In this document: positions 1-64,000 of the stretch, piece after piece | How positions within the stretch are numbered: the first letter of the stretch is position 1 | How the letters are laid out: every line of letters starts with the position of its first letter | Source: Planctomycetaceae bacterium | Lineage (GTDB): Bacteria; Planctomycetota; Planctomycetia; Planctomycetales; Planctomycetaceae | DNA length: 64,000 nt | Assembly: GCA_900299185.1 (NCBI GenBank) | Contig: OMIV01000186.1 | Location: 1 to 64,000, forward strand | Direction: 5' to 3' | The notes under the pieces: generated by a model | Database searches by the model: none | The model's input: the letters and a program-made list of their open reading frames with translations, nothing else | What the model was told of the DNA's origin: nothing | Translations under genes and position numbers: made by a program

Positions 1-118
1 GCCGAGCTTACGGCTACCGCAACCGCAATCACTTCATCCTGAGAATCGAAACACTTCACACCACCAAAGTCCGACTCGTCGGCTGATACCAGTTACCCCC
101 ACGGTTTTGCGATGAGCC
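1..118 (+). mobile_element. Right end of an ISL3-family-like insertion sequence, truncated by the window edge
   Basis: The first 86 bases encode the last residues of a transposase. About 25 bases later the sequence ends in what, on the minus strand, reads GGCTCATCGCAAAACCGTG (positions 100-118). Terminal repeats starting GGCTC and containing AAACCGTG are the kind I recall for ISL3-family elements. The left end and target-site duplication lie outside the window, so the boundary at 118 is inferred from the repeat alone. The element stops 251 bases before the start of the giant surface-protein gene. Confidence 0.65.
3..86 (+). CDS. ISL3-like transposase, C-terminal fragment (partial)
   Basis: Only the last 27 residues are in the window, in the frame beginning at base 3 and ending with TGA at 84-86. 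The visible tail contains RAYGYRNRNHFILRI. This matches the pattern at the C-terminus of ISL3-family DDE transposases (a GYRN-aromatic-RLRI stretch after the last catalytic Glu). The catalytic residues are outside the window, so intactness cannot be judged. The adjacent terminal-repeat-like sequence supports the call. Confidence 0.6.
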   Translation, partial: RAYGYRNRNHFILRIETLHTTKVRLVG

Positions 119-369
119 GAATTTCTTGGTTTTGTGCCGAGACTCTCGCAGGCGAGCTGGGTTTGAGTTTGCCTACGCTCTGCGCGTGAAGTTTTGTCGC
201 CAACTCCGGAAGCTTGGCGACGTTTGGCTACACGTGAGATCGCGTCAAAGTCGACGTGGCGAATGTCCCGAAAAGCCCTCGCCACGATCCTGGTGCCAAC
301 GGTGTTGTCGGTTGCAGAGAACCGCTCACCGTTGGCTTAAAGACATCCCCTCGGTGAAGGACTGATTGC
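119..369. other. Non-coding leader between the IS end and the giant surface-protein gene
   Basis: I see no convincing gene in these 251 bases. The short open frames here have no ribosome-binding site and no protein-like composition. The stretch must hold the promoter of the 370-6654 gene unless transcription enters from the insertion sequence. No clear -35/-10 or -24/-12 pair stands out. Confidence 0.4.
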
Positions 370-3300
370 ATGCGGATCAAGAATTGGTTGAGTCAACTCA
401 GACAAACTCACGGCCACAATTCACGTTCCCGAAACACCTGGCTGCGACGGCAGGCTCTTCACAGTCGCGCGGTGGAAGGGCTCGAAACTCGAGTTCTCCT
501 AACGACGTTTCCGCAGGTTGACTCGTGGTTGAAGGGTGCTCCGGGTCAGTATGCCGAAGCGGTCAATGGCTTTGATACCGCCGCCGGTCCCAGCACGACG
601 TTCCCCAATTTTGTCCCGCCGGGAGCTACATACAACGGCGGCGTGACGACTCCCGAAATTGGTGACATCCAACGCATTAAGGCGTCTGCGAATTGGGTCT
701 ATGTCGAGACCGGCGGGCTTGCGAGCTACGTGATGGGGCCGTGGTTCAACGGCAATGGGACCGTGTTTCCCAACTTTCCGGCGGATCAAAACCTGACGTT
801 TCGAGTGCCGCGCAGTCCGTCGATCCCGGCGACTAAAACCGTGACGCCGATGGGAGCTATCGGGCTGTACGTCAACGGCGTGGCCATGTTCAACGCGCTC
901 GACGGGTTCTCGTATGACACTGCTACCGGGCAGGATCTCGGAAGTATGGCTCCTCCGGGGCAACCCACTGGCGATGGCATTTGGCAGCGAGATGCGAACT
1001 TCGCAGAGAAAGTCACCTTCGACCATTCCAACGCACATCAACCAGATAACGGTGAGTACCACTACCACTCCAACCCGGTCGCGCTGCGAACTCAGTTGAA
1101 TGACAACATCGAGTACACCGGGCAGCCCGATCTGTTCCCTTATGAGGACGTCACCACTGGCACTGACACGCATGCCAATGATGAAGACCGCAACTACGAA
1201 GAACTGACGACCAACCTGCATCACTCGCCCATCATTGGCTGGTCCAAAGATGGTTTTCCGGTTTATGGACCGTATGGGTATTCGAATCCCAACGACACCA
1301 GCAGCCCGATCGTTCGCATGCAGTCCAACTATCGACTTCGCAATATCACTCAGCGACACAGCCTCGACGATTGGGCCGCGAAGCTGCACTTCGGTGGGAA
1401 TGTCGTTTTGAATGCACAAGGCGAATATGACCTACCGACTGGCCAATGGGGGCCAGACGTTTCGCCGCAACATCCACTCGGGGCGTACATCGAGGACTAC
1501 GAAACGGTTGACGGCCAAGGCACGCTGGATGTCTTCAATGGTCGGTACGCCAAGACGCCTGAATTCCCCAACGGCACCTATGCCTACTTCTTGTCGATTG
1601 ATGCTGCGGGCGAAGGGTCCTTCCCGTATGCGATCGGTCCGGCGTACTTCGGCTCGCCGACTGGTGGTCGAGTGACTTCAATCCCCGAGCCAGTCACGAC
1701 GGTCTTTGATGTCGTGAATGGTGCTCCCACGATTTCTGACATCGTCGATCAATCGACCAACGAAGACACACCCACGGCTGCGATTGGTTTCATTGTCGGA
1801 GACGACGTGACTCCCGCCACGAGCTTGTCGGTCAGTGCGACCTCTTCGAATACGGCTCTCATTCCCAATGGCAACATCTTGTTGGGAGGCAGTGGTTCGT
1901 CGCGCACGATCACCCTATCGCCAGCTCCCAACGCTTTCGGAACTGCGACCATCACGGTCAGCGTGACGGACTCCACGGGCGGTACCACTTCCGACACGTT
2001 CGTGCTGACGGTCAGTCCGATTAACGACCTGCCGGTCATCAGTGACATCACCGATCGCACGACAACCTCAGGGACATCGACAGGGGCGATCTCGTTTACA
2101 GTCGGCGATCTTGAAACACCGGCGGCAGCGCTGACGGTGAGTGGTCAGTCATCGAATACCACGCTGGTCCCGAACGCCAACATCGTGTTTGGCGGCAGCG
2201 GTGAAAATCGCACGGTCACTGTGACACCAGCTCCCGGCAAGACCGGAACGGCGACCATCTATGTCACGGTCAATGACGGTACGGCATCAAGCTCGGATTC
2301 GTTTGTGCTCACCGTGACGAGCGCTCCCAATACTCCGCCGGTCATCAGCGACATCAAGGATTTGTCGACCACGAAGAACACCACGACGAGTGTCATTAAC
2401 TTTACAGTCGGCGATACAGAGACAGCTCTGGGGTCGTTGGTCGTAACGGCTTCCTCGTCGAACACTTCGCTGCTGCCTAACCCCAACATCATTCTGGGCG
2501 GAACTGGCGGCGATCGAACGATCTTTATGACGCCGGCCAACAATCTGACGGGAACGGCGACAGTGACCGTGACCGTCACTGACGGGAGTGGAGCGACAGC
2601 GACCGACACCTTCGTGCTGACGGTGAACTCGGTTCCGAATGCCAATCCCAAGATTGCCAATGTCTCCGACATCACCATCAACGAAGACACCGCATCACCG
2701 GTTATTCCCTTCGCGATCACCGACGTCGAAACACCGACGAGCTTGCTGGGAGTTACCGCGACGTCGTCGAACCTCGCGCTGATTCCGGCGAACGGCATTA
2801 CGCTCGCGGGTAGCGGCGGCAACCGTACGGTCACCGTTCGACCTGCTCCTAACAAGACCGGCAAGAGCACCATCACTCTGACCGTTACCGACACTGCGGG
2901 CAGTACTGCTTCCGACACCTTCGATGTGATCGTGGCTCCGGTTAATGACTTGCCCGTCATCAGCAACATCATTGATCGCACGATCGACGAAGACGGCTCG
3001 GCCGTGTTGACGTTCTCGATCAGCGATATCGAAACCGAAGCCGGAGTGCTGTCACTGAGTGTCGCTTCTTCCAACGCGAACTTGCTGCCGATCGACCGGA
3101 TTCAGTTTGGTGGCTCTGGCGGCGGACGCTCGGTCATGGTTGCTCCGCTGCCTAATCAAAGTGGTTCGTCGACCGTTACGGTGACCGTCACTGATGCCGA
3201 TGGTGGAACCAGCAGTGACTCGTTTGTGCTGACCGTTAATCCCGTCAATGACCCGCCGCGCATTGCCGACATCCCCGACATCTTGATTGCTCAAGACACG

Positions 3301-6300
3301 GTCAGTGCTCCGATCCCGTTCAATGTCGGCGACATTGAATCGGCACCGGGAACACTGACCTTGGCCGCAGCATCGTCGAATGCCGCGCTGATTCCGGTGG
3401 CTGGCATTCAATTCGGTGGAAGCGGCGGCGATCGCACGGTGACCGTTGCTCCGGCACCCGGCCAGTTCGGGACGGCCACCATCACGGTTACGGTGAAAGA
3501 TGGTGTCTTGACCGCGTCTGACACATTCGTCGTTACGGTGACTCCTGACACCGAATCGCCGACCATCAGCGACATTCGGGAACTCACCATCGCCGAAGAT
3601 TCCACGCCCGCGCCGATCAACTTTGTGATTGGCGATCAGCAAACGGCTGTCGGCGATTTGCTCGTTCGTGCGACGTCATCCAATCCGAACTTGGTGCCGG
3701 ATGGCAACTTGGTCATTGGTGGCAGCGGTTCGAATCGCACGCTGTCGTTGTCCCCACTCCCCAATCAATTCGGTACGGCGACCATCACCGTGACCGTGAC
3801 CGATACCGATGGTCGATCTCGCTCGGACACCTTTGCGCTCAACGTTACTCCGGTGAATGATCTGCCGACGATTACCAGCATCGACGACATCACGATTGAT
3901 GAAGACGGCAATCGAGTCGTCAACTTCACCGTCGGCGATCTGGAGACGTTGCCGGCGAACTTGATGCTGTCAGCTCGTTCGTCGAATACCGCCGTACTAC
4001 CGGCTACGAGGATGACCTTTGGAGGCAGTGGAGTGAACCGCACTCTGACGCTGACTCCAGCTGCCAACATCTTTGGAACGACGGCGATCACAGTGACCGT
4101 CACCGACGCGAATGGCGGGGCGGCGACTGAGCCGTTCCAGTTCACGATCAATTCGGTGAATGATCGGCCGGTACTGCAGCCGATTGGCAATCAAATCATC
4201 AGCGAAGATCGCGATGTTGTTGTGGGCCTGGCTTTGGGAGATGTCGAAACTCTGCCCGATCAATTGTTGGTGACGGCTTCGTCGTCCAACGCGGACCTGT
4301 TCCCGAATGGCAATTTGGTGATTGCCGGAACCGGCACCAGTCGCACGTTGACGGCCACGCCGCTGCCCAATGCCAACGGCTCGGCGACCATTACCGTGAC
4401 GGTCACCGATGGCGACAATGTCAGCACATCGCAGGCGTTTTCGATCACGGTGAACTCGGTCAACGACGCGCCCACGATTTCGCCAGTGGCCGACCAAACG
4501 ATCGAAGAAGACGGCTCGTTGCCCCCACTTAACGTGACGATCGGTGATCCTGATTCGTCAGCGGATGGGTTGGTCTTAAGCGTCGCGACCTCCAATCCCG
4601 CGCTCATTCCGTCGAGCAACATCGTGCTGGGAGGCAGCGGAACAACTCGAACCATTGCACTGACTCCGACCGCCAATGGCTTCGGTGATTCCATCATCAC
4701 GCTGACGGTTCGCGATAACACAGGGTTGCAATCTCAAGCAGCTTTCAAAGTCACCGTGTTGCCGATGAATGATTCGGTTCCTGTCGCGGGCGACGACACG
4801 TTTGCTGTTGCTCGCGGGGGTATGACGCCGGTGTTGTCGGTGCTGGGCAACGACACCGACGCGGACCTGCCGAACGATCTGCTGACCATTGGGACGGAGC
4901 TCGTGACACAACCATTACACGGTCGAGTGACGCTCGATTTCCACGGCTACATTCAATACCAGAACAATGGCGATCCGGGGGCGACGGACAGCTTCCAATA
5001 CCGCTTGCTGGATGATGCCGGGCATCAAGCGATCGGCACGGTCCCCATCAATTTACAGAACTCGCCGCCCAGCGCGCAAGCCGGTGGTCCTTACCAGATT
5101 GCACCGGGACAAGATCTGCGGCTCGATGCTGGGCAGTCGCGAGATCCCGATAGCGATCCGCTGTCGTTTAAGTGGTTCCTCAACGGAGACGATGTCGCTG
5201 ACGTGACGACGTCTGACGCCGCAGTCACGGTGCCGTGGACGAGACTTGTTGAGCTGGGGCTGCGACCGGGCTTCTCAGGTCCAATCGGATTGGAAGTTAC
5301 ATCGACCGATGGCACCGCCAAGGCGACATCATCGCTCGCGATTGGCACCGTGTTTGAGTTCCGGCCAATCGCTGATGGCAACGCCGATCAGTATGTCATT
5401 CTTCAGACACCCAACGGGCTTGATATTCGTCGTCCAGAGGGGACTCAGCCGTTGACGCCACCGGGACTCGTGAATCTGACGCAAGTTGTGGTCGTCGGTT
5501 CGAATGATCCTGAGACCTTCACGCTGCCGGCGCAGCCCGCTCGGCTCAACATCGTCATCTCGGGCAACGGCGGAGCTGACGCGACTTACGTCCTGGGCTC
5601 CGATCAAGCGGATGTCATCACTCTTACAAACATCCCCAATACGGCGGATCGAGTCGGTGTTGGGGCTGGTCCCGAGGCCGCGCGACTGCAAGCCAACCTG
5701 GCGACTGAGGATATCATCGTTGCAGGCGGTTTAGGGAACGACGTTCTGGATGCTCGACCTGTGACGGCACCGACCAGCGTTCGACTGACTTTGGCCGGTC
5801 AGGATGGCAACGACCAATTGTGGGGCGGTGTTGGCAACGATGTGCTCAGCGGAGACCTGGGCGACGACTTCGCTCAAGGTGGTCCTGGCAATGACATAGT
5901 CCGAGGCGGTGCCGGAGCGGACTCGTTGGCGGGCGGTGACGGCAACGACTTGGTGCAAGGTCAAGGCGGCAGCAAAGACACCGTCAGTGGTGGTGGAGGA
6001 AACGATACACTCGACGGTGGAGCCGGTGCGGACTTCATGGCCGAAGCTGGCAACGTCAACTTCACTCTGACCGACGTGCAATTGACGGGGCTTGGAACCG
6101 ACCAGCTCATTGATCTGGAAGCCGCTCAGCTTTCAGGCGGGCCGGGTAACAATCTCTTCGATGCCGCTCGCTTTACGAAAGGCCCGGTCACTCTGCTGGG
6201 CAACGCTGGCAACGACACGTTGATCGGCAGCGTCAGTGGTGACGTGGTGCAAGGCGGACTGGGCGACGACGTCTTGAAGGGCGGACCGGGTAACGATGCT

Positions 6301-6654
6301 CTGCAAGGTAACGATGGCGCCGACATCTTGATCGGCGGAGCAGGCAACGACTCTTTGGATGGCGGCGGCGGAAACGATGGTCTGTCGGGCCAAGATGGCG
6401 ATGACGTGCTCATCGGCAACATTGGTGACGACACGTTGATTGGCGGAGCCGGCAAAGACAGCTTGCAGGGCGGCCTCGGCAACGACATCGCGTTGGGTAA
6501 GGGCGATGCCGACATCGTGGATGGCGGCGACGGCACCGACACGATCGCAGGTGGCAGTGGTTCTGGAGCGGATCTGGGCGATCAACGTCTCGGTCCAGCC
6601 AGTGAGATCAACGAAGCCTTCGTCTTCACCGCCAATTGGATCGACGCGATCTAG
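370..6654 (+). CDS. Giant exported YHYH-domain protein with ten tandem Ig/cadherin-like repeats and a C-terminal RTX region
   Basis: This is a 2094-residue protein. The N-terminus is basic and has a LEPR-type planctomycete sorting motif (VEGLETRVLLT, about residues 36-46). A YHYH domain follows (about 60-440; the YHYH signature is near residue 230). Ten tandem repeats of about 101 residues occupy residues 453-1470, each with an 'EDxxxxxIxFxVGDxET', 'SSNxxLxP', 'GGSGxxRT' and 'ATITVTVTD' core. Next come a VCBS/Ig-like domain (about 1470-1560) and a PKD-like domain (about 1560-1650). The C-terminus has many GGxGxDxL nonapeptides (about 1780-2060) that should bind calcium as RTX beta-rolls. It is probably a cell-surface or secreted adhesin-like protein. 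The substrate of the YHYH domain is unknown. The start follows a poor ribosome site, but the LEPR motif sits at the usual distance from it. Confidence 0.85.
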   Translation: MRIKNWLSQLRQTHGHNSRSRNTWLRRQALHSRAVEGLETRVLLTTFPQVDSWLKGAPGQYAEAVNGFDTAAGPSTTFPNFVPPGATYNGGVTTPEIGDIQRIKASANWVYVETGGLASYVMGPWFNGNGTVFPNFPADQNLTFRVPRSPSIPATKTVTPMGAIGLYVNGVAMFNALDGFSYDTATGQDLGSMAPPGQPTGDGIWQRDANFAEKVTFDHSNAHQPDNGEYHYHSNPVALRTQLNDNIEYTGQPDLFPYEDVTTGTDTHANDEDRNYEELTTNLHHSPIIGWSKDGFPVYGPYGYSNPNDTSSPIVRMQSNYRLRNITQRHSLDDWAAKLHFGGNVVLNAQGEYDLPTGQWGPDVSPQHPLGAYIEDYETVDGQGTLDVFNGRYAKTPEFPNGTYAYFLSIDAAGEGSFPYAIGPAYFGSPTGGRVTSIPEPVTTVFDVVNGAPTISDIVDQSTNEDTPTAAIGFIVGDDVTPATSLSVSATSSNTALIPNGNILLGGSGSSRTITLSPAPNAFGTATITVSVTDSTGGTTSDTFVLTVSPINDLPVISDITDRTTTSGTSTGAISFTVGDLETPAAALTVSGQSSNTTLVPNANIVFGGSGENRTVTVTPAPGKTGTATIYVTVNDGTASSSDSFVLTVTSAPNTPPVISDIKDLSTTKNTTTSVINFTVGDTETALGSLVVTASSSNTSLLPNPNIILGGTGGDRTIFMTPANNLTGTATVTVTVTDGSGATATDTFVLTVNSVPNANPKIANVSDITINEDTASPVIPFAITDVETPTSLLGVTATSSNLALIPANGITLAGSGGNRTVTVRPAPNKTGKSTITLTVTDTAGSTASDTFDVIVAPVNDLPVISNIIDRTIDEDGSAVLTFSISDIETEAGVLSLSVASSNANLLPIDRIQFGGSGGGRSVMVAPLPNQSGSSTVTVTVTDADGGTSSDSFVLTVNPVNDPPRIADIPDILIAQDTVSAPIPFNVGDIESAPGTLTLAAASSNAALIPVAGIQFGGSGGDRTVTVAPAPGQFGTATITVTVKDGVLTASDTFVVTVTPDTESPTISDIRELTIAEDSTPAPINFVIGDQQTAVGDLLVRATSSNPNLVPDGNLVIGGSGSNRTLSLSPLPNQFGTATITVTVTDTDGRSRSDTFALNVTPVNDLPTITSIDDITIDEDGNRVVNFTVGDLETLPANLMLSARSSNTAVLPATRMTFGGSGVNRTLTLTPAANIFGTTAITVTVTDANGGAATEPFQFTINSVNDRPVLQPIGNQIISEDRDVVVGLALGDVETLPDQLLVTASSSNADLFPNGNLVIAGTGTSRTLTATPLPNANGSATITVTVTDGDNVSTSQAFSITVNSVNDAPTISPVADQTIEEDGSLPPLNVTIGDPDSSADGLVLSVATSNPALIPSSNIVLGGSGTTRTIALTPTANGFGDSIITLTVRDNTGLQSQAAFKVTVLPMNDSVPVAGDDTFAVARGGMTPVLSVLGNDTDADLPNDLLTIGTELVTQPLHGRVTLDFHGYIQYQNNGDPGATDSFQYRLLDDAGHQAIGTVPINLQNSPPSAQAGGPYQIAPGQDLRLDAGQSRDPDSDPLSFKWFLNGDDVADVTTSDAAVTVPWTRLVELGLRPGFSGPIGLEVTSTDGTAKATSSLAIGTVFEFRPIADGNADQYVILQTPNGLDIRRPEGTQPLTPPGLVNLTQVVVVGSNDPETFTLPAQPARLNIVISGNGGADATYVLGSDQADVITLTNIPNTADRVGVGAGPEAARLQANLATEDIIVAGGLGNDVLDARPVTAPTSVRLTLAGQDGNDQLWGGVGNDVLSGDLGDDFAQGGPGNDIVRGGAGADSLAGGDGNDLVQGQGGSKDTVSGGGGNDTLDGGAGADFMAEAGNVNFTLTDVQLTGLGTDQLIDLEAAQLSGGPGNNLFDAARFTKGPVTLLGNAGNDTLIGSVSGDVVQGGLGDDVLKGGPGNDALQGNDGADILIGGAGNDSLDGGGGNDGLSGQDGDDVLIGNIGDDTLIGGAGKDSLQGGLGNDIALGKGDADIVDGGDGTDTIAGGSGSGADLGDQRLGPASEINEAFVFTANWIDAI
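1726..4777 (+). repeat. Ten tandem repeats of about 305 bases inside the giant surface-protein gene
   Basis: Each unit encodes about 101 residues beginning 'P-x-I-x-x-I-x-D' and ending with 'F-x-L-T-V-x-x-V-N-D'. Eight to ten of the key positions are kept in all ten copies. The DNA copies are diverged, so this is an old expansion and not a recent identical array. Such repeats can recombine and change the length of the stalk. Confidence 0.85.
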
Positions 6655-6726
6655 GCCCATGAGGTCGGCGCATTGACTACGTGATGTCGATGTGCCGAAC
6701 GCTGCAAGCAGGCTTACTCAACGAAG

Positions 6727-6778
6727 AAACCCGAGGCGTGATTGCGAGCCAAGTGCTCCTCATCCACGCCTCGGGTTT
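6727..6778 (+). terminator. Hairpin terminator between convergent genes
   Basis: Arms AAACCCGAGGCGTG (6727-6740) and its exact complement (6765-6778) form a 14-bp perfect stem with a 24-base loop, followed by a T-rich GTCTTTG. It lies 72 bases after the stop of the giant gene and 41 bases beyond the end of the leftward HTTM gene. It may terminate transcription from both sides. Confidence 0.7.
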
Positions 6779-6819
6779 GTCTTTGTTGGACTGAGTTACT
6801 TCGGTCTCGATCCCAGTCG

Positions 6820-8319
6820 TTACTGCTGCTGTAACAGTGTGAAGGATCGCCGTGTGATCTCATGGTTGCCGCTGCGAATCACCAAGAAGTACTCACCTGG
6901 TTCCAAAGCTGGCAACATCTCGAAGGCATAGTTAGATCGCAGCGTCGTGCGATCAATGACCTGGCCAACGCGGTCGATCAAGCGGTTCTCTGAGTCATGC
7001 AAGTTACACTCGATCCACATGTCTTCATGCGGCGGAGTGAGCGTGCATTGAGCGAGTACACGCTCGCCGTACTTAAAGACGCTCTTATGATCGACGAGCA
7101 CGTCGCCAAACATCTCTGAGCCCAGTTCGAACGATAGAAATTTGTCGGACTCACGAATGCGAGCAGATGTCTTCAGCATCGGTCGCACGACTTCGGGATC
7201 GAGTTCCACAAGCGTCGGACGGCCTTGAGGGGCTCGGTCATGCATCGGATCGAGTTGGTATTCAGCACCCACTCCCGCCAAAGCAACGGCTGGCACGCAG
7301 ACTCCGAAGATCGCTTGCGCGGTCAACGGTCGACGCCCTGGAATGAACGACGGAATGCGGTCTGTCATGCTCCTGACTGTCCGAGCAATTCGGCTGCCAC
7401 GTCGCGATAGTCGTCTTAACCATTGACCGATCAACTGAGCGTCTCGTTGGTTGAAGAAGCAGAAGTAGATCGTGCAGCAGACCAGCGGGAAGATGTGCAA
7501 GCCAAGCAACAGCGACGTTCCGATGTGGAAGAATACTCCCAGCGAAAGCATCCAAAGTCGGCCCCAACCGCGCCAGGCCAAGAAGACGAAGAGCACTTCC
7601 CAGATGATCGTGACGTAGGCCGAAACGACCATCGTCCCAGGGTAATACGAAGCCCATTCGCCGATGGGATTCGCCGAGTTCACGTTGGTCAGCATCCACT
7701 GGCGCATTTGGTCGCTGCTGAAGAAGGCCGGCGTATGCATCTTGGTGAAGGCTGCACCGAGATAGACCAGCCCGATCAGCAACTGCATCAAACGTCGCGG
7801 CCATACCGCCGACTTGGGATGGGGCGAAACGTTTGGCAGATGCAGCGTCGAATTCTGTTCTTTGCGGCGTCTCAGAATGGCGTCGATCGACCAGACCGAA
7901 CCGCATTCGGATAAGGTCAACAACAACAGCCCATGCGACGCGATGACCGTGTACTTGGTCATGGTGCCTAAAGCATCCATCAAAGTCAGGTAGGTGTAGA
8001 TGGTTGTGGCAAGAGCCAAAGACACTCGGGAACACCAACCAATTGATGTCGTGATCAAGGTCAGAATCAAGACCGAAGCCAGAGCAACTGCAACCGCTCC
8101 CGAAGGAGTCGGCAAGAAGTCGGGATAGCCGTAGTTGATTGCGAGCGGGGCCGCAGCGCCATCGAGCGAATACAGCTCGCGGGCATGAAACCAACGCGGA
8201 ACCATGTCCAACATCAGGACCAGCGGCAGAAAGATACGAACGACGGCCAGTCCAAAGGGAACTTCTTCGTCAAAGAAGAACTTCGAGATATCGCGACTCG
8301 TACGAGTGAGGCTGTTCAT
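6820..8319 (-). CDS. HTTM domain-containing integral membrane protein
   Basis: This is a 499-residue protein. Its N-terminal two thirds is a set of hydrophobic helices (about residues 20-330) with the arrangement seen in HTTM (horizontally transferred transmembrane) proteins, distant relatives of vitamin K-dependent gamma-carboxylase. Features that fit are the early RIFLPLVLMLD and WFHARELYS segments, YLGAAFTKMHTPAFF in the middle, and FHIGTSLLLGLHIF late in the membrane part. The last about 130 residues are soluble and beta-rich. The start at 8319 has an AAGGA ribosome site 9 bases upstream. The gene begins 14 bases after the stop of 8334-9005, so the two are almost certainly co-transcribed. 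The reaction is unknown. Confidence 0.8.
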   Translation of the reverse strand: MNSLTRTSRDISKFFFDEEVPFGLAVVRIFLPLVLMLDMVPRWFHARELYSLDGAAAPLAINYGYPDFLPTPSGAVAVALASVLILTLITTSIGWCSRVSLALATTIYTYLTLMDALGTMTKYTVIASHGLLLLTLSECGSVWSIDAILRRRKEQNSTLHLPNVSPHPKSAVWPRRLMQLLIGLVYLGAAFTKMHTPAFFSSDQMRQWMLTNVNSANPIGEWASYYPGTMVVSAYVTIIWEVLFVFLAWRGWGRLWMLSLGVFFHIGTSLLLGLHIFPLVCCTIYFCFFNQRDAQLIGQWLRRLSRRGSRIARTVRSMTDRIPSFIPGRRPLTAQAIFGVCVPAVALAGVGAEYQLDPMHDRAPQGRPTLVELDPEVVRPMLKTSARIRESDKFLSFELGSEMFGDVLVDHKSVFKYGERVLAQCTLTPPHEDMWIECNLHDSENRLIDRVGQVIDRTTLRSNYAFEMLPALEPGEYFLVIRSGNHEITRRSFTLLQQQ

Positions 8320-8333
8320 GAGAGCGTCCTTTC

Positions 8334-9005
8334 CTACTTCGCGGCTGCGAGTTCTTGAGTCGTCCCATTGACTGGTAATGCCAAAGTCGCGGTCTCGGTG
8401 AAGTGCTCGTCAGAGCGTTGCAGCGGATTCACCTGATAGAACGGCTTGCCTTGTTGGGCCTCTCGCCAAATGCGTGGGTTGTCGCTCAAGCAGAGCTGGG
8501 CTTGGTAATCGAACCAGCCGAGATTAAGCGTCACCAACCGTCCTTCGCCATCGAAGATCTGTCGCAGGTGAAAGTACGAATGTGGCTGCTTCGGTTCGGT
8601 GTAACGTTTCTGCCACAGCTCGTCGGGCAAGTTGAACTTCTTCGCCCAGACCTCGTCGACAACGAAGATGCGTTGCATGGGTTCGTGGTCGGTGTGCTTC
8701 AAGCAATTCAGAGCAATCGCACCGGTGTGATTCACGAACGGGTCGTAGTGATGTCGACTGATATCGCCGAAGGGATTGAAGTCGCCCCACGGTCCAGGAG
8801 CGAGCTGATAGAAACGCCCGCTTTCGCCTTCGCCGATGATATGAGTGCGGTTTTCGTAACCGGCCCAGCCACAGAACATGTCCCAAACGACAAAGTACAT
8901 TGCCGGGTGGACGTTGGCTTTGAAGTTCAACGCATGCGCCGCAATGCCGAATAGCAGCGAGCCCAAATAAACGGCAATCACTCCAATTGCCAAACAGCGT
9001 TTCAT
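8334..9005 (-). CDS. Membrane-anchored protein of unknown function, partner of the HTTM protein
   Basis: This is a 223-residue protein with a single N-terminal hydrophobic segment (residues 4-25), probably an uncleaved anchor or signal peptide, followed by an extracytoplasmic domain. I do not recognise a family. Notable stretches are FVVWDMFCGWAGYENRTH and LAPGPWGDFNPFGDISRHHYDPF, rich in aromatic and His residues. A strong AAAGGAG ribosome site precedes the ATG. It is the first gene of a two-gene operon with the HTTM protein, 14 bases apart, and this tight coupling is the only functional clue. Confidence 0.75.
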   Translation of the reverse strand: MKRCLAIGVIAVYLGSLLFGIAAHALNFKANVHPAMYFVVWDMFCGWAGYENRTHIIGEGESGRFYQLAPGPWGDFNPFGDISRHHYDPFVNHTGAIALNCLKHTDHEPMQRIFVVDEVWAKKFNLPDELWQKRYTEPKQPHSYFHLRQIFDGEGRLVTLNLGWFDYQAQLCLSDNPRIWREAQQGKPFYQVNPLQRSDEHFTETATLALPVNGTTQELAAAK

Positions 9006-9126
9006 GGCGTCACTCCTTTGACGACTCGATCACTCACAGTGGGGTTGGGAATATCCGACCGCTTTGCGAAATGGGTCAAGATCACCTTCCGAAGAGCATG
9101 GACGCGAGCAAGGTCAAGTCGTGTCG

Positions 9127-10380
9127 TCAGCCTGAAATCACTCGTCGTTCGGCATCATCGACGATGTCTCGAGTGGCGCCGGATATGAGTAGGCCGACAT
9201 GTCGAACGGGCTCATTTCCCAAGCAAATCGGTGAAGTCCACAAGACTCGAGCAGAGGCCGTCGGTCCGAGCAATGCTTCAGTGAGATCTAGTCCGCGAGT
9301 CCGCAATAGCTGCCGCTCGCCTTCGAGATTACCGCCGAGATTGAGTCGCTGACAAAAGTCTTTCACCGGCATCAGTCGCCAGGTTGAGCACGCATTAGGA
9401 GCAAGTCGTTGTGTCCACGTCGCCGCGATGAACCCCATCGTCCAGCGAGCATTCACATCTTGGATGGGTCGAATTGATGGCCTACCAGCGATTCGATCAG
9501 CTTCCGTCGCGAAGTACTGCATGGCGTCGATACCGATCGGGCCAAAGTAACCTTCGGCCCGCAACAAGATCGCGAATTGCATCGCAGCCTCGACCGCTGG
9601 TTGCCAGATCGTCTCGGCCTTTGCATTCACATCAGGCCCGGTTCGAGTCCCGGCGTATTGTCCTCGCGAATCGGTCATTAACTCCGTCAGCGCCACCAAT
9701 CGAATTGCATTGCCCGAGTCCTCTCGTTTGGGGATATCGAGCAGGATGCCGGCTTCCGAGATGCGGTCGAGCCACGGTTCAAAGATCAGCCACTCGTGAC
9801 GAGCGAGTCGTTTTTCAATCCAGCGACGAGCTGCTTCGTCAAGCTGCGGACCGTGGCCAACAACACGTTCACGGCCCGACATCCCGAAGTCAGATTTAAT
9901 GACCCAGCGTTGGTCGGGCGACGAATTGAATCTCGTGATCAATGCGTGCTCGAGCTGATCCATGCCCGCGATCGCGAAGGTACCCGCGAGAGCAACTTCG
10001 AGTTGCTGCTCAATGAGAAACGAGTGCTGTCGTGAGTTGGCTCGTCGCGTTGCCGTTAACGATGGACCGTTTGCAGTCAGGTGATGACGCTCAGCCAAAG
10101 TCCGAATCTGAGATGACCACCCCCAAGGGCAGATTGTGAATCCGCCCCGAAACGCTGAAGCATCTTTCGACAGAAGTACGTCTCCGAGCAACTCGCGAGC
10201 GGCGGTAAGGAACTCGCTACTCGGCATTGCTGGCAACCAAATGCCATCGCCCGGCGTTGTTAAGGCTGCCAAATGCCAGCTCAGTTCCGCATTGAGTCGC
10301 CGAAGTGCGTTCGTCGGAGAATTCGACTTCGCAGCGAGTTCATGCTCGAAGTCAAAGTTACCGAGAAAGACTTGTGGCAT
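9127..10380 (-). CDS. ATP-grasp-like protein of unknown specificity
   Basis: This is a protein of 417 residues from the ATG at 10380, or 433 from an upstream TTG at 10428. I prefer the ATG because it begins MPQVFLGNFDFEHE. Neither start has a clear ribosome site. The segment RWVIKSDFGMSGRERVVG looks like the ATP-binding lysine and glycine loop of ATP-grasp enzymes. GPIGIDAMQY followed by IQDVNARWTMG resembles the metal-binding acidic residue and 'E/D-x-N-x-R' end of the fold. Such enzymes ligate a carboxylate to an amine, but the substrate cannot be told. It lies upstream of the HTTM pair on the same strand, separated by 121 bases, and is divergent from panC. Confidence 0.6.
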   Translation of the reverse strand: MPQVFLGNFDFEHELAAKSNSPTNALRRLNAELSWHLAALTTPGDGIWLPAMPSSEFLTAARELLGDVLLSKDASAFRGGFTICPWGWSSQIRTLAERHHLTANGPSLTATRRANSRQHSFLIEQQLEVALAGTFAIAGMDQLEHALITRFNSSPDQRWVIKSDFGMSGRERVVGHGPQLDEAARRWIEKRLARHEWLIFEPWLDRISEAGILLDIPKREDSGNAIRLVALTELMTDSRGQYAGTRTGPDVNAKAETIWQPAVEAAMQFAILLRAEGYFGPIGIDAMQYFATEADRIAGRPSIRPIQDVNARWTMGFIAATWTQRLAPNACSTWRLMPVKDFCQRLNLGGNLEGERQLLRTRGLDLTEALLGPTASARVLWTSPICLGNEPVRHVGLLISGATRDIVDDAERRVISG

Positions 10381-10659
10381 GGAAAAGTCGCCGTTGAGGA
10401 AGTTCCGATTGCTCGCCGTCAAATCCAATTAGGCGCGCGTTTGGGGAAACTCGAATGACGTAGATGATCCCGAAATGCAGGCCGTGGATTCGTATCTCCA
10501 TCGCTAAGTTGCGTGAACAGCTTGATGCAAAAGCTCGTTGTGGACGACGAAGTCCATAGGCTCGACGTGGCGAGTCCTTCCGGCGATCTTCCGGCTTGAT
10601 CGAGTTAATTGCTTGCCGGGCTTCGGCATGAATCCTTCCACTGTTTTCGAGCTTGTTAA

Positions 10660-11514
10660 ATGGTCGCTGTCGAGTCTCTCAGTGAGTTACGCCAACACGT
10701 TCAGAATGCTCGCCAAGCAGGACTCACGATCGGCTGTGTCCCAACGATGGGGGCCTTGCATGCTGGCCACATTTCGCTGGTCGAGGCTGCCAAGAAAGAG
10801 ACCGACTTCGTTGTCGTCACGATCTTCGTGAACCCCACACAGTTTGGGCCGAACGAAGACTTTTCAAAGTATCCGCGACCTCTTGAACTCGACCTGCAGA
10901 TGTGTCGTGAGGCAGGGGTCGACGTGGTCTTTCATCCCGAAGTTCCGACCGTCTATCCCGCAGGAGCGACAACTTCCGTTGAAGTAGGCGGCTTGTCGAG
11001 CGTGCTGGAAGGTGCATTTCGTCCCGGTCACTTCCGAGGCGTCGCGACCGTCGTTCTTAAGCTTTTCAACATGGTCCAACCCGATGTGGCTTTCTTCGGC
11101 CAGAAGGATTTTCAACAACAGCTCGTCATCAAACACATGGTGCGGGATCTCGATGTTCCGGTTCGAGTTCAAACCTGCCCGACCAAGCGCGAGGCCGACG
11201 GGCTCGCGATGAGCAGTCGCAATGTCTACTTGAGCCCTGAAGAGCGACAGACATCCGTGTTGCTCTCGCAGGCGTTGAAGCTGGCGGAAACGATGGTGCA
11301 TCAGGGGGGGGCGACTCCCGGTGGCATCGAGGCGGCAATGAAGAAGCATCTCGAAACTGATCCGCGAGTAAGCATCGACTACGCCAAGCTTGTCGACGCA
11401 CACACGTTGGCAGATCTCAATCGAATTCAATCGGAAATGGTGGCGCTCATTGCGGCTCGAGTTGGCACGACTCGATTGATCGACAACATGCTGATCAGCG
11501 GCCATTTGTCGTAG
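10660..11514 (+). CDS. panC: Pantoate--beta-alanine ligase (pantothenate synthetase)
   Basis: This 284-residue cytoplasmic enzyme makes pantothenate from pantoate and beta-alanine with ATP, via a pantoyl-adenylate. Family motifs are in order and intact: PTMGALHAGH (HIGH-like ATP site, about residues 28-37), FVNPTQFGPNEDF, the FRGVATVVLKLFN helix, FFGQKDFQQ, and the KMSKS-like MSSRN loop (about 186-190). The length fits the family. It stands alone: no panB or panD is adjacent, and the nuo genes follow after a 345-base gap. The eight-G run at 11306-11313 does not break the frame. Confidence 0.95.
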   Translation: MVAVESLSELRQHVQNARQAGLTIGCVPTMGALHAGHISLVEAAKKETDFVVVTIFVNPTQFGPNEDFSKYPRPLELDLQMCREAGVDVVFHPEVPTVYPAGATTSVEVGGLSSVLEGAFRPGHFRGVATVVLKLFNMVQPDVAFFGQKDFQQQLVIKHMVRDLDVPVRVQTCPTKREADGLAMSSRNVYLSPEERQTSVLLSQALKLAETMVHQGGATPGGIEAAMKKHLETDPRVSIDYAKLVDAHTLADLNRIQSEMVALIAARVGTTRLIDNMLISGHLS

Positions 11515-11859
11515 ACCATGGAGCACTCTGTCTTGCTGCTCTCTTTAGACTCTCTGAATTGAGAGAACATGTTCCCGACTGACGCCAACTGCTAGTTTCA
11601 CGCAGGCCACGGATTCCATTTCGCACAAGGTTGTGAGTCAGCACCATTCAGCCGTGACTTTCTGACTCCGGTCTCCTTGAAGGCCAGATGGGCCTTTGCA
11701 ATAGTTCCGACCCTTCCGCTGGAAGGGAGCCTCGCGCCTTCGTTCTTGTCGCGAAATCTGAGGCTCATTGAAGAAGAATTCAGACTCACTCAGAGCACTT
11801 CGGTAGGTCCACGAGACTGCTCTGAATCACGTTGCCGGACGCTCTAAAGAGGGGATTCA
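11515..11859. other. Intergenic region before the nuo cluster
   Basis: These 345 bases lack a supportable gene. nuoI, which often neighbours nuoH, is not present here in any form. A short ORF on the minus strand (11598-11789) has no ribosome site and no recognisable content. The promoter for nuoH-N is expected here, but I cannot assign one with confidence. Confidence 0.4.
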
Positions 11860-13053
11860 GTGAATCCGATGCTGCTCGCAGACGTGACGCTGGAAGCATT
11901 GCTCACGCCCTACGTCAACAATCTACCAATCTCTGCGGGAACGCTGTCCGCGCTGATCCACGTCGCGCTATTGGCTGGCTTTTTCGGACTGCCCGCTGGC
12001 ATCTTTATTTGGGCCGAACGCAAGGTTTCAGCTCGTATCCAAGACCGTCTGGGACCAACTCGCACGGGTGGTAAGTTCGGTTGGCTGCAATCGCTCGCTG
12101 ACGGTGTGAAACTCGTCCAAAAAGAAGACCTCGTTCCAAAGTCGGCTGACTCGCTCCTGTTTCGCGTTGCCCCTTATATCGTTGTTGCAGCGTCGCTCTC
12201 GGCCTATTTGGTCTTGCCGTTTACTGAGAATTGGTCAGCTCTGGGATTGGATGTTGGACTCTTCTTCCTGCTCGCATTGATGGCATTGGAGGTTTTAGGC
12301 GTCATCTTCGCCGGCTATTCGAGTGGTTCTAAATGGGCTCTTTACGGGTCGATGCGTGAATCGGCGCAAATGGTGAGTTACGAAATTCCCATGGGGATGT
12401 GTGCTCTCGTGCCGATCGTCTTCGCGGGGTCGCTCGATTTGAACCACGTTGTACGCTCTCAAATCAGTACTTATGCTGACTTCCAGGCGACTGGCTGCCC
12501 GCCATTCCTGAACTGGTACTGCTTCAATCTCATTGGGCTTGTGGCCTTCTTGTGCTACTTCACATGCGCAACAGCCAGCTGCAAGCGAGCCCCCTTCGAT
12601 CTCGCAGAAGCAGAGAGCGAACTGGTTGCTGGCTTTCTCACTGAGTACAGCGGCATGCGTTGGTCGTTCTTCTTCTTGGCAGAGTATGCATCCATGTTCC
12701 TTGTCAGTGGCGTAGCAACTGCGCTCTTTCTCGGTGGATGGGATGACGGCTTCGGAATCCTTACAGGGCTTAAAGCCAGCGGGCCCGCGTTGGGGTTTGT
12801 TGCAACCCTACTTGGCGCAGTCATTTTCATGTCGAAGGCGTCGATCCTAGTGTGTGTGCAGATTTGGGTGCGCTGGACACTGCCTCGTATTCGCATCGAT
12901 CAAGTTATGACAGCCTGCTTGAAGTACATGGTTCCGATCGCATGCGCTGTCTTCTTGGCGGCGGCGGTTTATCCGCTTGTTGCAGCTACTGCGGTTGGTC
13001 GGCCGCATCTCTTGCCGACGTCTCCGATTGGTGAACGTGCCCAGCAGCATTAA
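11860..13053 (+). CDS. nuoH: NADH-quinone oxidoreductase subunit H
   Basis: This is a 397-residue integral membrane subunit of respiratory complex I that forms the quinone chamber at the junction of the peripheral and membrane arms. Conserved signatures are present: ERKVSARIQDRLGPTRTG near residues 50-67, the MRESAQMVSYEIPMG loop, and the acidic loop DLAEAESELVAGFLTEYSG that contacts quinone and protons. About eight hydrophobic helices are visible. It starts at GTG with GAGGGG upstream. It leads a six-gene series (H-J-K-L-M-N) on one strand, but nuoI is absent between H and J. Confidence 0.95.
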   Translation: MNPMLLADVTLEALLTPYVNNLPISAGTLSALIHVALLAGFFGLPAGIFIWAERKVSARIQDRLGPTRTGGKFGWLQSLADGVKLVQKEDLVPKSADSLLFRVAPYIVVAASLSAYLVLPFTENWSALGLDVGLFFLLALMALEVLGVIFAGYSSGSKWALYGSMRESAQMVSYEIPMGMCALVPIVFAGSLDLNHVVRSQISTYADFQATGCPPFLNWYCFNLIGLVAFLCYFTCATASCKRAPFDLAEAESELVAGFLTEYSGMRWSFFFLAEYASMFLVSGVATALFLGGWDDGFGILTGLKASGPALGFVATLLGAVIFMSKASILVCVQIWVRWTLPRIRIDQVMTACLKYMVPIACAVFLAAAVYPLVAATAVGRPHLLPTSPIGERAQQH

Positions 13054-13097
13054 TTGGGCTGAGTAACTTAATCTCCCGCTTCCAAACGAACTCGATA

Positions 13098-13682
13098 ATG
13101 AACGACTTTCTGTTTGTTGCACTCGCTGTGATTGCTGCCCTTGGGGCCATCTCGGTAGTTCTCTGCCGAAAAGTGGTTCACATGGCTGCAAGTCTGATCG
13201 TTGCGTTGTCGTCGGTGGCGGGCATCTTCTTCTCGCTCAATGCCAACTTTGTCGGTGCGACACAGCTAATGGTCTACGTTGGCGGTACTGTCATTCTCTT
13301 GATCTTCGGCGTGATGCTGACCTCAATGTCTGCCAAGGCCGAGCTGAAAACGACCCCAATAGAGGCAATCGCAGCGCTCGCAAGTTCCGTGCTTTTGCTC
13401 CTAGTTTTCACATTCACGGTAGGCTCTGTTTCATGGTCAGAGCATTTCAAATTGCTCGCAGGAGATGCTGCCGTACCTAAGAACCTTGTCGAGCAGGGCA
13501 GTTCATCCTTCAGTTCGGTTGCACTGGCTTTAGTCGGTGTCAGAACTGATCAGCCCAATGCTCATTCTTACTTGCTGCCATTCGAAATTATCTCAATTCA
13601 CTTGCTCGTGGTTCTTGTCGCCGCCGGTTATCTCGCACGACCTAGAGGCACGCAGCAAGAGGCTGATTCAACGGCTGAGTAA
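13098..13682 (+). CDS. nuoJ: NADH-quinone oxidoreductase subunit J
   Basis: This is a 194-residue complex I membrane subunit with five hydrophobic helices. The LMVYVGGTVILLIFGVML segment is the pi-bulge helix typical of NuoJ, important for proton and quinone coupling. The loop between helices 3 and 4 is polar. It follows nuoH by 44 bases and precedes nuoK closely, the standard order except that nuoI is missing. Confidence 0.92.
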   Translation: MNDFLFVALAVIAALGAISVVLCRKVVHMAASLIVALSSVAGIFFSLNANFVGATQLMVYVGGTVILLIFGVMLTSMSAKAELKTTPIEAIAALASSVLLLLVFTFTVGSVSWSEHFKLLAGDAAVPKNLVEQGSSSFSSVALALVGVRTDQPNAHSYLLPFEIISIHLLVVLVAAGYLARPRGTQQEADSTAE

Positions 13683-13718
13683 CCTTCATCAGTCACCCAT
13701 TAATTGACTGCAAATATC

Positions 13719-14030
13719 ATGACTGGCGACCCGCTTTCGATACTGGTTTGGCTGAGTGCCATCTTCTTTCTGTGTGGCTTCCTTTGCATGATCGTGAAGC
13801 GCAACGTGATTGGGATGCTGATCGGCGTTGAATTAATTCTAAACGCAGCCAATATCAATTTCGTGGCTTTTGGTCAGTTGTCGCGACTTGGTATCGACGG
13901 GCAGATTGCGACGCTGTTCGTTATCGTACTGGCCGCCGCCGAGGCAGCAGTCGCACTCGCCATCACGCTGGTCTTCTACAACAGTCATTCCACCATTGAT
14001 GCGGACCGGGGCGAATCGCTTCGAGGCTAA
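13719..14030 (+). CDS. nuoK: NADH-quinone oxidoreductase subunit K
   Basis: This is a 103-residue protein with three transmembrane helices. The two conserved membrane glutamates of this antiporter-like subunit are present, in GVELILNAANINF and in AAAEAAVALAI. I choose the ATG at 13719 (MTGDPLSIL) over the TTG at 13704 because it gives the usual length. It sits between nuoJ and nuoL in the complex I membrane-arm cluster. Confidence 0.92.
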   Translation: MTGDPLSILVWLSAIFFLCGFLCMIVKRNVIGMLIGVELILNAANINFVAFGQLSRLGIDGQIATLFVIVLAAAEAAVALAITLVFYNSHSTIDADRGESLRG

Positions 14031-14078
14031 TTGCTACTTGCCAGTCCTAGTCTTCAATACACAAAGCCATCACTGACG

Positions 14079-16286
14079 ATGTCCAACACCATTGCTCAAG
14101 ATCTCGCGACGTATTTAGCCATAGCGTGGCTGACCCCGCTATTGAGCTTCGTCATTGCCATCTTCAATGGCTTTAAATGGGGAAGAACGAGTCGAAATGC
14201 AGCTTTTGCGGCCACAGCTGCGATTGCCACAGGGTTCGTCTCCAGTGCCATCGCCATGAATCGCTGGATTTGCGAAATCGGTGGTTGGGATAAACTCCTT
14301 CATCCAGATCATCACGAACATCATGCCTATGCTGGAGTCTTTTACGATCTAGCAACCTTCGGAAGCCTGAAACTCTCCATCAGCTACTACATTGACAGTC
14401 TGACTCTGACCATGTTTTGCATGGTCACATTCATTGCGACCTGTATTCACATCTTCGCGATGGGATATATGAGCGAAGAGTTGGCAGAAACGTACGATGA
14501 TCACCAAGCTCACGTTACTCGACCGGGGCGGTTCTACCGCTTCTTCGCCTTCCTCTCCCTGTTCTGTTTCTCGATGCTTGGGCTGGTTATAGCCGGCAAC
14601 ATCTTCCAGGTGTTTGTCTTCTGGGAGTTGGTTGGTGTCTGCAGTTACCTGCTGATTGGCTTTTATACGGAACGACGATCCGCAAACGTCGCCGCCAACA
14701 AGGCGTTCATTGTCAATAGAGTCGGTGACTTCGGCTTTATTATCGGTCTGATGATTCTATGGACTTACACAGGCACCTTCACATTCAGCAATGCTCACAT
14801 GGAGGGAGCGGCGCCTGGTTTGTTCGAAATTATCGCGGCTCAAGCAACTGGAGCAAGCGAAGCGGCTCACCACGTTGCCGCTCATGGCGCCTTACCTACA
14901 GTGCCTCAGACTTTGTTGATAATTGCTGGATTGGGCATCTTTGCGGGATGCGTCGGAAAAAGTGCGCAATTTCCATTGCACACCTGGTTGCCAGACGCGA
15001 TGGAAGGCCCAACACCAGTTTCGGCTCTGGTTCACTCGGCAACGATGGTCGCAGCCGGTGTGTATCTGTCGGCTCGCTTCTATCCAGTATTCACGACCGA
15101 GGTGCTGACTGTAATTGCCTACGTTGGATGTATCACGCTGTTTGTCGCAGCAACAATCGCGATTGTGGCAACTGACATAAAGAAGGTCTTGGCGTACTCA
15201 ACCATCAGTCAGCTGGGCTACATGATGCTGGCTATTGGCGTTGGCGGTTGGGGAGCTGGGCTGTTCCACTTGATCACACATGCTTTCTTCAAATCCCTGC
15301 TGTTCTTAGGTTCTGGAGCGGTCATCTACGGCTGCCACCACGAACAAGAAATGCCGAAGATGGGCGGGCTACTCAAGAAGATGCCCGTCACTGGTTTCGC
15401 GATGGCCGTGGGATGTTGTGCAATCGCCGGGTTCGGGATTCCACACACGAACTTAGCATTCAGCGGCTTCTTCTCGAAGGACGCAATCCTCGCGACGGCA
15501 TTGGCATACTCGAAGATCAACCCATCCCACTCATTGTTGTTCCTGGCTCCCCTCGTTACAGCTGGGATCACTTCGTTCTACATGTGGCGACTCTGGTTCT
15601 ATACATTCACCGGTAAGACTCGCGACCGTCACGTCGAAGAACATTGCCACGAAGTCCCCAAGATTATGTTCATCCCGCTGTTGGTACTGTCGATGCTAGC
15701 GTTTGGCTGTGCATGGGGCGGTGAAGAGGGTGTGCTCTATAGCTTGCTGCATGCCTCTCAACCTGAGTCGTGCGCCATATCCGACGCCGGATTGCCGACA
15801 CACCATCATATCCATGAATCACATGAAACCGCGGGTGTATTGGCTTTGACTTCGGCACTGTTGGGCTTCGCATTGGCTTATCTCCTTTACTGCAAGTCAG
15901 TGATTTCGCCGGCTGCTATCAAAGAACAGTTAAAACCATTGCATTCCTTCCTTGTTGCGAAGTGGCGATTTGACGAACTATATGATGCGGTCTTCGTCTG
16001 GCCTTCGAAACGAGTTGGAGGCTTCATCGCAGGTATTGACCGAAATGTGTTTGATAATGCGATTGACGGTCTTGCTGCGAGCGCTGTGAAGGTCGCCAAA
16101 TCCAATCGGCGGTTTGACGAAGTCGTCGTTGATGGAGCAGTTCGAGCGAGTGGTGAAATTGTCTCTGCGTTGGCTCGAACATTCAGAGTTATTCAGACGG
16201 GACGGGCTCGTCAGTACGTCTTGTTCGTCGCAGTCGGTCTCGTGTTGGTCGTGGCTGGCTTTTTCGGTGTCATTCTGCCGCACTAA
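14079..16286 (+). CDS. nuoL: NADH-quinone oxidoreductase subunit L
   Basis: This is an approximately 735-residue antiporter-like proton-pumping subunit at the distal end of the complex I membrane arm. Hallmarks include FWELVGVCSYLLIGFY, the discontinuous-helix lysine region near LPDAMEGPTPVSALVHSATMVAAGVY, and KKVLAYSTISQLGYMM. The C-terminus has the long amphipathic lateral-helix region with a final transmembrane anchor (VLFVAVGLVLVVAGFFGV). The ATG at 14079 (MSNTIAQ) is preferred to an upstream TTG at 14031 that would start in the nuoK stop region. A His-rich loop (HPDHHEHHAY) lies between the first helices. Confidence 0.94.
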   Translation: MSNTIAQDLATYLAIAWLTPLLSFVIAIFNGFKWGRTSRNAAFAATAAIATGFVSSAIAMNRWICEIGGWDKLLHPDHHEHHAYAGVFYDLATFGSLKLSISYYIDSLTLTMFCMVTFIATCIHIFAMGYMSEELAETYDDHQAHVTRPGRFYRFFAFLSLFCFSMLGLVIAGNIFQVFVFWELVGVCSYLLIGFYTERRSANVAANKAFIVNRVGDFGFIIGLMILWTYTGTFTFSNAHMEGAAPGLFEIIAAQATGASEAAHHVAAHGALPTVPQTLLIIAGLGIFAGCVGKSAQFPLHTWLPDAMEGPTPVSALVHSATMVAAGVYLSARFYPVFTTEVLTVIAYVGCITLFVAATIAIVATDIKKVLAYSTISQLGYMMLAIGVGGWGAGLFHLITHAFFKSLLFLGSGAVIYGCHHEQEMPKMGGLLKKMPVTGFAMAVGCCAIAGFGIPHTNLAFSGFFSKDAILATALAYSKINPSHSLLFLAPLVTAGITSFYMWRLWFYTFTGKTRDRHVEEHCHEVPKIMFIPLLVLSMLAFGCAWGGEEGVLYSLLHASQPESCAISDAGLPTHHHIHESHETAGVLALTSALLGFALAYLLYCKSVISPAAIKEQLKPLHSFLVAKWRFDELYDAVFVWPSKRVGGFIAGIDRNVFDNAIDGLAASAVKVAKSNRRFDEVVVDGAVRASGEIVSALARTFRVIQTGRARQYVLFVAVGLVLVVAGFFGVILPH

Positions 16287-16366
16287 TCGCGAGCTAGCTT
16301 TGGCTAAATATTGCTCGCACTCGTGATACTCCAACCCGGTTTAACAACTTAAAGTTCTGGGCGAAA

Positions 16367-17920
16367 ATGGATCCTCTCTGCTATCTCTCTCTGCTGATTT
16401 TCCTGCCGACACTCGGGGCCATAATTCTCTTTGGTTTCCCTTCGAAAGCTGTAGACGCCATGCGCGTCTTTACGGCCGCTATCACCGGCGTTGTATTTTT
16501 GATGACGCTGCAGTTGTGGCTGGGAGGCAGCTTTAATCCCGTGCTCGGTACCATACAGCCAGTCCAAGAAGGGGTGTCTGTTCCCTGGATTGCCTCCTGG
16601 AATATTCATTACCGGTTGGGCTATGACGGTTTGAGTTTGCCTCTTGTCGTACTTACCGGCTTCGTCAGTTTTCTGTCTGCCATTGCATCGTGGAGCATAC
16701 AGAAACTGCATAAGGGATATTTCATTCTCTTTCTGTTGCTCGTCACAGGTATGTTGGGTGTGTTCTTGGCGTTGGACTTCTTCCTGTTCTACGTTTTCTG
16801 GGAAGTGATGCTGCTCCCGATGTACTTCCTCATTGGGGTCTGGGGTGGTCCTCGAAGGGAATACGCAGCGATTAAGTTCTTCCTTTATACATTGGTCGGC
16901 TCAGTCCTGATGCTCGTGGCGATGCTGATGCTCTATTTCGCTAGCGGGCGGGAATTCAGTTTGATCGGGTTGGCTCAACAGGCCGCAGCTGGCAAGTTCA
17001 GTAGCTTCGAACAAACGGTCGCCTTCATCCTGCTGTTTATAGGTTTTGCGATCAAAGTCCCCTGCGTTCCGGTTCACACGTGGTTGCCCGACGCCCACGT
17101 CGAGGCGCCTACTCCGATCTCGATGATTCTGGCTGGCGTTCTCTTGAAGATGGGCGGTTACGGTATCCTGCGGATCGCTTTCCCGCTTTGCCCGCTCGGG
17201 GCTTATTATTCGTCTTACGCGTTGGTCGCCATCGGCGTTGTGAGCATCATCTACGGCGCGTTTGCCGCGTTGGCTCAAACGGACTTCAAGCGGCTCGTAG
17301 CATATAGCTCTGTCAGCCACATGGGTTATGTGACTCTTGGAATTGGCGTCTGGAAGTTGTCCGAAGCACACGGCATCGACTTCTGGCTGCAGGGTGTGAG
17401 CGGTGCCATGTTCCAGATGATTGCACACGGCGTGTCTTCGACCGGTATGTTCTTTATGGTCGGTGTGATTTATGACCGTGTTCACCACCGGGATCTGAAT
17501 CAGTTCGGTGGTCTAATGGGCCGAATGCCGCTGTATTCCGGTTTGGCTGCTGGCATTTTCTTCGCAGGCCTTGGTTTGCCGGGTCTCTGCGGGTTCATCG
17601 GAGAAGTAGCTGTTGTAATCAGCACATGGAACTACGACCCACTGTTGGCGATCATCGCCGCTTCGGGTGTCGTTCTGACGGCTGGCTACATCCTCTGGAC
17701 GATGCAGCGTGTTTACCTCGGTGCTTCCTACAAGGGACCGCATTCTGAGGAGATCGACCACATGCCGTTCACTGCTCGCGAAGCGTTCGTGGGATTCACG
17801 TTGCTGATCGCTGCGATCTACTTGGGCGTTTATCCGTCTGTCGTTTTCGATGTGATGGACGCAACGCTGAAAGGTTCGCTTGAGACCTTAGAGAAGGCTG
17901 TGGCGACGGTGGGGAAGTAG
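16367..17920 (+). CDS. nuoM: NADH-quinone oxidoreductase subunit M
   Basis: This is a 517-residue antiporter-like complex I subunit. Key elements are FYVFWEVMLLPMYFLIGVWGG (conserved glutamate), HTWLPDAHVEAPTPISMILAGVLLKMGGYG (the broken helix with its pumping lysine) and KRLVAYSSVSHMGYVTLG. About fourteen hydrophobic helices are visible. It is 80 bases after nuoL and 59 before nuoN on the same strand. Confidence 0.95.
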   Translation: MDPLCYLSLLIFLPTLGAIILFGFPSKAVDAMRVFTAAITGVVFLMTLQLWLGGSFNPVLGTIQPVQEGVSVPWIASWNIHYRLGYDGLSLPLVVLTGFVSFLSAIASWSIQKLHKGYFILFLLLVTGMLGVFLALDFFLFYVFWEVMLLPMYFLIGVWGGPRREYAAIKFFLYTLVGSVLMLVAMLMLYFASGREFSLIGLAQQAAAGKFSSFEQTVAFILLFIGFAIKVPCVPVHTWLPDAHVEAPTPISMILAGVLLKMGGYGILRIAFPLCPLGAYYSSYALVAIGVVSIIYGAFAALAQTDFKRLVAYSSVSHMGYVTLGIGVWKLSEAHGIDFWLQGVSGAMFQMIAHGVSSTGMFFMVGVIYDRVHHRDLNQFGGLMGRMPLYSGLAAGIFFAGLGLPGLCGFIGEVAVVISTWNYDPLLAIIAASGVVLTAGYILWTMQRVYLGASYKGPHSEEIDHMPFTAREAFVGFTLLIAAIYLGVYPSVVFDVMDATLKGSLETLEKAVATVGK

Positions 17921-17979
17921 CTGCTCAGGGAGTGGCTAATCGGTTTTGCGAGTAAGCATCACACTGAGATAAGACGATC

Positions 17980-19596
17980 ATGCAGCCGTTAGATTTTTCG
18001 ACCGTCATTCAGACGCTAACACAGAACGCACAGAACGTCTGGATGCCACACTTCTTTCCTGAAGTCGTGGTCTGCGTCACGATCGTTTTGATCTTGTTGG
18101 CCTCGATTTGCTTGAAGCGTACTGCTCGTACCACGTTTGCTTTGGCATTGATTGGGTTGCTGGTTGCCTTGTGCGGGATCGGTTCGCAACTGAATGTTGT
18201 TGGTAGTGGCGTTTCGGCGAATCCCGGCGAGTACTTTGGTGGCGTGTTGATTTGGGACGGGTTTACGGTTCCGGTCCGTGGAATGTTGTTGTTGTTCGCG
18301 ATCTTGGCTTTGTCGTTGAGCGGAAGCACGATGAAGTTTGGCGCCCGCGATGCGACTGACTTCTACACGCTGCTTCTGGGTTCGACGTTAGGCCTGCTAG
18401 TACTGGCTCAGAGCAACAATTTGTTGATGGCGTTTGTTGGCTTTGAAATGGCGAGTATCCCAGGTTACGCGCTCGTCGGATTCCAGCGTCATCGCTTACG
18501 CAGTTCTGAAGCATCCCTGAAGTACCTACTTTACGGCGCTGCCGCTTCAGGTGTGATGTTGTATGGCATCAGCTTGTTGTCAGGCCTCACTGGCACACTT
18601 TCGGTAAGTCAGCTCGGCAGTCATGTCGCTGCGATCGGAAGCCAAGCGACAGGTGCAACAGCGTCCCATGCCGTCATCTTTTCGTTGTTGCTGATCTTCG
18701 TCGGTTTTGCATTCAAGCTTTCTCTGGTGCCGTTTCATTTCTGGGCGCCGGACGCGTTCGAGGGAGCTTCGGCCGAGGTTGCCGGATTCCTCTCTGTGGG
18801 TGGTAAGGTTGCGACGTTCTCGCTGTTGGTTCGCATGTCGCTAGCACTGTCTGGGTCTATGACCGGCGAGGCGGCCAAGTTGGTGTTGCCGTTGGGAATC
18901 GGCTTGGGGGTCGTGGCGATGGCGTCGGTCACGTTTGGCAACTTGGCGGCTTACTTCCAAAAGAATGTCAAACGATTGCTGGCCTATTCGACCATCGCCC
19001 ACTCGGGGTACATGTTGATGGCCGTGGCGGCGTTGTTGGTGCTGCGTAGTCCTGAAGGCGCAAGCTCAGGGATCGACGTTAAGCAAGTTACGCAGCAATG
19101 CATTGAAGGCTTGGTCTTCTACCTCTTCGTGTATGTTTTCATGAATATCGGAGCCTTCGGTTTAACTGCTCTGATGAGGAATCACTTTGGCAGCGAGGAT
19201 TTGGAAGGCGTCAAAGGGTTTGGCCGAGTCTTCCCGATTCATGGAGCTTGCTTGGTGGTGTGCGTCTTCAGCCTGGTGGGCTTGCCTCCGCTGGGTGGGT
19301 TCTGGGGTAAGTTCGTGGTGTTCTACTCGCTGTTTATGGCTTCCAAGATCAGCACTTTCATGATGGTCGTCTTGCTTGTCGGCGGTTTGAATACAGTCTT
19401 CAGCCTCTTCTACTACATCGGGATTTTAAAGGCGGTCTTCTTGGGTGAGCCTCGCGAGGGATCCTCGTCGTTGGTTGCAGCTTCCTCCGAGAATGGTTTG
19501 GCGATGCTGATTGCTTTGCCAATTCTACTGTTGGGTATGTTCCCCGGTGCGGCCACTGACTTCGCTAGCGAGATGGCTCGGTCATTGGTGCGCTAA
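17980..19596 (+). CDS. nuoN: NADH-quinone oxidoreductase subunit N
   Basis: This is a 538-residue third antiporter-like membrane subunit of complex I. The pumping region PFHFWAPDAFEGASAEVAGFLSVGGK keeps the lysine and the WAPD-x-x-EG motif of the family. KNVKRLLAYSTIAHSGYMLM and PPLGGFWGKFVVFYSL are also standard. It is the last nuo gene here. The gap to the histidine kinase is 102 bases with no obvious hairpin, so read-through is possible. Confidence 0.94.
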   Translation: MQPLDFSTVIQTLTQNAQNVWMPHFFPEVVVCVTIVLILLASICLKRTARTTFALALIGLLVALCGIGSQLNVVGSGVSANPGEYFGGVLIWDGFTVPVRGMLLLFAILALSLSGSTMKFGARDATDFYTLLLGSTLGLLVLAQSNNLLMAFVGFEMASIPGYALVGFQRHRLRSSEASLKYLLYGAAASGVMLYGISLLSGLTGTLSVSQLGSHVAAIGSQATGATASHAVIFSLLLIFVGFAFKLSLVPFHFWAPDAFEGASAEVAGFLSVGGKVATFSLLVRMSLALSGSMTGEAAKLVLPLGIGLGVVAMASVTFGNLAAYFQKNVKRLLAYSTIAHSGYMLMAVAALLVLRSPEGASSGIDVKQVTQQCIEGLVFYLFVYVFMNIGAFGLTALMRNHFGSEDLEGVKGFGRVFPIHGACLVVCVFSLVGLPPLGGFWGKFVVFYSLFMASKISTFMMVVLLVGGLNTVFSLFYYIGILKAVFLGEPREGSSSLVAASSENGLAMLIALPILLLGMFPGAATDFASEMARSLVR

Positions 19597-19698
19597 TCTG
19601 CAAGATGCTCCTGCCAGGCTGGTTCGCTCGGAATCGCTGCTCGTTGCGAACGATGTTGAGCGGCGTTGAGCACGGTTATTCCAGGAGCGTCGGGTGTC

Positions 19699-22600
19699 AT
19701 GAGTCATCGGCCGCTGCGGATTCTCCTGATTGATGATGATGAGCACTCGTTTGTGCTCACTCAGGAGTTGCTCGGTGATGTCAACGGTCGGCCCGTCGAG
19801 ATGGATTGGGCGTGCGACTTCGACGACGGGCTCTCTCGATTGCTGCGGCAAGACCATGACGTTTATTTGGTCGACTACCGATTGGGGCCTGCGGACGGGA
19901 TTGATTTGCTACGGCAGGCTCGCGCAGCAGGGTGCCGAGCTCCTGTCATCATTCTGACAGGTCACACCGACCGAGCGATCGACCAACAGGCACTCTCGGC
20001 AGGTGCTTCGGACTATCTGGCGAAGGACACCTATGATGTCTCGCGGCTTGAGCACGCTATCCACTACTCACTGGAACGCCATCAGTTGTTGATGGAGCTT
20101 GAGCAAGAGCGAGCGTTGTTGCGGGCTCTGATGGAGAACTTGCCAGACAACATCTACTTCAAGGATCGCGACAGCCGGTTTATCCGCATCAGCAATGCCA
20201 TGGCGCAGTGGTTTGGCTTAGCGGATCCGCGTGAGGCTGCTGGTAAGAGTGATGGTGACTTCTTTACTGACGAGCATGCGAATCAAGCACGGCAGGACGA
20301 GCAAGAGTTGATGAGTCGCGGTGAAGCGGTGCTCGGCAAAGAAGAGTGCGAGACTTGGCCTGATGGTCGACGAACTTGGGTGTCGACGAGCAAGCTGCCA
20401 CTGCGAGATGAGCATGGCAAAGTCGTAGGGACGTTCGGAATTTCTCGCGACATCACCGAGCAGAAGGAAGCGTTAAACGCGCTGAGAAATTCTGAGCGAC
20501 TCAATCGCATGATCGTCGACACCGCAAACGATGCCTTCATTGCGATGGACTCCAGCGGCGCGATCATCGACTGGAACACCGAAGCCGAGCGAACGTTTGG
20601 TTGGAAGCGAATTGACGTTTTGGGCGAACCGCTTGCCGAGATCATCGTGCCGGAACGGTTTCGGTCTGCGCACTGGGAAGGGCTCAATCGATTTCATGAA
20701 ACTCGCGGTGGTCGGCTGATCGGGAAGCGTGTCGAAGTTATCGCGAGGCATCACGACGGTCATGAGTTTCCAGTCGAACTAACGATTGCCCCCATCGTCC
20801 AAGAAATGAGCGTCTTCTTCGCTGCCTTCGTGCATGACATCTCCATGCGCAAGCAAGCGGAAGAAGTATTACGCAAAGGTAAGGACGCTGCCGAAGCCGC
20901 CAATCGCGCGAAGAGTGACTTCCTCGCGAATATGAGTCACGAGATTCGCACGCCGATGAATGCAATCTTGGGGATGACTGAGTTAGTGCTCGATTCAGAT
21001 CTCAATCCCTTGCAGCGCGACTATCTGACAACGGTTCGCGATTCGGGCGAGTCGTTGTTGCGGTTGCTCAACGACATTCTGGACTTCTCTAAGATCGAAG
21101 CCGGAAAGCTCGAACTGGAAGAGACTCTCTTCAGTCTGCGCGAGGTCATTGGCGATACGCTTAAGTCGCTGGCGATTCGAGCGAATCGTGAGCGACTAGA
21201 ATTAATCCACCACATTGCACCTGCGGTTCCGGACGCGCTGATTGGCGATCCTTCGAGGCTGCGGCAGATCGTCGTGAACTTGGTTGGAAATGCCATCAAG
21301 TTCACGGAACGCGGCGAGGTCGTGGTGCGGGTCACCATTGAGGCCGAGCAGGACGATCGCGTGCGTTTGAAGTTCGCGGTCTCGGACACTGGAGTTGGGA
21401 TACCTCGCGACAAACTGGGCGTCATCTTTCAGGCGTTTGAGCAAGCCGACACTTCGACCACTCGTAAGTACGGCGGCACTGGATTGGGGTTGGCGATTTG
21501 CTCGCGACTGGTTGAGTGCATGGGCGGTCGCATCTGGGTGGAGAGTGAAGTGGGGCAAGGCAGTGTCTTCCATTTCACGGCCAGCTTCGTGGTTTCTGAT
21601 GTCGCTCCGCTGCGTCCAATTGGTCGAGCCGTACAAGGCACTCGCACGCTGATCGTCGACGACAATCAGACCAACCGATTGATTCTTGATGAGATGTTTC
21701 GCAACTGGGGAATGCTTCCGCAGAGCGTTTCGAGTGTTCGAGAAGCCGTCACAGAATTGGCGGCGGCCAAGCAGCGCAATGAACCTTACGAGCTCGTCGT
21801 GAGCGACGTGCATATGCCGGAAGAAGATGGGTTCATGCTGGCTGCCCATCTGCGGCGAGACCCGCGCATTTCAGGGCCAGTCATCATGCTGCTGACGTCT
21901 GGCGATCGACCGGGCGATGGTGCGAAGTGCCAGCGGTTTAATGTGGCCGCGTACTTGAGGAAGCCTCCGAAACAGTCGGAGTTGTTCGACGCCATCGTTA
22001 GTTCGTTAGGGATCACTCATAGCGAGCCCGAGCGAACGACTCAGGCTCCAGTACCGGTACTCGAACTACCGGCGCTGCGTGTGCTGCTGGTTGAAGACAG
22101 CGTCGTCAATCAGAAGTTGGCGATTGGGATCTTGCAGCGCTCCGGGCATCAAGTCGCGGTGGCCAATAATGGCCGCGAAGCGGTCGAGATGTTGGCCTCA
22201 GAGCGATTCGATGTGGTTCTTATGGACGTGCAAATGCCCGAGATGGATGGCCTGGAAGCCACGCGGCGAGTGCGCGAGGCCGAACGACTTGGACAGCCGC
22301 GAGTGCCTATTATTGCGATGACGGCGCATGCCATGACTGGAGATCGGGAGAAGTGTCTCGATGCGGGAATGGACCATTATGTGACGAAGCCGGTCCGTGC
22401 TCAGTTGCTTTTCGAGGCCATGCAGTCGGTGATCAACTTTGATTCGTTGGTTGGTGTGGCGGCTGGGATTTCTGATGAGGTTTCCACTGAGGAGAAGGAC
22501 GCTCGCTCGCTTCGGAGTGCTCAAGACGCTGTCGCGCAGACCAGGCGATTCGCAGTGGATTGGGCGATTGCCGAACAGACTGTGTTAGGCGATCGCGAGC

Positions 22601-22899
22601 TGCTGAAGGAGATTGTCGTTGCGTTTCTGGAAGAAGCCATACTTGTGCGAGACGGCATCCGCTTGGCTTTGAAATCGAACGACGCCGGTACTGCTGGTCG
22701 GCTGGCTCATACAATCAAAGCTGGGTTTCGGACCTTCGGTGCGCAAGATGCGCACGACGTGGCTTTCTTCTGCGAACAAGCTGCCAAGCAAGCTCGATTG
22801 GATGACGTCGCCAAAATGCTCCCGGAATTGGAGTCTGCAATCTCGGATGTCTCTGGCGAACTTCAGGGGTTCCTGAATACCGGGCGCGCCGATGCGTGA
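19699..22899 (+). CDS. Hybrid sensor histidine kinase with three receiver domains and an HPt domain
   Basis: This is a 1066-residue phosphorelay protein that is probably soluble, as no membrane segment is visible. The order is receiver 1 (Asp59 in VDYRLG), PAS (about 145-265), PAS (about 275-395), dimerisation/phosphoacceptor domain with His414 in NMSHEIRTP, and HATPase (NAIKFTERG, DTGVGIP, GTGLGLAI). Receiver 2 follows (Asp703 in SDVHMPEED), then receiver 3 (Asp843 in MDVQMPEMDG) and a C-terminal HPt domain with His1004 in AHTIKAGF. All phosphorylatable residues are intact. The ATG at 19699 has an AGGAG site; an upstream TTG at 19666 is less likely. There is no DNA-binding output domain. The neighbouring receiver-HATPase protein is the likely output or partner. 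Confidence 0.9.
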   Translation: MSHRPLRILLIDDDEHSFVLTQELLGDVNGRPVEMDWACDFDDGLSRLLRQDHDVYLVDYRLGPADGIDLLRQARAAGCRAPVIILTGHTDRAIDQQALSAGASDYLAKDTYDVSRLEHAIHYSLERHQLLMELEQERALLRALMENLPDNIYFKDRDSRFIRISNAMAQWFGLADPREAAGKSDGDFFTDEHANQARQDEQELMSRGEAVLGKEECETWPDGRRTWVSTSKLPLRDEHGKVVGTFGISRDITEQKEALNALRNSERLNRMIVDTANDAFIAMDSSGAIIDWNTEAERTFGWKRIDVLGEPLAEIIVPERFRSAHWEGLNRFHETRGGRLIGKRVEVIARHHDGHEFPVELTIAPIVQEMSVFFAAFVHDISMRKQAEEVLRKGKDAAEAANRAKSDFLANMSHEIRTPMNAILGMTELVLDSDLNPLQRDYLTTVRDSGESLLRLLNDILDFSKIEAGKLELEETLFSLREVIGDTLKSLAIRANRERLELIHHIAPAVPDALIGDPSRLRQIVVNLVGNAIKFTERGEVVVRVTIEAEQDDRVRLKFAVSDTGVGIPRDKLGVIFQAFEQADTSTTRKYGGTGLGLAICSRLVECMGGRIWVESEVGQGSVFHFTASFVVSDVAPLRPIGRAVQGTRTLIVDDNQTNRLILDEMFRNWGMLPQSVSSVREAVTELAAAKQRNEPYELVVSDVHMPEEDGFMLAAHLRRDPRISGPVIMLLTSGDRPGDGAKCQRFNVAAYLRKPPKQSELFDAIVSSLGITHSEPERTTQAPVPVLELPALRVLLVEDSVVNQKLAIGILQRSGHQVAVANNGREAVEMLASERFDVVLMDVQMPEMDGLEATRRVREAERLGQPRVPIIAMTAHAMTGDREKCLDAGMDHYVTKPVRAQLLFEAMQSVINFDSLVGVAAGISDEVSTEEKDARSLRSAQDAVAQTRRFAVDWAIAEQTVLGDRELLKEIVVAFLEEAILVRDGIRLALKSNDAGTAGRLAHTIKAGFRTFGAQDAHDVAFFCEQAAKQARLDDVAKMLPELESAISDVSGELQGFLNTGRADA

Positions 22900-22941
22900 C
22901 TACGATTTCCAATCGGTTGCGGCCGTTGGAAAAGGAGTGAG

Positions 22942-23028
22942 ATGGCAAGGAACGAGCCAGAGGACATCGTCGCCGCGATTGTGTTTAGGGCCACGCGAGT
23001 AATCGTTGTTACGAAAGTCTCGGCATGA
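22942..23028 (+). CDS. Possible 28-residue leader ORF coupled to the receiver-HATPase gene
   Basis: An ATG at 22942 preceded by AAAAGGAGTGAG, the best ribosome site in this neighbourhood, opens a 28-codon frame ending in TGA at 23026-23028. That stop overlaps the ATG of the next gene in an ATGA arrangement. The downstream ATG at 23025 has no good ribosome site of its own, so translation of this micro-ORF could load ribosomes onto it. The peptide (two acidic residues, then a hydrophobic stretch of about 18) resembles nothing I know. It may act only through translational coupling. Confidence 0.42.
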   Translation: MARNEPEDIVAAIVFRATRVIVVTKVSA

Positions 23029-23939
23029 AAACCATCCTTATTGTGGATGACTCTAACGTTGACCGGCGCTTGGTCGGCGGCTTGTTGCAGCGGCAGGCAA
23101 ACTTCAATCTCGTTTATGCCATCAATGGAAAAGATGCGCTTGAACGATTGGAGTTGGATATTCCGGATGCCGTTCTAACCGATCTGCATATGCCCGAGAT
23201 GAATGGGCTCGAATTGGTCGAAGCGGTTAAGAGCAGTTATCCGCTGGTGCCTGTTGTGTTGATGACGGCTCAAGGCAGTGAAGAACTGGCTGTTGAGGCG
23301 CTCAAACGCGGAGCGGCAAGTTACGTAACGAAGCGTCGGCTTAACGAAGACTTGCTCAACACCATCGAGCAAGTGATTGCCGTCGCGACAGTGGATCAAG
23401 GTCAGTCACGGTTACGCAATCGAGTAGTGCGGTCAGAGACCTCTTTCGTGTTGCCCAATGAAACGGCGCTCGTGCAGGCTCTCGTGCAACAGATTCGCGA
23501 GATGCTTAAGAGCATGCGTTACTTCGGTGAGAACGATCGACTTCGCATTGGCATCGCTCTCGAAGAAGCACTGCTCAATGCGCTGTATCACGGCAACCTC
23601 GAAGTGAGTTCAACGTTGCGAGACAGCGATCAAGGACTCTACGAACAGACCGCTAAGCAACGCATGAAAGAGTCGCCTTACAAAGAGCGCCAACTCTTTG
23701 TGGATGTGAATCTGACTCCCAATAAGGCCACCTTTGTCATTCGCGATCAAGGGCCCGGATTTAATCCAGGTGCGGTGCCTGATCCGACCGATCCCGCGTT
23801 TCTGGAACGCCCCAGTGGTCGAGGCATGTTGTTGATGCGCTCCTTCATGGATGAGGTCGGTTACAACGAGACCGGCAATCAAGTGACGATGGTGAAGCGC
23901 ATTGCGATGCAACCCGATGAGCCGGATGGAGCGACTTGA
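23025..23939 (+). CDS. Response regulator with C-terminal HATPase (RsbW/anti-sigma-like) domain
   Basis: This is a 304-residue protein. Residues 1-125 are a receiver domain with Asp53 in TDLHMPEMNG and the conserved Lys near residue 104. Residues about 140-295 form a GHKL ATPase of the serine-kinase/anti-sigma type, with an N-box around EEALLNALYHGN (about 180-191), DQGPGFNP (about 242) and GRGMLLM (about 270). This architecture suggests a phosphorylation-controlled kinase of an STAS anti-sigma antagonist, or a regulator of a partner-switching pathway. No STAS or PP2C gene is adjacent. It lies 125 bases after the hybrid kinase, which could be its phosphodonor. Confidence 0.85.
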   Translation: MKTILIVDDSNVDRRLVGGLLQRQANFNLVYAINGKDALERLELDIPDAVLTDLHMPEMNGLELVEAVKSSYPLVPVVLMTAQGSEELAVEALKRGAASYVTKRRLNEDLLNTIEQVIAVATVDQGQSRLRNRVVRSETSFVLPNETALVQALVQQIREMLKSMRYFGENDRLRIGIALEEALLNALYHGNLEVSSTLRDSDQGLYEQTAKQRMKESPYKERQLFVDVNLTPNKATFVIRDQGPGFNPGAVPDPTDPAFLERPSGRGMLLMRSFMDEVGYNETGNQVTMVKRIAMQPDEPDGAT

Positions 23940-24057
23940 AGTTGAGATGAGCGACTGACGGTGCATGCCAGCGGTGTGCGATGACCAGCGACGACGGACT
24001 TCAACCATAGCCGTGAGCTACACGCAAACTGCGTGCGTGACGATGAGGCGATCAGAC

Positions 24058-25086
24058 ATGACCGACACAGATTCGCTTGCGCCGCCAACTCCGAGCACTC
24101 CGCCACCGATTGATCGTGGCAGTCCCACGATGGAAGTGCGGCACCTGCATCGCTTTTTCGGCAAGCTGAAAGCTGTCAACGATGTCTCGTTCAAAGCCTA
24201 TGCCGGACAAGTCATGGGTTACATCGGGCCAAACGGCGCGGGCAAGACAACGTCGATGCGCATTCTTTCGACGCTGGATGTTCCGACCGCTGGCGATGCC
24301 TTTATCTGCGGCTACTCAGTGATCGATGATCCGGATGTTGTGCGGCGATATTTGGGTTTCATGCCCGATAGCTTCGGTCGTTACTCGAACATGAACGTCA
24401 TCGAGTACCTCGACTTCTTTGCTCGGTCTTATGGACTGCGTGGAGCTAAGCGACGCGACGCGATCGATCATGTGCTTGTTTTTACAGAGCTTCGCAAGCT
24501 GGCTCATAAGCCGATCAACTCGCTGTCGAAGGGCATGGCTCAGCGTCTGGGTTTGGGACGTTGCCTGATTCATGACCCGCAAGTGTTGATCATGGATGAA
24601 CCGGCGGCGGGGCTTGATCCTCGCGCTCGCGTCGAACTGCGTGAGCTGATTCACCTGCTGGCACGAGACCTCAAGAAGACAATCTTAATTAGCTCGCACA
24701 TCCTCACCGAACTGGGCGAGATCTGTGATTCGGCAGCGATCATCGAAGCTGGTCGGATCTTGGCTTATGGCACGATTCAAGAGATCTCAGAGCAACAGCG
24801 CAAGGAAGCGGGACATCACACCAATCGCACGCTGCAAGTTCGCTTGGCCGGTACCGGAGAAGATGTCACCGAGCACTTGCAGCGTTGGCTGTTGGAACAA
24901 CCTTTGGTCGGCAAAGTGCAATGCGGCACGGGGCGAGCGTCATTTGATTTCGCTGGGGACGATGAAGCTCAGCAAGAACTCTTACGGAAGATGATTGAAG
25001 CCAAACTGCCCTTGGTTGAGTTCGCGACGAAGACTCAAACGCTGGAAGACGCCTTCATGACGATCACGAAAGGAGTGGTGCAATGA
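24058..25086 (+). CDS. ABC transporter ATP-binding protein (ABC-2 exporter type)
   Basis: This is a 342-residue ATPase with Walker A GPNGAGKTT (about residue 58), signature LSKGMAQRLGLG (about 155) and Walker B VLIMDEPAAGLDP (about 176), followed by SSHILTELGEICD. The C-terminal 100 residues are the variable domain found in export ATPases of this class. I choose the ATG at 24058, with GAGG 8 bases upstream, over earlier ATGs at 23965 and 24043. The stop overlaps the permease start (ATGA, 25083), so the two are translationally coupled. Confidence 0.9.
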   Translation: MTDTDSLAPPTPSTPPPIDRGSPTMEVRHLHRFFGKLKAVNDVSFKAYAGQVMGYIGPNGAGKTTSMRILSTLDVPTAGDAFICGYSVIDDPDVVRRYLGFMPDSFGRYSNMNVIEYLDFFARSYGLRGAKRRDAIDHVLVFTELRKLAHKPINSLSKGMAQRLGLGRCLIHDPQVLIMDEPAAGLDPRARVELRELIHLLARDLKKTILISSHILTELGEICDSAAIIEAGRILAYGTIQEISEQQRKEAGHHTNRTLQVRLAGTGEDVTEHLQRWLLEQPLVGKVQCGTGRASFDFAGDDEAQQELLRKMIEAKLPLVEFATKTQTLEDAFMTITKGVVQ

Positions 25087-26651
25087 GCCTCGAAGAGAAG
25101 CTTGTGGCTTGGGCCGACCGCTTCAGCGATCACTTGAATCCGATCTTAGTGAAGGAAGCGCGGCAAGCGCTGAAGAGTCGTCAGTTCGTCGTCACGTTCA
25201 TGCTGTTGCTGTTGATTGCCTGGCTGGTGTCAGTGGTGGGCGTGACGCTCGCTGGACCGGCCATCGAGTACGGTTCGCCGGGACGTTACTTCGTGATGTT
25301 CTTCGTGTTCGTCCTGCAGTTTGCAGTGCACTTCATCGTGCCGTTCACCGCGTTCCGCAGCATGCAGGTTGAGAACGAACTCTCGACGTTCGAGCTGTTG
25401 AGCATCTCGAATCTGTCACCCAAGAGTATTGTGTTGGGCAAGCTCGGCAGCGCGGTGGTGCAAGTCTTCTTGTTCTATTCGGCGATCGCACCGTTCATCG
25501 CGTTTACTTCGTTACTGCAAGGCTTCGACTTACCCAACACCATCTTCCTGCTGGTCTCGAATCTGTTTTGGTCCATCTTCGCCTGCCTCTTCAGCATCAT
25601 GCTGAGTTCGATTAGTCACGGGAAACAATGGGCGACGTTGAACACGCTCGGTGTGTTGGGCTTGTTGTTCTGGCAGACGTGCGGTTCGTTTGCATTCGCG
25701 TCGGCAGTGATGTTCGAAACGATGCCGTTCGATAGCAGTGAGTTTTGGTGGGGCTGCTTGGCGGGGTTCGTAGCTTACATGGGCTTCGTTCATCTGTTGC
25801 AAAAGATCGCCGAGTCGCGGCTGACCTTTGAGTCCGACAATCGCAGCACAGGCATCCGGCTCGCTTGCTTGTACTTGTTGGTGTCGCAGTGGCTGATGTT
25901 GGGAGCCTACGGTCTCTATGCCGCAGCGTCTTCGTCGGTGACACTCGATTGGACGATTCTCATTCCTCTGACATTCATTTCGGCGTTGTTCGTGGGGGTG
26001 ATGGGGCTCTTCGCCGCGACCGAATTGGACTACATGTCGCGCCGAGTACGACGGCAGATCCCCTCGGGTGGTTTGCTGGCTCTTGGCAAAGCCTTGCTGT
26101 TGCCGGGAGGAGCACGAGGCTACGCCTACTTCTTAGCGCTGCTTGGTGCGATTGCTTTGGTCTCCAATTCTCTGTGGATCACGCAGCTCAAGGCGACACG
26201 TCCTGGCGAGCAAATGGTGATGAACGGGTTGATGCTCTATGCCGTGATCTATGTCAGCTTTGGTGCTGCCATCGGACGATGGATGCAGCTGATTAGCGCT
26301 CAAGTAAAGCCGGCCCATTGTCGAGTCATCGTACTTATGGTGGCCATCATCTCGATGATGGTGCCTTACATCCCGTTGATCTTGGGAACGACGACTTGGT
26401 CTTACGGCTATTCGCTGATGGATGTGACCAACCCGTTTTCGACGTTGCACTACATGGACCAAAACCCGAATCAGCCGCTGTCCATGATTGCGTTCGCCAT
26501 GCTGGCGGCAGCAGCGGTGCTGGGGCTGGTCGTCAATTTGTGGGCGATGTTTAAGGGCGTCTTTGAAGTGGTGAATTATCGAAGCACACAGGCGAGGTCC
26601 GTACCGGTTGCTCAAGTCGAGACGTTCTCGATCGAGACGCTTTCAGAGTGA
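25083..26651 (+). CDS. ABC-2 type transporter permease
   Basis: This is a 522-residue membrane protein with about 12 hydrophobic helices. The N-terminus NPILVKEARQALKSRQF is the amphipathic entry segment typical of ABC-2 permeases in planctomycetes, followed by a long helix. The sequence ENELSTFELLSISNLSPKSIVLGK is the conserved coupling region between the first helices. It overlaps the ATPase gene by four bases, so the pair forms one exporter. The substrate is unknown and no substrate-specific gene is adjacent. Confidence 0.85.
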   Translation: MSLEEKLVAWADRFSDHLNPILVKEARQALKSRQFVVTFMLLLLIAWLVSVVGVTLAGPAIEYGSPGRYFVMFFVFVLQFAVHFIVPFTAFRSMQVENELSTFELLSISNLSPKSIVLGKLGSAVVQVFLFYSAIAPFIAFTSLLQGFDLPNTIFLLVSNLFWSIFACLFSIMLSSISHGKQWATLNTLGVLGLLFWQTCGSFAFASAVMFETMPFDSSEFWWGCLAGFVAYMGFVHLLQKIAESRLTFESDNRSTGIRLACLYLLVSQWLMLGAYGLYAAASSSVTLDWTILIPLTFISALFVGVMGLFAATELDYMSRRVRRQIPSGGLLALGKALLLPGGARGYAYFLALLGAIALVSNSLWITQLKATRPGEQMVMNGLMLYAVIYVSFGAAIGRWMQLISAQVKPAHCRVIVLMVAIISMMVPYIPLILGTTTWSYGYSLMDVTNPFSTLHYMDQNPNQPLSMIAFAMLAAAAVLGLVVNLWAMFKGVFEVVNYRSTQARSVPVAQVETFSIETLSE

Positions 26652-26834
26652 GGGGGCAACGATCTGAGTTGTTGCCACGTGAAGAGCGACTGTAATTCAT
26701 CGGACGCAGTGTCGTTTATGGTCGCGACGTGTTGCCTGATGGAGAACACCGGCTAGAAGTCTGCGTTGATAAGCGACTGTAGGATCGCCTTGAACGGTGA
26801 TGACGACACGCTGGCACTGATTCTGAAGGAAGGC

Positions 26835-27767
26835 ATGGAGATGTTGGTTGGTCGACGGCAGGCATTGATGGCGCTCGCTGGGTTAGCCGTGACTCCGTTG
26901 TCGGTGTTCGCAGATCGCAAGCCAATTACCGATCGCATGACATTCGGATTCAGCACTTACGGCATGAAGACGCTGACGCTCGAACGCGCCTTGGATGTCA
27001 TCTCTGAGATTGGCTTTGAATCCGTTGAGATCTGCGTGCGCCCTGAATGGGATTCGGCGCCAGCCAAGATGTCGAAAGAGCGTCGCGGTGAGATTCGTAA
27101 GCGGCTCAATCAATCGGGCCTCAAGCTGACCGCACTGATGGAGCACTTACCGCCCGCGACTTCAGAAGCTGAGCACAAACAGCAACTCGAACGACTGCGC
27201 GGCGTGTATGAGTTAGCCAACGACTTGGGTGGAGGTCAGCCGCCTCTGATGCAGACGGTGCTCGGTGATGGCGAGTGGGAAGCGAAGAAGAACTTTCTGC
27301 GCGATCGAGTTGGGGAATGGGTCAAGCTCAGCGAACAGCATGGCGTCGTGACCTGCATTAAGCCTCATCGCGGAGGTGGGATGTCGAAGCCCAGCGATGC
27401 GGTTTGGATCATTCAGCAACTTGGAACGCCGCGTTGGCTGAAGTTCGTTTACGACTACTCTCACTATGTCTTCCGAGACATTCCGCTGTTGGAGTCGCTG
27501 CAAGAATCGTTACCGCATGTGGCTCATGTGGCCGTGAAAGACACCGTGCAGAAGGACGGCAAGATCTCGTTTGAGTTGCCCGGTGCGGCTAAGACGATCG
27601 ACTTCGCAACGATCTTCAAGACGTTGCATGCAGGTGGTTATCGGGGCGATATCTCGTGCGAGGTCAGTGGCTTGTTGTGGAATAAGCCGGACTATGAACC
27701 GATTGCCGCCGCGAAGACTTGTTACACAAATCTGAAGGACGTTTTTCACGTCAGCGTGAGGAGTTGA
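26835..27767 (+). CDS. Sugar phosphate isomerase/epimerase-type TIM-barrel protein, exported
   Basis: This is an approximately 310-residue protein of the xylose isomerase-like/AP endonuclease 2 barrel family. The start at 26835 has a GAAGGA site and gives an N-terminus with GRRQALMALAGLAVTPLSVFA, a Tat-like twin-arginine signal, so it probably acts outside the cytoplasm. The barrel starts FGFSTYGMKTLTLERALDVISEIGFESVEI. Acidic and His residues of the metal site are plausible at CIKPHRGG, YDYSHY, VKDT and SCEVSG. It is the first gene of a three-gene operon and ends two bases before the next ATG. Confidence 0.8.
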   Translation: MEMLVGRRQALMALAGLAVTPLSVFADRKPITDRMTFGFSTYGMKTLTLERALDVISEIGFESVEICVRPEWDSAPAKMSKERRGEIRKRLNQSGLKLTALMEHLPPATSEAEHKQQLERLRGVYELANDLGGGQPPLMQTVLGDGEWEAKKNFLRDRVGEWVKLSEQHGVVTCIKPHRGGGMSKPSDAVWIIQQLGTPRWLKFVYDYSHYVFRDIPLLESLQESLPHVAHVAVKDTVQKDGKISFELPGAAKTIDFATIFKTLHAGGYRGDISCEVSGLLWNKPDYEPIAAAKTCYTNLKDVFHVSVRS

Positions 27768-27769
27768 GA

Positions 27770-30022
27770 ATGCGTGTTTGGTTGGGATTGTTGGTGTGGC
27801 TGACAGCAAGCATCACTGGGGCTGCCGAGCGATTGCTCGTTGAAGCTGAGAGCTTTCAGCAACATGGCGGCTGGGTGCTTGATACTCAGTTCATTCAAGA
27901 AATGGGTTCGCCGTACTTGCTCGCGCACGGTATTGGCCGCGCTGTGAAGGATGCCACAACGGAAGTCGAGTTTCCGGCTGTCGGAAAGTATCGCGTCTTT
28001 GTGCGAACCAAAGATTGGGTTGCTCGATGGGACGTGAAGGGGCAGCCCGGCAAGTTTCAGTTGCTCGTCAATGGGCAAGCTCTGAAGCCGACATTTGGAA
28101 CCGAAGGCAAGACTTGGCAATGGCAAGATGGCGGCAGCATTGAGATCACCAATCGCAAGACGACGCTCGCGCTGCATGACCTCACCGGGTTTGATGGACG
28201 CTGCGATGCGATCCTCTTCACTCAAGATGACGGCCTGCCACCGAACGATGCTGAAGTCCTCGCCAGTTGGCGTCGCAAGTTGTTGAACTTGCCAGAGAAC
28301 ACCATCGAGCAAGCCAACTACGACCTCGTTGTTGTTGGTGGTGGTTACTCGGGAATGGGAGCCGCAATCTCGGCGGCCCGCATGGGTTGTAAGGTCGCGC
28401 TGATTCAAGACCGTCCGGTGCTGGGCGGTAATGGATCGAGCGAGGTTCGTGTGTGGGCGATGGGTTTGATTCGGCGTGGCGAGTATCCGCGCATTGGAGA
28501 GATCGTCGAAGAGTTCTCTGATCGCGCGACGAAGTCACCGGGTCGCGAAGAAGAGTTTGAAGACGGGAAGAAGGAAGCCATTGTCCGCGCCGAGAAGAAC
28601 ATCGATCTGTTCTTGAATCATCATGCTCATCGTGTGGAGATGCGCGATAAGCGAGTGGTCGCGGTGCATGCCTTTGATACTCGGACGAGTGCGCAACGAC
28701 GCTTTACCGGCAAGCTGTTCTGCGACTGCACTGGTCACGGCACGATCGGAGCATTGGCTGAAGCTGAGTGGGACATGACCGAGAAAGGCCGCATGGGAAT
28801 GAGCAACATGTGGCGTTGGGAGCAAACTCAAGGTCCGGTGGAGTTCCCTGAGACGACCTGGGCGCTGGACATGAAGATGGCCGACTTCCCGTATCCGCGC
28901 GAGGGACATGGCGAATGGTTCTGGGAGAGCGGCTATGACAAAGACCCGCTTAAGGACGCGGAAGGAATTCGCGATTGGAATCTGCGAGCGGTCTTTGGTG
29001 CATTCAACGCGATGAAGAATCGCGATGGTAAGGAAAAGCACACCAACGCAGCGTTGACGTGGGTGGCCTTCATCGGCGGACCTCGTGAGTCGCGACGCTT
29101 GATCGGTGATGTGCTGCTGACTCAGGAAGACATCGTCACCAAAAAGAAATTCGAAGACGGATGCGTGCCGAGCACGTGGTCCATCGACCTGCATTACCCC
29201 AAGCAACAGTTCGCCAAGAAGTTTCCCGACAATCCATTCATCTCGATTGCCGAGCACGATCAACGCATCGATCGGACCTTCGGTTATCCCATCCCGTATC
29301 GCTGCTTCTATTCGAAGAACATTTCGAACCTCTTCATGGCCGGTCGCAACATCAGTGTGACTCACGAGGCGCTCGGCACCGTTCGCGTCATGAAGACCTG
29401 CGGCATGATGGGCGAGGTCGTTGGCAAAGCGGCTTCGATTTGCAGCTTGCAGTCATGTGAACCGCGCGACGTCTACACGCGCTATTGGAAGGACATGCAA
29501 AAGCTGCTCGAACTGCCGGGTAAGGCACGGCGCGAGACGGTTAGCTCGGAGATCATTCTGCCAAAGGACGTGCCCGCCGCTCGAAAGGATGGTCCGCCAA
29601 CAGGGCTTGATCCCGCGACTTTGGGCGGTGTCGTTGTTGATGATCGAGATGCCGAGAAGGTTGGTACTTGGACGGAAGGCACAGGACTGAAGGGCTACGT
29701 CGGTCACGGTTACTCGTACGCCGGAGCTAACTCGAACGCGTCGATCCGCTACACGCTGAAGGCTCCAAAGGCCGGCACGTATGACTTGCGAATCTCGTTT
29801 CAGCCGCACGAGAACCGAGGACGCAACGTGCTTGTGGCATGGTCAACTACTGCGGGTGAAAAGCAAACTCGCGTCGACATGACGAAAGCTGCGCCGTTGG
29901 CTAATGGGTTCCTGTCCTTGGGCAAGGTTGAACTCACTGAAGGCGAAGAGTGCGTTGTAATACTTAGCACCAAAGACGCTGGCGGTAACGTGCATGCGGA
30001 TGCGGTTATGCTCGCGAAGTAA
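27770..30022 (+). CDS. Exported FAD-dependent oxidoreductase flanked by carbohydrate-binding-like and golvesin-like domains
   Basis: This is a 750-residue protein from the ATG at 27770, which has a GAGGAG site and a signal peptide (MRVWLGLLVWLTASITGAAE). Residues about 20-155 look like a CBM6/35- or golvesin-type beta-sandwich (LLVEAESFQQHGGW, YRVFVRTKDW). The central part begins with a Rossmann dinucleotide site, DLVVVGGGYSGMGAAISAAR (about 182-201), and NLFMAGRNIS marks the far FAD contact. The last about 130 residues (GTWTEGTGLKGYVGHGYSYAGA) match the golvesin/Xly C-terminal domain pattern. Oxidation of a polysaccharide-derived sugar is likely but inferred. It is co-transcribed with the TIM-barrel protein and the SUMF1-like protein. 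Confidence 0.82.
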   Translation: MRVWLGLLVWLTASITGAAERLLVEAESFQQHGGWVLDTQFIQEMGSPYLLAHGIGRAVKDATTEVEFPAVGKYRVFVRTKDWVARWDVKGQPGKFQLLVNGQALKPTFGTEGKTWQWQDGGSIEITNRKTTLALHDLTGFDGRCDAILFTQDDGLPPNDAEVLASWRRKLLNLPENTIEQANYDLVVVGGGYSGMGAAISAARMGCKVALIQDRPVLGGNGSSEVRVWAMGLIRRGEYPRIGEIVEEFSDRATKSPGREEEFEDGKKEAIVRAEKNIDLFLNHHAHRVEMRDKRVVAVHAFDTRTSAQRRFTGKLFCDCTGHGTIGALAEAEWDMTEKGRMGMSNMWRWEQTQGPVEFPETTWALDMKMADFPYPREGHGEWFWESGYDKDPLKDAEGIRDWNLRAVFGAFNAMKNRDGKEKHTNAALTWVAFIGGPRESRRLIGDVLLTQEDIVTKKKFEDGCVPSTWSIDLHYPKQQFAKKFPDNPFISIAEHDQRIDRTFGYPIPYRCFYSKNISNLFMAGRNISVTHEALGTVRVMKTCGMMGEVVGKAASICSLQSCEPRDVYTRYWKDMQKLLELPGKARRETVSSEIILPKDVPAARKDGPPTGLDPATLGGVVVDDRDAEKVGTWTEGTGLKGYVGHGYSYAGANSNASIRYTLKAPKAGTYDLRISFQPHENRGRNVLVAWSTTAGEKQTRVDMTKAAPLANGFLSLGKVELTEGEECVVILSTKDAGGNVHADAVMLAK

Positions 30023-30049
30023 GTGAGTACGCTCTTTGAGGGAGAACGA

Positions 30050-30919
30050 ATGATGCGCTGGATTCGACAGAGCCTCTTGGCTCTCTTGATTGCGATGACG
30101 ACGTTGATGACGGCGAATGCCGATGAGCCGCTCAGTGATAAGCACGTGGAGTTACTCAAGACATTTGCGTCTGAGTTGGTGGAAATCACGCCGGGCAAAG
30201 GGCAGTTCCCGAAGCAGTTTCAGATGGGCTCTGACAACGGAGCTGCTAACGAGAAACCGGTGCGAACTGTCACCATGCAGCAGGACTTTGCGTTCGCGAA
30301 GTACGAGGTTCCTCAAAACCTTTATCAGGCAGTGATGGGAAATAATCCCAGCAAGTGGAAGGGGCCTCGTAATTCGGTCGAGATGTTCGACTTCAAGGAA
30401 GCGGTCGAATTCTGTGATCGCATCACAGCTCAGATGCGACAAGCAAAGTTGCTGAAGGATGACGAAATCATTCGTCTGCCGAGCGAAGCCGAGTGGGAAT
30501 ACTGCTGCCGTGCAGGGACAACCACGCGTTACAGCTTCGGCGATGAGGCTCAATCTGAAGGTGATGTAGCCCCCAAAGCGACCAAGCTAAACGCGTTTGG
30601 TTGGCATACCGGAAACGCGGCTGGAAATGACCCACCTGTCGGCGCCTTGAAGCCTAATGCCTGGGGGCTGTATGACATGCATGGTTATTTGTGGGAGTTC
30701 GTGTCAGATGATTGGCACGAGACCTATCTTGGTGCTCCTACAGATGGCACTGCTTGGCATCGCGAATCTCGCGAGCCAGCTTCACGAGTCATCCGCAGTG
30801 GCTCGTGGCGGGAACGGTTCGAACAGTTGACTTCATCTGCTCGACGCGCTGTCCCCGCCAGTTTCAAACGTGACGATCTTGGTCTGCGTTGCGTCCGATC
30901 CAAGATCACCCCGAAGTAG
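30050..30919 (+). CDS. Exported SUMF1/FGE-sulfatase-fold protein without the catalytic cysteines
   Basis: This is a 289-residue protein with a signal peptide (MMRWIRQSLLALLIAMTTLMTANA) and a GAGGGAG ribosome site. The formylglycine-generating-enzyme-like fold is shown by EKPVRTVTM, KYEVPQNLYQAVMGNNPSKWKG, RLPSEAEWEYCCRAG, YDMHGYLWEFVSDDW and RSGSWRERFEQLTSSARRA. The region that holds the copper-binding cysteines in true formylglycine-generating enzymes has none here. Sulfatase activation is therefore unlikely, and a binding or other enzymatic role is more probable. It is the third gene of the isomerase/oxidoreductase operon, 27 bases after the second. Confidence 0.85.
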   Translation: MMRWIRQSLLALLIAMTTLMTANADEPLSDKHVELLKTFASELVEITPGKGQFPKQFQMGSDNGAANEKPVRTVTMQQDFAFAKYEVPQNLYQAVMGNNPSKWKGPRNSVEMFDFKEAVEFCDRITAQMRQAKLLKDDEIIRLPSEAEWEYCCRAGTTTRYSFGDEAQSEGDVAPKATKLNAFGWHTGNAAGNDPPVGALKPNAWGLYDMHGYLWEFVSDDWHETYLGAPTDGTAWHRESREPASRVIRSGSWRERFEQLTSSARRAVPASFKRDDLGLRCVRSKITPK

Positions 30920-30943
30920 TTGTGGACCTGTCAGGATTGATCA

Positions 30944-32416
30944 ATGAGTTCCGAACCCGAGTTGAATGCCGTGTCTTCTGAATCTGCTCCCGTTGTTGCT
31001 CCCGTTGCTGCGGCTAATGAGGAACTCAATCCGGCGATGGTCGAAGCGACTCATCTGCGCGCCGCTTTGCTGGCGACATCTGATGCCGCTGCTCCTAAGC
31101 AGCCGACGTCGGCTGCTGCCGCTACGCCCAATGGGCCATCAGTTAGCCAGTCTGAACCAGCCGACGTCAACATTCCCGATGCACCTGAGCTGGGTGATCT
31201 CGAAGCAGAGATTGCTGCAGCCATGCAAGCCGATCAGCGGAATGCAGACAAGGCTCAAGAGCTTGGCGCGATCAAGCCCGATATGCCCGAAGAAGGTGCT
31301 CGCATCACGGCGACTGTCCAGTCGATTCACGGTGATGACGTCTTCGTCGACCTCGGTTTCCGTTTGCCTGGTGTGTTGCAGCTCAAGCAATTTGAAGGAC
31401 TGGAGCCCCCGACCGTTGGCCAACAAGTTCAAGTGGTCGTTCGCAAGGTCGACGAGAACGAGGGTTTGATTGCAGTAAACCTTCCGCGTGGCAAGCAGAA
31501 GTTCAGCGGCAATTGGGACGCGATTGAGGAAGGTCAGCTCGTTGACTGCACCATCACCAAGACCAACAAGGGTGGCTTGGAAGTGACGGTCGGAAACCTG
31601 CGAGGCTTCTTGCCTTCAGGCCAAGTCGAGCTGGGGTTCAATCCCAACCTGGAGTCGTATGTCGGTCAGAAGTTGACCGTGAAGATCATCGAAGCCAATC
31701 GCCAAAAGCGAAACTTGGTCGTCAGTCGCAAGCAAGTTCTCCAAGAAGAGCGACGAGCGGTTGAAGGTCAGTTCTGGGAGAAGATCTCCGAGAATCAGCA
31801 GTACGTCGGCACTGTGAAGACTCTTAAGGAGTACGGCGCGTTCATCGATCTTGGTGGCGTGGATGGTTTCTGCCACATCGGTCAGATGTCGTGGCAGCAT
31901 ATCCGTCACCCCAGCCAGCTCCTGAAGGAAGGTCAAGAAGTCAACGTCATCGTGACTTCGCTCGACCGAGAGAAGAAGCGCATCAGCTTGAGCATGAAGG
32001 CGCTCTCACAGAATCCGTGGGCAGTCGCGGCGGAGAAGTACGCACCGGGATCTCAAGTGCGTGGCAAGGTGACTCGTGTGACCGAGTTTGGTGCGTTAGT
32101 CGAACTCGAGCCAAACATCGAAGGCATGATCCACATCAGCGAGCTTGAGCATCGCCGTGTGAAGAACGTCACCGATGTGGTCCAAGTTGATCAAGAAGTT
32201 GATGTCAAAGTCTTGGACTTCGATGGCCATAAGAAACGCATCGCGTTGTCGATCAAAGCCTTGAAGGCAGCTCCAGTGAAGGAGAAGCCCGAAGAAGAAG
32301 ACAATCCGATTCAAGCACCGATTCCGAAGAAACGTCGTGAGGATCTGCGCGGCGGCAATGGTCGCCCAGCGGCCAGCGGCGGTGGGTTGTTCGGCAATCC
32401 ACGCGACTTCAACTAG
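30944..32416 (+). CDS. rpsA: Ribosomal protein S1-type RNA-binding protein with four S1 domains
   Basis: This 490-residue protein has four OB-fold S1 domains at about residues 112-175, 190-260, 283-350 and 368-435. Each shows the 'G-x-V-x-x-V/I ... G-A-F-V/I-D-L-G ... G-L/M-I/C-H-I-S/G' pattern; the last two are closest to consensus (GAFIDLGGVDGFCHIG, GALVELEPNIEGMIHIS). The first about 105 residues are Ala/Pro/Ser-rich and probably disordered. The tail is basic with GGNGRPAASGGG. Four domains is fewer than the six of Escherichia coli S1 but common in other phyla. It recruits mRNA to the 30S subunit. A hairpin terminator follows at 32438-32488. Confidence 0.85.
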   Translation: MSSEPELNAVSSESAPVVAPVAAANEELNPAMVEATHLRAALLATSDAAAPKQPTSAAAATPNGPSVSQSEPADVNIPDAPELGDLEAEIAAAMQADQRNADKAQELGAIKPDMPEEGARITATVQSIHGDDVFVDLGFRLPGVLQLKQFEGLEPPTVGQQVQVVVRKVDENEGLIAVNLPRGKQKFSGNWDAIEEGQLVDCTITKTNKGGLEVTVGNLRGFLPSGQVELGFNPNLESYVGQKLTVKIIEANRQKRNLVVSRKQVLQEERRAVEGQFWEKISENQQYVGTVKTLKEYGAFIDLGGVDGFCHIGQMSWQHIRHPSQLLKEGQEVNVIVTSLDREKKRISLSMKALSQNPWAVAAEKYAPGSQVRGKVTRVTEFGALVELEPNIEGMIHISELEHRRVKNVTDVVQVDQEVDVKVLDFDGHKKRIALSIKALKAAPVKEKPEEEDNPIQAPIPKKRREDLRGGNGRPAASGGGLFGNPRDFN

Positions 32417-32437
32417 ATCGGTTCGCTAATCGAGACT

Positions 32438-32488
32438 GCGAAGTGGCACGTACTGACTGCCGGTCAGAGCGTGCCATTCGCGTTTTCT
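32438..32488 (+). terminator. Terminator after the S1 gene
   Basis: Near-perfect arms GCGAAGTGGCACG (32438-32450) and CGTGCCATTCGCG (32470-32482) enclose a second small hairpin (CTGAC/GTCAG), followed by TTTTCT. It lies 22 bases after the S1 stop codon. Confidence 0.65.
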
Positions 32489-32568
32489 AAAAGAGTGCAA
32501 CTGCGGTTGAGCTTCGACCCTGCTTGTGACTCTGTTCTTCGTAAGTTCGCTTCGATGAGAGTTGTAAC

Positions 32569-33525
32569 TTGATCGAGTATCGGTCATTTCGAAACTTTGA
32601 TCCGCCTGCGTTGGTGCGGCTTTGGAACCAAGCCCAGCTTGGACGCGGTGCGGTTCAGCATGTTTCCAACGATGAGTCTTTTGATCCTGCAAACTTCTCG
32701 CAGCAGTACTTTGATCCGCATGGGTTGACCGTCGCTTTGGATGAGAATCGATTGGTCGGCTTCGCTCATGCCGGTTTCGGTTGTGATCCCACTGGCAATC
32801 GCTTGGCGAATGATCGCGGTGTGATCTGCGCCGTTGTCGTGCATCCCAGTTATCGACGTCAGGGCATCGGACGAGAGTTAGTTCATCGCGCGGAGAACTA
32901 TCTGCGGAACTCGGGAGCGACCGAGATCATTGCTGGTCCTTCACCCAAGCGCGATCCGTTCTACTGCGGTCTCTACGGAGGTGCTCAGCCGGTTGGCTTC
33001 TTGGAATCAGATCCCAATGCGGCACCGTTCTTCACCAAGCTGGGCTATCAGCCCGGCGAGCAATTCCTCGTCACTCAACGCTCGATGGTTGATCGTGATC
33101 CGGTCAACTTTCGCTTGTCGATGATTCGGCGGAAGTGGGAACTAGCGCTGGCAGATCGTCCGGACCCGTGTCCTTGGTGGTGGTCAGTCAGATTCGGTCG
33201 TCTCGACGGCTTGTATTGCGTCTTGGTCCCCAAAGGCGGAGGAATGCCGGTCGCTGGTCTGACCGTTGTTGGTTTGGATCTCTACGCTCGAGTCTGGAAT
33301 GAGCAAGCCATCGGCATCTGCGACTTGTGGGTTAAGGAAGGCCAACGCCGGCAGGGCTTCGGTCAAACGCTGCTGGTCGAAGTCATCAAACGCTTGCGAC
33401 AAGAGACCGTGACTTGCATGACGGCCAACATTCCGGCTGCGGATGAACCGGCTGCGGCGGTCTTTCGATCGGCAGGCTTTGTCACGGTTGATCGAGGTGT
33501 CGTTTTTCTTGCACCCAAGGCGTGA
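32569..33525 (+). CDS. Double-GNAT N-acetyltransferase
   Basis: This is a 318-residue protein made of two GNAT folds. The N-terminal copy (about 1-150) keeps the acetyl-CoA loop VVVHPSYRRQGIGRELV, with the R-x-x-G-x-G/A pattern. The C-terminal copy (about 165-318) has LWVKEGQRRQGFGQTLLVE, and FRSAGFVTVDRG closes the fold. Both cofactor loops look usable. The start is TTG at 32569; no in-frame ATG gives a full first domain. The substrate is unknown. It follows the S1 terminator, so it has its own transcription start or relies on read-through. Confidence 0.82.
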   Translation: MIEYRSFRNFDPPALVRLWNQAQLGRGAVQHVSNDESFDPANFSQQYFDPHGLTVALDENRLVGFAHAGFGCDPTGNRLANDRGVICAVVVHPSYRRQGIGRELVHRAENYLRNSGATEIIAGPSPKRDPFYCGLYGGAQPVGFLESDPNAAPFFTKLGYQPGEQFLVTQRSMVDRDPVNFRLSMIRRKWELALADRPDPCPWWWSVRFGRLDGLYCVLVPKGGGMPVAGLTVVGLDLYARVWNEQAIGICDLWVKEGQRRQGFGQTLLVEVIKRLRQETVTCMTANIPAADEPAAAVFRSAGFVTVDRGVVFLAPKA

Positions 33526-33718
33526 GTTTGCGCTGAGCGGACTCGGCTGAAGTTCTTGATCGTCCTCGCCAACATCGTTTGATGTCTGGAGCGAGCAGCC
33601 TTGAAGCCAAGACGCCTGTCGAAGTTGCTCACTGACAGCTTTCAACTTGCGACCGACTGCTTACAACTCGCCTCGTCGGCCAATCCCGCCATTTATCCAA
33701 CCTCGGAGAATCCCTTCC

Positions 33719-34384
33719 ATGAAACTGCGTTGCCTCGCCTTGTTCGTGATGTGCCTCGCATCTTCGTTCGCACTTGCTGCCGATCCCAAACTCTCTCGCA
33801 TCGAGCAAGCTCCTGAGGGACTTGGTGCCGAAGTGACGAAGATCTTGGATCCCAAGGGCTATCAACTGACCGGCGACAAAGGGGCGATCGTTGAACTGTG
33901 GCTCGCCAAAGAAATCACGGTGAAGGATGGCTTTAAGCCGAGCTTGGCTCAGCTCTATCCGTTTCAAGCGGGCCAACTGCTAGGAGCGTTGCGAGTCCCG
34001 AAGGGGGCCAACTTCACTGACTTCCGCAATCAGCAAATCAAGGCAGGGGTCTACACCTTGCGATTCGGTTTGCAGCCAGCCGACGGCAACCATGTCGGCA
34101 CCAGCGAAACGTCGGATTTCCTCTTGGCCCTGCCGGGGACAACTGACACCAGCATTGATCCCATCAAGCCAGAAGCGCTTTCAAAGGCCAGTGCCAAGGC
34201 TTCCGGGGCGACTCATCCGGCGATCTTCTCACTGGTGGATTCCAAGACCGCGAGCGCCGAGCCCAAACTTGAAAAGCAAGGCTCTGAGAACTTCGTGCTC
34301 AGTGTGACCGTCAACGGCAAGAACAAGGACGGGGCCGTGCCAGTGAAGTTGCGACTGATCGTCATTGGTCACGCTGAAGGCTAA
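33719..34384 (+). CDS. Exported protein of unknown function
   Basis: This is a 221-residue protein with a clear signal peptide (MKLRCLALFVMCLASSFALA, residues 1-20) followed by ADPKLSR. The ATG at 33719 is preferred to an upstream start at 33647 that would bury the signal sequence. The mature part has a beta-rich look (GVYTLRFGLQPADGNHVG) and ends in a strand-like LRLIVIGHAEG. This pattern recurs in planctomycete exported proteins whose role is unknown to me. It lies between the double GNAT and the asparagine synthetase on the same strand. Confidence 0.75.
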   Translation: MKLRCLALFVMCLASSFALAADPKLSRIEQAPEGLGAEVTKILDPKGYQLTGDKGAIVELWLAKEITVKDGFKPSLAQLYPFQAGQLLGALRVPKGANFTDFRNQQIKAGVYTLRFGLQPADGNHVGTSETSDFLLALPGTTDTSIDPIKPEALSKASAKASGATHPAIFSLVDSKTASAEPKLEKQGSENFVLSVTVNGKNKDGAVPVKLRLIVIGHAEG

Positions 34385-34454
34385 TGCTGTTGTTGAGAGT
34401 GCGCGTTCGAGTTCCATCGTTGGCTCTTAACTCGCCAATTTGAGGATCCCGCTG

Positions 34455-36500
34455 ATGTGTGGTCTGTGCGGAGTCGTCTGGAGCAATTCGAGCGCGGCTC
34501 CGTCGTTCGATGAAGCGCGGCGAATGACGTCGGTCATTCGTCATCGTGGGCCTGATGACTCTTGGCTGTGGGACTCGCGTTACGGGCTGGCCCACTTAAT
34601 GCCCGATGATGTGGCGATCGCAGAGCCTTCATTGCAGTCGGATGTGTCTGAGTGCGGCGCGTGCTTGGGACATCGGCGACTTTCCATCATTGATCTCGCT
34701 GGTGGCCGTCAGCCGCTCTCGAATGAAGATGGTTCGATTTGGGTCGTGCTGAACGGCGAGATCTATAACTACCGTGAACTGCGAGCGGGGTTGGTCGCGC
34801 GGGGCCATCAGTTCGCGACGGAGTCCGACACCGAAGTCATCGTGCATCTCTACGAAGAGCGCGGCCCGGCTTGCGTTCACGAGTTGCGAGGCATGTTTGC
34901 CATCGCGATCTGGGACTCACGGAAACAGCGACTGTTCTTGGCTCGCGATCGGATTGGAAAGAAGCCGCTCGTCTATCGACACGCTGCCGGACGCTTGGCG
35001 TTTGCCAGTGAGTTGAAGTCGTTGCTCGAATTGTCAGACGCGACGAAGCAGATCGATCCGGCGTCACTCAATCTGTACCTCGCCTATCAGTACGTGCCGC
35101 ATCCGCATTCGATCTTGCGAGGCTATCACAAGCTGCCGCCGGGTCATTGGGCGGTCTATGAACGCGATCAATTGCGGGTCGAGCGTTATTGGCATCCACC
35201 TTACGAGCCGGGTTCGCAAGCAGAGATCGCAAGTGACGGCGAGTCCTTGCTAAGCGACGAACGCTTCGCTGATTCTGACCAGTTGAACCTCGAGCGTTGG
35301 CAGCGCGAACTGCGATCGGCTTTAACTGAAGCCGTGCAGTTGCGGTTGCGAAGTGATGTTCCACTGGGCGCGTTCTTATCCGGTGGCATCGACTCGACCA
35401 TCATCGCCGGTTTGATGCAGGAACAATCAACGACTCCGGTGCACACCTTCTCGATTGGCTTTCCTGTTCCGAAGTTCGACGAACGAGCTTTCGCGCGCGA
35501 AGCGTCTCAGCATTTGGGAACTCGACATCATGAGTTGGTTATTGAGCCATCCGGTTTGGAGATCCTGCCGAAACTCATTTGGCACTACGACGAACCGTTC
35601 TCGGATAGCTCGGCGATACCGACGATGTTTCTCAGTGAGATGACTCGTCGCGAAGTAACCGTCGCTCTGTCAGGAGATGGTGGCGACGAATTGTTTGCCG
35701 GCTATGACCGCTACAAAGCCGTGAGGTTGGCCGGGCGATTCGATTGGATGCCACCGATCTTGCGCGGGTTGATTGCAGCTGTCGCGCGTCGCATCCCGGC
35801 GTCGATTGAGCAACGGTCGTTTCGCCGCCGCCTCAAACGCTTTGCTGCAGTGCTGACTGAAGATCCGCGTCGACGCTACCTTCGCTGGATCGGCATCTTC
35901 GACGATCAACGGCGGCAAGCGATGTTGCATCCCGACTTCTTGCAGCAGCTCGCCGCCACTCAATATGGAGCCGACGCGGCTTACTTCTTGGAGTCGGTCT
36001 ACACAGAGTGCCCATCGCGCGACTTCATCACTCAGACGACGTGCGCTGATGTGCTGAGCTATCTACCGTGCGACATCCTAACGAAGGTCGATATCGCGAG
36101 CATGGCCTATGGGTTGGAGGCTCGCTGCCCGTTCCTAGACCAACGAGTGATCGAGTTAGCGTCGCGCATGCCGATGTCGTTGAAGCTCGTTGGCCAACAA
36201 GGCAAGCAGATCCTCATCGACACCTTCAGCGACCTGCTACCGGCATCGATTCAATCACGAGCCAAGATGGGCTTTGGTGTGCCGCTCGATCATTGGTTCC
36301 GCAATGAGCTGAAGTCGCTGTTGGCTGATGTGTTGCTCTCGTCGAGATCGCTGCAACGCGGCTGGTTCAGGCCAGAAGCCATTCGGCAATTAGTCGATGA
36401 GCACGTGACTTCGAAGTTCGATCACAGCTATCGACTCTGGAACTTGCTGGTGTTGGAACTCTGGCAGCAACGGTTTGTGGACGAGCAGCCGTCGAGATAG
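34455..36500 (+). CDS. asnB: Asparagine synthase (glutamine-hydrolysing)
   Basis: This is a 681-residue enzyme. The start is set at 34455 because the class II glutamine amidotransferase domain needs Cys immediately after the initiator Met (MCGLCGVVW). The glutaminase half (about 1-230) has RHRGPDD, LGHRRLSIIDL, NGEIYNY and ESDTEV. The synthetase half has the ATP pyrophosphatase loop SGGIDST (about residue 309), ALSGDGGDELFAGYDRY and ARCPFLD. It converts aspartate to asparagine, or amidates another carboxylate as in related cell-envelope biosynthesis enzymes. A Ser/Glu-rich insertion of about 25 residues lies between the two halves. Confidence 0.9.
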   Translation: MCGLCGVVWSNSSAAPSFDEARRMTSVIRHRGPDDSWLWDSRYGLAHLMPDDVAIAEPSLQSDVSECGACLGHRRLSIIDLAGGRQPLSNEDGSIWVVLNGEIYNYRELRAGLVARGHQFATESDTEVIVHLYEERGPACVHELRGMFAIAIWDSRKQRLFLARDRIGKKPLVYRHAAGRLAFASELKSLLELSDATKQIDPASLNLYLAYQYVPHPHSILRGYHKLPPGHWAVYERDQLRVERYWHPPYEPGSQAEIASDGESLLSDERFADSDQLNLERWQRELRSALTEAVQLRLRSDVPLGAFLSGGIDSTIIAGLMQEQSTTPVHTFSIGFPVPKFDERAFAREASQHLGTRHHELVIEPSGLEILPKLIWHYDEPFSDSSAIPTMFLSEMTRREVTVALSGDGGDELFAGYDRYKAVRLAGRFDWMPPILRGLIAAVARRIPASIEQRSFRRRLKRFAAVLTEDPRRRYLRWIGIFDDQRRQAMLHPDFLQQLAATQYGADAAYFLESVYTECPSRDFITQTTCADVLSYLPCDILTKVDIASMAYGLEARCPFLDQRVIELASRMPMSLKLVGQQGKQILIDTFSDLLPASIQSRAKMGFGVPLDHWFRNELKSLLADVLLSSRSLQRGWFRPEAIRQLVDEHVTSKFDHSYRLWNLLVLELWQQRFVDEQPSR

Positions 36501-36554
36501 TCCTCAGACGAGCGACAGCGGAGAACGCATCGGGTGGCACGCTCTGACCAACGG

Positions 36555-36590
36555 GAAGGGCGTGGCGCGAGTCTCGAAGACACGCCCTTC
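36555..36590. terminator. Hairpin between convergent genes
   Basis: GAAGGGCGTG (36555-36564) and its exact complement (36581-36590) form a 10-bp stem with a 16-base loop. It lies midway between asnB (rightward) and the leftward hydrolase gene. There is no strong T-run on either side, so it may be a weak bidirectional terminator. Confidence 0.45.
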
Positions 36591-36625
36591 GCTGAGACTC
36601 AAGGCGCGTCCCCCTGAAGGCGGCA

Positions 36626-37717
36626 TTACTCGTCGAAGTACACGACGGGAGCAATCGCGTTGGCGATCTCATCACGCTCGTAATAGTTCGGCCAAATGTG
36701 GCCGACGCCGACGTAGTCCGTCACATCCAATTCAGAGATCTGCGCCGCGTGTTCGCCGAGCCTTCTGATGTCTCGATCGCTGAATCCTTTGCGACCCAGC
36801 GACGCGGGCGAGAACGGCTTACGCAACGGATAGAACCACAACGCCCAGTCTTTGCGAGAACGCAGATTGACCAAGCACTCGGTCGTGCACAGCACGCGGC
36901 CGTAACGCTCTGTTGGTAAGAGCCAGTCATGATCGATCGCTGCCGCAGCCAGCACCGTTCGAATGCGATGTGGGACAACTTGACGAAGCGCGAGATTCTG
37001 AACGGTTCCGCCACCGACCAAATGCAGTGCCGACGAAACGATGCGTGCTCCGTGACTATGACCGATCAAGCAGATGGGATTCTGCGACGGGATCGCATTC
37101 ATGAGTTGAGCCAGGCGAATGCCATTGAACTCGGCTCGTCGTCCCAGGATTGCCACATCTAATCCAGGGAGCGGAGAAGTCAGTGCGTTGTTGCGATCAA
37201 ACGTCAGAGGGCCTTCGCTCGGCCAGGTAAAGAAGACGACGTGGAGAGGTCGATGCGGGGCGGCTTGCCTGAGCCAACGGAACGTGCGCTGGCACTCCTC
37301 TTGGACCGATTCAGCTGTCACATAACTTCCATGTACGACGATGCAAACCGGAACTCCAGGCTGCAAGCTGCTGGTGAATTCGTTCTGACTAACACGCTGC
37401 CTGCAGCAGTCTTTGAAGAAGTCGAGCGGGCAACACTGGCCACAATTTCGACACTCTTGCCGACAATGCCGAATGCTGACGAGCCAATGATCTTCCGGGT
37501 CACAATAAGTCTGCTGCATCGCTGGAGCAGGTATGGCGATCGGCGCCGCCACACGAGGTTCGCCGGGGGCGGTAATCGTGACGGACGGAGCTTGCGACGC
37601 AGGTAGCGGCGGAAACAGCGGACCGACATCTTGGCCTGCAGCGATCGGAATCGAGATCGTGGCGAGGACAAGCAGGACGACGACTGTCAGCGCGATTGCA
37701 ATGAAGTTTCGGATCAT
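36626..37717 (-). CDS. Exported cysteine-rich alpha/beta hydrolase
   Basis: This is a 363-residue protein from the ATG at 37717, whose first 28 residues are a signal peptide or anchor (MIRNFIAIALTVVVLLVLATISIPIAAG). A Pro-rich linker follows, then a compact segment with eight cysteines in about 37 residues (YCDPEDHW, HCRQECRNCGQCC, DCCRQ; about residues 70-106). The hydrolase domain has VVHGSYV (oxyanion side), FFTWPSEG and the nucleophile elbow GHSHGAR. A late acidic/His pair is less clear, though VGHIWPNYY is a candidate. The fold resembles DUF900-type lipases. The gene stands alone, convergent with asnB. Confidence 0.72.
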   Translation of the reverse strand: MIRNFIAIALTVVVLLVLATISIPIAAGQDVGPLFPPLPASQAPSVTITAPGEPRVAAPIAIPAPAMQQTYCDPEDHWLVSIRHCRQECRNCGQCCPLDFFKDCCRQRVSQNEFTSSLQPGVPVCIVVHGSYVTAESVQEECQRTFRWLRQAAPHRPLHVVFFTWPSEGPLTFDRNNALTSPLPGLDVAILGRRAEFNGIRLAQLMNAIPSQNPICLIGHSHGARIVSSALHLVGGGTVQNLALRQVVPHRIRTVLAAAAIDHDWLLPTERYGRVLCTTECLVNLRSRKDWALWFYPLRKPFSPASLGRKGFSDRDIRRLGEHAAQISELDVTDYVGVGHIWPNYYERDEIANAIAPVVYFDE

Positions 37718-38007
37718 AGGAGTGGTGAGACTGCAGTTGATCGGACGTTCGACGAGCACGACACGAGCCGTTGGCAGAATGACGACGGAGCGCGGCGCTC
37801 ATGTCGCTTGGTTCTGCTCGGCGATGTTTGACGCGTTGATCAGAACGGCAATCAATTTCCGCGACTCGTTGTGAAGCGACTCTTCTTCGATCGGTTCACC
37901 ACCCTGACTCGCGACGAAACAACGCGCAACGACTCTTCTGGAAAGAATCTACTCGCCCTCGATACGTGTGCCGCAAAAGCCAATGCGTTCCAACTAAGTC
38001 ACGGTAA
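37718..38007. other. Intergenic region with no supported gene
   Basis: These 290 bases separate two leftward genes. The open frames in them are short and lack ribosome sites. The promoter of the cysteine-rich hydrolase should be here, but no clear consensus stands out. Confidence 0.35.
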
Positions 38008-40050
38008 TCAACGCGACGGCTGTGCGGGCTTTGTCAGTTGCGCCTGCCGGTTGTGAGCGATCAAGCGATCCAGCTCTGCGTTTGAATCAGCGGCGACATC
38101 AAAAAAGCACACTGCCATTTCTTGAGTGGTCTCTTCACCCCAATGGACCCACTTTGGCACGGAGTGCGGATTAAGTGGATTAGCCGCGGAGTTATCAAAG
38201 ACGACTTCGAATTCCAGGCGAGTCCCGGCAGGCCAATGTTTGGGCTGCTTGAAGAAGTACTGGCTTTGCCAATTGAAGCGCCAGTCATCGATCCAAATCA
38301 GCGGCTCAACGGTGCCGTCAGGGTGCTTGGCGATGGCCTTCGTTTCTCGCCCCAACAAATGCGTATGCGGCAAGACCGAGTACGCCGTCACGGCCAGAGG
38401 TAATTCATATTCCACCCGATGCACGAAGCGAGGTTCATTCGGCGGGATGTGGAGTTGCTGGTTAGCGACAATGAGTTCGCCGATGTGCCGCGTGGAACTG
38501 GCCGAAGCGAAATGCACACCGAGCGTTGCTTGTTCGAACTCTGGTCGGCCTGTGGGGTGATAGTGAGTTTGCAGCACGAAGTCAGAACCAGCCTTGATCG
38601 GTCGGCCAAACCCGCTGGGGAATCGTTGGGGGAAGTTTCCAAACGCCCAGCCACCCAACGTGCCGCCGGTCTCAAATCCCCAACCACCAAAGCGTTGATA
38701 GCCCAGGCCGGGATGTTGATCATCAAGTTCTCTCGCGCGGCCAGCGTCATCGAATCGAAAGCTCGCGTGATGCACGACTCGAGAGTTGCTGGATCGATAC
38801 TCGATGGCCGAGATCAAACGGTCGGTCTTCAAATCCGTCGGCACCACAAAGTACTGATAGATGTCAGGACCATCGGCTGGGACTGCGAAGGACTCGGGCA
38901 CTTTCAGAATCAGATCCGGCTGACCGAGCAACCAACCTTGATCGCTGACTTCTGTCGCAGAGCGAACGGTCTCTTTGGCTAACCGATCGTCGTCACGTAT
39001 CGCACTCGAAGGTTTGATCCAGTGCTGGGACGAGTCACCTTCGGGCAACCCGGCATCAATCCAGCGTGTGAGTAGTTCGACCTCTCGATCACTCAAGGCA
39101 AGTTCGTTTCGAAAACTGCCAAAGCCGCGCATTGGTCGCCAAGGCGGCATCTGTTTGAGGTTAACCATCAATCGAATCTGAGCTGCGTGCCTACGAACGT
39201 CGCCATAGGTTAGTAACGAGAACGGGGCGACGGATCCTGGCTGGTGACAATTGGCGCATTGTCGTTGCACGATCGGTGCGATCTCGCGTGAGTACGTCAG
39301 CGGCTGATCTCGAAATGGTTCGAGCAGGCAACCAATCGGTTCGGTCTCGGCGACGTCAATCGGTTGCTGATGGATGACTGACTGGATTGCATCTCGTAAC
39401 CATTGCGATCGAGGTTCATCTCGTCGTCGGCCTCCCGCGCTAACGAACTGGTCGTCGACGGCGCCTCGGTAGAGCAGCTCGCCAAGGGGAGAGATCACAA
39501 AGGCGTGCGGAGTGTGAGTTGCCTGTAAGCGTTCGCGCAATTCGCCTGTGACATCGAACAACACCGGGAAGCTCATCGAGTACTCGTGAGCGAACTCAAC
39601 TGCTGACTCATGCGATAACGACGGGCTGCTGAGGACTCCGAAGAACTCGATGTGCTGTGGTTGGTATTCAGCGGCGAGTCGATTCAGCCGAGGTAGCACC
39701 GATTTGGCGATGGGGCATTCGGTTCCCAAGAAGATCACTACTGACGCGCGACAATTGTCTGTTTCACCGAGCCGATGCAACTGACCTTTGAGATCAACTC
39801 CCTTCACCGGCTGTACGTGTGGCGGTGTAACAACAGATGCTTCGGGCTCCGATGCGAATACATCCGCTTGAGGCTGCAACGCGGTCGATGGTGCTGTCGA
39901 TGTGGGCTCGACGAAGACATCGGCGTTGCCGGGAGAGATTGCGAGCGGCAAAGGCGGTCGCTGCTGAAGTCGTGGGCCGAGCGTGATGCCGACAACGAAG
40001 ACCAGCACGGTCACCAGCAAGGCGTTGAAGAAGATTCGTAGGCTTGTCAT
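38008..40050 (-). CDS. Redoxin / c-type haem / copper type II monooxygenase fusion protein
   Basis: This is a 680-residue exported or membrane-anchored protein (hydrophobic residues 6-24). Residues about 90-245 are a thioredoxin-fold redoxin with a single-cysteine FLGTECPIAKS active site. Residues about 255-350 carry a haem-binding CANCH (265-269) followed by APFSLLTYGDVRRHAAQI. The rest resembles copper type II ascorbate-dependent monooxygenases, with candidate copper ligands in VVHHASF, LQTHYHPTG and PHTHLLG. The fusion suggests electron delivery from a thiol through haem to copper, but no substrate can be assigned. The ATG at 40050 is followed upstream by a small inverted repeat (GCATTC/GAATGC, 40051-40068). 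Confidence 0.82.
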   Translation of the reverse strand: MTSLRIFFNALLVTVLVFVVGITLGPRLQQRPPLPLAISPGNADVFVEPTSTAPSTALQPQADVFASEPEASVVTPPHVQPVKGVDLKGQLHRLGETDNCRASVVIFLGTECPIAKSVLPRLNRLAAEYQPQHIEFFGVLSSPSLSHESAVEFAHEYSMSFPVLFDVTGELRERLQATHTPHAFVISPLGELLYRGAVDDQFVSAGGRRRDEPRSQWLRDAIQSVIHQQPIDVAETEPIGCLLEPFRDQPLTYSREIAPIVQRQCANCHQPGSVAPFSLLTYGDVRRHAAQIRLMVNLKQMPPWRPMRGFGSFRNELALSDREVELLTRWIDAGLPEGDSSQHWIKPSSAIRDDDRLAKETVRSATEVSDQGWLLGQPDLILKVPESFAVPADGPDIYQYFVVPTDLKTDRLISAIEYRSSNSRVVHHASFRFDDAGRARELDDQHPGLGYQRFGGWGFETGGTLGGWAFGNFPQRFPSGFGRPIKAGSDFVLQTHYHPTGRPEFEQATLGVHFASASSTRHIGELIVANQQLHIPPNEPRFVHRVEYELPLAVTAYSVLPHTHLLGRETKAIAKHPDGTVEPLIWIDDWRFNWQSQYFFKQPKHWPAGTRLEFEVVFDNSAANPLNPHSVPKWVHWGEETTQEMAVCFFDVAADSNAELDRLIAHNRQAQLTKPAQPSR

Positions 40051-40387
40051 GCATTCGTCCGTGAATGCGAAGGATGGCCGCCCTCGGCGATCCGACCGTA
40101 AGTCTGTGGCAATGTTGACGACCGAGGGGCGATCGTCACCTCAAACGTCGAGCGACTGACGTTGGGCGGCTCAAGGTGTAGTGAGTTCGCCGCAGTTAAG
40201 CATGCTGATGGCGGTTTGTTTTCGCGGCGAGCCGACGGGACTGTGATTTATTCTTAATCCAACGGCGTCTCTCGAATCGGCGTAACTGCTCGCCTCGGTT
40301 GGCATCTGACTGGTCGGGCCTACGATACCGTTCGGAAATAAGCCTGCGACTCAGGCCCCATACTTCCCACTGTTAGAGGAGAGTTTG
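40051..40387. other. Divergent promoter region with no gene
   Basis: These 337 bases separate two divergent genes for exported redox-related proteins. Apart from the GCATTC/GAATGC inverted repeat next to the leftward start, I see no strong palindrome and no full promoter consensus. TTGGCATC at 40299-40306 resembles a sigma-54 -24 element but lacks the GC at -12. Confidence 0.4.
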
Positions 40388-40942
40388 ATGAAGAAGCTCG
40401 TAGCGACAACGTTTGCGTTGGTGATCGCGGCAGGCGTCGCGGTCGGTGTTGCGGATGAACTCAAGTCGGGACTGCCACTGGGCGACAAGGTTCCGGCCTT
40501 CAACGTGAAGGACGTGACGGGGCCAAACAAGGGCACGTCGCTCTGCTATCGCTGCCAATACGGTGCTCGTCCTGTGGTGACCATCTTCACCCGCACAATG
40601 GATGACAACGTTGCGAAGTTGGTGAAGGAAGTTGATGGACTCGTCGGCAAGAACGGCGAGAAGCAAATGAAGGCGTTCGTCGTCGTGCTGACGGACAGCC
40701 CGGATGAGCAAGAGAAGAAGCTGACCGAAGTCGCGTCCAAGAATGAGATCAAGAACGTTCCGCTGACCGTCTTCGATGGACCAGCTGGCCCCCCAAACTA
40801 CAAGATCGCTAAGGACGCCGAAGTCACGGTCATGATGTGGAACAAGAGCGAAGTGAAGGCCAATCAAGCTTTCGCTAAGGGCAAGTTCGACAAGAAGGCT
40901 GTCGAGAGCGTTGTTGCCGACACTGCGAAGATTCTGAACTAG
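40388..40942 (+). CDS. Exported thioredoxin-fold (redoxin-like) protein
   Basis: This is a 184-residue protein with a signal peptide (MKKLVATTFALVIAAGVAVGVA). The start at 40388 has an excellent AGAGGAGAG site. The mature protein resembles a reduced redoxin fold: GDKVPAFNVKDVTGPNKG, then SLCYRCQYGARPVVTIFTR with a CxxC-like CYRC pair, KAFVVVLTDS and KNVPLTVFDGPAGPPNYKIA. It may reduce or sense thiols in the periplasm. It is transcribed alone and ends in a strong terminator. Confidence 0.78.
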   Translation: MKKLVATTFALVIAAGVAVGVADELKSGLPLGDKVPAFNVKDVTGPNKGTSLCYRCQYGARPVVTIFTRTMDDNVAKLVKEVDGLVGKNGEKQMKAFVVVLTDSPDEQEKKLTEVASKNEIKNVPLTVFDGPAGPPNYKIAKDAEVTVMMWNKSEVKANQAFAKGKFDKKAVESVVADTAKILN

Positions 40943-40998
40943 TCGTTGATTTTGAACTCAACGAGTTCGCGGATGAAATTGGTTTGAGTCGCATCCAC

Positions 40999-41038
40999 AG
41001 GGCTTGCCGGAGTGTTTCCGGCAAGCCCTGATTGTTTT
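40999..41038 (+). terminator. Rho-independent terminator of the redoxin-like gene
   Basis: A perfect 12-bp stem AGGGCTTGCCGG (40999-41010) / CCGGCAAGCCCT (41018-41029) with a 7-base loop is followed by GATTGTTTTGG. It sits between convergent genes. The T-rich side favours the rightward gene. Confidence 0.85.
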
Positions 41039-41111
41039 GGTATCGACTCCTCGGCGAGTCCCGGACGTGATGGCGCGCTGCGCAACCAAATCGAGGACTT
41101 GGCGGTTGAGG

Positions 41112-43430
41112 CTAGATCTTCACCGAGACCGTGTTGGAAGGAGTCGATGAGCCGCCAGCATTAAAGGCCACGATGCGGAATGAGTAAGTTCCGTTAGCGA
41201 GGTTGCTGGTCGTGTAGCTCATCGCTCCGGTGCCGGTCTTCGCAGCCAACGTCGCTAGCGTCGTCCATGTCGAACCGCCGTTGGTCGAGTATTGGACATA
41301 GAAGCCAGTCTCGTTGGTGGCGTTGTCAGTCCAGTTCAGCACGGCCTTCTTGCCGGACTTCGTGCCGGTCAAGCTCGTTGGGCCAACCGGTACCGTGGCA
41401 GCAACGATCGTCAGCGACGAACTACCAAAGATGCTGCCCGAGGTTGCTCGCACAACCGACGTGCCCGCGGTCGTTGGGGCGGTGAAGAGTCCCGTCGAAG
41501 TCACTGTTCCGCCGCCGCTGGTCACACTCCAAGTAAAGGCATGTTGAGTCGTCAAGGCTCGACCGAATTGGTCAGTGCCACTGGCAGTCAATTGCTGAGT
41601 CGCCCCGGCATTCACAGAAGCAGTAGACGGGCTCACGGAGATCGCGGTCAGAGTTTGGTTCACCGTCACACTGACGCTGCTGGTCGTTGTCGCGCCGCCG
41701 AGATCCGTGATCGTGACGGCAAAGGTGTAGCTGCCTGCTTGTGAGAACGTTGCGATCACACTCTTTGCGGCATTCGTGCCGCTCGCGCTGAAGGTCGGGT
41801 TCGTGGCACCCGAAGGCTTCGTCGTTGTCGACCAAGAGTACGTCAACGTTGACTCGCCGCGATCATCGGCACCGAGCACGCTGAGTGAAGTTGTCGTACC
41901 CGTTACAGGATTCGCGGACGACGCAGCCGCAGTTGCCACCGTTGGTGCCGGGTTGTTGATCGTCACGCTCGCGGTGCCGGTGATCGCGCCGAATGTTGCT
42001 TGTACCGTTGCACTGCCCGCTGAGTTGCCTGCGATGTAAAGGCCCGCGGCGTCAATCGTGCCAGTTCCCGAGGCGATGCTCCAAGTCACGCTCGGCTGCG
42101 ATGCCAAGACTGCTCCGAACTGATCTTTCGCCGTCGCAGAGAATTGCTGAGTCGCACCGCCATTGAGCGTGACGCTCGACGGGCTCAATGCGAGCGACGT
42201 CAGCGTGGGAGAAACCGTCAAACTGACGCTGCTCGTCGTCGTCAATCCGCCGAGATCCGTGATCGTCACCAAGAAGGAGTAATCGCCAACTTGAGAGAAC
42301 GTCGCCGTAGTCGTCTTGGCGGCGTTGGTGCCATTGGCGCTAAAGGTCGGATCGGCGGCACCAACGGGCTTCGACGTCACGGACCATGAGTAGAGCAAGC
42401 TCGATTCACTGCGATCATCAGCTCCCAGCACGCTGAGGATCGTGGACGTCGTCGTCACGGGGTTAGCCGATGACGCTGCTGCGGTCGCGACTGTGGGAGC
42501 AGCGTTGTTGATCGTGACGTTGGAGCTGGCGCTAAAGCTGCTGGATGTTGCTGTGACCGTTGCACTGCCGGCTGCGTTGCCGGCGGTGTAGAGGCCGTTC
42601 GTGGTGACAGAACCGCTACCCGCAGAGACGCTCCACGTGATGCTCGGCTGAACGCTCAGCACTGCTCCGAATTGATCGCTGCCGGTCGCCGTGAATTGCT
42701 GCGTTGATCCGCCATTCAATGTGACGCTCGACGGGCTCAATGAGATCGCGGCCAAAGTTTGATTGACCGTCACGTTGACGCTGCTGGTTGTCGACAGGTT
42801 GTTCGCGTCGGTGATGGTCACAGTAAAGCTGTAGGCGCCAGCTTGAGTGAACGTCGCCGTTGTTGCCTTGGCGGCGTTGGTTCCGTTCGCACTCAAAGTC
42901 GGGTTCGCAGCTCCAACTGGTTTCGACGTTGTTGACCAAGTGTAGGTCAAACCTGCTTCGCCCTGATCGTCGGCACCAAGCACGCTCAAGCTGGTCGTTG
43001 TTCCCGTCACTGTCGACGGTGATGCTGAAGCCGGTGTGGCAACGGTCGGCACTCCAGACTGCGAAATGGTCACGTTGTCGAAGGTGGCTGTATTCAGCAA
43101 CGAGGTTGTATTGGCATCGGCTTCCAGTCCGACCAACACGCTGCTCGCCATCGTGATGGTGACGCTTCCGACTTGAGTCCATGTAACTCCATCGGCAGAT
43201 GCAAAGCCGGTTAAGACATTGCCGACTCGTGTGAGCTTCACCCACTCTGGAGCTGTAGCGACCGGGCCTGTGATGTTGGTCGATGAACCGCCGGTCGACG
43301 TTCTGTATTGCATGGAGACACCGTTGCTGGGAGTGACAGCCACCAATGCTTGTCGCGAGTTCGCGTTGAGTGATTCGCGAATCATCACACCCAGCTTCGC
43401 CCAGCCACCGGTGTTCTCGGCAGAAGCCAC
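41112..43430 (-). CDS. Distal part of a frameshifted metzincin protease: Ig-like/FN3 repeat region
   Basis: This 772-residue open frame is the continuation of 43385-46354 after a one-base frameshift near 43506. The same reading frame is open and homologous back to about 43505, so the GTG at 43430 is not a real start. It completes a DUF1349/LamG-like domain ([22 protein letters not shown], first about 120 residues). Three repeats of a PKD-like unit plus a BIG2-like unit follow (each [16 protein letters not shown], then '[18 protein letters not shown]'). A C-terminal fibronectin III domain ends the protein. These are stalk or substrate-binding modules of the protease. Confidence 0.75.
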
Positions 43431-46354
43431 TCGAGCAACGATCGAGCCGTCGCCCGTGAGAGTTTGATACGTGTAGCGGAAGGCATCGGCGGTGCCCCAG
43501 ATATCCGCCCGCTGCTAATGACCTTGAAGGTTCCGGCGGTGTAATCCGTCATACCTGCTCCAGTCACAGCGCCGATGTCGCTGGCTGACCAGCCTGCAGG
43601 TAAAGCATTCGCGGAAGGAGTCGCACCCATGAGTGCCGTCGGGTTCGTCCCTTCCGTCAAGGAATTCACGCCGATCACGCGGTAGTAGTACTCGCTAGCC
43701 GCAGTGACTGTTGAGTCGGTGTAGGTTGTGATGCCAGCCGCCACTGTGGCCAACGTGGAGAAGGTCGCGCCGTCCGTCGAACGCTCAATGCGATAGCTCG
43801 TCTCGCCAGCGATGTCGGTCCAATGAAACGTCATCTGGTTCGAGGCACGAGTGTCAAACGCCAAGCCGGTTACCACGGCCAATCGCGTGCTGGTTGATGC
43901 CGCCACAGTCGGTCCGTCGCCCAAGCTGCTGGTGGGAGTCACTCGATAGTAATAGACCGAGTTCGTGGTCAGGCCGGTGTCGTAGTAGCTGGGCACGTTC
44001 TTGCCGACCGTGGTGATCGTCGTCCAATTGGCGTTGTCGACGGATCGATCAACTCGATAACCGCTTTCACCTGACGTGTCGCGCCAGTTCAACACCAAGC
44101 TCGTAGCTGTCAGAGACGTTACAGCGAAGTTCGTGACGCCACTGGGTCTGTTGATTGCAGAACTGATGCTAGATGGCACAGAAGCACCCGACACATCCAG
44201 CGCGGCAACTCGATAGAAGTAACGCATGGAACCGTTGAGATTCGCGTCGTTGTAGGTCGTCACGTCAGCGCTGGTCGTGGCAATTGTGGAGAAGGTGGCG
44301 CCATCGGCTGAGCGCTCAACTCGATAACCGGTTTCTCCCGATTGGTCGGTCCACGCAACCGTCAAGCCGGTGCTCGCGTCCGGTGTAACACATACGCCAG
44401 TGGGAGCCGCCAGGCTGTTGTATGTCGGAGCCACCGTGCCCAACGTGCCGGTTACCGACACGCTATCGAGCGATGACTCGTTGAGTTTCGAGTTGTTGAC
44501 CGCCGTTGCGAACAAACCGATTTGCACCTGCGAGTTCATCGTGACGGTGGTTTGCCCGAACTGAGTCCAAGTCACGCCGTCGGTCGACGTAAAGCCGGTG
44601 AAGACGTTTCCGGCGCGGCTGAGCTTGAGCCACTTGGGAGCAAAGGATTGAGCTGCCGAATTGGTTGACGAGCTGCTCCCTCCGGTGGAACTGCGCCACA
44701 GCATTTGAGGCCCGTTGCCCCAAGTCATTGCCATCGCGACGTGCTTCGAGTTCGTTGCATTCGACTCGCGAATCTCCAGTCCTGTCTTGGCCCAAGCGGA
44801 CGTCCCAGTCATCGAGCCAACTCGCGCGATGATGGTGCCATCTCCCGTCAACGTTTGAGAGGCAAGCTGCATCCCGTCTGCCGTGCCCCAGACATCGGTG
44901 CCCGAGCCCGCGATTGAGTAAGTCCCTGTGGCTGCATCGAATCTCGAATACCCCGCCATGCCGACCGAACCGATGTCTTGTCCCGTCCAGCCGGTTGGCA
45001 ACGAACTCACGGCGACGGTGTAGCTGCCGAGGTCGCCGTAATTGCCGTGGCTCGACAGCATCGCGTAGTAAGTTCCGCTACCTAGGTTGAGAGTCACTTT
45101 CTGCGCGTTGTTTGCGCCATCGGCGGCAGCTAGCAGAGAGCCGCTGGCGTCATAGATCTCAAGCTTTAGATCGACGGCCGAAGGGGCATCTGGAGTCGCC
45201 GCGATCGTCTGCAATCCGTCAGAACCGACAGTGAAAGAGTAGGCGTCGACGTCGTTCAGACGCTCAATGATTCCGGCTGTTCCTTGCACGCCAGAGTTGG
45301 TGGGCAGAGCCGACGCCGTGGCAATCGTGCTGCCGAAGTCGTCGGGGCGATAACCATCTCCACCAACAGCCTCATAGACCTTGATCTTGTTCGTGATGAC
45401 GGCGAGATCATCCTGCAGCGCGCTGGCTGATCCGCTCGCGTGGCCGATGAACCACTTATGGACCGACTGGGCGTAATCCACTCCCATGATCGGTCCATGC
45501 AACGAATCAAATCCTGACGAGTACTCGGCGGTCTTGTTGCCGAGCAGGTCATAGTCGGACTGATGTGACAGCCCGAAGTTGTGCCCAACTTCGTGAGCAA
45601 TGCCCGACACGCGAGTCCGCGCATCGCCACTTTGATTGAATGATCGCGGGTATGAGTTTGGAAAGACTCCCACATAGCTATACCCACCCGAGATGTTGTT
45701 TCCGGTCGCTTGCCAGGCCGTCGGGACCGTGGGCTGAATCGTGGTGACGTCGGTGTCGAATATCGCGAAGTAGGACGACATCTGACGCCAGGCTTCGGCG
45801 ATGTTGGCTTGCTCGGTTGCATTGAATGTCGACGGATTGCCGTCTTCGTCATAGGCCGCAGTGCCGGTTGTCGTGTCGCCATCAAAGTCGATGAAGATTG
45901 CAGTCGGAGCCGACGCCAAGCTGTGCAGGATCGGCATGCCGTTGGCGAGTGTCGAAAACGTGATGCTCGCAGTTGAGAACACTCCCGGCACGCTTCCCGG
46001 TGCGGCGGCTTCTACTCCAGCACCGCCGGCCGCTCCTGAAACTCCTCCCGATCCAATCTCGACCAGGTCGTTGCCATGCGAATGGCCTTCAGCTCCATGA
46101 TCGTGGTCATCGTCATGGTCTTCATGGTCGTGATCGTCGGCGGCCTCCGGTCTCGCGGCATTCGAGGCTCCCATGAAATGGATTTGCCCCGGCAGGCCTG
46201 CGATCAGCGAGGCAACATCGGCGCATAAGTACGTCCGCGTCTCCAGTGATTCGGCAAATGCTCGCCGCAGCGACTTTCGTCGGTTGACGCGAGTCTTCAA
46301 TGTCGTGACAGAAAAGCGATTCATGAGCCATGCAAGTGACAGAGAGATCTTCAT
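43385..46354 (-). CDS. LEPR-motif metzincin protease, catalytic and proximal part (frame broken near 43506)
   Basis: From the ATG at 46354 this frame gives 989 residues; an ATG at 46324 is also possible. The N-terminus has the basic LEPR-like sorting motif ([19 protein letters not shown], about 28-46), then a His/Asp-rich stretch ([15 protein letters not shown]). The zinc site [11 protein letters not shown] (about 252-262) defines a metzincin of the reprolysin-like type. A pre-peptidase C-terminal domain follows ([15 protein letters not shown]), then a DUF1349/LamG-like domain ([17 protein letters not shown]). Three fibronectin III domains and the start of a second DUF1349 copy come last. With one base restored the protein would be about 1747 residues. 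It is probably an exported protease. Confidence 0.82.
43497..43515 (-). other. Single-base frameshift inside the protease gene
   Basis: On the minus strand the first frame reads V-I-S-S-G-R-I-S and soon ends. Adding one base in the GGGCG run restores S-G-[A]-D-I-W-G-T-A-D. That matches the paralogous domain upstream in the same protein ([11 protein letters not shown]). The break falls at about 43505-43511. It could be a sequencing or assembly error, a true mutation, or less likely a recoding site. Confidence 0.8.
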
Positions 46355-46933
46355 AGCTGAATTCCAAGATGAAGTGATGTTGGGACATGACAGCGCAGCA
46401 GAACGCTGTTGAAGCGGTCGTTGGCGAACGACGCAGACGCAGGCTGCATCTGGCGAGGGGATGGAAGCGCATTGCTCCGTGAGCAACGGCTGCTTCAAGC
46501 AGTGATCTCTTCAGGAAGAGCGAGAGTTCAGAGAGCCCATCAATACAAAGAGGGCCGGGCGGACGTCACAAGTTCCGCCAATGCTGCAACGGGATTGAGC
46601 CATGCTGGAAATGAACACGAAGCGATCGAGACCCGGTCGGGAAAATGTGGGACATGATCTGCTTACCCTTGGAGACGTGATTGGCCCGCCATTGAAGGGT
46701 CAGTGCTCAGAACAGAGCGAGAGACGTGATTGAAACGGTGGCACTTAAGATGAGGCCATCGGTTCAATGAAAAGGCTGGGACGATAACCATCGCACCGCT
46801 CATAACCAAGCTCTGACAAGAGGTCCGTGTTTGAGTGATGCTCACAAGCACCAAGCGATGGATAGCCCTCAATGAGACACGAGTTGATCAAACTGCACGG
46901 CGAGTTTGCCGAGTTGCGACCCTTGTTGGGTCT
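46355..46933. other. Long intergenic region between the protease and dnaK, no gene seen
   Basis: These 579 bases hold no convincing ORF on either strand: the longest is 69 codons, without a ribosome site or recognisable motif. The dnaK terminator lies at its right edge. The protease promoter must lie somewhere in it. I see no repeat or RNA gene. Confidence 0.45.
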
Positions 46934-46980
46934 AAAAAAAGAGCCGCCGTTAGGTCCGGGGGAGTGACCTAACGGCGGCT
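46934..46980 (-). terminator. Rho-independent terminator of dnaK
   Basis: A perfect 15-bp stem (AGCCGCCGTTAGGTC at 46942-46956 and its complement at 46966-46980) with a 9-base loop is followed on the minus strand by CTTTTTTT. It lies 51 bases after the dnaK stop codon. Confidence 0.92.
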
Positions 46981-47030
46981 GTAAGATTTGCTCCTGCGTT
47001 GAGCCCAGTCGAACTCGCAGAAGTTGCGGA

Positions 47031-48944
47031 CTACTTCTTCTCGTACTCGGCGTCGATCACGTCGTCGCCACCACCGGCTCCGCCTTGTGGGCCGGGGCCG
47101 CCTGCTGGACCGGCGCCTGGTTGAGCACCTGCGCCGCCCGCTCCCTCATACATGTGCTTCGAGAGCGCGTGCATGGCTTGCTCAAGCTCCTCGATTGCCG
47201 ACTTGATTCGACCGAGGTCTTCCGCAGCAACGGCTTCCGTCACCTTCTTGCATGAGTTCTCGATCGCTGACTTCGAGCTGGCATCGAGCTTGTCGGCATG
47301 CTCCTTCAGCAACTTCTCGGCCTCGTAAACCATCGTCGAACCCTTGTTCTTCGATTCGGCCAACTCGCGCTTTGCCTTGTCCTCAGCCGCATGAGCATCA
47401 GCGTCGCGCTTGATGCGCTCGATCTCGTCCTTCGACAGACCGCTGGAGTTCTCGATGCGAACTTGATGCTCTTTGCCCGTTGCCTTGTCCTTGGCCGAGA
47501 CCTTCAGGATGCCGTTCACGTCGATGTCGAACGTCACTTCGATTTGAGGAACTCCGCGCGGAGCTGGCGGGATGCCGGAAAGGTCGAACTGATCGAGCAA
47601 GCGGTTGTCGCGAGCCATCGGTCGTTCGCCCTGGAACACTCTTACGGTGACAGCGTTTTGGTTGTCCGCTGCCGTTGAGAAGGTCTGAGACTTCGTCGTC
47701 GGGATCGTTGTGTTGCGCTCGATGAGAGCTGTCATCACGCCGCCTTCGGTCTCAATACCCAGCGACAGCGGAGTCACGTCCATCAGCACAACGTCGGTGA
47801 CGTCACCAGCGATGATGCCGCCTTGAATCGCCGCGCCGACCGCGACCACTTCGTCCGGATTCACACCCTTGTGTGGCTCCTTACCGAAGATCTTCTTCAC
47901 CATCTCTTGAACTTTGGGCACGCGGGTCGAACCACCGACGAGCACCACTTCATCAATCTGAGACGGACTGAGTTTTGCGTCCTTCAATGCCTTCTCAACC
48001 GGGATGCGGCAACGTTCGATAAGATGATCGACCATGCGTTCGAACTCAGAGCGACTGACCGACATCTGCAAGTGCTTTGCACCAGTTGCGTCAGCGGTGA
48101 TGAACGGCAAGTTGATGTCGGTCGATTGCTGCGAAGAGAGTTCCTTCTTCGCCTTCTCAGCCGCTTCACGCAGACGTTGCAGAGCCATCGCGTCCTTGCG
48201 GAGATCGATGTTGTTTTCTTTCTGGAACTGCGAAGCGATGTGACCAATCAAGACTTCGTCGAAGTCGTCACCACCAAGATGCGTGTCGCCGTTGGTGCTG
48301 AGCACTTCAACCAGTTCGTCGCTGACTTCCAGCACCGAGACGTCGAACGTGCCGCCACCAAGATCGAACACACAGATCTTTTCGTCCTTCTTCTTTTGCA
48401 GACCGTAAGCGAGAGCGGCTGCGGTCGGCTCGTTGATGATGCGGCTAACTTCGAGACCCGCAATCTGACCGGCGTCCTTCGTGGCCTGACGCTGAGCGTC
48501 ATTGAAGTACGCAGGCACGGTGATCACGGCCTTGTTGACCTTGTGGCCGAGATAGCTTTCCGCAGCTTCCTTCAGCTTGCGGAGCACCATCGCCGACACT
48601 TCTGGCGGCGTGTACTGCTTGCCGTTGACTTCGACCTTCACATAGTCCGCCGAGCCGCCGACGACTTTGTACGGAACGATCTTCTCTTCGGACTCAACTT
48701 CAGAATGCCGCCGACCCATGAATCGCTTGATCGAGTAAATCGTGTTGCGTGGGTTTGTGACGGCCTGACGCTTAGCGGGATCGCCAACGATCGTCTCGCC
48801 CTTCTCCGTATAACCGACGACTGACGGAGTCAGCCGGTTGCCATCCAAGTTGGCGATAACCTTCGCTTCCGAGCCTTCCATGATGGCGACCACCGAGTTC
48901 GTGGTGCCCAAGTCGATACCAATAATCTTTTCGCCGGATGCCAT
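47031..48944 (-). CDS. dnaK: Chaperone protein DnaK (Hsp70)
   Basis: This is a 637-residue Hsp70. The ATG at 48944 ([17 protein letters not shown]) has GAGGA at the right distance; the upstream start at 48977 is rejected. The nucleotide-binding domain has [52 protein letters not shown] and LVGGSTRVP. The substrate domain begins after [13 protein letters not shown]-type sequence (here [17 protein letters not shown]). The tail is Gly/Pro-rich and ends [11 protein letters not shown], the usual DnaK terminus. grpE and dnaJ are not adjacent. It is a single-gene unit with its own strong terminator and a candidate sigma-54 promoter upstream. Confidence 0.97.
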
Positions 48945-49022
48945 AATGCTGTTCCTCGAAGGGGTGAAGTTGCCCAACTACGTTTAAGACCAAACCGCAC
49001 TCGGCAAAAGTCATCTCAGAGA

Positions 49023-49042
49023 CGACGGCGACTCCGCCGTCG
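49023..49042 (-). other. GC-rich hairpin in the dnaK leader
   Basis: CGACGGCG (49023-49030) and CGCCGTCG (49035-49042) form an 8-bp stem with a 4-base loop about 80 bases upstream of the dnaK ATG. It falls inside the leader predicted from the sigma-54 site. There is no T-run, so it is more likely an RNA-stability or regulatory structure than a terminator. Confidence 0.45.
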
Positions 49043-49083
49043 CTCTGCCGAAGCGGCCACTGTTGCGGAATGCTTGCTCCACA

Positions 49084-49101
49084 TGGCAACGCCGATGCCA
49101 A
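49084..49101 (-). promoter_or_regulatory. Candidate sigma-54 (-24/-12) promoter of dnaK
   Basis: The minus strand reads TTGGCATCGGCGTTGCC. This matches the sigma-54 consensus TTGGCAC-N5-TTGC at both invariant doublets: GG at 49099-49098 and GC at 49087-49086, with exactly ten bases between. Transcription would start near 49074 and give a leader of about 130 bases. No CIRCE or HAIR heat-shock operator is visible in the region. Function is inferred. Confidence 0.6.
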
Positions 49102-49193
49102 AGCGTTGGGCGATCGTCAAAAATCTTCGAAGCACTGCTAATTTGCAGCGTTTTTTGAGATTCCAAAATCTAGTCGTTCGGCATGTGACTGAA

Positions 49194-49206
49194 TGCCAAA
49201 ATGGCA
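49194..49206. promoter_or_regulatory. Palindrome TGCCA-AAA-TGGCA, possible activator site for dnaK
   Basis: This perfect 5+5 inverted repeat with a 3-base spacer is centred at 49200, about 126 bases upstream of the predicted sigma-54 start. It has the same architecture as the palindrome at 49240-49252. Confidence 0.5.
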
Positions 49207-49239
49207 AGAGTTGGCCGAGCAAGGCTCTGCTAGGGGCAT

Positions 49240-49252
49240 TGCCAGTTTGGCA
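49240..49252. promoter_or_regulatory. Palindrome TGCCA-GTT-TGGCA, second possible activator site for dnaK
   Basis: It has the same half-sites and 3-base spacing as the first palindrome. It is centred at 49246, 46 bases further upstream and about 172 bases from the predicted start. Paired sites at this distance fit a bacterial enhancer-binding protein. Confidence 0.5.
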
Positions 49253-49390
49253 GCCGGGTTCGCCGCAAGCCGTTGCCGACATGGCCGGAGGCTCGTCGAA
49301 GCGAAGTCATTTGGGACCAACTGTGGCGGCGTTGCGACTGGCTGCTTCGCTCGTGTTTGACTGACCGGACTCCGAAGTTGGGCTTTCCAC

Positions 49391-49585
49391 CATTCGTGTT
49401 GATTCTTGAGAGGTAGAGGCTGCTGCATTGCGCCGATTGCAGCCTTAGCGACTTTCTCTGCGTTCTCTGTTTCTCTGTGTTGAAAGAATTACTCACCGCC
49501 GAGCAGCAGAGAACGCAGAGACCTTTCATCAAGACTCGTGGTCAACTGCCGGAAGAACCGACTCTCCGGCATTCGTGTTGATTCT
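49391..49585. repeat. Intergenic repeat element: direct repeats flanking a long inverted repeat
   Basis: A 16-base direct repeat (CATTCGTGTTGATTCT) occurs at 49391-49406 and 49570-49585. Between the copies, TCTCTGCGTTCTCTG (49455-49469) is repeated in perfect inversion at 49507-49521. The phrase resembles dispersed CTCTGCGTTCTCTG-type repeats I recall from environmental bacterial genomes. It lies downstream of dnaX and far upstream of dnaK. The apparent ORFs through it look spurious. Confidence 0.6.
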
Positions 49586-49652
49586 GCGGAAAGATCCTTG
49601 CCCTCCCAACCTTTAGAGGTCTTCACCAGAAATGGCGGAGAGCCCGATGTTG

Positions 49653-51893
49653 TTAGTGGGCTCCGGCGTCGTCCGTTCTAATCGCAGCTCCGAGGATTGG
49701 TTCGACCTTCACGACTTCTGCGGCGAAGACGTTCATCACGTTCGAGACGAACGGATCTTTCTCGGGGTAATAGACGCGAGCGCGAGGTTGCTTAGCGGCT
49801 TCGGCTTTCAATGCTGCAGGCATCGCATCGGGATCGTCATCGCAAGTTGTAATCGAGACCTTCAACGGCACCCCAGCAGCGCGTGAGGCAAGGTCTTCCA
49901 AACGCCGCACGGACTCCAGCTTTTCGCAGTAACGCTTGCTGAATGCGAACTTGGGCGAGAACGCGATCTCGAACTGTCCTGGCCCTGGGTACTTCGCTTT
50001 GAGCACCGCCTTGGCGTGGCTCTTCAGCATGTCGGTGATGTCGGCGAGCACTCGTTGCCACAGCTCATTCGCTGGAGGCAAGTTGGCCATCGAAACTGTG
50101 ACGGCAGGCGTTTCAACAACCGGCTTTTGCTCGGTGATCGTTGCGCGAGGCGGTGTCGGCTGAGGAGTTGGAGTTGGAGTCGGGGCCGGTCGAATGGGCG
50201 TCGCGTCGCGGACGCTGACGTATGGCTCGTCATCCATCGGGAAGTCGTCCGGTGGAGCACCGAATTGAGCCAGAATGTCATCGTCGCTGAGTGCGCCATC
50301 TGAGACTGTCGACGCTGGACTTGGCGTGGAGACAGAAGGCACCACAGGTTTCGCAGGTGGCGGTGCCTCGACAGGTGCTGGGCTGAGCGTTGGTTGTGGT
50401 TCAACGACAACGGGTTCGATCGGTGCGACCGCCGCGACGGGCTCGACTTGTGGAGCAATTGTTACTGGCTCGGGAACTGAACTTGGGACCGGCGGCGATG
50501 CTGATGCAACTGCAACCGAGTCAATGACCGGTGCGGCGGCGTTGCTCGTACCTGCACTTGGAGCTGCAGTCGATTCCACTTTGACCGCCGGCTCTTGGGC
50601 GGTCGGTGCGGCAACTGAAGAGGGCGAGGGCGTCACGACGGTCATTGCTGGTGACGGAGTCGTGGCCTCGTGGACTTCGCCTACGTCATTTTTTTTTTCG
50701 TCCGAGGATGAACTCGGACTGGGCAGAGCCGTCGGTGACTCGGTCGCCTTGAGCGACTCGATTAACGAGTCGAGGCTCTGCATGTTTTCGAGCATCGCGA
50801 TGCGGATGAGTCCTAGTTCGGCGAGTGCTCGACCATAGGTCACTCGCTGCATGCGAGCCTTCGTGTCGCCGAGGATTTGCATCGCCGAGACGATTGTTTG
50901 AAGGCCCCACTTCTTGGCTTGCGTGCTGAGTGCTGTCTTGGCGTTGGACGATACCGCGAGCAGATCCAGTTCGTTCGCTCCGGCGGCAATCACCATCAGA
51001 TCGCGGAGATAAAACAACAATTGGTCGGTCAGCTCGCCGAGTTGCGCGCCGCTATCAAGAGCGGCGTGTAGAGCCTGCAACAACCCCGATGGATTGCGTT
51101 CGACGAGTGTATCGACAATTGCAATCAGTCGTTCGTCGCTGGCTGTTCCCAGCAGGCGATGCACGTCGACCGCCGTGATGTGTTGCTCGCCAAACGCCAG
51201 CAATTGATCGAACAGAGATTGGCTGTCGCGCATGGATCCGGCAGCTCGTCGCGCGACGAGTTCGACGGCGGCGTCATCAACTTGCACGCCCTCCAGTTCA
51301 GCGATTTGTTGCAGTCGCAACTTGATGTTGCCCGTCGCGATCGTGCCGAAGTCGAAGCGTTGGCAACGCGAGAGAATCGTGTCAGGAACTCGATTGGGCT
51401 CGGTGGTACAGAAGACGAACTTCACGCCTGGCGGCGGCTCTTCCAGTGTCTTCAACAGCGCGTTGAAGGCTTCCTTCGTCAGCATGTGAACTTCGTCGAT
51501 GATGTAGACCTTGTATCGTGTCCGCATCGACTTCACGTTGACGCTGGCACGCAGGGCTCGAATCTCGTCGATACCACGATTGGACGCACCGTCGATCTCG
51601 ATCACATCAACGTCGTTGCCCGCCGAGATGCCTCGACAGATTTCACATTCATTGCACGGGTCGCCGTCGACTGCGGTCGGACAGTTGAGGGCCTTGGCGA
51701 GGATGCGTGCGGATGACGTCTTGCCTACTCCGCGAGCGCCGGTGAAAAGGTAAGCATGAGCGACTCGATTCGCGCGAATGGCATTTCGAAGTGCCTGCGA
51801 GATGTGCTCTTGCCCAACGACATCACCAAACGCTTGAGGTCGAAAGCGTCGCGCGAGGACCGTGTATCCCGCACCGGAATTAGGGGCAACCAT
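49653..51893 (-). CDS. dnaX: DNA polymerase III subunit tau (and probably gamma)
   Basis: This is a 746-residue clamp-loader ATPase of the replicative polymerase. Walker [11 protein letters not shown] (about 52-61) is followed by the zinc-binding cysteines (CNECEIC and a preceding Cys), the YIIDEVHML Walker B and the SRCQRF arginine-finger motif. The clamp-loader core ends near residue 377. A long Pro/Ala/Ser/Val-rich linker follows, then a tau-specific C-terminal domain (about 610-735, [20 protein letters not shown]). At residues 399-402 the codons GAA AAA AAA AAT form an A10 run that could yield a gamma product of about 402 residues by slippage. The permease gene lies 85 bases upstream on the same strand. 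Confidence 0.93.
50689..50698 (-). other. A10 slippage site in dnaX, likely to produce the gamma subunit
   Basis: The coding strand reads G-A10-T (GAA AAA AAA AAT GAC GTA). One extra A gives GAA AAA AAA AAA TGA, an immediate stop. One A fewer gives GAA AAA AAA ATG ACG TAG, also a stop. The site is about 20 residues after the clamp-loader core. Thermus thermophilus dnaX uses a similar A-run by transcriptional slippage, and Escherichia coli uses A6G by ribosomal frameshift. I see no obvious stimulatory structure, so transcriptional slippage is the simpler reading. Confidence 0.7.
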
Positions 51894-51978
51894 GACTGTG
51901 CTCGTGGGCTTTGCTCGAGAATGGAAATCGTCTTAACGCGTTCTGTCGGAAGGGCGACGGAGTATATCGGCGCCCCTT

Positions 51979-53382
51979 TCATCCGCGACGGATCGCATCC
52001 ATCGGCATCATGCGAGTGGCCCAGATGGCCGGGTACAAACCGCCGAGCACGCCCAAGGCAGTCGCGAAAACCAGACTGAAACTGAGTAGGCCAGGACTGG
52101 CGAGCAAATGCACGTGATCGGGCCACTTCCAATTCACGACCAAGGTCAGCAGCCAGCCCATAATCGAGCCAAGCACTCCGCCCGCGAATCCCAAGGTCGC
52201 ACTTTCGAAGGTGATAAGCCGCATCACTTCTCCGCGCGACCAGCCATTCGCTTTGAGGATTCCGAACTCGATGATTCGTTCGGTCACGCTCATCAACATC
52301 GTGTTGATGATGCTGAGCACGGCGATGGTCAGACCGATGCTGGTCATGATCCCCAGAAAGATGTCGAGATCCTCGCTGAACTCGCCGAACCGCTCGGCCC
52401 AGTCTGATGACGTGCGAATTTCGAGCGGTCCGGAATCCTCATCGTCGTCTTCTTCTGTCGTGGTGTTTTCCGACTTCGCGGCGGAGTTCTCTTTTGATTG
52501 GTGATTCGTCGTGTTGAGGGCAGGACTCTTAATCGACTTGATCGCTGAATCCGCACTTCTGACCGCGCGGACGATGGGATTGGAAGAAGACTCGGAACTC
52601 GTCGCTTCAGTGGTCGGCGCACTGGGGAATTTGAAGCCACCAAACATCCCGCTTAGCAAAGACGCGGGCTGCCACGAGGTATGCGATCGACCTTTGAAGA
52701 TGGCTTTGATCTGCTCGGCCAGTCGCTCATTGGGAATCTCGCCAGTCGGTTCGACGTAATACGAGCAGACCGATCCGGCATCGAAGAGATTCAGACCTCG
52801 CAAAAATCCTTGGTCGACCACAATGGCCACATCCAGCAGCAGCGAGCCACAGTGGTAGATGCCGACAACTTTTAGATCGATCCCGTTGACCTTGAAGGTG
52901 TCGCCGAGCTTGAGTTTGTTCTCTTCAGCAATCTGTTTGCTGACGAGGCAATGCGGCTGATTGAGGTCGGTCAAATTGAGATATCGGCCTTGCTGAATGG
53001 CGCTGCCGTAGACGCTGTATTTGAGCTTGGCATATGATTGGAGATCCGCACCGAAGAGAAACCTCGGCGGGCTCATGATGCGTTTCTTGTTGATCAGGTT
53101 AACTCGCAACCAGATCTCTGCACTGACGACGTTCACTCCGGGAAGCTCAGCGATCTCATCGCGCCACTTCAGCGGGATGCGCGAGAAGAGCGGTATCGGT
53201 GCGCCGCGCTGCATGCAGACCAAACCGGGAATGCGGTTAAAGGTCTGTTCGACGGTCGCATCGATGCCTTCAGCAACCGAGAAGAGTCCTACCATTCCCA
53301 TGATGGCAACGGTCAAGCCGAGCAGTGATAGCAGTGATCGAGCAGGTCGACTGAGCAAGTTACGAATTGCGAATTTCAGCAT
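51979..53382 (-). CDS. MacB/FtsX-type ABC transporter permease
   Basis: From the ATG at 53382 (MLKFAIRNLLSRPARSLLSLLGL) the protein is 467 residues. A longer open frame to 53949 is rejected because its extra part overlaps a divergent gene and looks non-coding. Helix 1 (about 17-40) is followed by a large extracytoplasmic domain of the MacB-PCD type and three C-terminal helices (GIMTSIGLTIAVLSIINTML, ATLGFAGGVLGSIMGWLLTL, LLSFSLVFATALGVLGGLYPA). An unusual Ser/Thr/Glu-rich insert of about 85 residues (ATSSESSSN ... TTTEEDDDEDSG) precedes helix 2. No ATPase gene is adjacent. It may move lipid or lipoprotein substrates. Confidence 0.82.
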   Translation of the reverse strand: MLKFAIRNLLSRPARSLLSLLGLTVAIMGMVGLFSVAEGIDATVEQTFNRIPGLVCMQRGAPIPLFSRIPLKWRDEIAELPGVNVVSAEIWLRVNLINKKRIMSPPRFLFGADLQSYAKLKYSVYGSAIQQGRYLNLTDLNQPHCLVSKQIAEENKLKLGDTFKVNGIDLKVVGIYHCGSLLLDVAIVVDQGFLRGLNLFDAGSVCSYYVEPTGEIPNERLAEQIKAIFKGRSHTSWQPASLLSGMFGGFKFPSAPTTEATSSESSSNPIVRAVRSADSAIKSIKSPALNTTNHQSKENSAAKSENTTTEEDDDEDSGPLEIRTSSDWAERFGEFSEDLDIFLGIMTSIGLTIAVLSIINTMLMSVTERIIEFGILKANGWSRGEVMRLITFESATLGFAGGVLGSIMGWLLTLVVNWKWPDHVHLLASPGLLSFSLVFATALGVLGGLYPAIWATRMMPMDAIRRG

Positions 53383-53668
53383 GAGTTCTGAGAGCAAGAA
53401 GAGATGAACGCGGTATCGAAATGAGTGGCCGCGACTTGTATCGCACTCGCTAAGCGATGTCGCCGACGTCGCTGCTGACACTCGATTTCGATTCAATGGA
53501 ATTTGATGATCGCCAGCGTTCGAGCCACAGAGGCGTTGTTGATGAGAGCGAATCCGCGTTTGAGACGAACTCAGCGAGGTAAGAAGCCTGTGCAAGATTT
53601 GTGACATCTTTCCGACTGGTTGTCTCACCGATCGCTCTTCGTATTCGCATTGAGACCTGGGAACTCGA

Positions 53669-54586
53669 ATGGAACCGTCGCTTACTTCGCCTCGAAGCCA
53701 TCTGCGTCGCCGACTTAGACGCGGTGCTGTCGCGATCTCGATGCTGTTGGTGTTGTGGGTGTCGGCGATGCTGGCTGCCGTCGACTCATTGACGTCGAGA
53801 ATGCATCGGCCGTTTGAAGAGCCGCTGCCGGAGCGATACAGCGGGAACGGTGAGTCGTTGCGGCTGAAGACATCCGACGGTGAAGAACTCGGGGCTTGGT
53901 ATTTTCCCGGAGAGAATGATCGGCTGGCTGTTGTCCTGCTGCATGGCAATCAGGGTTCGCGATCCGCTCGAATCAATGAGCTGACTTTCTTGCGAGAACA
54001 AGGTTGCCCGGTGCTAACAGTAACCATGCGAACTCACGGTGATTCGACGGGAGAGTTCAACGACTTTGGCTACTCGTCTCGGCACGATGTTATGGCTGCT
54101 GTTCGGAAATTGAGATCTCGGTGTCCGCAACATCGACTCGGCGTTTGGGCCGGATCGTTAAGTGCGGCTGCCTCGATATTTGCAGCACCAGAAGTTGCCG
54201 ACGACGTTGATGCATGGCTGCTCGAGTGTCCGTATCAAGATTTGCGGACGGCTTTGCAGCGCCGTTTGAACCTGCGGCTGCCGGTTCCCATCGCTGACAT
54301 CGCAGAGTGGAACTTGCTTTCGGCGGCTGAGTTCCAATTGCCCTATTGGCAAGAGATCTCACCCGTCAAAGCCGCGAGGTCGTTCCCTCGTCGAGCAAAC
54401 GTGCTGCTGATTGCTGGCGGTCGCGACACACGAGCGACGCCTGACGAAGCTCGAGCAATCGCGGCGGAAATTGGTCGCTCGGCAAGAGTCATCGTCGTTG
54501 AGAATGCCGATCACATGCAGACGTTTGCCGTGGATCAATCTCCGTATCGAGCTTGGCTCGCCGACTCGTTGGCTCACCCCAAATGA
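53669..54586 (+). CDS. Alpha/beta hydrolase with N-terminal membrane anchor
   Basis: This is a 305-residue protein. A basic N-terminus (SPRSHLRRRLRRG) and one hydrophobic helix (about 20-40) suggest inner-membrane anchoring with the enzyme outside. The hydrolase fold shows LLHGNQGSR (oxyanion region) and a nucleophile elbow GVWAGSLSAAAS in place of the canonical G-x-S-x-G. A catalytic Asp is likely in GGRDTRATP and His in NADHMQTF. All three catalytic residues are therefore present. It is divergent from the MacB-like permease (286 bases) and convergent with the DUF1854 gene (49 bases). Confidence 0.78.
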   Translation: MEPSLTSPRSHLRRRLRRGAVAISMLLVLWVSAMLAAVDSLTSRMHRPFEEPLPERYSGNGESLRLKTSDGEELGAWYFPGENDRLAVVLLHGNQGSRSARINELTFLREQGCPVLTVTMRTHGDSTGEFNDFGYSSRHDVMAAVRKLRSRCPQHRLGVWAGSLSAAASIFAAPEVADDVDAWLLECPYQDLRTALQRRLNLRLPVPIADIAEWNLLSAAEFQLPYWQEISPVKAARSFPRRANVLLIAGGRDTRATPDEARAIAAEIGRSARVIVVENADHMQTFAVDQSPYRAWLADSLAHPK

Positions 54587-54635
54587 GACGCCCATAGTTG
54601 ATATGGAGTGACTGAGGCTGTGCTCGATCGTCTGC

Positions 54636-55118
54636 CTAGATGAACCGCTCCAGCATGCGACGACTGTGTGAGTCGAGGCGGCGAACTTCGGAGATCAGGT
54701 ATCGGACGCCATCCGAGTCCGTGACGATCAAACGGCCGTCGCTGAGCGTGCGGATGTCGTCGTCGCCCTTGAGTACGAACGTGCGTTCGCCGCGATCCGT
54801 GACGACTCGCCATTCGGCAGGTTCGCCTTGAGTGGCGTCGATGATCCGCTCAATCACCGGAATGAATTCGCTCCTGGTGAGAGCCGTCAACAACGTCTCT
54901 CTGGTGGCTGCTGGAAGTTGCTGCGGATCGGGGATGCAGGCCAGCTCGGTACCGCGTTGATTGACGATCGACAGCCAGTGGTTGGGATCGCTGAGCGGGA
55001 ATGCTCGAACGGGCGTGACTCCTTCATGAACCTGGCCATCAGCGTCAGTCAGCACCAATCGTCCCCAGTTGTCGTAGTGCAAGGAGAACTTTGGGACCGA
55101 GGTTTGTGGTGCTGTCAT
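54636..55118 (-). CDS. DUF1854 family protein
   Basis: This 160-residue soluble protein fits the DUF1854 pattern: FSLHYDNWGRLVLTDADG at the N-terminus, HEGVTPVRAFPLSDP, WRVVTDRGERTFVLKGDDDIR and the C-terminal DSHSRRMLERF. I recall this family being linked to cyanophycin metabolism and to ABC transporter clusters in other bacteria. Neither a cyanophycin synthetase nor a cyanophycinase is in this window, so the gene is an orphan here. Confidence 0.72.
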   Translation of the reverse strand: MTAPQTSVPKFSLHYDNWGRLVLTDADGQVHEGVTPVRAFPLSDPNHWLSIVNQRGTELACIPDPQQLPAATRETLLTALTRSEFIPVIERIIDATQGEPAEWRVVTDRGERTFVLKGDDDIRTLSDGRLIVTDSDGVRYLISEVRRLDSHSRRMLERFI

Positions 55119-55509
55119 GGCGATGCAGGGCTGAGGAGTGATTGGAAACTGGGTTTTGAGCAGATGCCTCTGAGCGGAGGCGAACCCTATCGGCTCGGGT
55201 CACCTCGCGACAGTCGATCGTTGTAACGGTCACGCTCGTTATGACGGTCATGTCGATTTGCCAGGGGTCTGGTCGCGACGGTTTCTCCGGTGTTGCCAAA
55301 GTGCTCGGTCACGTTGATTCGAAAGGCACTGCCGCTTTTGTTGGCGCGTTGAGAATCTCAAGTCCGTCAGGGTCGCGTCTTTCTGTTTGACCCCTATTTT
55401 TTATGAGCGGTAGCATCTCGCCCGACTTAAGCTTCGCCCGCCGGACTGTCGATGCCCGATGGGTCCGCTTTTAGTCTCCGCGTCCTTCTTCATCCTGTTG
55501 TGGAATTCG
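55119..55509. other. Divergent intergenic region without a gene
   Basis: These 391 bases lie between the leftward DUF1854 gene and the rightward coiled-coil operon. Only the promoter-like sequence at 55387-55416 stands out. I see no RNA gene or repeat. Confidence 0.4.
55387..55416 (+). promoter_or_regulatory. Possible sigma-70-type promoter of the coiled-coil operon
   Basis: TTGACC at 55387-55392 and TAGCAT at 55411-55416 are separated by 18 bases with an A/T-rich spacer. They lie about 95 bases upstream of the preferred start at 55510. The match is moderate. Confidence 0.35.
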
Positions 55510-56172
55510 ATGCTCACCAAACTCAGCAAGATCATGGTGGTGTTCGTGACGGCGGCCAGCGTTGCCTCGCTGGGCGTTGCCGTTGCGATCGTCAATTCCG
55601 GACCGAGTTGGACTGCGGAAGCCGCTGTGCTCACAGACTACGACTTCTCGGTGAGTGGCGGTGAGAAGCCCACATGGAGCGCGAAGCATCGCACTGGCGA
55701 GCAAGCTTTGAAGACATCGCCAGTTCAAGCCGAAGTGATCGGGGCCGCGTTTGATGATGCCGCCAAGCGATCGAAGGAAGAGGCTGATAAGGTCACTCCA
55801 CTCATTGAGCCCACCAAGCAAGCCATCGCGACCGCCAATCAGTTTGTCGAAATCGACATGCGAGGATTGGACGCGCGTCGCAAGCAACTGCTCGAACAAA
55901 CTGCCGCGCTCAATAAGGAACTCGCTGATACCGCGCTCGCGACCAACCGAGCTGGTGAAGAGACCCTGAAGATTCGTGGTGAAGCCGAGCGACGTCGTAG
56001 CGACGTTTACCGGCTGACTCGCAACTTGCAGGCAATCGAAGCTGATCACTACCAACTCGTCGAACAGAAGCGACGGTTGCTCGACATGATTTTTCAAATG
56101 CAAGGATTGCGTGATCGCATGAAGGAGCGTTCGGAAGACCTGGCCAAAGAAGCCGCTGGCGTTCGCGAGTAA
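55510..56172 (+). CDS. Membrane-anchored coiled-coil protein of unknown function (first of a three-gene operon)
   Basis: This is a 220-residue protein from the ATG at 55510; an ATG at 55459 would add 17 residues. The N-terminal helix MVVFVTAASVASLGVAVAIV anchors it, followed by a short linker with PSWTAEAAV. Residues about 90-215 are strongly helical with heptad character (KRSKEEADK, RKQLLEQTAALNKELADTALATN, RLTRNLQAIEADHYQLVEQKRRLLD). The anchor and SW motif resemble those of the next gene (HQTSWRVKAE), so the two look like distant paralogues. I do not recognise a family. A role in envelope architecture is conceivable but not shown. Confidence 0.75.
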   Translation: MLTKLSKIMVVFVTAASVASLGVAVAIVNSGPSWTAEAAVLTDYDFSVSGGEKPTWSAKHRTGEQALKTSPVQAEVIGAAFDDAAKRSKEEADKVTPLIEPTKQAIATANQFVEIDMRGLDARRKQLLEQTAALNKELADTALATNRAGEETLKIRGEAERRRSDVYRLTRNLQAIEADHYQLVEQKRRLLDMIFQMQGLRDRMKERSEDLAKEAAGVRE

Positions 56173-56284
56173 TTTCTTCGGCTGACCAACATAGATTCGC
56201 AAACTACTTCGTCTCACCGTTCACAGATTTCCGGCTCGATCTCGACGTGGTCGTCGTTCACTCGGTCGGTAATGGAGCTTCCCC

Positions 56285-57142
56285 ATGACGTTCGTCGGCA
56301 AGCTACTTGTCATCATTCAGTTGGTGCTCAGCATCTGCTTCATGGCATTTGCGGGAGCTGTCTACACGCACCAAACCAGTTGGCGTGTGAAGGCAGAGAC
56401 CGTGCAGAAGGAGCTCGATAAAGAGAAGGAAGCCATCAAAGGCGAGAAGACAACTCTCGAAGCACGCATCACCAAACTCACGGAAGACGTGAAGAAGGCT
56501 GAAGAGCGAGCCAAGAAGGCCGAAGGCGATTTCGTCACGCTGGTCGCCAAGACCGACGCTCTCAAAGAAGACGTCGAACGATTGAATCGCGACCTCAACA
56601 CTCAGAAGAACTTGGCGGAAGCGTCGCAAGCCGAAGCCAACATTCGTCGTGATGAAGCTCGATTGCTGACTCAGATCAACGACACCATCAACAAAGAACT
56701 CAACGCGAAGAACGCGGTTGTTCGGGCTCAAGAAGACGAGTTGTTCAACGTCAAAGTTGAGAACAAAAACATCACCGAAAAGTACGAGGTGATGCTGAAG
56801 GATCTCGCGATCTTCACGAAGGTTCTCGCCGCTAACGGTTTCAGCACCGATGCCAAGAGCTACGCGAAGGTCGATGCTCCGACGGCTCAAGTCTTCGGTC
56901 GTGTGGTTGAAGTCGAGTCCAAGGCCAAGGGTGGACGTGAGCTAATCCAAATCTCGATCGGTAGTGACGACGACATCCGCGAAGGCGCAGTGCTCGATGT
57001 CTATCGCATCGGCGAGCGAGCGAAGTTCCTGGCCAAGATCAAAATCGAATTGGTGAAGCCGGACGCTGCTGTCGGCTCTGTGATTTCTGGATCCAAAAAC
57101 GGCGTCATTGAGAAAGGCGACTATGTCACAACGAAACTCTGA
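56285..57142 (+). CDS. Membrane-anchored coiled-coil protein with a C-terminal beta domain (second gene of the operon)
   Basis: This is a 285-residue protein. Residues 5-27 (GKLLVIIQLVLSICFMAFAGAVY) form the anchor. About 35-165 is a long charged coiled coil (KEKEAIKGEKTTLEARITKLTEDVKKAEERAKKAEG). About 205-285 is a small beta-rich domain (VFGRVVEVESKAKGGRELIQISIGSDDDIREGAVLDVYRI) like those at the end of FlgT-type and other envelope proteins. It follows the first gene by 112 bases and the microprotein gene starts one base after its stop, so the three are likely one operon. Function is unknown. Confidence 0.78.
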   Translation: MTFVGKLLVIIQLVLSICFMAFAGAVYTHQTSWRVKAETVQKELDKEKEAIKGEKTTLEARITKLTEDVKKAEERAKKAEGDFVTLVAKTDALKEDVERLNRDLNTQKNLAEASQAEANIRRDEARLLTQINDTINKELNAKNAVVRAQEDELFNVKVENKNITEKYEVMLKDLAIFTKVLAANGFSTDAKSYAKVDAPTAQVFGRVVEVESKAKGGRELIQISIGSDDDIREGAVLDVYRIGERAKFLAKIKIELVKPDAAVGSVISGSKNGVIEKGDYVTTKL

Positions 57143-57143
57143 T

Positions 57144-57263
57144 ATGAAACCCGCCCCAGACGTTTGGGTTGCGTTGCTGTTTGTGTCCGTGGCCTCCCTG
57201 AGCGCGGCCATCGCGTTCCTGGTCATGGAACTCAACAAGTACAATTGGCAGTTGGGACGCTAA
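57144..57263 (+). CDS. 39-residue single-helix membrane microprotein (third gene of the operon)
   Basis: The ATG at 57144 starts one base after the stop of the coiled-coil gene (TGA-T-ATG). Translation ends with TAA at 57261-57263. An in-frame ATG at 57123 would overlap the previous gene. The peptide starts MKPAPDVWVALLF, has a hydrophobic helix of about 20 residues (VALLFVSVASLSAAIAFLV) and ends in a charged aromatic tail (MELNKYNWQLGR). A perfect terminator begins 15 bases after the stop, which supports it as the last gene of the transcript. Such microproteins often bind and tune a larger membrane partner. Confidence 0.6.
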   Translation: MKPAPDVWVALLFVSVASLSAAIAFLVMELNKYNWQLGR

Positions 57264-57277
57264 GTCCGACTCTGCTC

Positions 57278-57338
57278 AACGAAGAAGCGTCAGTGAGTAA
57301 GCACTCGTGGTTCACTCACTGACGCTTCTTCGTTTTTG
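57278..57338 (+). terminator. Strong rho-independent terminator of the coiled-coil operon
   Basis: A perfect 20-bp inverted repeat (57278-57297 and 57315-57334, core GAAGAAGCGTCAGTGAG) with a 17-base loop runs into TTTTTG. It lies 15 bases after the microprotein stop. Confidence 0.92.
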
Positions 57339-57626
57339 TCGCACCTGAATGCACGCTGATTCGCTTTGTGTGAACTCGGTCGCTGCGAGTTCCCCTCGGT
57401 GCGTCTTCGCAGAAGCGGCATAAGCGAAATTCGCTCGCCGCTCAAAAATCATCACAGATTGCTCGAACAGCTTCCCCAATTCGGCTGAGAAACCCGGTTC
57501 ACCCAAGCGGCAACTTGAACGGTCAACTCGACCTTGCCGGTTGATCCGTCGATATCAATCGAGCGGCTTGTTTCTCCTGGAAGAGAAGTGCTGAATCGGC
57601 CTGCGCCAGGCCGGAAGGAAGCTTTG
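57339..57626. other. Intergenic region before the TolC-like gene
   Basis: These 288 bases contain no supported gene. An open frame extends upstream of the TolC-like ATG to 57534, but it lacks a ribosome site and is followed by a proper start with GGAAGGA at 57627. Confidence 0.4.
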
Positions 57627-58910
57627 ATGAAGACTTGGCGAAGGTGCCTGTTCGCAGCAGCCTCATGCGCTGTGATGTGGAATTCGATGCGATCAGGCCT
57701 TGTTTGTGCGGCACAGCCCGAGGTCACCGAGGGTGTGTCTGCAGCTCTTTCGTTGGCGGACATTGAGCGATTTACTCTGGAGCATCATCCCGCGTTGAAC
57801 GAGGCCGGGGCAGAGATTGAAGTTGCTCGCGGCAAGGCCGTGCAGGCGGGGCTTTATCCCAACCCGATTTGGTATGCCGCGTCTCCGCAGTGGGCTGGCA
57901 ACATCAGCCAATACAACACCTTCCTGGGCCAGGATTTCATCACTGGCAGCAAGCTAAAGCTCGATCAGCAAGCCGCTCATCGCAGTATGTGGCAACAAGA
58001 ATGGCAGGCCGTCCAAACTCGGCAAGACGTTTTGAAGTCCGTGCGTCAGGCGTTCTATGTCGCGGTCGTCGCCGAGCAACGCTTGAAGGTCTATGCCCAG
58101 ATGTTGGCAATTGCTGAGAAGTCGAGTGCGCTCAGCAACGACTTGTTGAAAGCGGGCGAGATCTCGCAGGCCGACGTGTTGTCGCTGGAGACCGAAGCTC
58201 AGTTGGCTCAGACGAACCTCGATAACGCTGAAGTTCAATGGTCGGCTAGCCAACGCAAGCTGGCTGCTGCGACCGGTGTTCCTCAATGGCAGGCGACCTC
58301 GTTGCAAGCCAACCTCAAGGCCGAGCTGCCCGAGTACGACGAAGACTCGTTGCGAGAAGTCGTGCTTGCCGACCATTCGCTTTCGCAACGATCGCGCATT
58401 GAGATCGACCGCATGGGTGTCTTGCATACGCGAGCCTGCCGTGAGGTGATCCCCAACGTCAACGTGCAAGCGGGTTATCAGCGGTCGGTTGATCCTTCGG
58501 TGTCGCCCGGACTGCGCGACCAAGGTTACTTCCAAGTCGGTGTGACTGTGCCGTTGTGGGATCGCAATCAAGGCAACATTCACGCGGCTGAGAACGACAT
58601 TGCACGAGCTTCCGCTGCCTTGAAGCGAGTGGAAGCTGATCTCTCGCAACAGGTCACGGATGCCGTGGCCCAATATCGAGTCGCCGCCAAGCTCGTGAAG
58701 CGGTACGAGACCGAAGTTCTTCCGCGAGCTCGTCGAGTGCTGACGCTCAATCAACAGCTCTTCAAGCAAGGCCAGACAGACTTCTTGCGGTTGTTCCAAG
58801 CACAACGTTCACTCGCCGAAGCCGAGCTGAAGTATCTCGATGCTCAAGGCGAACGTTGGCAAGCCGCTGCAGCTATCGCCGCGCTGCAACGTCGTGATCA
58901 GTTTCCATGA
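57627..58910 (+). CDS. TolC/CzcC-family outer-membrane efflux protein
   Basis: This is a 427-residue protein from the ATG at 57627 (GGAAGGA site) with a signal peptide (MKTWRRCLFAAASCAVMWNSM). Two halves of long amphipathic helices follow: HHPALNEAGAEIEVARGKAVQAGLYPNP, the typical start of TolC helix H2, and YFQVGVTVPLWDRNQGNIHAAENDIARA, the equivalent in the second repeat. It should form a trimeric outer-membrane channel. The next gene is convergent, so no RND pump or membrane-fusion protein is encoded beside it, and the partner must be elsewhere. Confidence 0.88.
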   Translation: MKTWRRCLFAAASCAVMWNSMRSGLVCAAQPEVTEGVSAALSLADIERFTLEHHPALNEAGAEIEVARGKAVQAGLYPNPIWYAASPQWAGNISQYNTFLGQDFITGSKLKLDQQAAHRSMWQQEWQAVQTRQDVLKSVRQAFYVAVVAEQRLKVYAQMLAIAEKSSALSNDLLKAGEISQADVLSLETEAQLAQTNLDNAEVQWSASQRKLAAATGVPQWQATSLQANLKAELPEYDEDSLREVVLADHSLSQRSRIEIDRMGVLHTRACREVIPNVNVQAGYQRSVDPSVSPGLRDQGYFQVGVTVPLWDRNQGNIHAAENDIARASAALKRVEADLSQQVTDAVAQYRVAAKLVKRYETEVLPRARRVLTLNQQLFKQGQTDFLRLFQAQRSLAEAELKYLDAQGERWQAAAAIAALQRRDQFP

Positions 58911-58958
58911 TCGTGTCGCGAGCGTTGTAACTTCGAGCACACTCGTATTGAGGCTGAC

Positions 58959-59729
58959 TCACGAGGTTGTTTGAGCTTGGTCCGTTTCTCCGTGAGCGCT
59001 TCGCCATTCATGAAAACGCAAAACGGATCCCACGACGGCCGTCGCTTGAAGTACTGCTCCAATCACGGGCACGAAGACAAACAGCGACACGACGGTGCCC
59101 AGCCCCAGCGTCATGCCGAGATTCCGTTTTGCGAACTGTTGTCGTTGCAGCCAACGCACGCCGCGCAGTTCCAACGGATACCCGATGAACTCAGCTCCGA
59201 GCACATAGGCATCGACATATCCGCCAATCACAATCGCCGAGACTGAACCGACGACCGGGATCACGTTGAGTGCCAGTACGAGGATGTTGGCGATCATCAG
59301 TTTCAAACCAGCTCGCAGTGCGTCGCGGACTTGAGCCATCAATGGCGGGTCGCGAAGTGATTGTGGGTCGGTCCCCAGCAGCAGTTCTGTTTGTCGCGCG
59401 AGGATGCTGAAGAAGATCGCCGCGAAGATTCCTTGCAGCACGATGTAGAGCGTCAATGCGGTGGCTATCGCGACGAGGACAACACCGAGTTGAGCTGTGA
59501 TGGCTAGTGCCTTGGACCACCACGCTGAGTCCTCTGTTGGTTGCAGTGAAGCTACGGCATTCAGTCCGCCCCAGATCGCGAGCACTCCGACGATCACAGC
59601 CAGCAGCGCAGAGATCAACACGGGCTGCCACGCGTAGGCCCACAACTTCAGATGCCGCTGCATGAAGTTCCAGCCTCGGAAGGGCGTAGCCAGGCCGGCC
59701 AAATAGCTGTCGATTCCAAGTCGAGACAT
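58959..59729 (-). CDS. EI24/CysZ-like integral membrane protein
   Basis: This is a 256-residue protein with four to six hydrophobic helices. The layout and the FFSILARQTELLLG loop fit the EI24 domain family, which includes the sulfate transporter CysZ. NVIPVVGSVSAIVIGGYVDAYVLG and VFVPVIGAVLQATAVVGSVLRFHE contain the paired P-V-x-G-x-x-x motifs of that family. The transport substrate is not established. The gene is convergent with the TolC-like gene and 51 bases upstream of the DUF1501 stop, possibly a separate unit. Confidence 0.78.
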   Translation of the reverse strand: MSRLGIDSYLAGLATPFRGWNFMQRHLKLWAYAWQPVLISALLAVIVGVLAIWGGLNAVASLQPTEDSAWWSKALAITAQLGVVLVAIATALTLYIVLQGIFAAIFFSILARQTELLLGTDPQSLRDPPLMAQVRDALRAGLKLMIANILVLALNVIPVVGSVSAIVIGGYVDAYVLGAEFIGYPLELRGVRWLQRQQFAKRNLGMTLGLGTVVSLFVFVPVIGAVLQATAVVGSVLRFHEWRSAHGETDQAQTTS

Positions 59730-59780
59730 TTGAGGTGAGGCTCAAGAGGAGTGGCTTGGTTCTCTGGGACTGACCGTCTC

Positions 59781-61142
59781 TTAGGCCAGCACATCGCTGA
59801 TAACTTGCCCGTGAATGTCGGTCAGCCGGAAGTCACGGCCAGAGTAGCGGTAGGTCAGCCGCTCGTGGTCGAAGCCCAATTGATGCAGTAACGTCGCGTG
59901 AAGGTCATGCACAGTGACGCGATTCTCAACGGCTCGAAAACCGAACTCGTCCGTCGCTCCATAAGTCATGCCGCCTCGAATGCCGCCGCCAGCCAACCAC
60001 ATCGTGAAGCCCCAGTGATTGTGATCGCGGCCATGACCACTTTCAGAAACGGGAGTCCGTCCAAACTCGCCGCCCCACACGATGAGCGTTTCGTCGAGCA
60101 ACCCGCGTTGCTTGAGATCCTTAATCAACGCCGCAGTCGGTTGATCAATCTGCCGACTCGAACTGCTGATGCCCTTGTTGATGTTCTCGTGATGGTCCCA
60201 GCCTCCATGCTCAATGTGGATGTATCGCACGCCGCGTTCGATCAATCGTCGAGCAATCAAACAACCTCGCGCATACGGGCTCGTGCCGTATTCGTCCTGA
60301 GTCGCTTGAGTCTCTTGCTTCAGATCAAACGCATCACCCGCAGCGAACTGCATGCGAAACGCTGTCTCCATCGCGCGGATGCGAGCTTCTAACGCCGAGT
60401 CTGCTCCGGTCAGCTCAAGCTGCCGTCGATTCATGCGCGAGATGAAATCCAACTGTCGCTCTTGAGTCTCTCGATCCACGTTCGCATTCCGCAGATTGCG
60501 GATCATCTTCTCGGGATCTTTCTCCGTCGTGTTGATGGGCGTGCCTTGATGTTCGCTGGGGAGATATCCGCTGCGAACGTATCGCGAGGCATTGCCGCCA
60601 TCGCTGAGCGACACGAAGCCCGGTAAGTTCCGATTCTCGGTTCCCAGTCCGTAAGAGACCCATGCTCCTAGCGACGGATGAATCTGATCAATGCGGCCCG
60701 AGAAGAGATGGTTGGCAGCCGGAGCATGATTCGGGTTGCCACCGACGACCGACTTCACGACACACAGGTCATCGGCTCGCTCACGAAGATGCGGCAGCAA
60801 TTCGCTAAACCGAGTGCCGCAGTCTCCGCCCGGCAGAAACTTCCACGGGGCAGGCAGCAGCCCACCCGTAACTCGCTCGGTCCGCAAGTCAGCCCCCGCC
60901 GGTCGCTGCCCCGCGTACTTTTTGAGAATGGGCTTCTCGTCGAGCAGGTCGATCGACGATGCCCCACCAGCCATAAACAGGAAGATCACATGCTTCGCAA
61001 CGGGAGCGTGAGTCGTCGTCATTCTTGTGCTCGACTCAGCCTGCAAAGCATCGGCCAATGCCAGCGATCCAAACCCCGCTCCGAGTGATGCCAACGCTGA
61101 GCGACGAGAGATGTATCTCGCAGACGTTATTGGGGAATTCAT
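59781..61142 (-). CDS. DUF1501 domain protein with Tat signal
   Basis: This is a 453-residue protein from the ATG at 61142. The N-terminus is a twin-arginine signal (SARYISRRSALASLGAGFGSLALA). The DUF1501 fold is related to alkaline phosphatase/sulfatase: FLFMAGGASSIDLLDEKP, YIHIEHGGWDHHENI (His/Asp cluster), LIVWGGEFGRTP and HGRDHNHWGFTMWLAGGG supply likely metal ligands. An upstream start at 61358 is rejected because it lacks a ribosome site and overlaps the DUF1553 gene. Genes of this type almost always follow a DUF1549/DUF1553 gene in planctomycetes, as here. The substrate is unknown. Confidence 0.92.
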   Translation of the reverse strand: MNSPITSARYISRRSALASLGAGFGSLALADALQAESSTRMTTTHAPVAKHVIFLFMAGGASSIDLLDEKPILKKYAGQRPAGADLRTERVTGGLLPAPWKFLPGGDCGTRFSELLPHLRERADDLCVVKSVVGGNPNHAPAANHLFSGRIDQIHPSLGAWVSYGLGTENRNLPGFVSLSDGGNASRYVRSGYLPSEHQGTPINTTEKDPEKMIRNLRNANVDRETQERQLDFISRMNRRQLELTGADSALEARIRAMETAFRMQFAAGDAFDLKQETQATQDEYGTSPYARGCLIARRLIERGVRYIHIEHGGWDHHENINKGISSSSRQIDQPTAALIKDLKQRGLLDETLIVWGGEFGRTPVSESGHGRDHNHWGFTMWLAGGGIRGGMTYGATDEFGFRAVENRVTVHDLHATLLHQLGFDHERLTYRYSGRDFRLTDIHGQVISDVLA

Positions 61143-61300
61143 GATGGTCTCTCGGTCGTGGCGGTGATCAAGGTCGATCTCAGGAGCAGCAATCGAAACG
61201 TTGAGCGAGGTGATATGTCGATCGGACCGACATATCGCAACAACGTGTCGAGATTGTGGAGTTTTTTCGACAACTCGTCTTGGCGATTCGGCAGTGTTTG

Positions 61301-63715
61301 TCAGTCGGCATACAAGAACTCGTTGGTGATCAAGAGGCTTTGGATGAGTAATGCCCAAGCTTCTTTAGAGACTTTGCCGGATGAATCGCGGACGAGTTGC
61401 AGTGCCTCTTCCAGCTCAACGCGAGTTGGGTCTCGCATCAAGACGCGATGGAAGATCTCCATCACTCGGGCTACAGGGTTATCGGGATGGGAGCTTTCGG
61501 TCGACGCCGCCAGTGCCGTTGCTTGTTGGGACAAGAATGGGTTGTTGAGCAAGTAGAGATGCTGCAGCGGAGTGGTCGTGGGGATGCGGGCTTCGGAGTG
61601 TCGCTTGGGATCGGGGAAGTCGAACAGGCGATAGAGATCGTTTTGCTTCTGCCGAGTCACCGTTGCATAAACAGAACGACGGCGAAACTTTTCGGCGTCG
61701 AGTCCGACCGATGGTCCGGTCATTTGCGTGTCGAGTTCCTGGCTCGCGCTGAGCACAGAATCGCGCCAGACTTCGGCTTCGAGTCGTTTGCGGTTCATGC
61801 GCCAGAGCTGCCGGTTGTCGGGATCGCGATCGTGATAGTTCGTTGGCGAGTGACTCGCTTGCCGCCATGTGGCAGACATCACGATCTCACGATGCAGCCA
61901 TTTGAACGACCATCCCGATGCGATGAACCTCGCCGACAAATCGTCGAGCAACTCGGGGTGCGACGGGGCATCTCCCAATTGGCCGAAGTTGCCGGGCGTC
62001 GTCACCAAAGGCCGATCGAAGTGCCAACCCCAAACTCGATTGACCATAACTCGCGCGGTCAGTGCCGCGGCGTCTTTCATGATGGCATCAGCAAGCTCTC
62101 TTCGCCCGCTGCCGAACTGAAAGGGCTTTTGACCGCGCGGCGACAGCACTTCCAAGAATCGTCGCGGAACTAACTTGCCGGGGTTCGAAGGATTGCCGCG
62201 CACATAAACGGGAATGTCGCGAGCTTGTCCTCGTCGGTAATGCAGCAGCGTCCAAGAGGGATCGTCGCCGTCGATCCATAAGCCTGCGTCGCGGATGCCA
62301 TTGGCGATCGGGCCAGTGAAGAGCGGAGTGGCTTTCAAGTCCTTGAGTGTCTGCTCCCAACGAGCGACCTCGGCATGATACGGTGCAAGCTCTGTTACAC
62401 CTTCATCCATCGCTGTCTTGCGGTGCTTCTTGGCGTAATCAAATCGCAGCTCAACATCAATGATCTGCCGCTGCACTTCGGTCAGCGCGGCCGCTTCTTC
62501 GGGACGAGTTTCAGTCAACGGCCATTCGACTAATTGAGTGCTCGCCAGCACTCCAGTCAGCGCGTAGTAGTCCTCGGTCTTGATTGGATCGAACTTGTGA
62601 TCGTGGCAACGAGCACAAGCGACGGTCAGACCTAAGAAGCTGCGAGTGATCGTGTCGAGCCGTTCGTCCCACTCGTCGGCCACGATGACCGAGATCACAT
62701 CCGCCGCAAGTTTGGGTTCCTTGTGATACACCGGCGACAGTCCCAAGAAGCCCAAGGCTGCCAACTCAGAACGCGGCACGTCCATGAGATCCGCAGCCAA
62801 TTGTCTTCGAACGAACTCGTCGTATGGCAAGTCGTCATTCAACGCTTGAATGACCCAATCGCGATATCGGAATGGGAAGCGCGGCGGCTTGCAGGTCGCT
62901 TCAGATGTCGGCTGATCCTCGGCATATCGCGCGAGATCCAACCAGTGTCGTCCCCAACGCTCGCCGTAGTGCGGCGACGCCAAGAGCCGGTCGACCAGCC
63001 GCTCGTAAGCATCGGGAGCATCGTCCGTGATGAAGGCCGCTATCTCGTCATACGTTGGCGGTAGCCCGATCAGATCCAACGAGAGCCGACGAATCAGCGT
63101 GCGGCGATCAGCTTCGGGTGCCGATTGCATCTTCTCACGCTCAAGTTGGGCTCGCACAAACGAGTCCACCTTTTGACGCAGCTCAGACGAATCGCTGACG
63201 GCTGGTGGTGTAGCTTCTCGCACAGGCAGAAATGACCAAAACTTGCGACCTTGCTCAATATCGACAGGACGATGTTTCTCGCCGTTCGTTGCTGCTTCAG
63301 AGTCCTCGGGGAACGCGGCTCCGCGAGCGATCCATTGTCGGAAGTCTTCCACGACTCGATTCGACAGCTTGCTGTCGGGCGGCATCTCGGACACGACACC
63401 GGACCAAGTAATGGCCTTGATCAGCAAGCTCTCATCCGGCTTCCCGGCCACGATTGCTGGACCGGAATCTCCACCTTCAAAAACGCTCGCTCGTCGATCC
63501 AGTCTCAATCCGCCTTTGGGTTTTGAAGCGGCATGGCACTTCAGGCATCGCTCGACGAGGACCGGTCGAATCTTCTGCTCGAAGAACTCCAGGTCGGCGG
63601 GATCGGCAGCACTCGCTGGCATTCGCAGCAGTCCGATGCCAGCCAGTACGGTCAGCAACAAGTAACAAGTCCGCACGATGCGAGTTCCTGGCCAAGAAGG
63701 AGATTGGTGGGGCAT
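61301..63715 (-). CDS. DUF1549/DUF1553 (PSCyt1-PSD1) exported cytochrome-like protein
   Basis: This is an 804-residue protein with a signal peptide (about residues 12-37). A planctomycete cytochrome C domain follows, with haem motif CLKCH (about 57-61) and GGLRLDRRASVFEGGDSGPAIVAGKP. DUF1549 (about 185-400) contains LIRRLSLDLIGLPPTYDE, LDLARYAED and a second haem-like motif CARCHDHKFDP. DUF1553 (about 525-790) contains VNRVWGWHFDRPLVTTPGNFG and YLLNNPFL. The pairing with the DUF1501 protein 158 bases downstream is standard. The family is abundant in planctomycetes and its electron-transfer or degradation role is unproven. Confidence 0.93.
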   Translation of the reverse strand: MPHQSPSWPGTRIVRTCYLLLTVLAGIGLLRMPASAADPADLEFFEQKIRPVLVERCLKCHAASKPKGGLRLDRRASVFEGGDSGPAIVAGKPDESLLIKAITWSGVVSEMPPDSKLSNRVVEDFRQWIARGAAFPEDSEAATNGEKHRPVDIEQGRKFWSFLPVREATPPAVSDSSELRQKVDSFVRAQLEREKMQSAPEADRRTLIRRLSLDLIGLPPTYDEIAAFITDDAPDAYERLVDRLLASPHYGERWGRHWLDLARYAEDQPTSEATCKPPRFPFRYRDWVIQALNDDLPYDEFVRRQLAADLMDVPRSELAALGFLGLSPVYHKEPKLAADVISVIVADEWDERLDTITRSFLGLTVACARCHDHKFDPIKTEDYYALTGVLASTQLVEWPLTETRPEEAAALTEVQRQIIDVELRFDYAKKHRKTAMDEGVTELAPYHAEVARWEQTLKDLKATPLFTGPIANGIRDAGLWIDGDDPSWTLLHYRRGQARDIPVYVRGNPSNPGKLVPRRFLEVLSPRGQKPFQFGSGRRELADAIMKDAAALTARVMVNRVWGWHFDRPLVTTPGNFGQLGDAPSHPELLDDLSARFIASGWSFKWLHREIVMSATWRQASHSPTNYHDRDPDNRQLWRMNRKRLEAEVWRDSVLSASQELDTQMTGPSVGLDAEKFRRRSVYATVTRQKQNDLYRLFDFPDPKRHSEARIPTTTPLQHLYLLNNPFLSQQATALAASTESSHPDNPVARVMEIFHRVLMRDPTRVELEEALQLVRDSSGKVSKEAWALLIQSLLITNEFLYAD

Positions 63716-63868
63716 TCGTTTCCGCCGGGGTTTTGGAACCCTGCGGCGGAAGCGGTGCGTCGTGCTCCTTCTAATGCCGAGTGCAGCCTCTCGGAATGGA
63801 ACGGGATTCGGCTATGCCGGAGATCCAATCCGAAATCGATGCCTCGAATGTGCTGACTGACTCCTGCG

Positions 63869-64000
63869 TTAATCAGCTTCATCGTCCGGCATGTTCTCGG
63901 TAGGGGCCGACCACGGCGAGGAACGATCTTCAAGATCCACACCTTCGTCCCACGGCGTCGGAGTCTTGCCGCGACCGAATCGCCATCGAGCAACTCGTTC
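63869..64000 (-). CDS. C-terminal end of a protein cut by the window edge
   Basis: From 64000 leftward a frame stays open for 43 codons to TAA at 63869-63871. It contains RWRFGRGKTPTPWDEGV and an acidic end (TENMPDDEAD). The acidic C-terminus and good codon use suggest a real gene upstream of the DUF1553 gene, but the fragment is too short to identify. Confidence 0.4.
   Translation of the reverse strand, partial: ERVARWRFGRGKTPTPWDEGVDLEDRSSPWSAPTENMPDDEAD

Follow-up and report, generated by a model that had tools for sequence, protein, structure and literature searches.

The sigma-32 (RpoH), HrcA/CIRCE and HspR/HAIR systems of heat-shock control have target genes in common with the putative system described herein (dnaK, groESL, clpB and hsp20). 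The latter differs from them in its predicted sigma factor, in its positive, enhancer-dependent mode of control and in the absence of CIRCE. Sigma-54 requires an AAA+ activator, without which its promoters are silent. Sigma-54 promoters precede single chaperone genes elsewhere, such as groESL3 of Bradyrhizobium (NifA/sigma-54) and ibpB of E. coli; these are isolated genes whose activators have other main roles, whereas the regulon predicted here is the core dnaK/groEL set, served by an activator of its own. The nearest functional parallel is found in Myxococcus xanthus, in which Ueki and Inouye reportedly described, in 2002, the HsfB/HsfA two-component phosphorelay acting on the heat-shock gene lonD. 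HsfA is of the NtrC type. The likeness is one of function, a two-component phosphorelay that activates a heat-shock gene, and the known target of HsfA/HsfB is one protease gene, whereas the system proposed here covers the core chaperone genes through an enhancer that they share. In architecture and working principle the predicted system resembles NtrB/NtrC and AtoS/AtoC, which combine a soluble kinase or kinase core, a REC-AAA+-Fis regulator and paired enhancers upstream of a -24/-12 promoter, but the regulator considered here falls below their equivalog cut-offs and its predicted targets are chaperone genes.

In a PLoS One survey of 2025, sigma-54 promoters were predicted at the genes for DnaK, GroEL, GroES, GrpE, DnaJ and IbpA, with an enrichment of such chaperone predictions in Planctomycetia and Bacteroidota (PMC12316311). 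The promoter class on planctomycete chaperone genes is therefore not new. Activator-to-promoter assignment was not available for all organisms of that survey, and no enhancer motif was given (PMC12316311); the present analysis adds an enhancer and a candidate dedicated activator-kinase pair. Neither enhancer nor activator is described in the open literature found, a scope outside which the work of Studholme and Dixon (2004) on Pirellula activators falls, and the main text of a paper on the Desulfovibrio sigma-54 regulome contains no comparable palindrome. What appears to be new is the enhancer shared among these genes, the logic of the regulon and the two-component activator dedicated to it.

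The dnaK promoter region and its conservation

The window, that is, the whole stretch of 64,000 nucleotides that was analysed, encodes a DnaK protein that scores 992 bits against PRK00290 (cut-off 648) and 955 bits against TIGR02350 (cut-off 823). The gene and the elements predicted upstream of it are:

47031..48944, minus strand: dnaK, 637 aa, the gene under the predicted control, assigned by the NCBIfam DnaK equivalogs PRK00290 and TIGR02350
48945..49074, minus strand: predicted dnaK mRNA leader of about 130 bases, the start being predicted 12 bases past the -12 GC
49101..49085, minus strand: predicted sigma-54 -24/-12 promoter TTGGCATCGGCGTTGCC, from the motif match and corresponding sites in relatives
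49206..49194, minus strand: predicted proximal enhancer palindrome TGCCATTTTGGCA, a TGCCA-N3-TGGCA match kept in the same-genus genome G001
49252..49240, minus strand: predicted distal enhancer palindrome TGCCAAACTGGCA, a TGCCA-N3-TGGCA match likewise kept in G001

An earlier note on this DNA had claimed a promoter with both invariant doublets at the exact -24/-12 spacing, two perfect palindromes at a usual enhancer distance and the absence of CIRCE, and on all three points the sequence bears it out. In TTGGCATCGGCGTTGCC, exactly 10 bases separate GG from GC (GG-N10-GC in a TGGCA/TTGC context) at 142-157 bases upstream of the dnaK ATG (48944), and TTGGCAN6TTGC without mismatch has its single occurrence in the window at this site. 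The two palindromes are 46 bp apart; measured from the start predicted near 49074, their centres lie 126 and 172 bp upstream. Two copies of TGCCA-N3-TGGCA in the window compare with 0.12 expected; across the 7.87 Mb genome there are 15 copies versus 7 for the reversed control, so that single copies are often a matter of chance. The best match to CIRCE (TTAGCACTC-N9-GAGTGCTAA) upstream of this dnaK has 8 mismatches in 18 positions, and at least 5 of 18 positions are mismatched in every dnaK upstream region checked. The HAIR operator was sought by eye only. A consensus scan for sigma-70-type promoters gave no match in 48940-49660, and an Rfam search of the whole window no match either. The predicted leader contains a GACGGCG-GAGT-CGCCGTC hairpin (window 49026-49045); its overall fold (-53.5 kcal/mol) is not unusual, given a z of only -1.3. 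Short purine-rich direct repeats (ACAGAGAAACAGAGAACGCAGAGAAAG) are also present between dnaX and dnaK (window 49445-49530).

Conservation was assessed with a joint score for a GG-N10-GC site plus a TGYCA-N3-TGRCA palindrome 40-280 bp upstream of it. The sample comprised 30 Planctomycetia dnaK loci, that of the source genome and 29 from relatives, and the controls were random 450-bp windows taken from the same group of genomes at loci other than those of chaperones. A joint score of at least 14.25 was reached by 30/30 dnaK upstream regions versus 2 of 2,040 control windows, and 27 of the 30 exceed the highest control window, in a test that is not blind because the scoring was designed after looking at Planctomycetia dnaK regions. 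For the rest of the phylum together with five same-family genomes, about 40 of 59 further dnaK upstream regions beat all 60 of their dinucleotide shuffles, and about one quarter of those outside Planctomycetia are without a clear site. Conservation of the -24/-12 site in relatives, which had been set beforehand as a test of the claim, was thus found throughout the class sample and in most of the phylum. The promoter in relatives takes the form TGGCAC-N5-TTGC or TGGCACG-N3-TTCGC. Both dnaK palindromes have survived the divergence of the intergenic DNA within the genus, in G001 as TGTCATTTTGGCA (proximal) and TGCCAATTTGGCA (distal). A DNA search with the dnaK upstream region gave no match in relatives because conservation is limited to short motifs. 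In family f48, the dnaK upstream regions of G126 and G144 have neither palindrome nor -24/-12 site; these two genomes, as well as G087 and G108, retain orthologs of the regulator and kinase discussed below, together with a divergent dnaK (about 55% identity).

A regulator family beside dnaK

The source genome encodes sigma-54 itself (rpoN; PF04552 at G000:C139, 204 bits), as do all 34 near-complete relatives, and about 16 full-length candidates for its activators. Two of these, L077 and L080, are general across eight Planctomycetia genomes, and L084 and L085 less completely so. The gene immediately upstream of dnaK in small genomes from distant families encodes an activator, with L077 as its closest counterpart. 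A profile of the L077 family (A1) was run on 109 Planctomycetota genomes, and the positions were compared by hand with the dnaK coordinates, counting genes on the dnaK strand within 900 bp upstream. Such a regulator gene immediately precedes dnaK in 32 of the 109 genomes, from 18 families, often in the order histidine kinase, regulator, dnaK. At some loci outside the class the gap between regulator and dnaK is only 67-113 bp, which suggests co-transcription. In a tree, all 13 dnaK-adjacent copies tested and the Planctomycetia orthologs of L077, including that of the source genome (G000:C199), form one group with a support of 100 and no other activator inside.

L077 consists of a REC domain (PF00072), an AAA+ domain (PF00158) with the GAFTGA motif and a Fis-type HTH (PF02954). 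It scores below all the NCBIfam equivalog cut-offs listed (NtrC 439/559, AtoC 411/714 and ZraR 383/760 bits); it is predicted to work like NtrC but is not classed as an NtrC equivalog. The kinases scanned have about 240-275 residues, with HisKA and HATPase_c as their only domains and no recognisable sensor domain. The ortholog in the source genome, at G000:C293, has 260 aa; its 302 bits at 58% identity compare with about 100 bits for the runner-up. The regulator gene of this genome adjoins neither dnaK nor the kinase gene, and no autoregulatory palindromes were found before the genes of L077 and L080.

From adjacency, orthology and the tree, an L077-family two-component regulator can be assigned as the candidate activator of dnaK. 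The earlier proposal that an unrecognised activator links dnaK to sigma-54 is largely supported, with conserved sites and a candidate regulator, and the predicted control is not confined to dnaK. The activators L080, L084 and L085 were ranked below L077, none of them having been found beside dnaK. L080 and its orthologs (L161, L166, L169, L171, L179, L203 and L207) represent a universal PspF-like activator without an N-terminal domain, often encoded upstream of a cytochrome c assembly or hemA-type gene; in the source genome it reads GAFTNA in place of GAFTGA. A further activator gene, L086, whose product has a CARF-like N-terminal part, begins about 700 bp downstream of a perfect TGCCAAAATGGCA (L001 1501-1513, G000:C35), and the product of the gene after it has a possible nucleotide-binding NTPase part; the locus looks like defence. 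Autoregulation of L086 through this palindrome (C35:7616) was ruled out, given the distance to the gene start and the lack of an L086 ortholog in the genomes compared.

Chaperone genes with the same motifs

Among the 15 palindromes of the source genome are the two at dnaK, a third that precedes groES (L007) by about 270 bp and a fourth before hsp20 (L005). The groEL2-groES2-groEL-dnaJ cluster (L463) carries TGTCACGATGGCA followed by a textbook TTGGCACATGCCTTGCA. The joint-score threshold is reached by 17 of 26 groES upstream regions, with TGGCACG-N3-TTCGC as the characteristic form. In five more genomes, exact intergenic palindromes with a sigma-54 site precede dnaK, groES-groEL, groEL2, hsp20 and clpB, while those inside genes show no chaperone pattern. 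Pairs of palindromes 45 bp apart recur at dnaK (G010 and G019), hsp20 (G019) and clpB (G005). The last genome also contains two identical stretches (L103 and L113) with palindromes 24 bp apart and without a chaperone gene; this looks like a segment that was duplicated or is mobile. Random scatter of the palindromes, named in the earlier note as a ground for rejecting its claim, is not what was found, as intergenic copies precede chaperone genes. The search that it proposed, for the same sites at groESL, clpB and other chaperone genes, found the arrangement also at groES-groEL, groEL2, hsp20 and, in relatives, clpB. The predicted target set is almost purely composed of chaperones.

A composite DNA pattern, TGCCANNNTGGCAN{80,110}TGGCACNNNNNTTGC, was scanned across 84,980 bacterial and archaeal species genomes, a stretch being counted as preceding a chaperone gene when the gene start lay within 900 bp downstream. 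At least 117 stretches match; 80 among the 117 matches listed precede chaperone genes (DnaK 34, GroEL type 35, Hsp20 8, ClpB 2 and GroES 1), and the named records among the matches listed are mostly Planctomycetota. Chaperone matches outside this phylum, again among the matches listed, belong to Bacteroidaceae (1), Poribacteria (3), Gemmatimonadetes (2) and Puniceicoccales (1). In these other-phylum records (L402, L349, L359, L399, L346, L413 and L342) the pattern precedes dnaK, groES, clpB or hsp20, and the regulator gene was not found within the loci. Most of the listed matches without a chaperone gene belong to Proteobacteria and other phyla and often fall within coding sequence, as expected by chance.

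Proposed control and its alternatives

Sequence comparison establishes the predicted promoter and enhancers, their conservation, their co-occurrence with chaperone genes, the genes of the factors and the adjacency of regulator and dnaK. On these grounds it is highly probable that dnaK and the cytosolic chaperone operons are under sigma-54, through a pair of kinase and NtrC-type regulator acting from paired enhancers. Against this weigh the two f48 dnaK regions that lack the sites although f48 keeps both proteins, the quarter of regions outside the class that show no clear site, the separate positions of dnaK, regulator and kinase genes in the source genome, the design of the score after inspection of the class sequences, and the loci of other phyla, in which no regulator gene was found. 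Stress would activate the soluble minimal histidine kinase (HisKA and HATPase_c), which would phosphorylate the NtrC-type regulator (REC, AAA+, Fis-type HTH). The phosphorylated regulator would assemble as oligomers on the paired TGCCA-N3-TGGCA sites 126 and 172 bp upstream, and DNA looping would bring it to the sigma-54 polymerase at 49101-49085, where ATP hydrolysis would open the complex. The same regulator would drive groES-groEL, groEL2-groES2-groEL-dnaJ and hsp20, and clpB in relatives; with one regulator over several chaperone operons, this would amount to a sigma-54 heat-shock regulon. In this planctomycete and in most of its phylum, control by sigma-54 and a conserved kinase/activator pair would appear to replace the sigma factor or repressor that usually governs heat shock.

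Heat or misfolded protein would be the trigger. In R. baltica, dnaK, groEL, clpB and hsp20 are heat-induced, regulation of rpoH, rpoE and rpoN was not seen, and the cascade was concluded to differ (PMC2754498); induction of chaperones with rpoN not seen regulated fits control through the activity of an activator. A regulon that is real and answers to another signal (growth arrest, envelope or redox stress), with heat induction arising from an additional promoter or system, is unlikely. The kinase without a recognisable sensor domain would suit it, as would the many ECF sigma factors and two-component systems of R. baltica that respond to stress (PMC2754498), but the targets are almost purely chaperones that are heat-induced in that organism (PMC2754498), and the dnaK upstream region has no sigma-70-type match to serve as the additional promoter. 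It is quite improbable that promoter and enhancers are genuine and served by a different activator, be it the PspF-like L080 (beside ccsA/hemA-type genes), the REC-AAA+-Fis protein L084 or the FHA-GAF protein L085. L080 matches L077 in universality across the eight genomes of the class, with L084 and L085 close behind, and no candidate activator lies beside dnaK in the source genome; however, the L077 family occurs beside dnaK in 32/109 genomes and the other three families were not found in that position, and the altered GAFTNA of L080 in the source genome also speaks against it.

The palindrome could also be a repressor operator, with dnaK repressor-controlled as under HrcA and the -24/-12 match a by-product of TGGCA half-sites. 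Both half-site words do occur inside the promoter match of the window, where TGGCA-N7-TGCCA also forms an inverted pair, but the promoters of relatives (TGGCAC-N5-TTGC or TGGCACG-N3-TTCGC) are not palindromic, the palindromes, at about 40-280 bp upstream, are distant from the start, and the linkage to a gene for a GAFTGA activator and the absence of CIRCE point the same way, which makes this reading very improbable. Practically no weight is left for coincidental motifs in a GC-rich intergenic region: single TGCCA-N3-TGGCA copies indeed outnumber the reversed control by a factor of only about two, but chance is already refuted by conservation, and the enrichment at targets counts against it as well.

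For the two-component sigma-54 regulon preferred here, sensing through a chaperone or through the kinase core is plausible, given a sensorless kinase, and the operon of kinase, regulator and dnaK points to direct feedback. It is possible, though as yet doubtful, that a sensorless soluble kinase and an NtrC-type activator on sigma-54 govern the core heat-shock response in most Planctomycetota and in part of the Poribacteria, Gemmatimonadota, Verrucomicrobiota and Bacteroidota, the pair reading chaperone occupancy directly, in such a way that free DnaK or GroEL keeps it inactive. If true, this would be another major bacterial heat-shock architecture beside the sigma-32 and repressor systems. The analysis offers an account of the planctomycete heat-shock switch that is specific and can be tested, naming the genes, a single DNA motif and the expected targets. 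The motif pair predicts the same regulon in other phyla as well as in named species such as Blastopirellula marina and Kuenenia, and the core chaperone set would thereby be placed under an enhancer-dependent and probably phosphorylation-controlled system.
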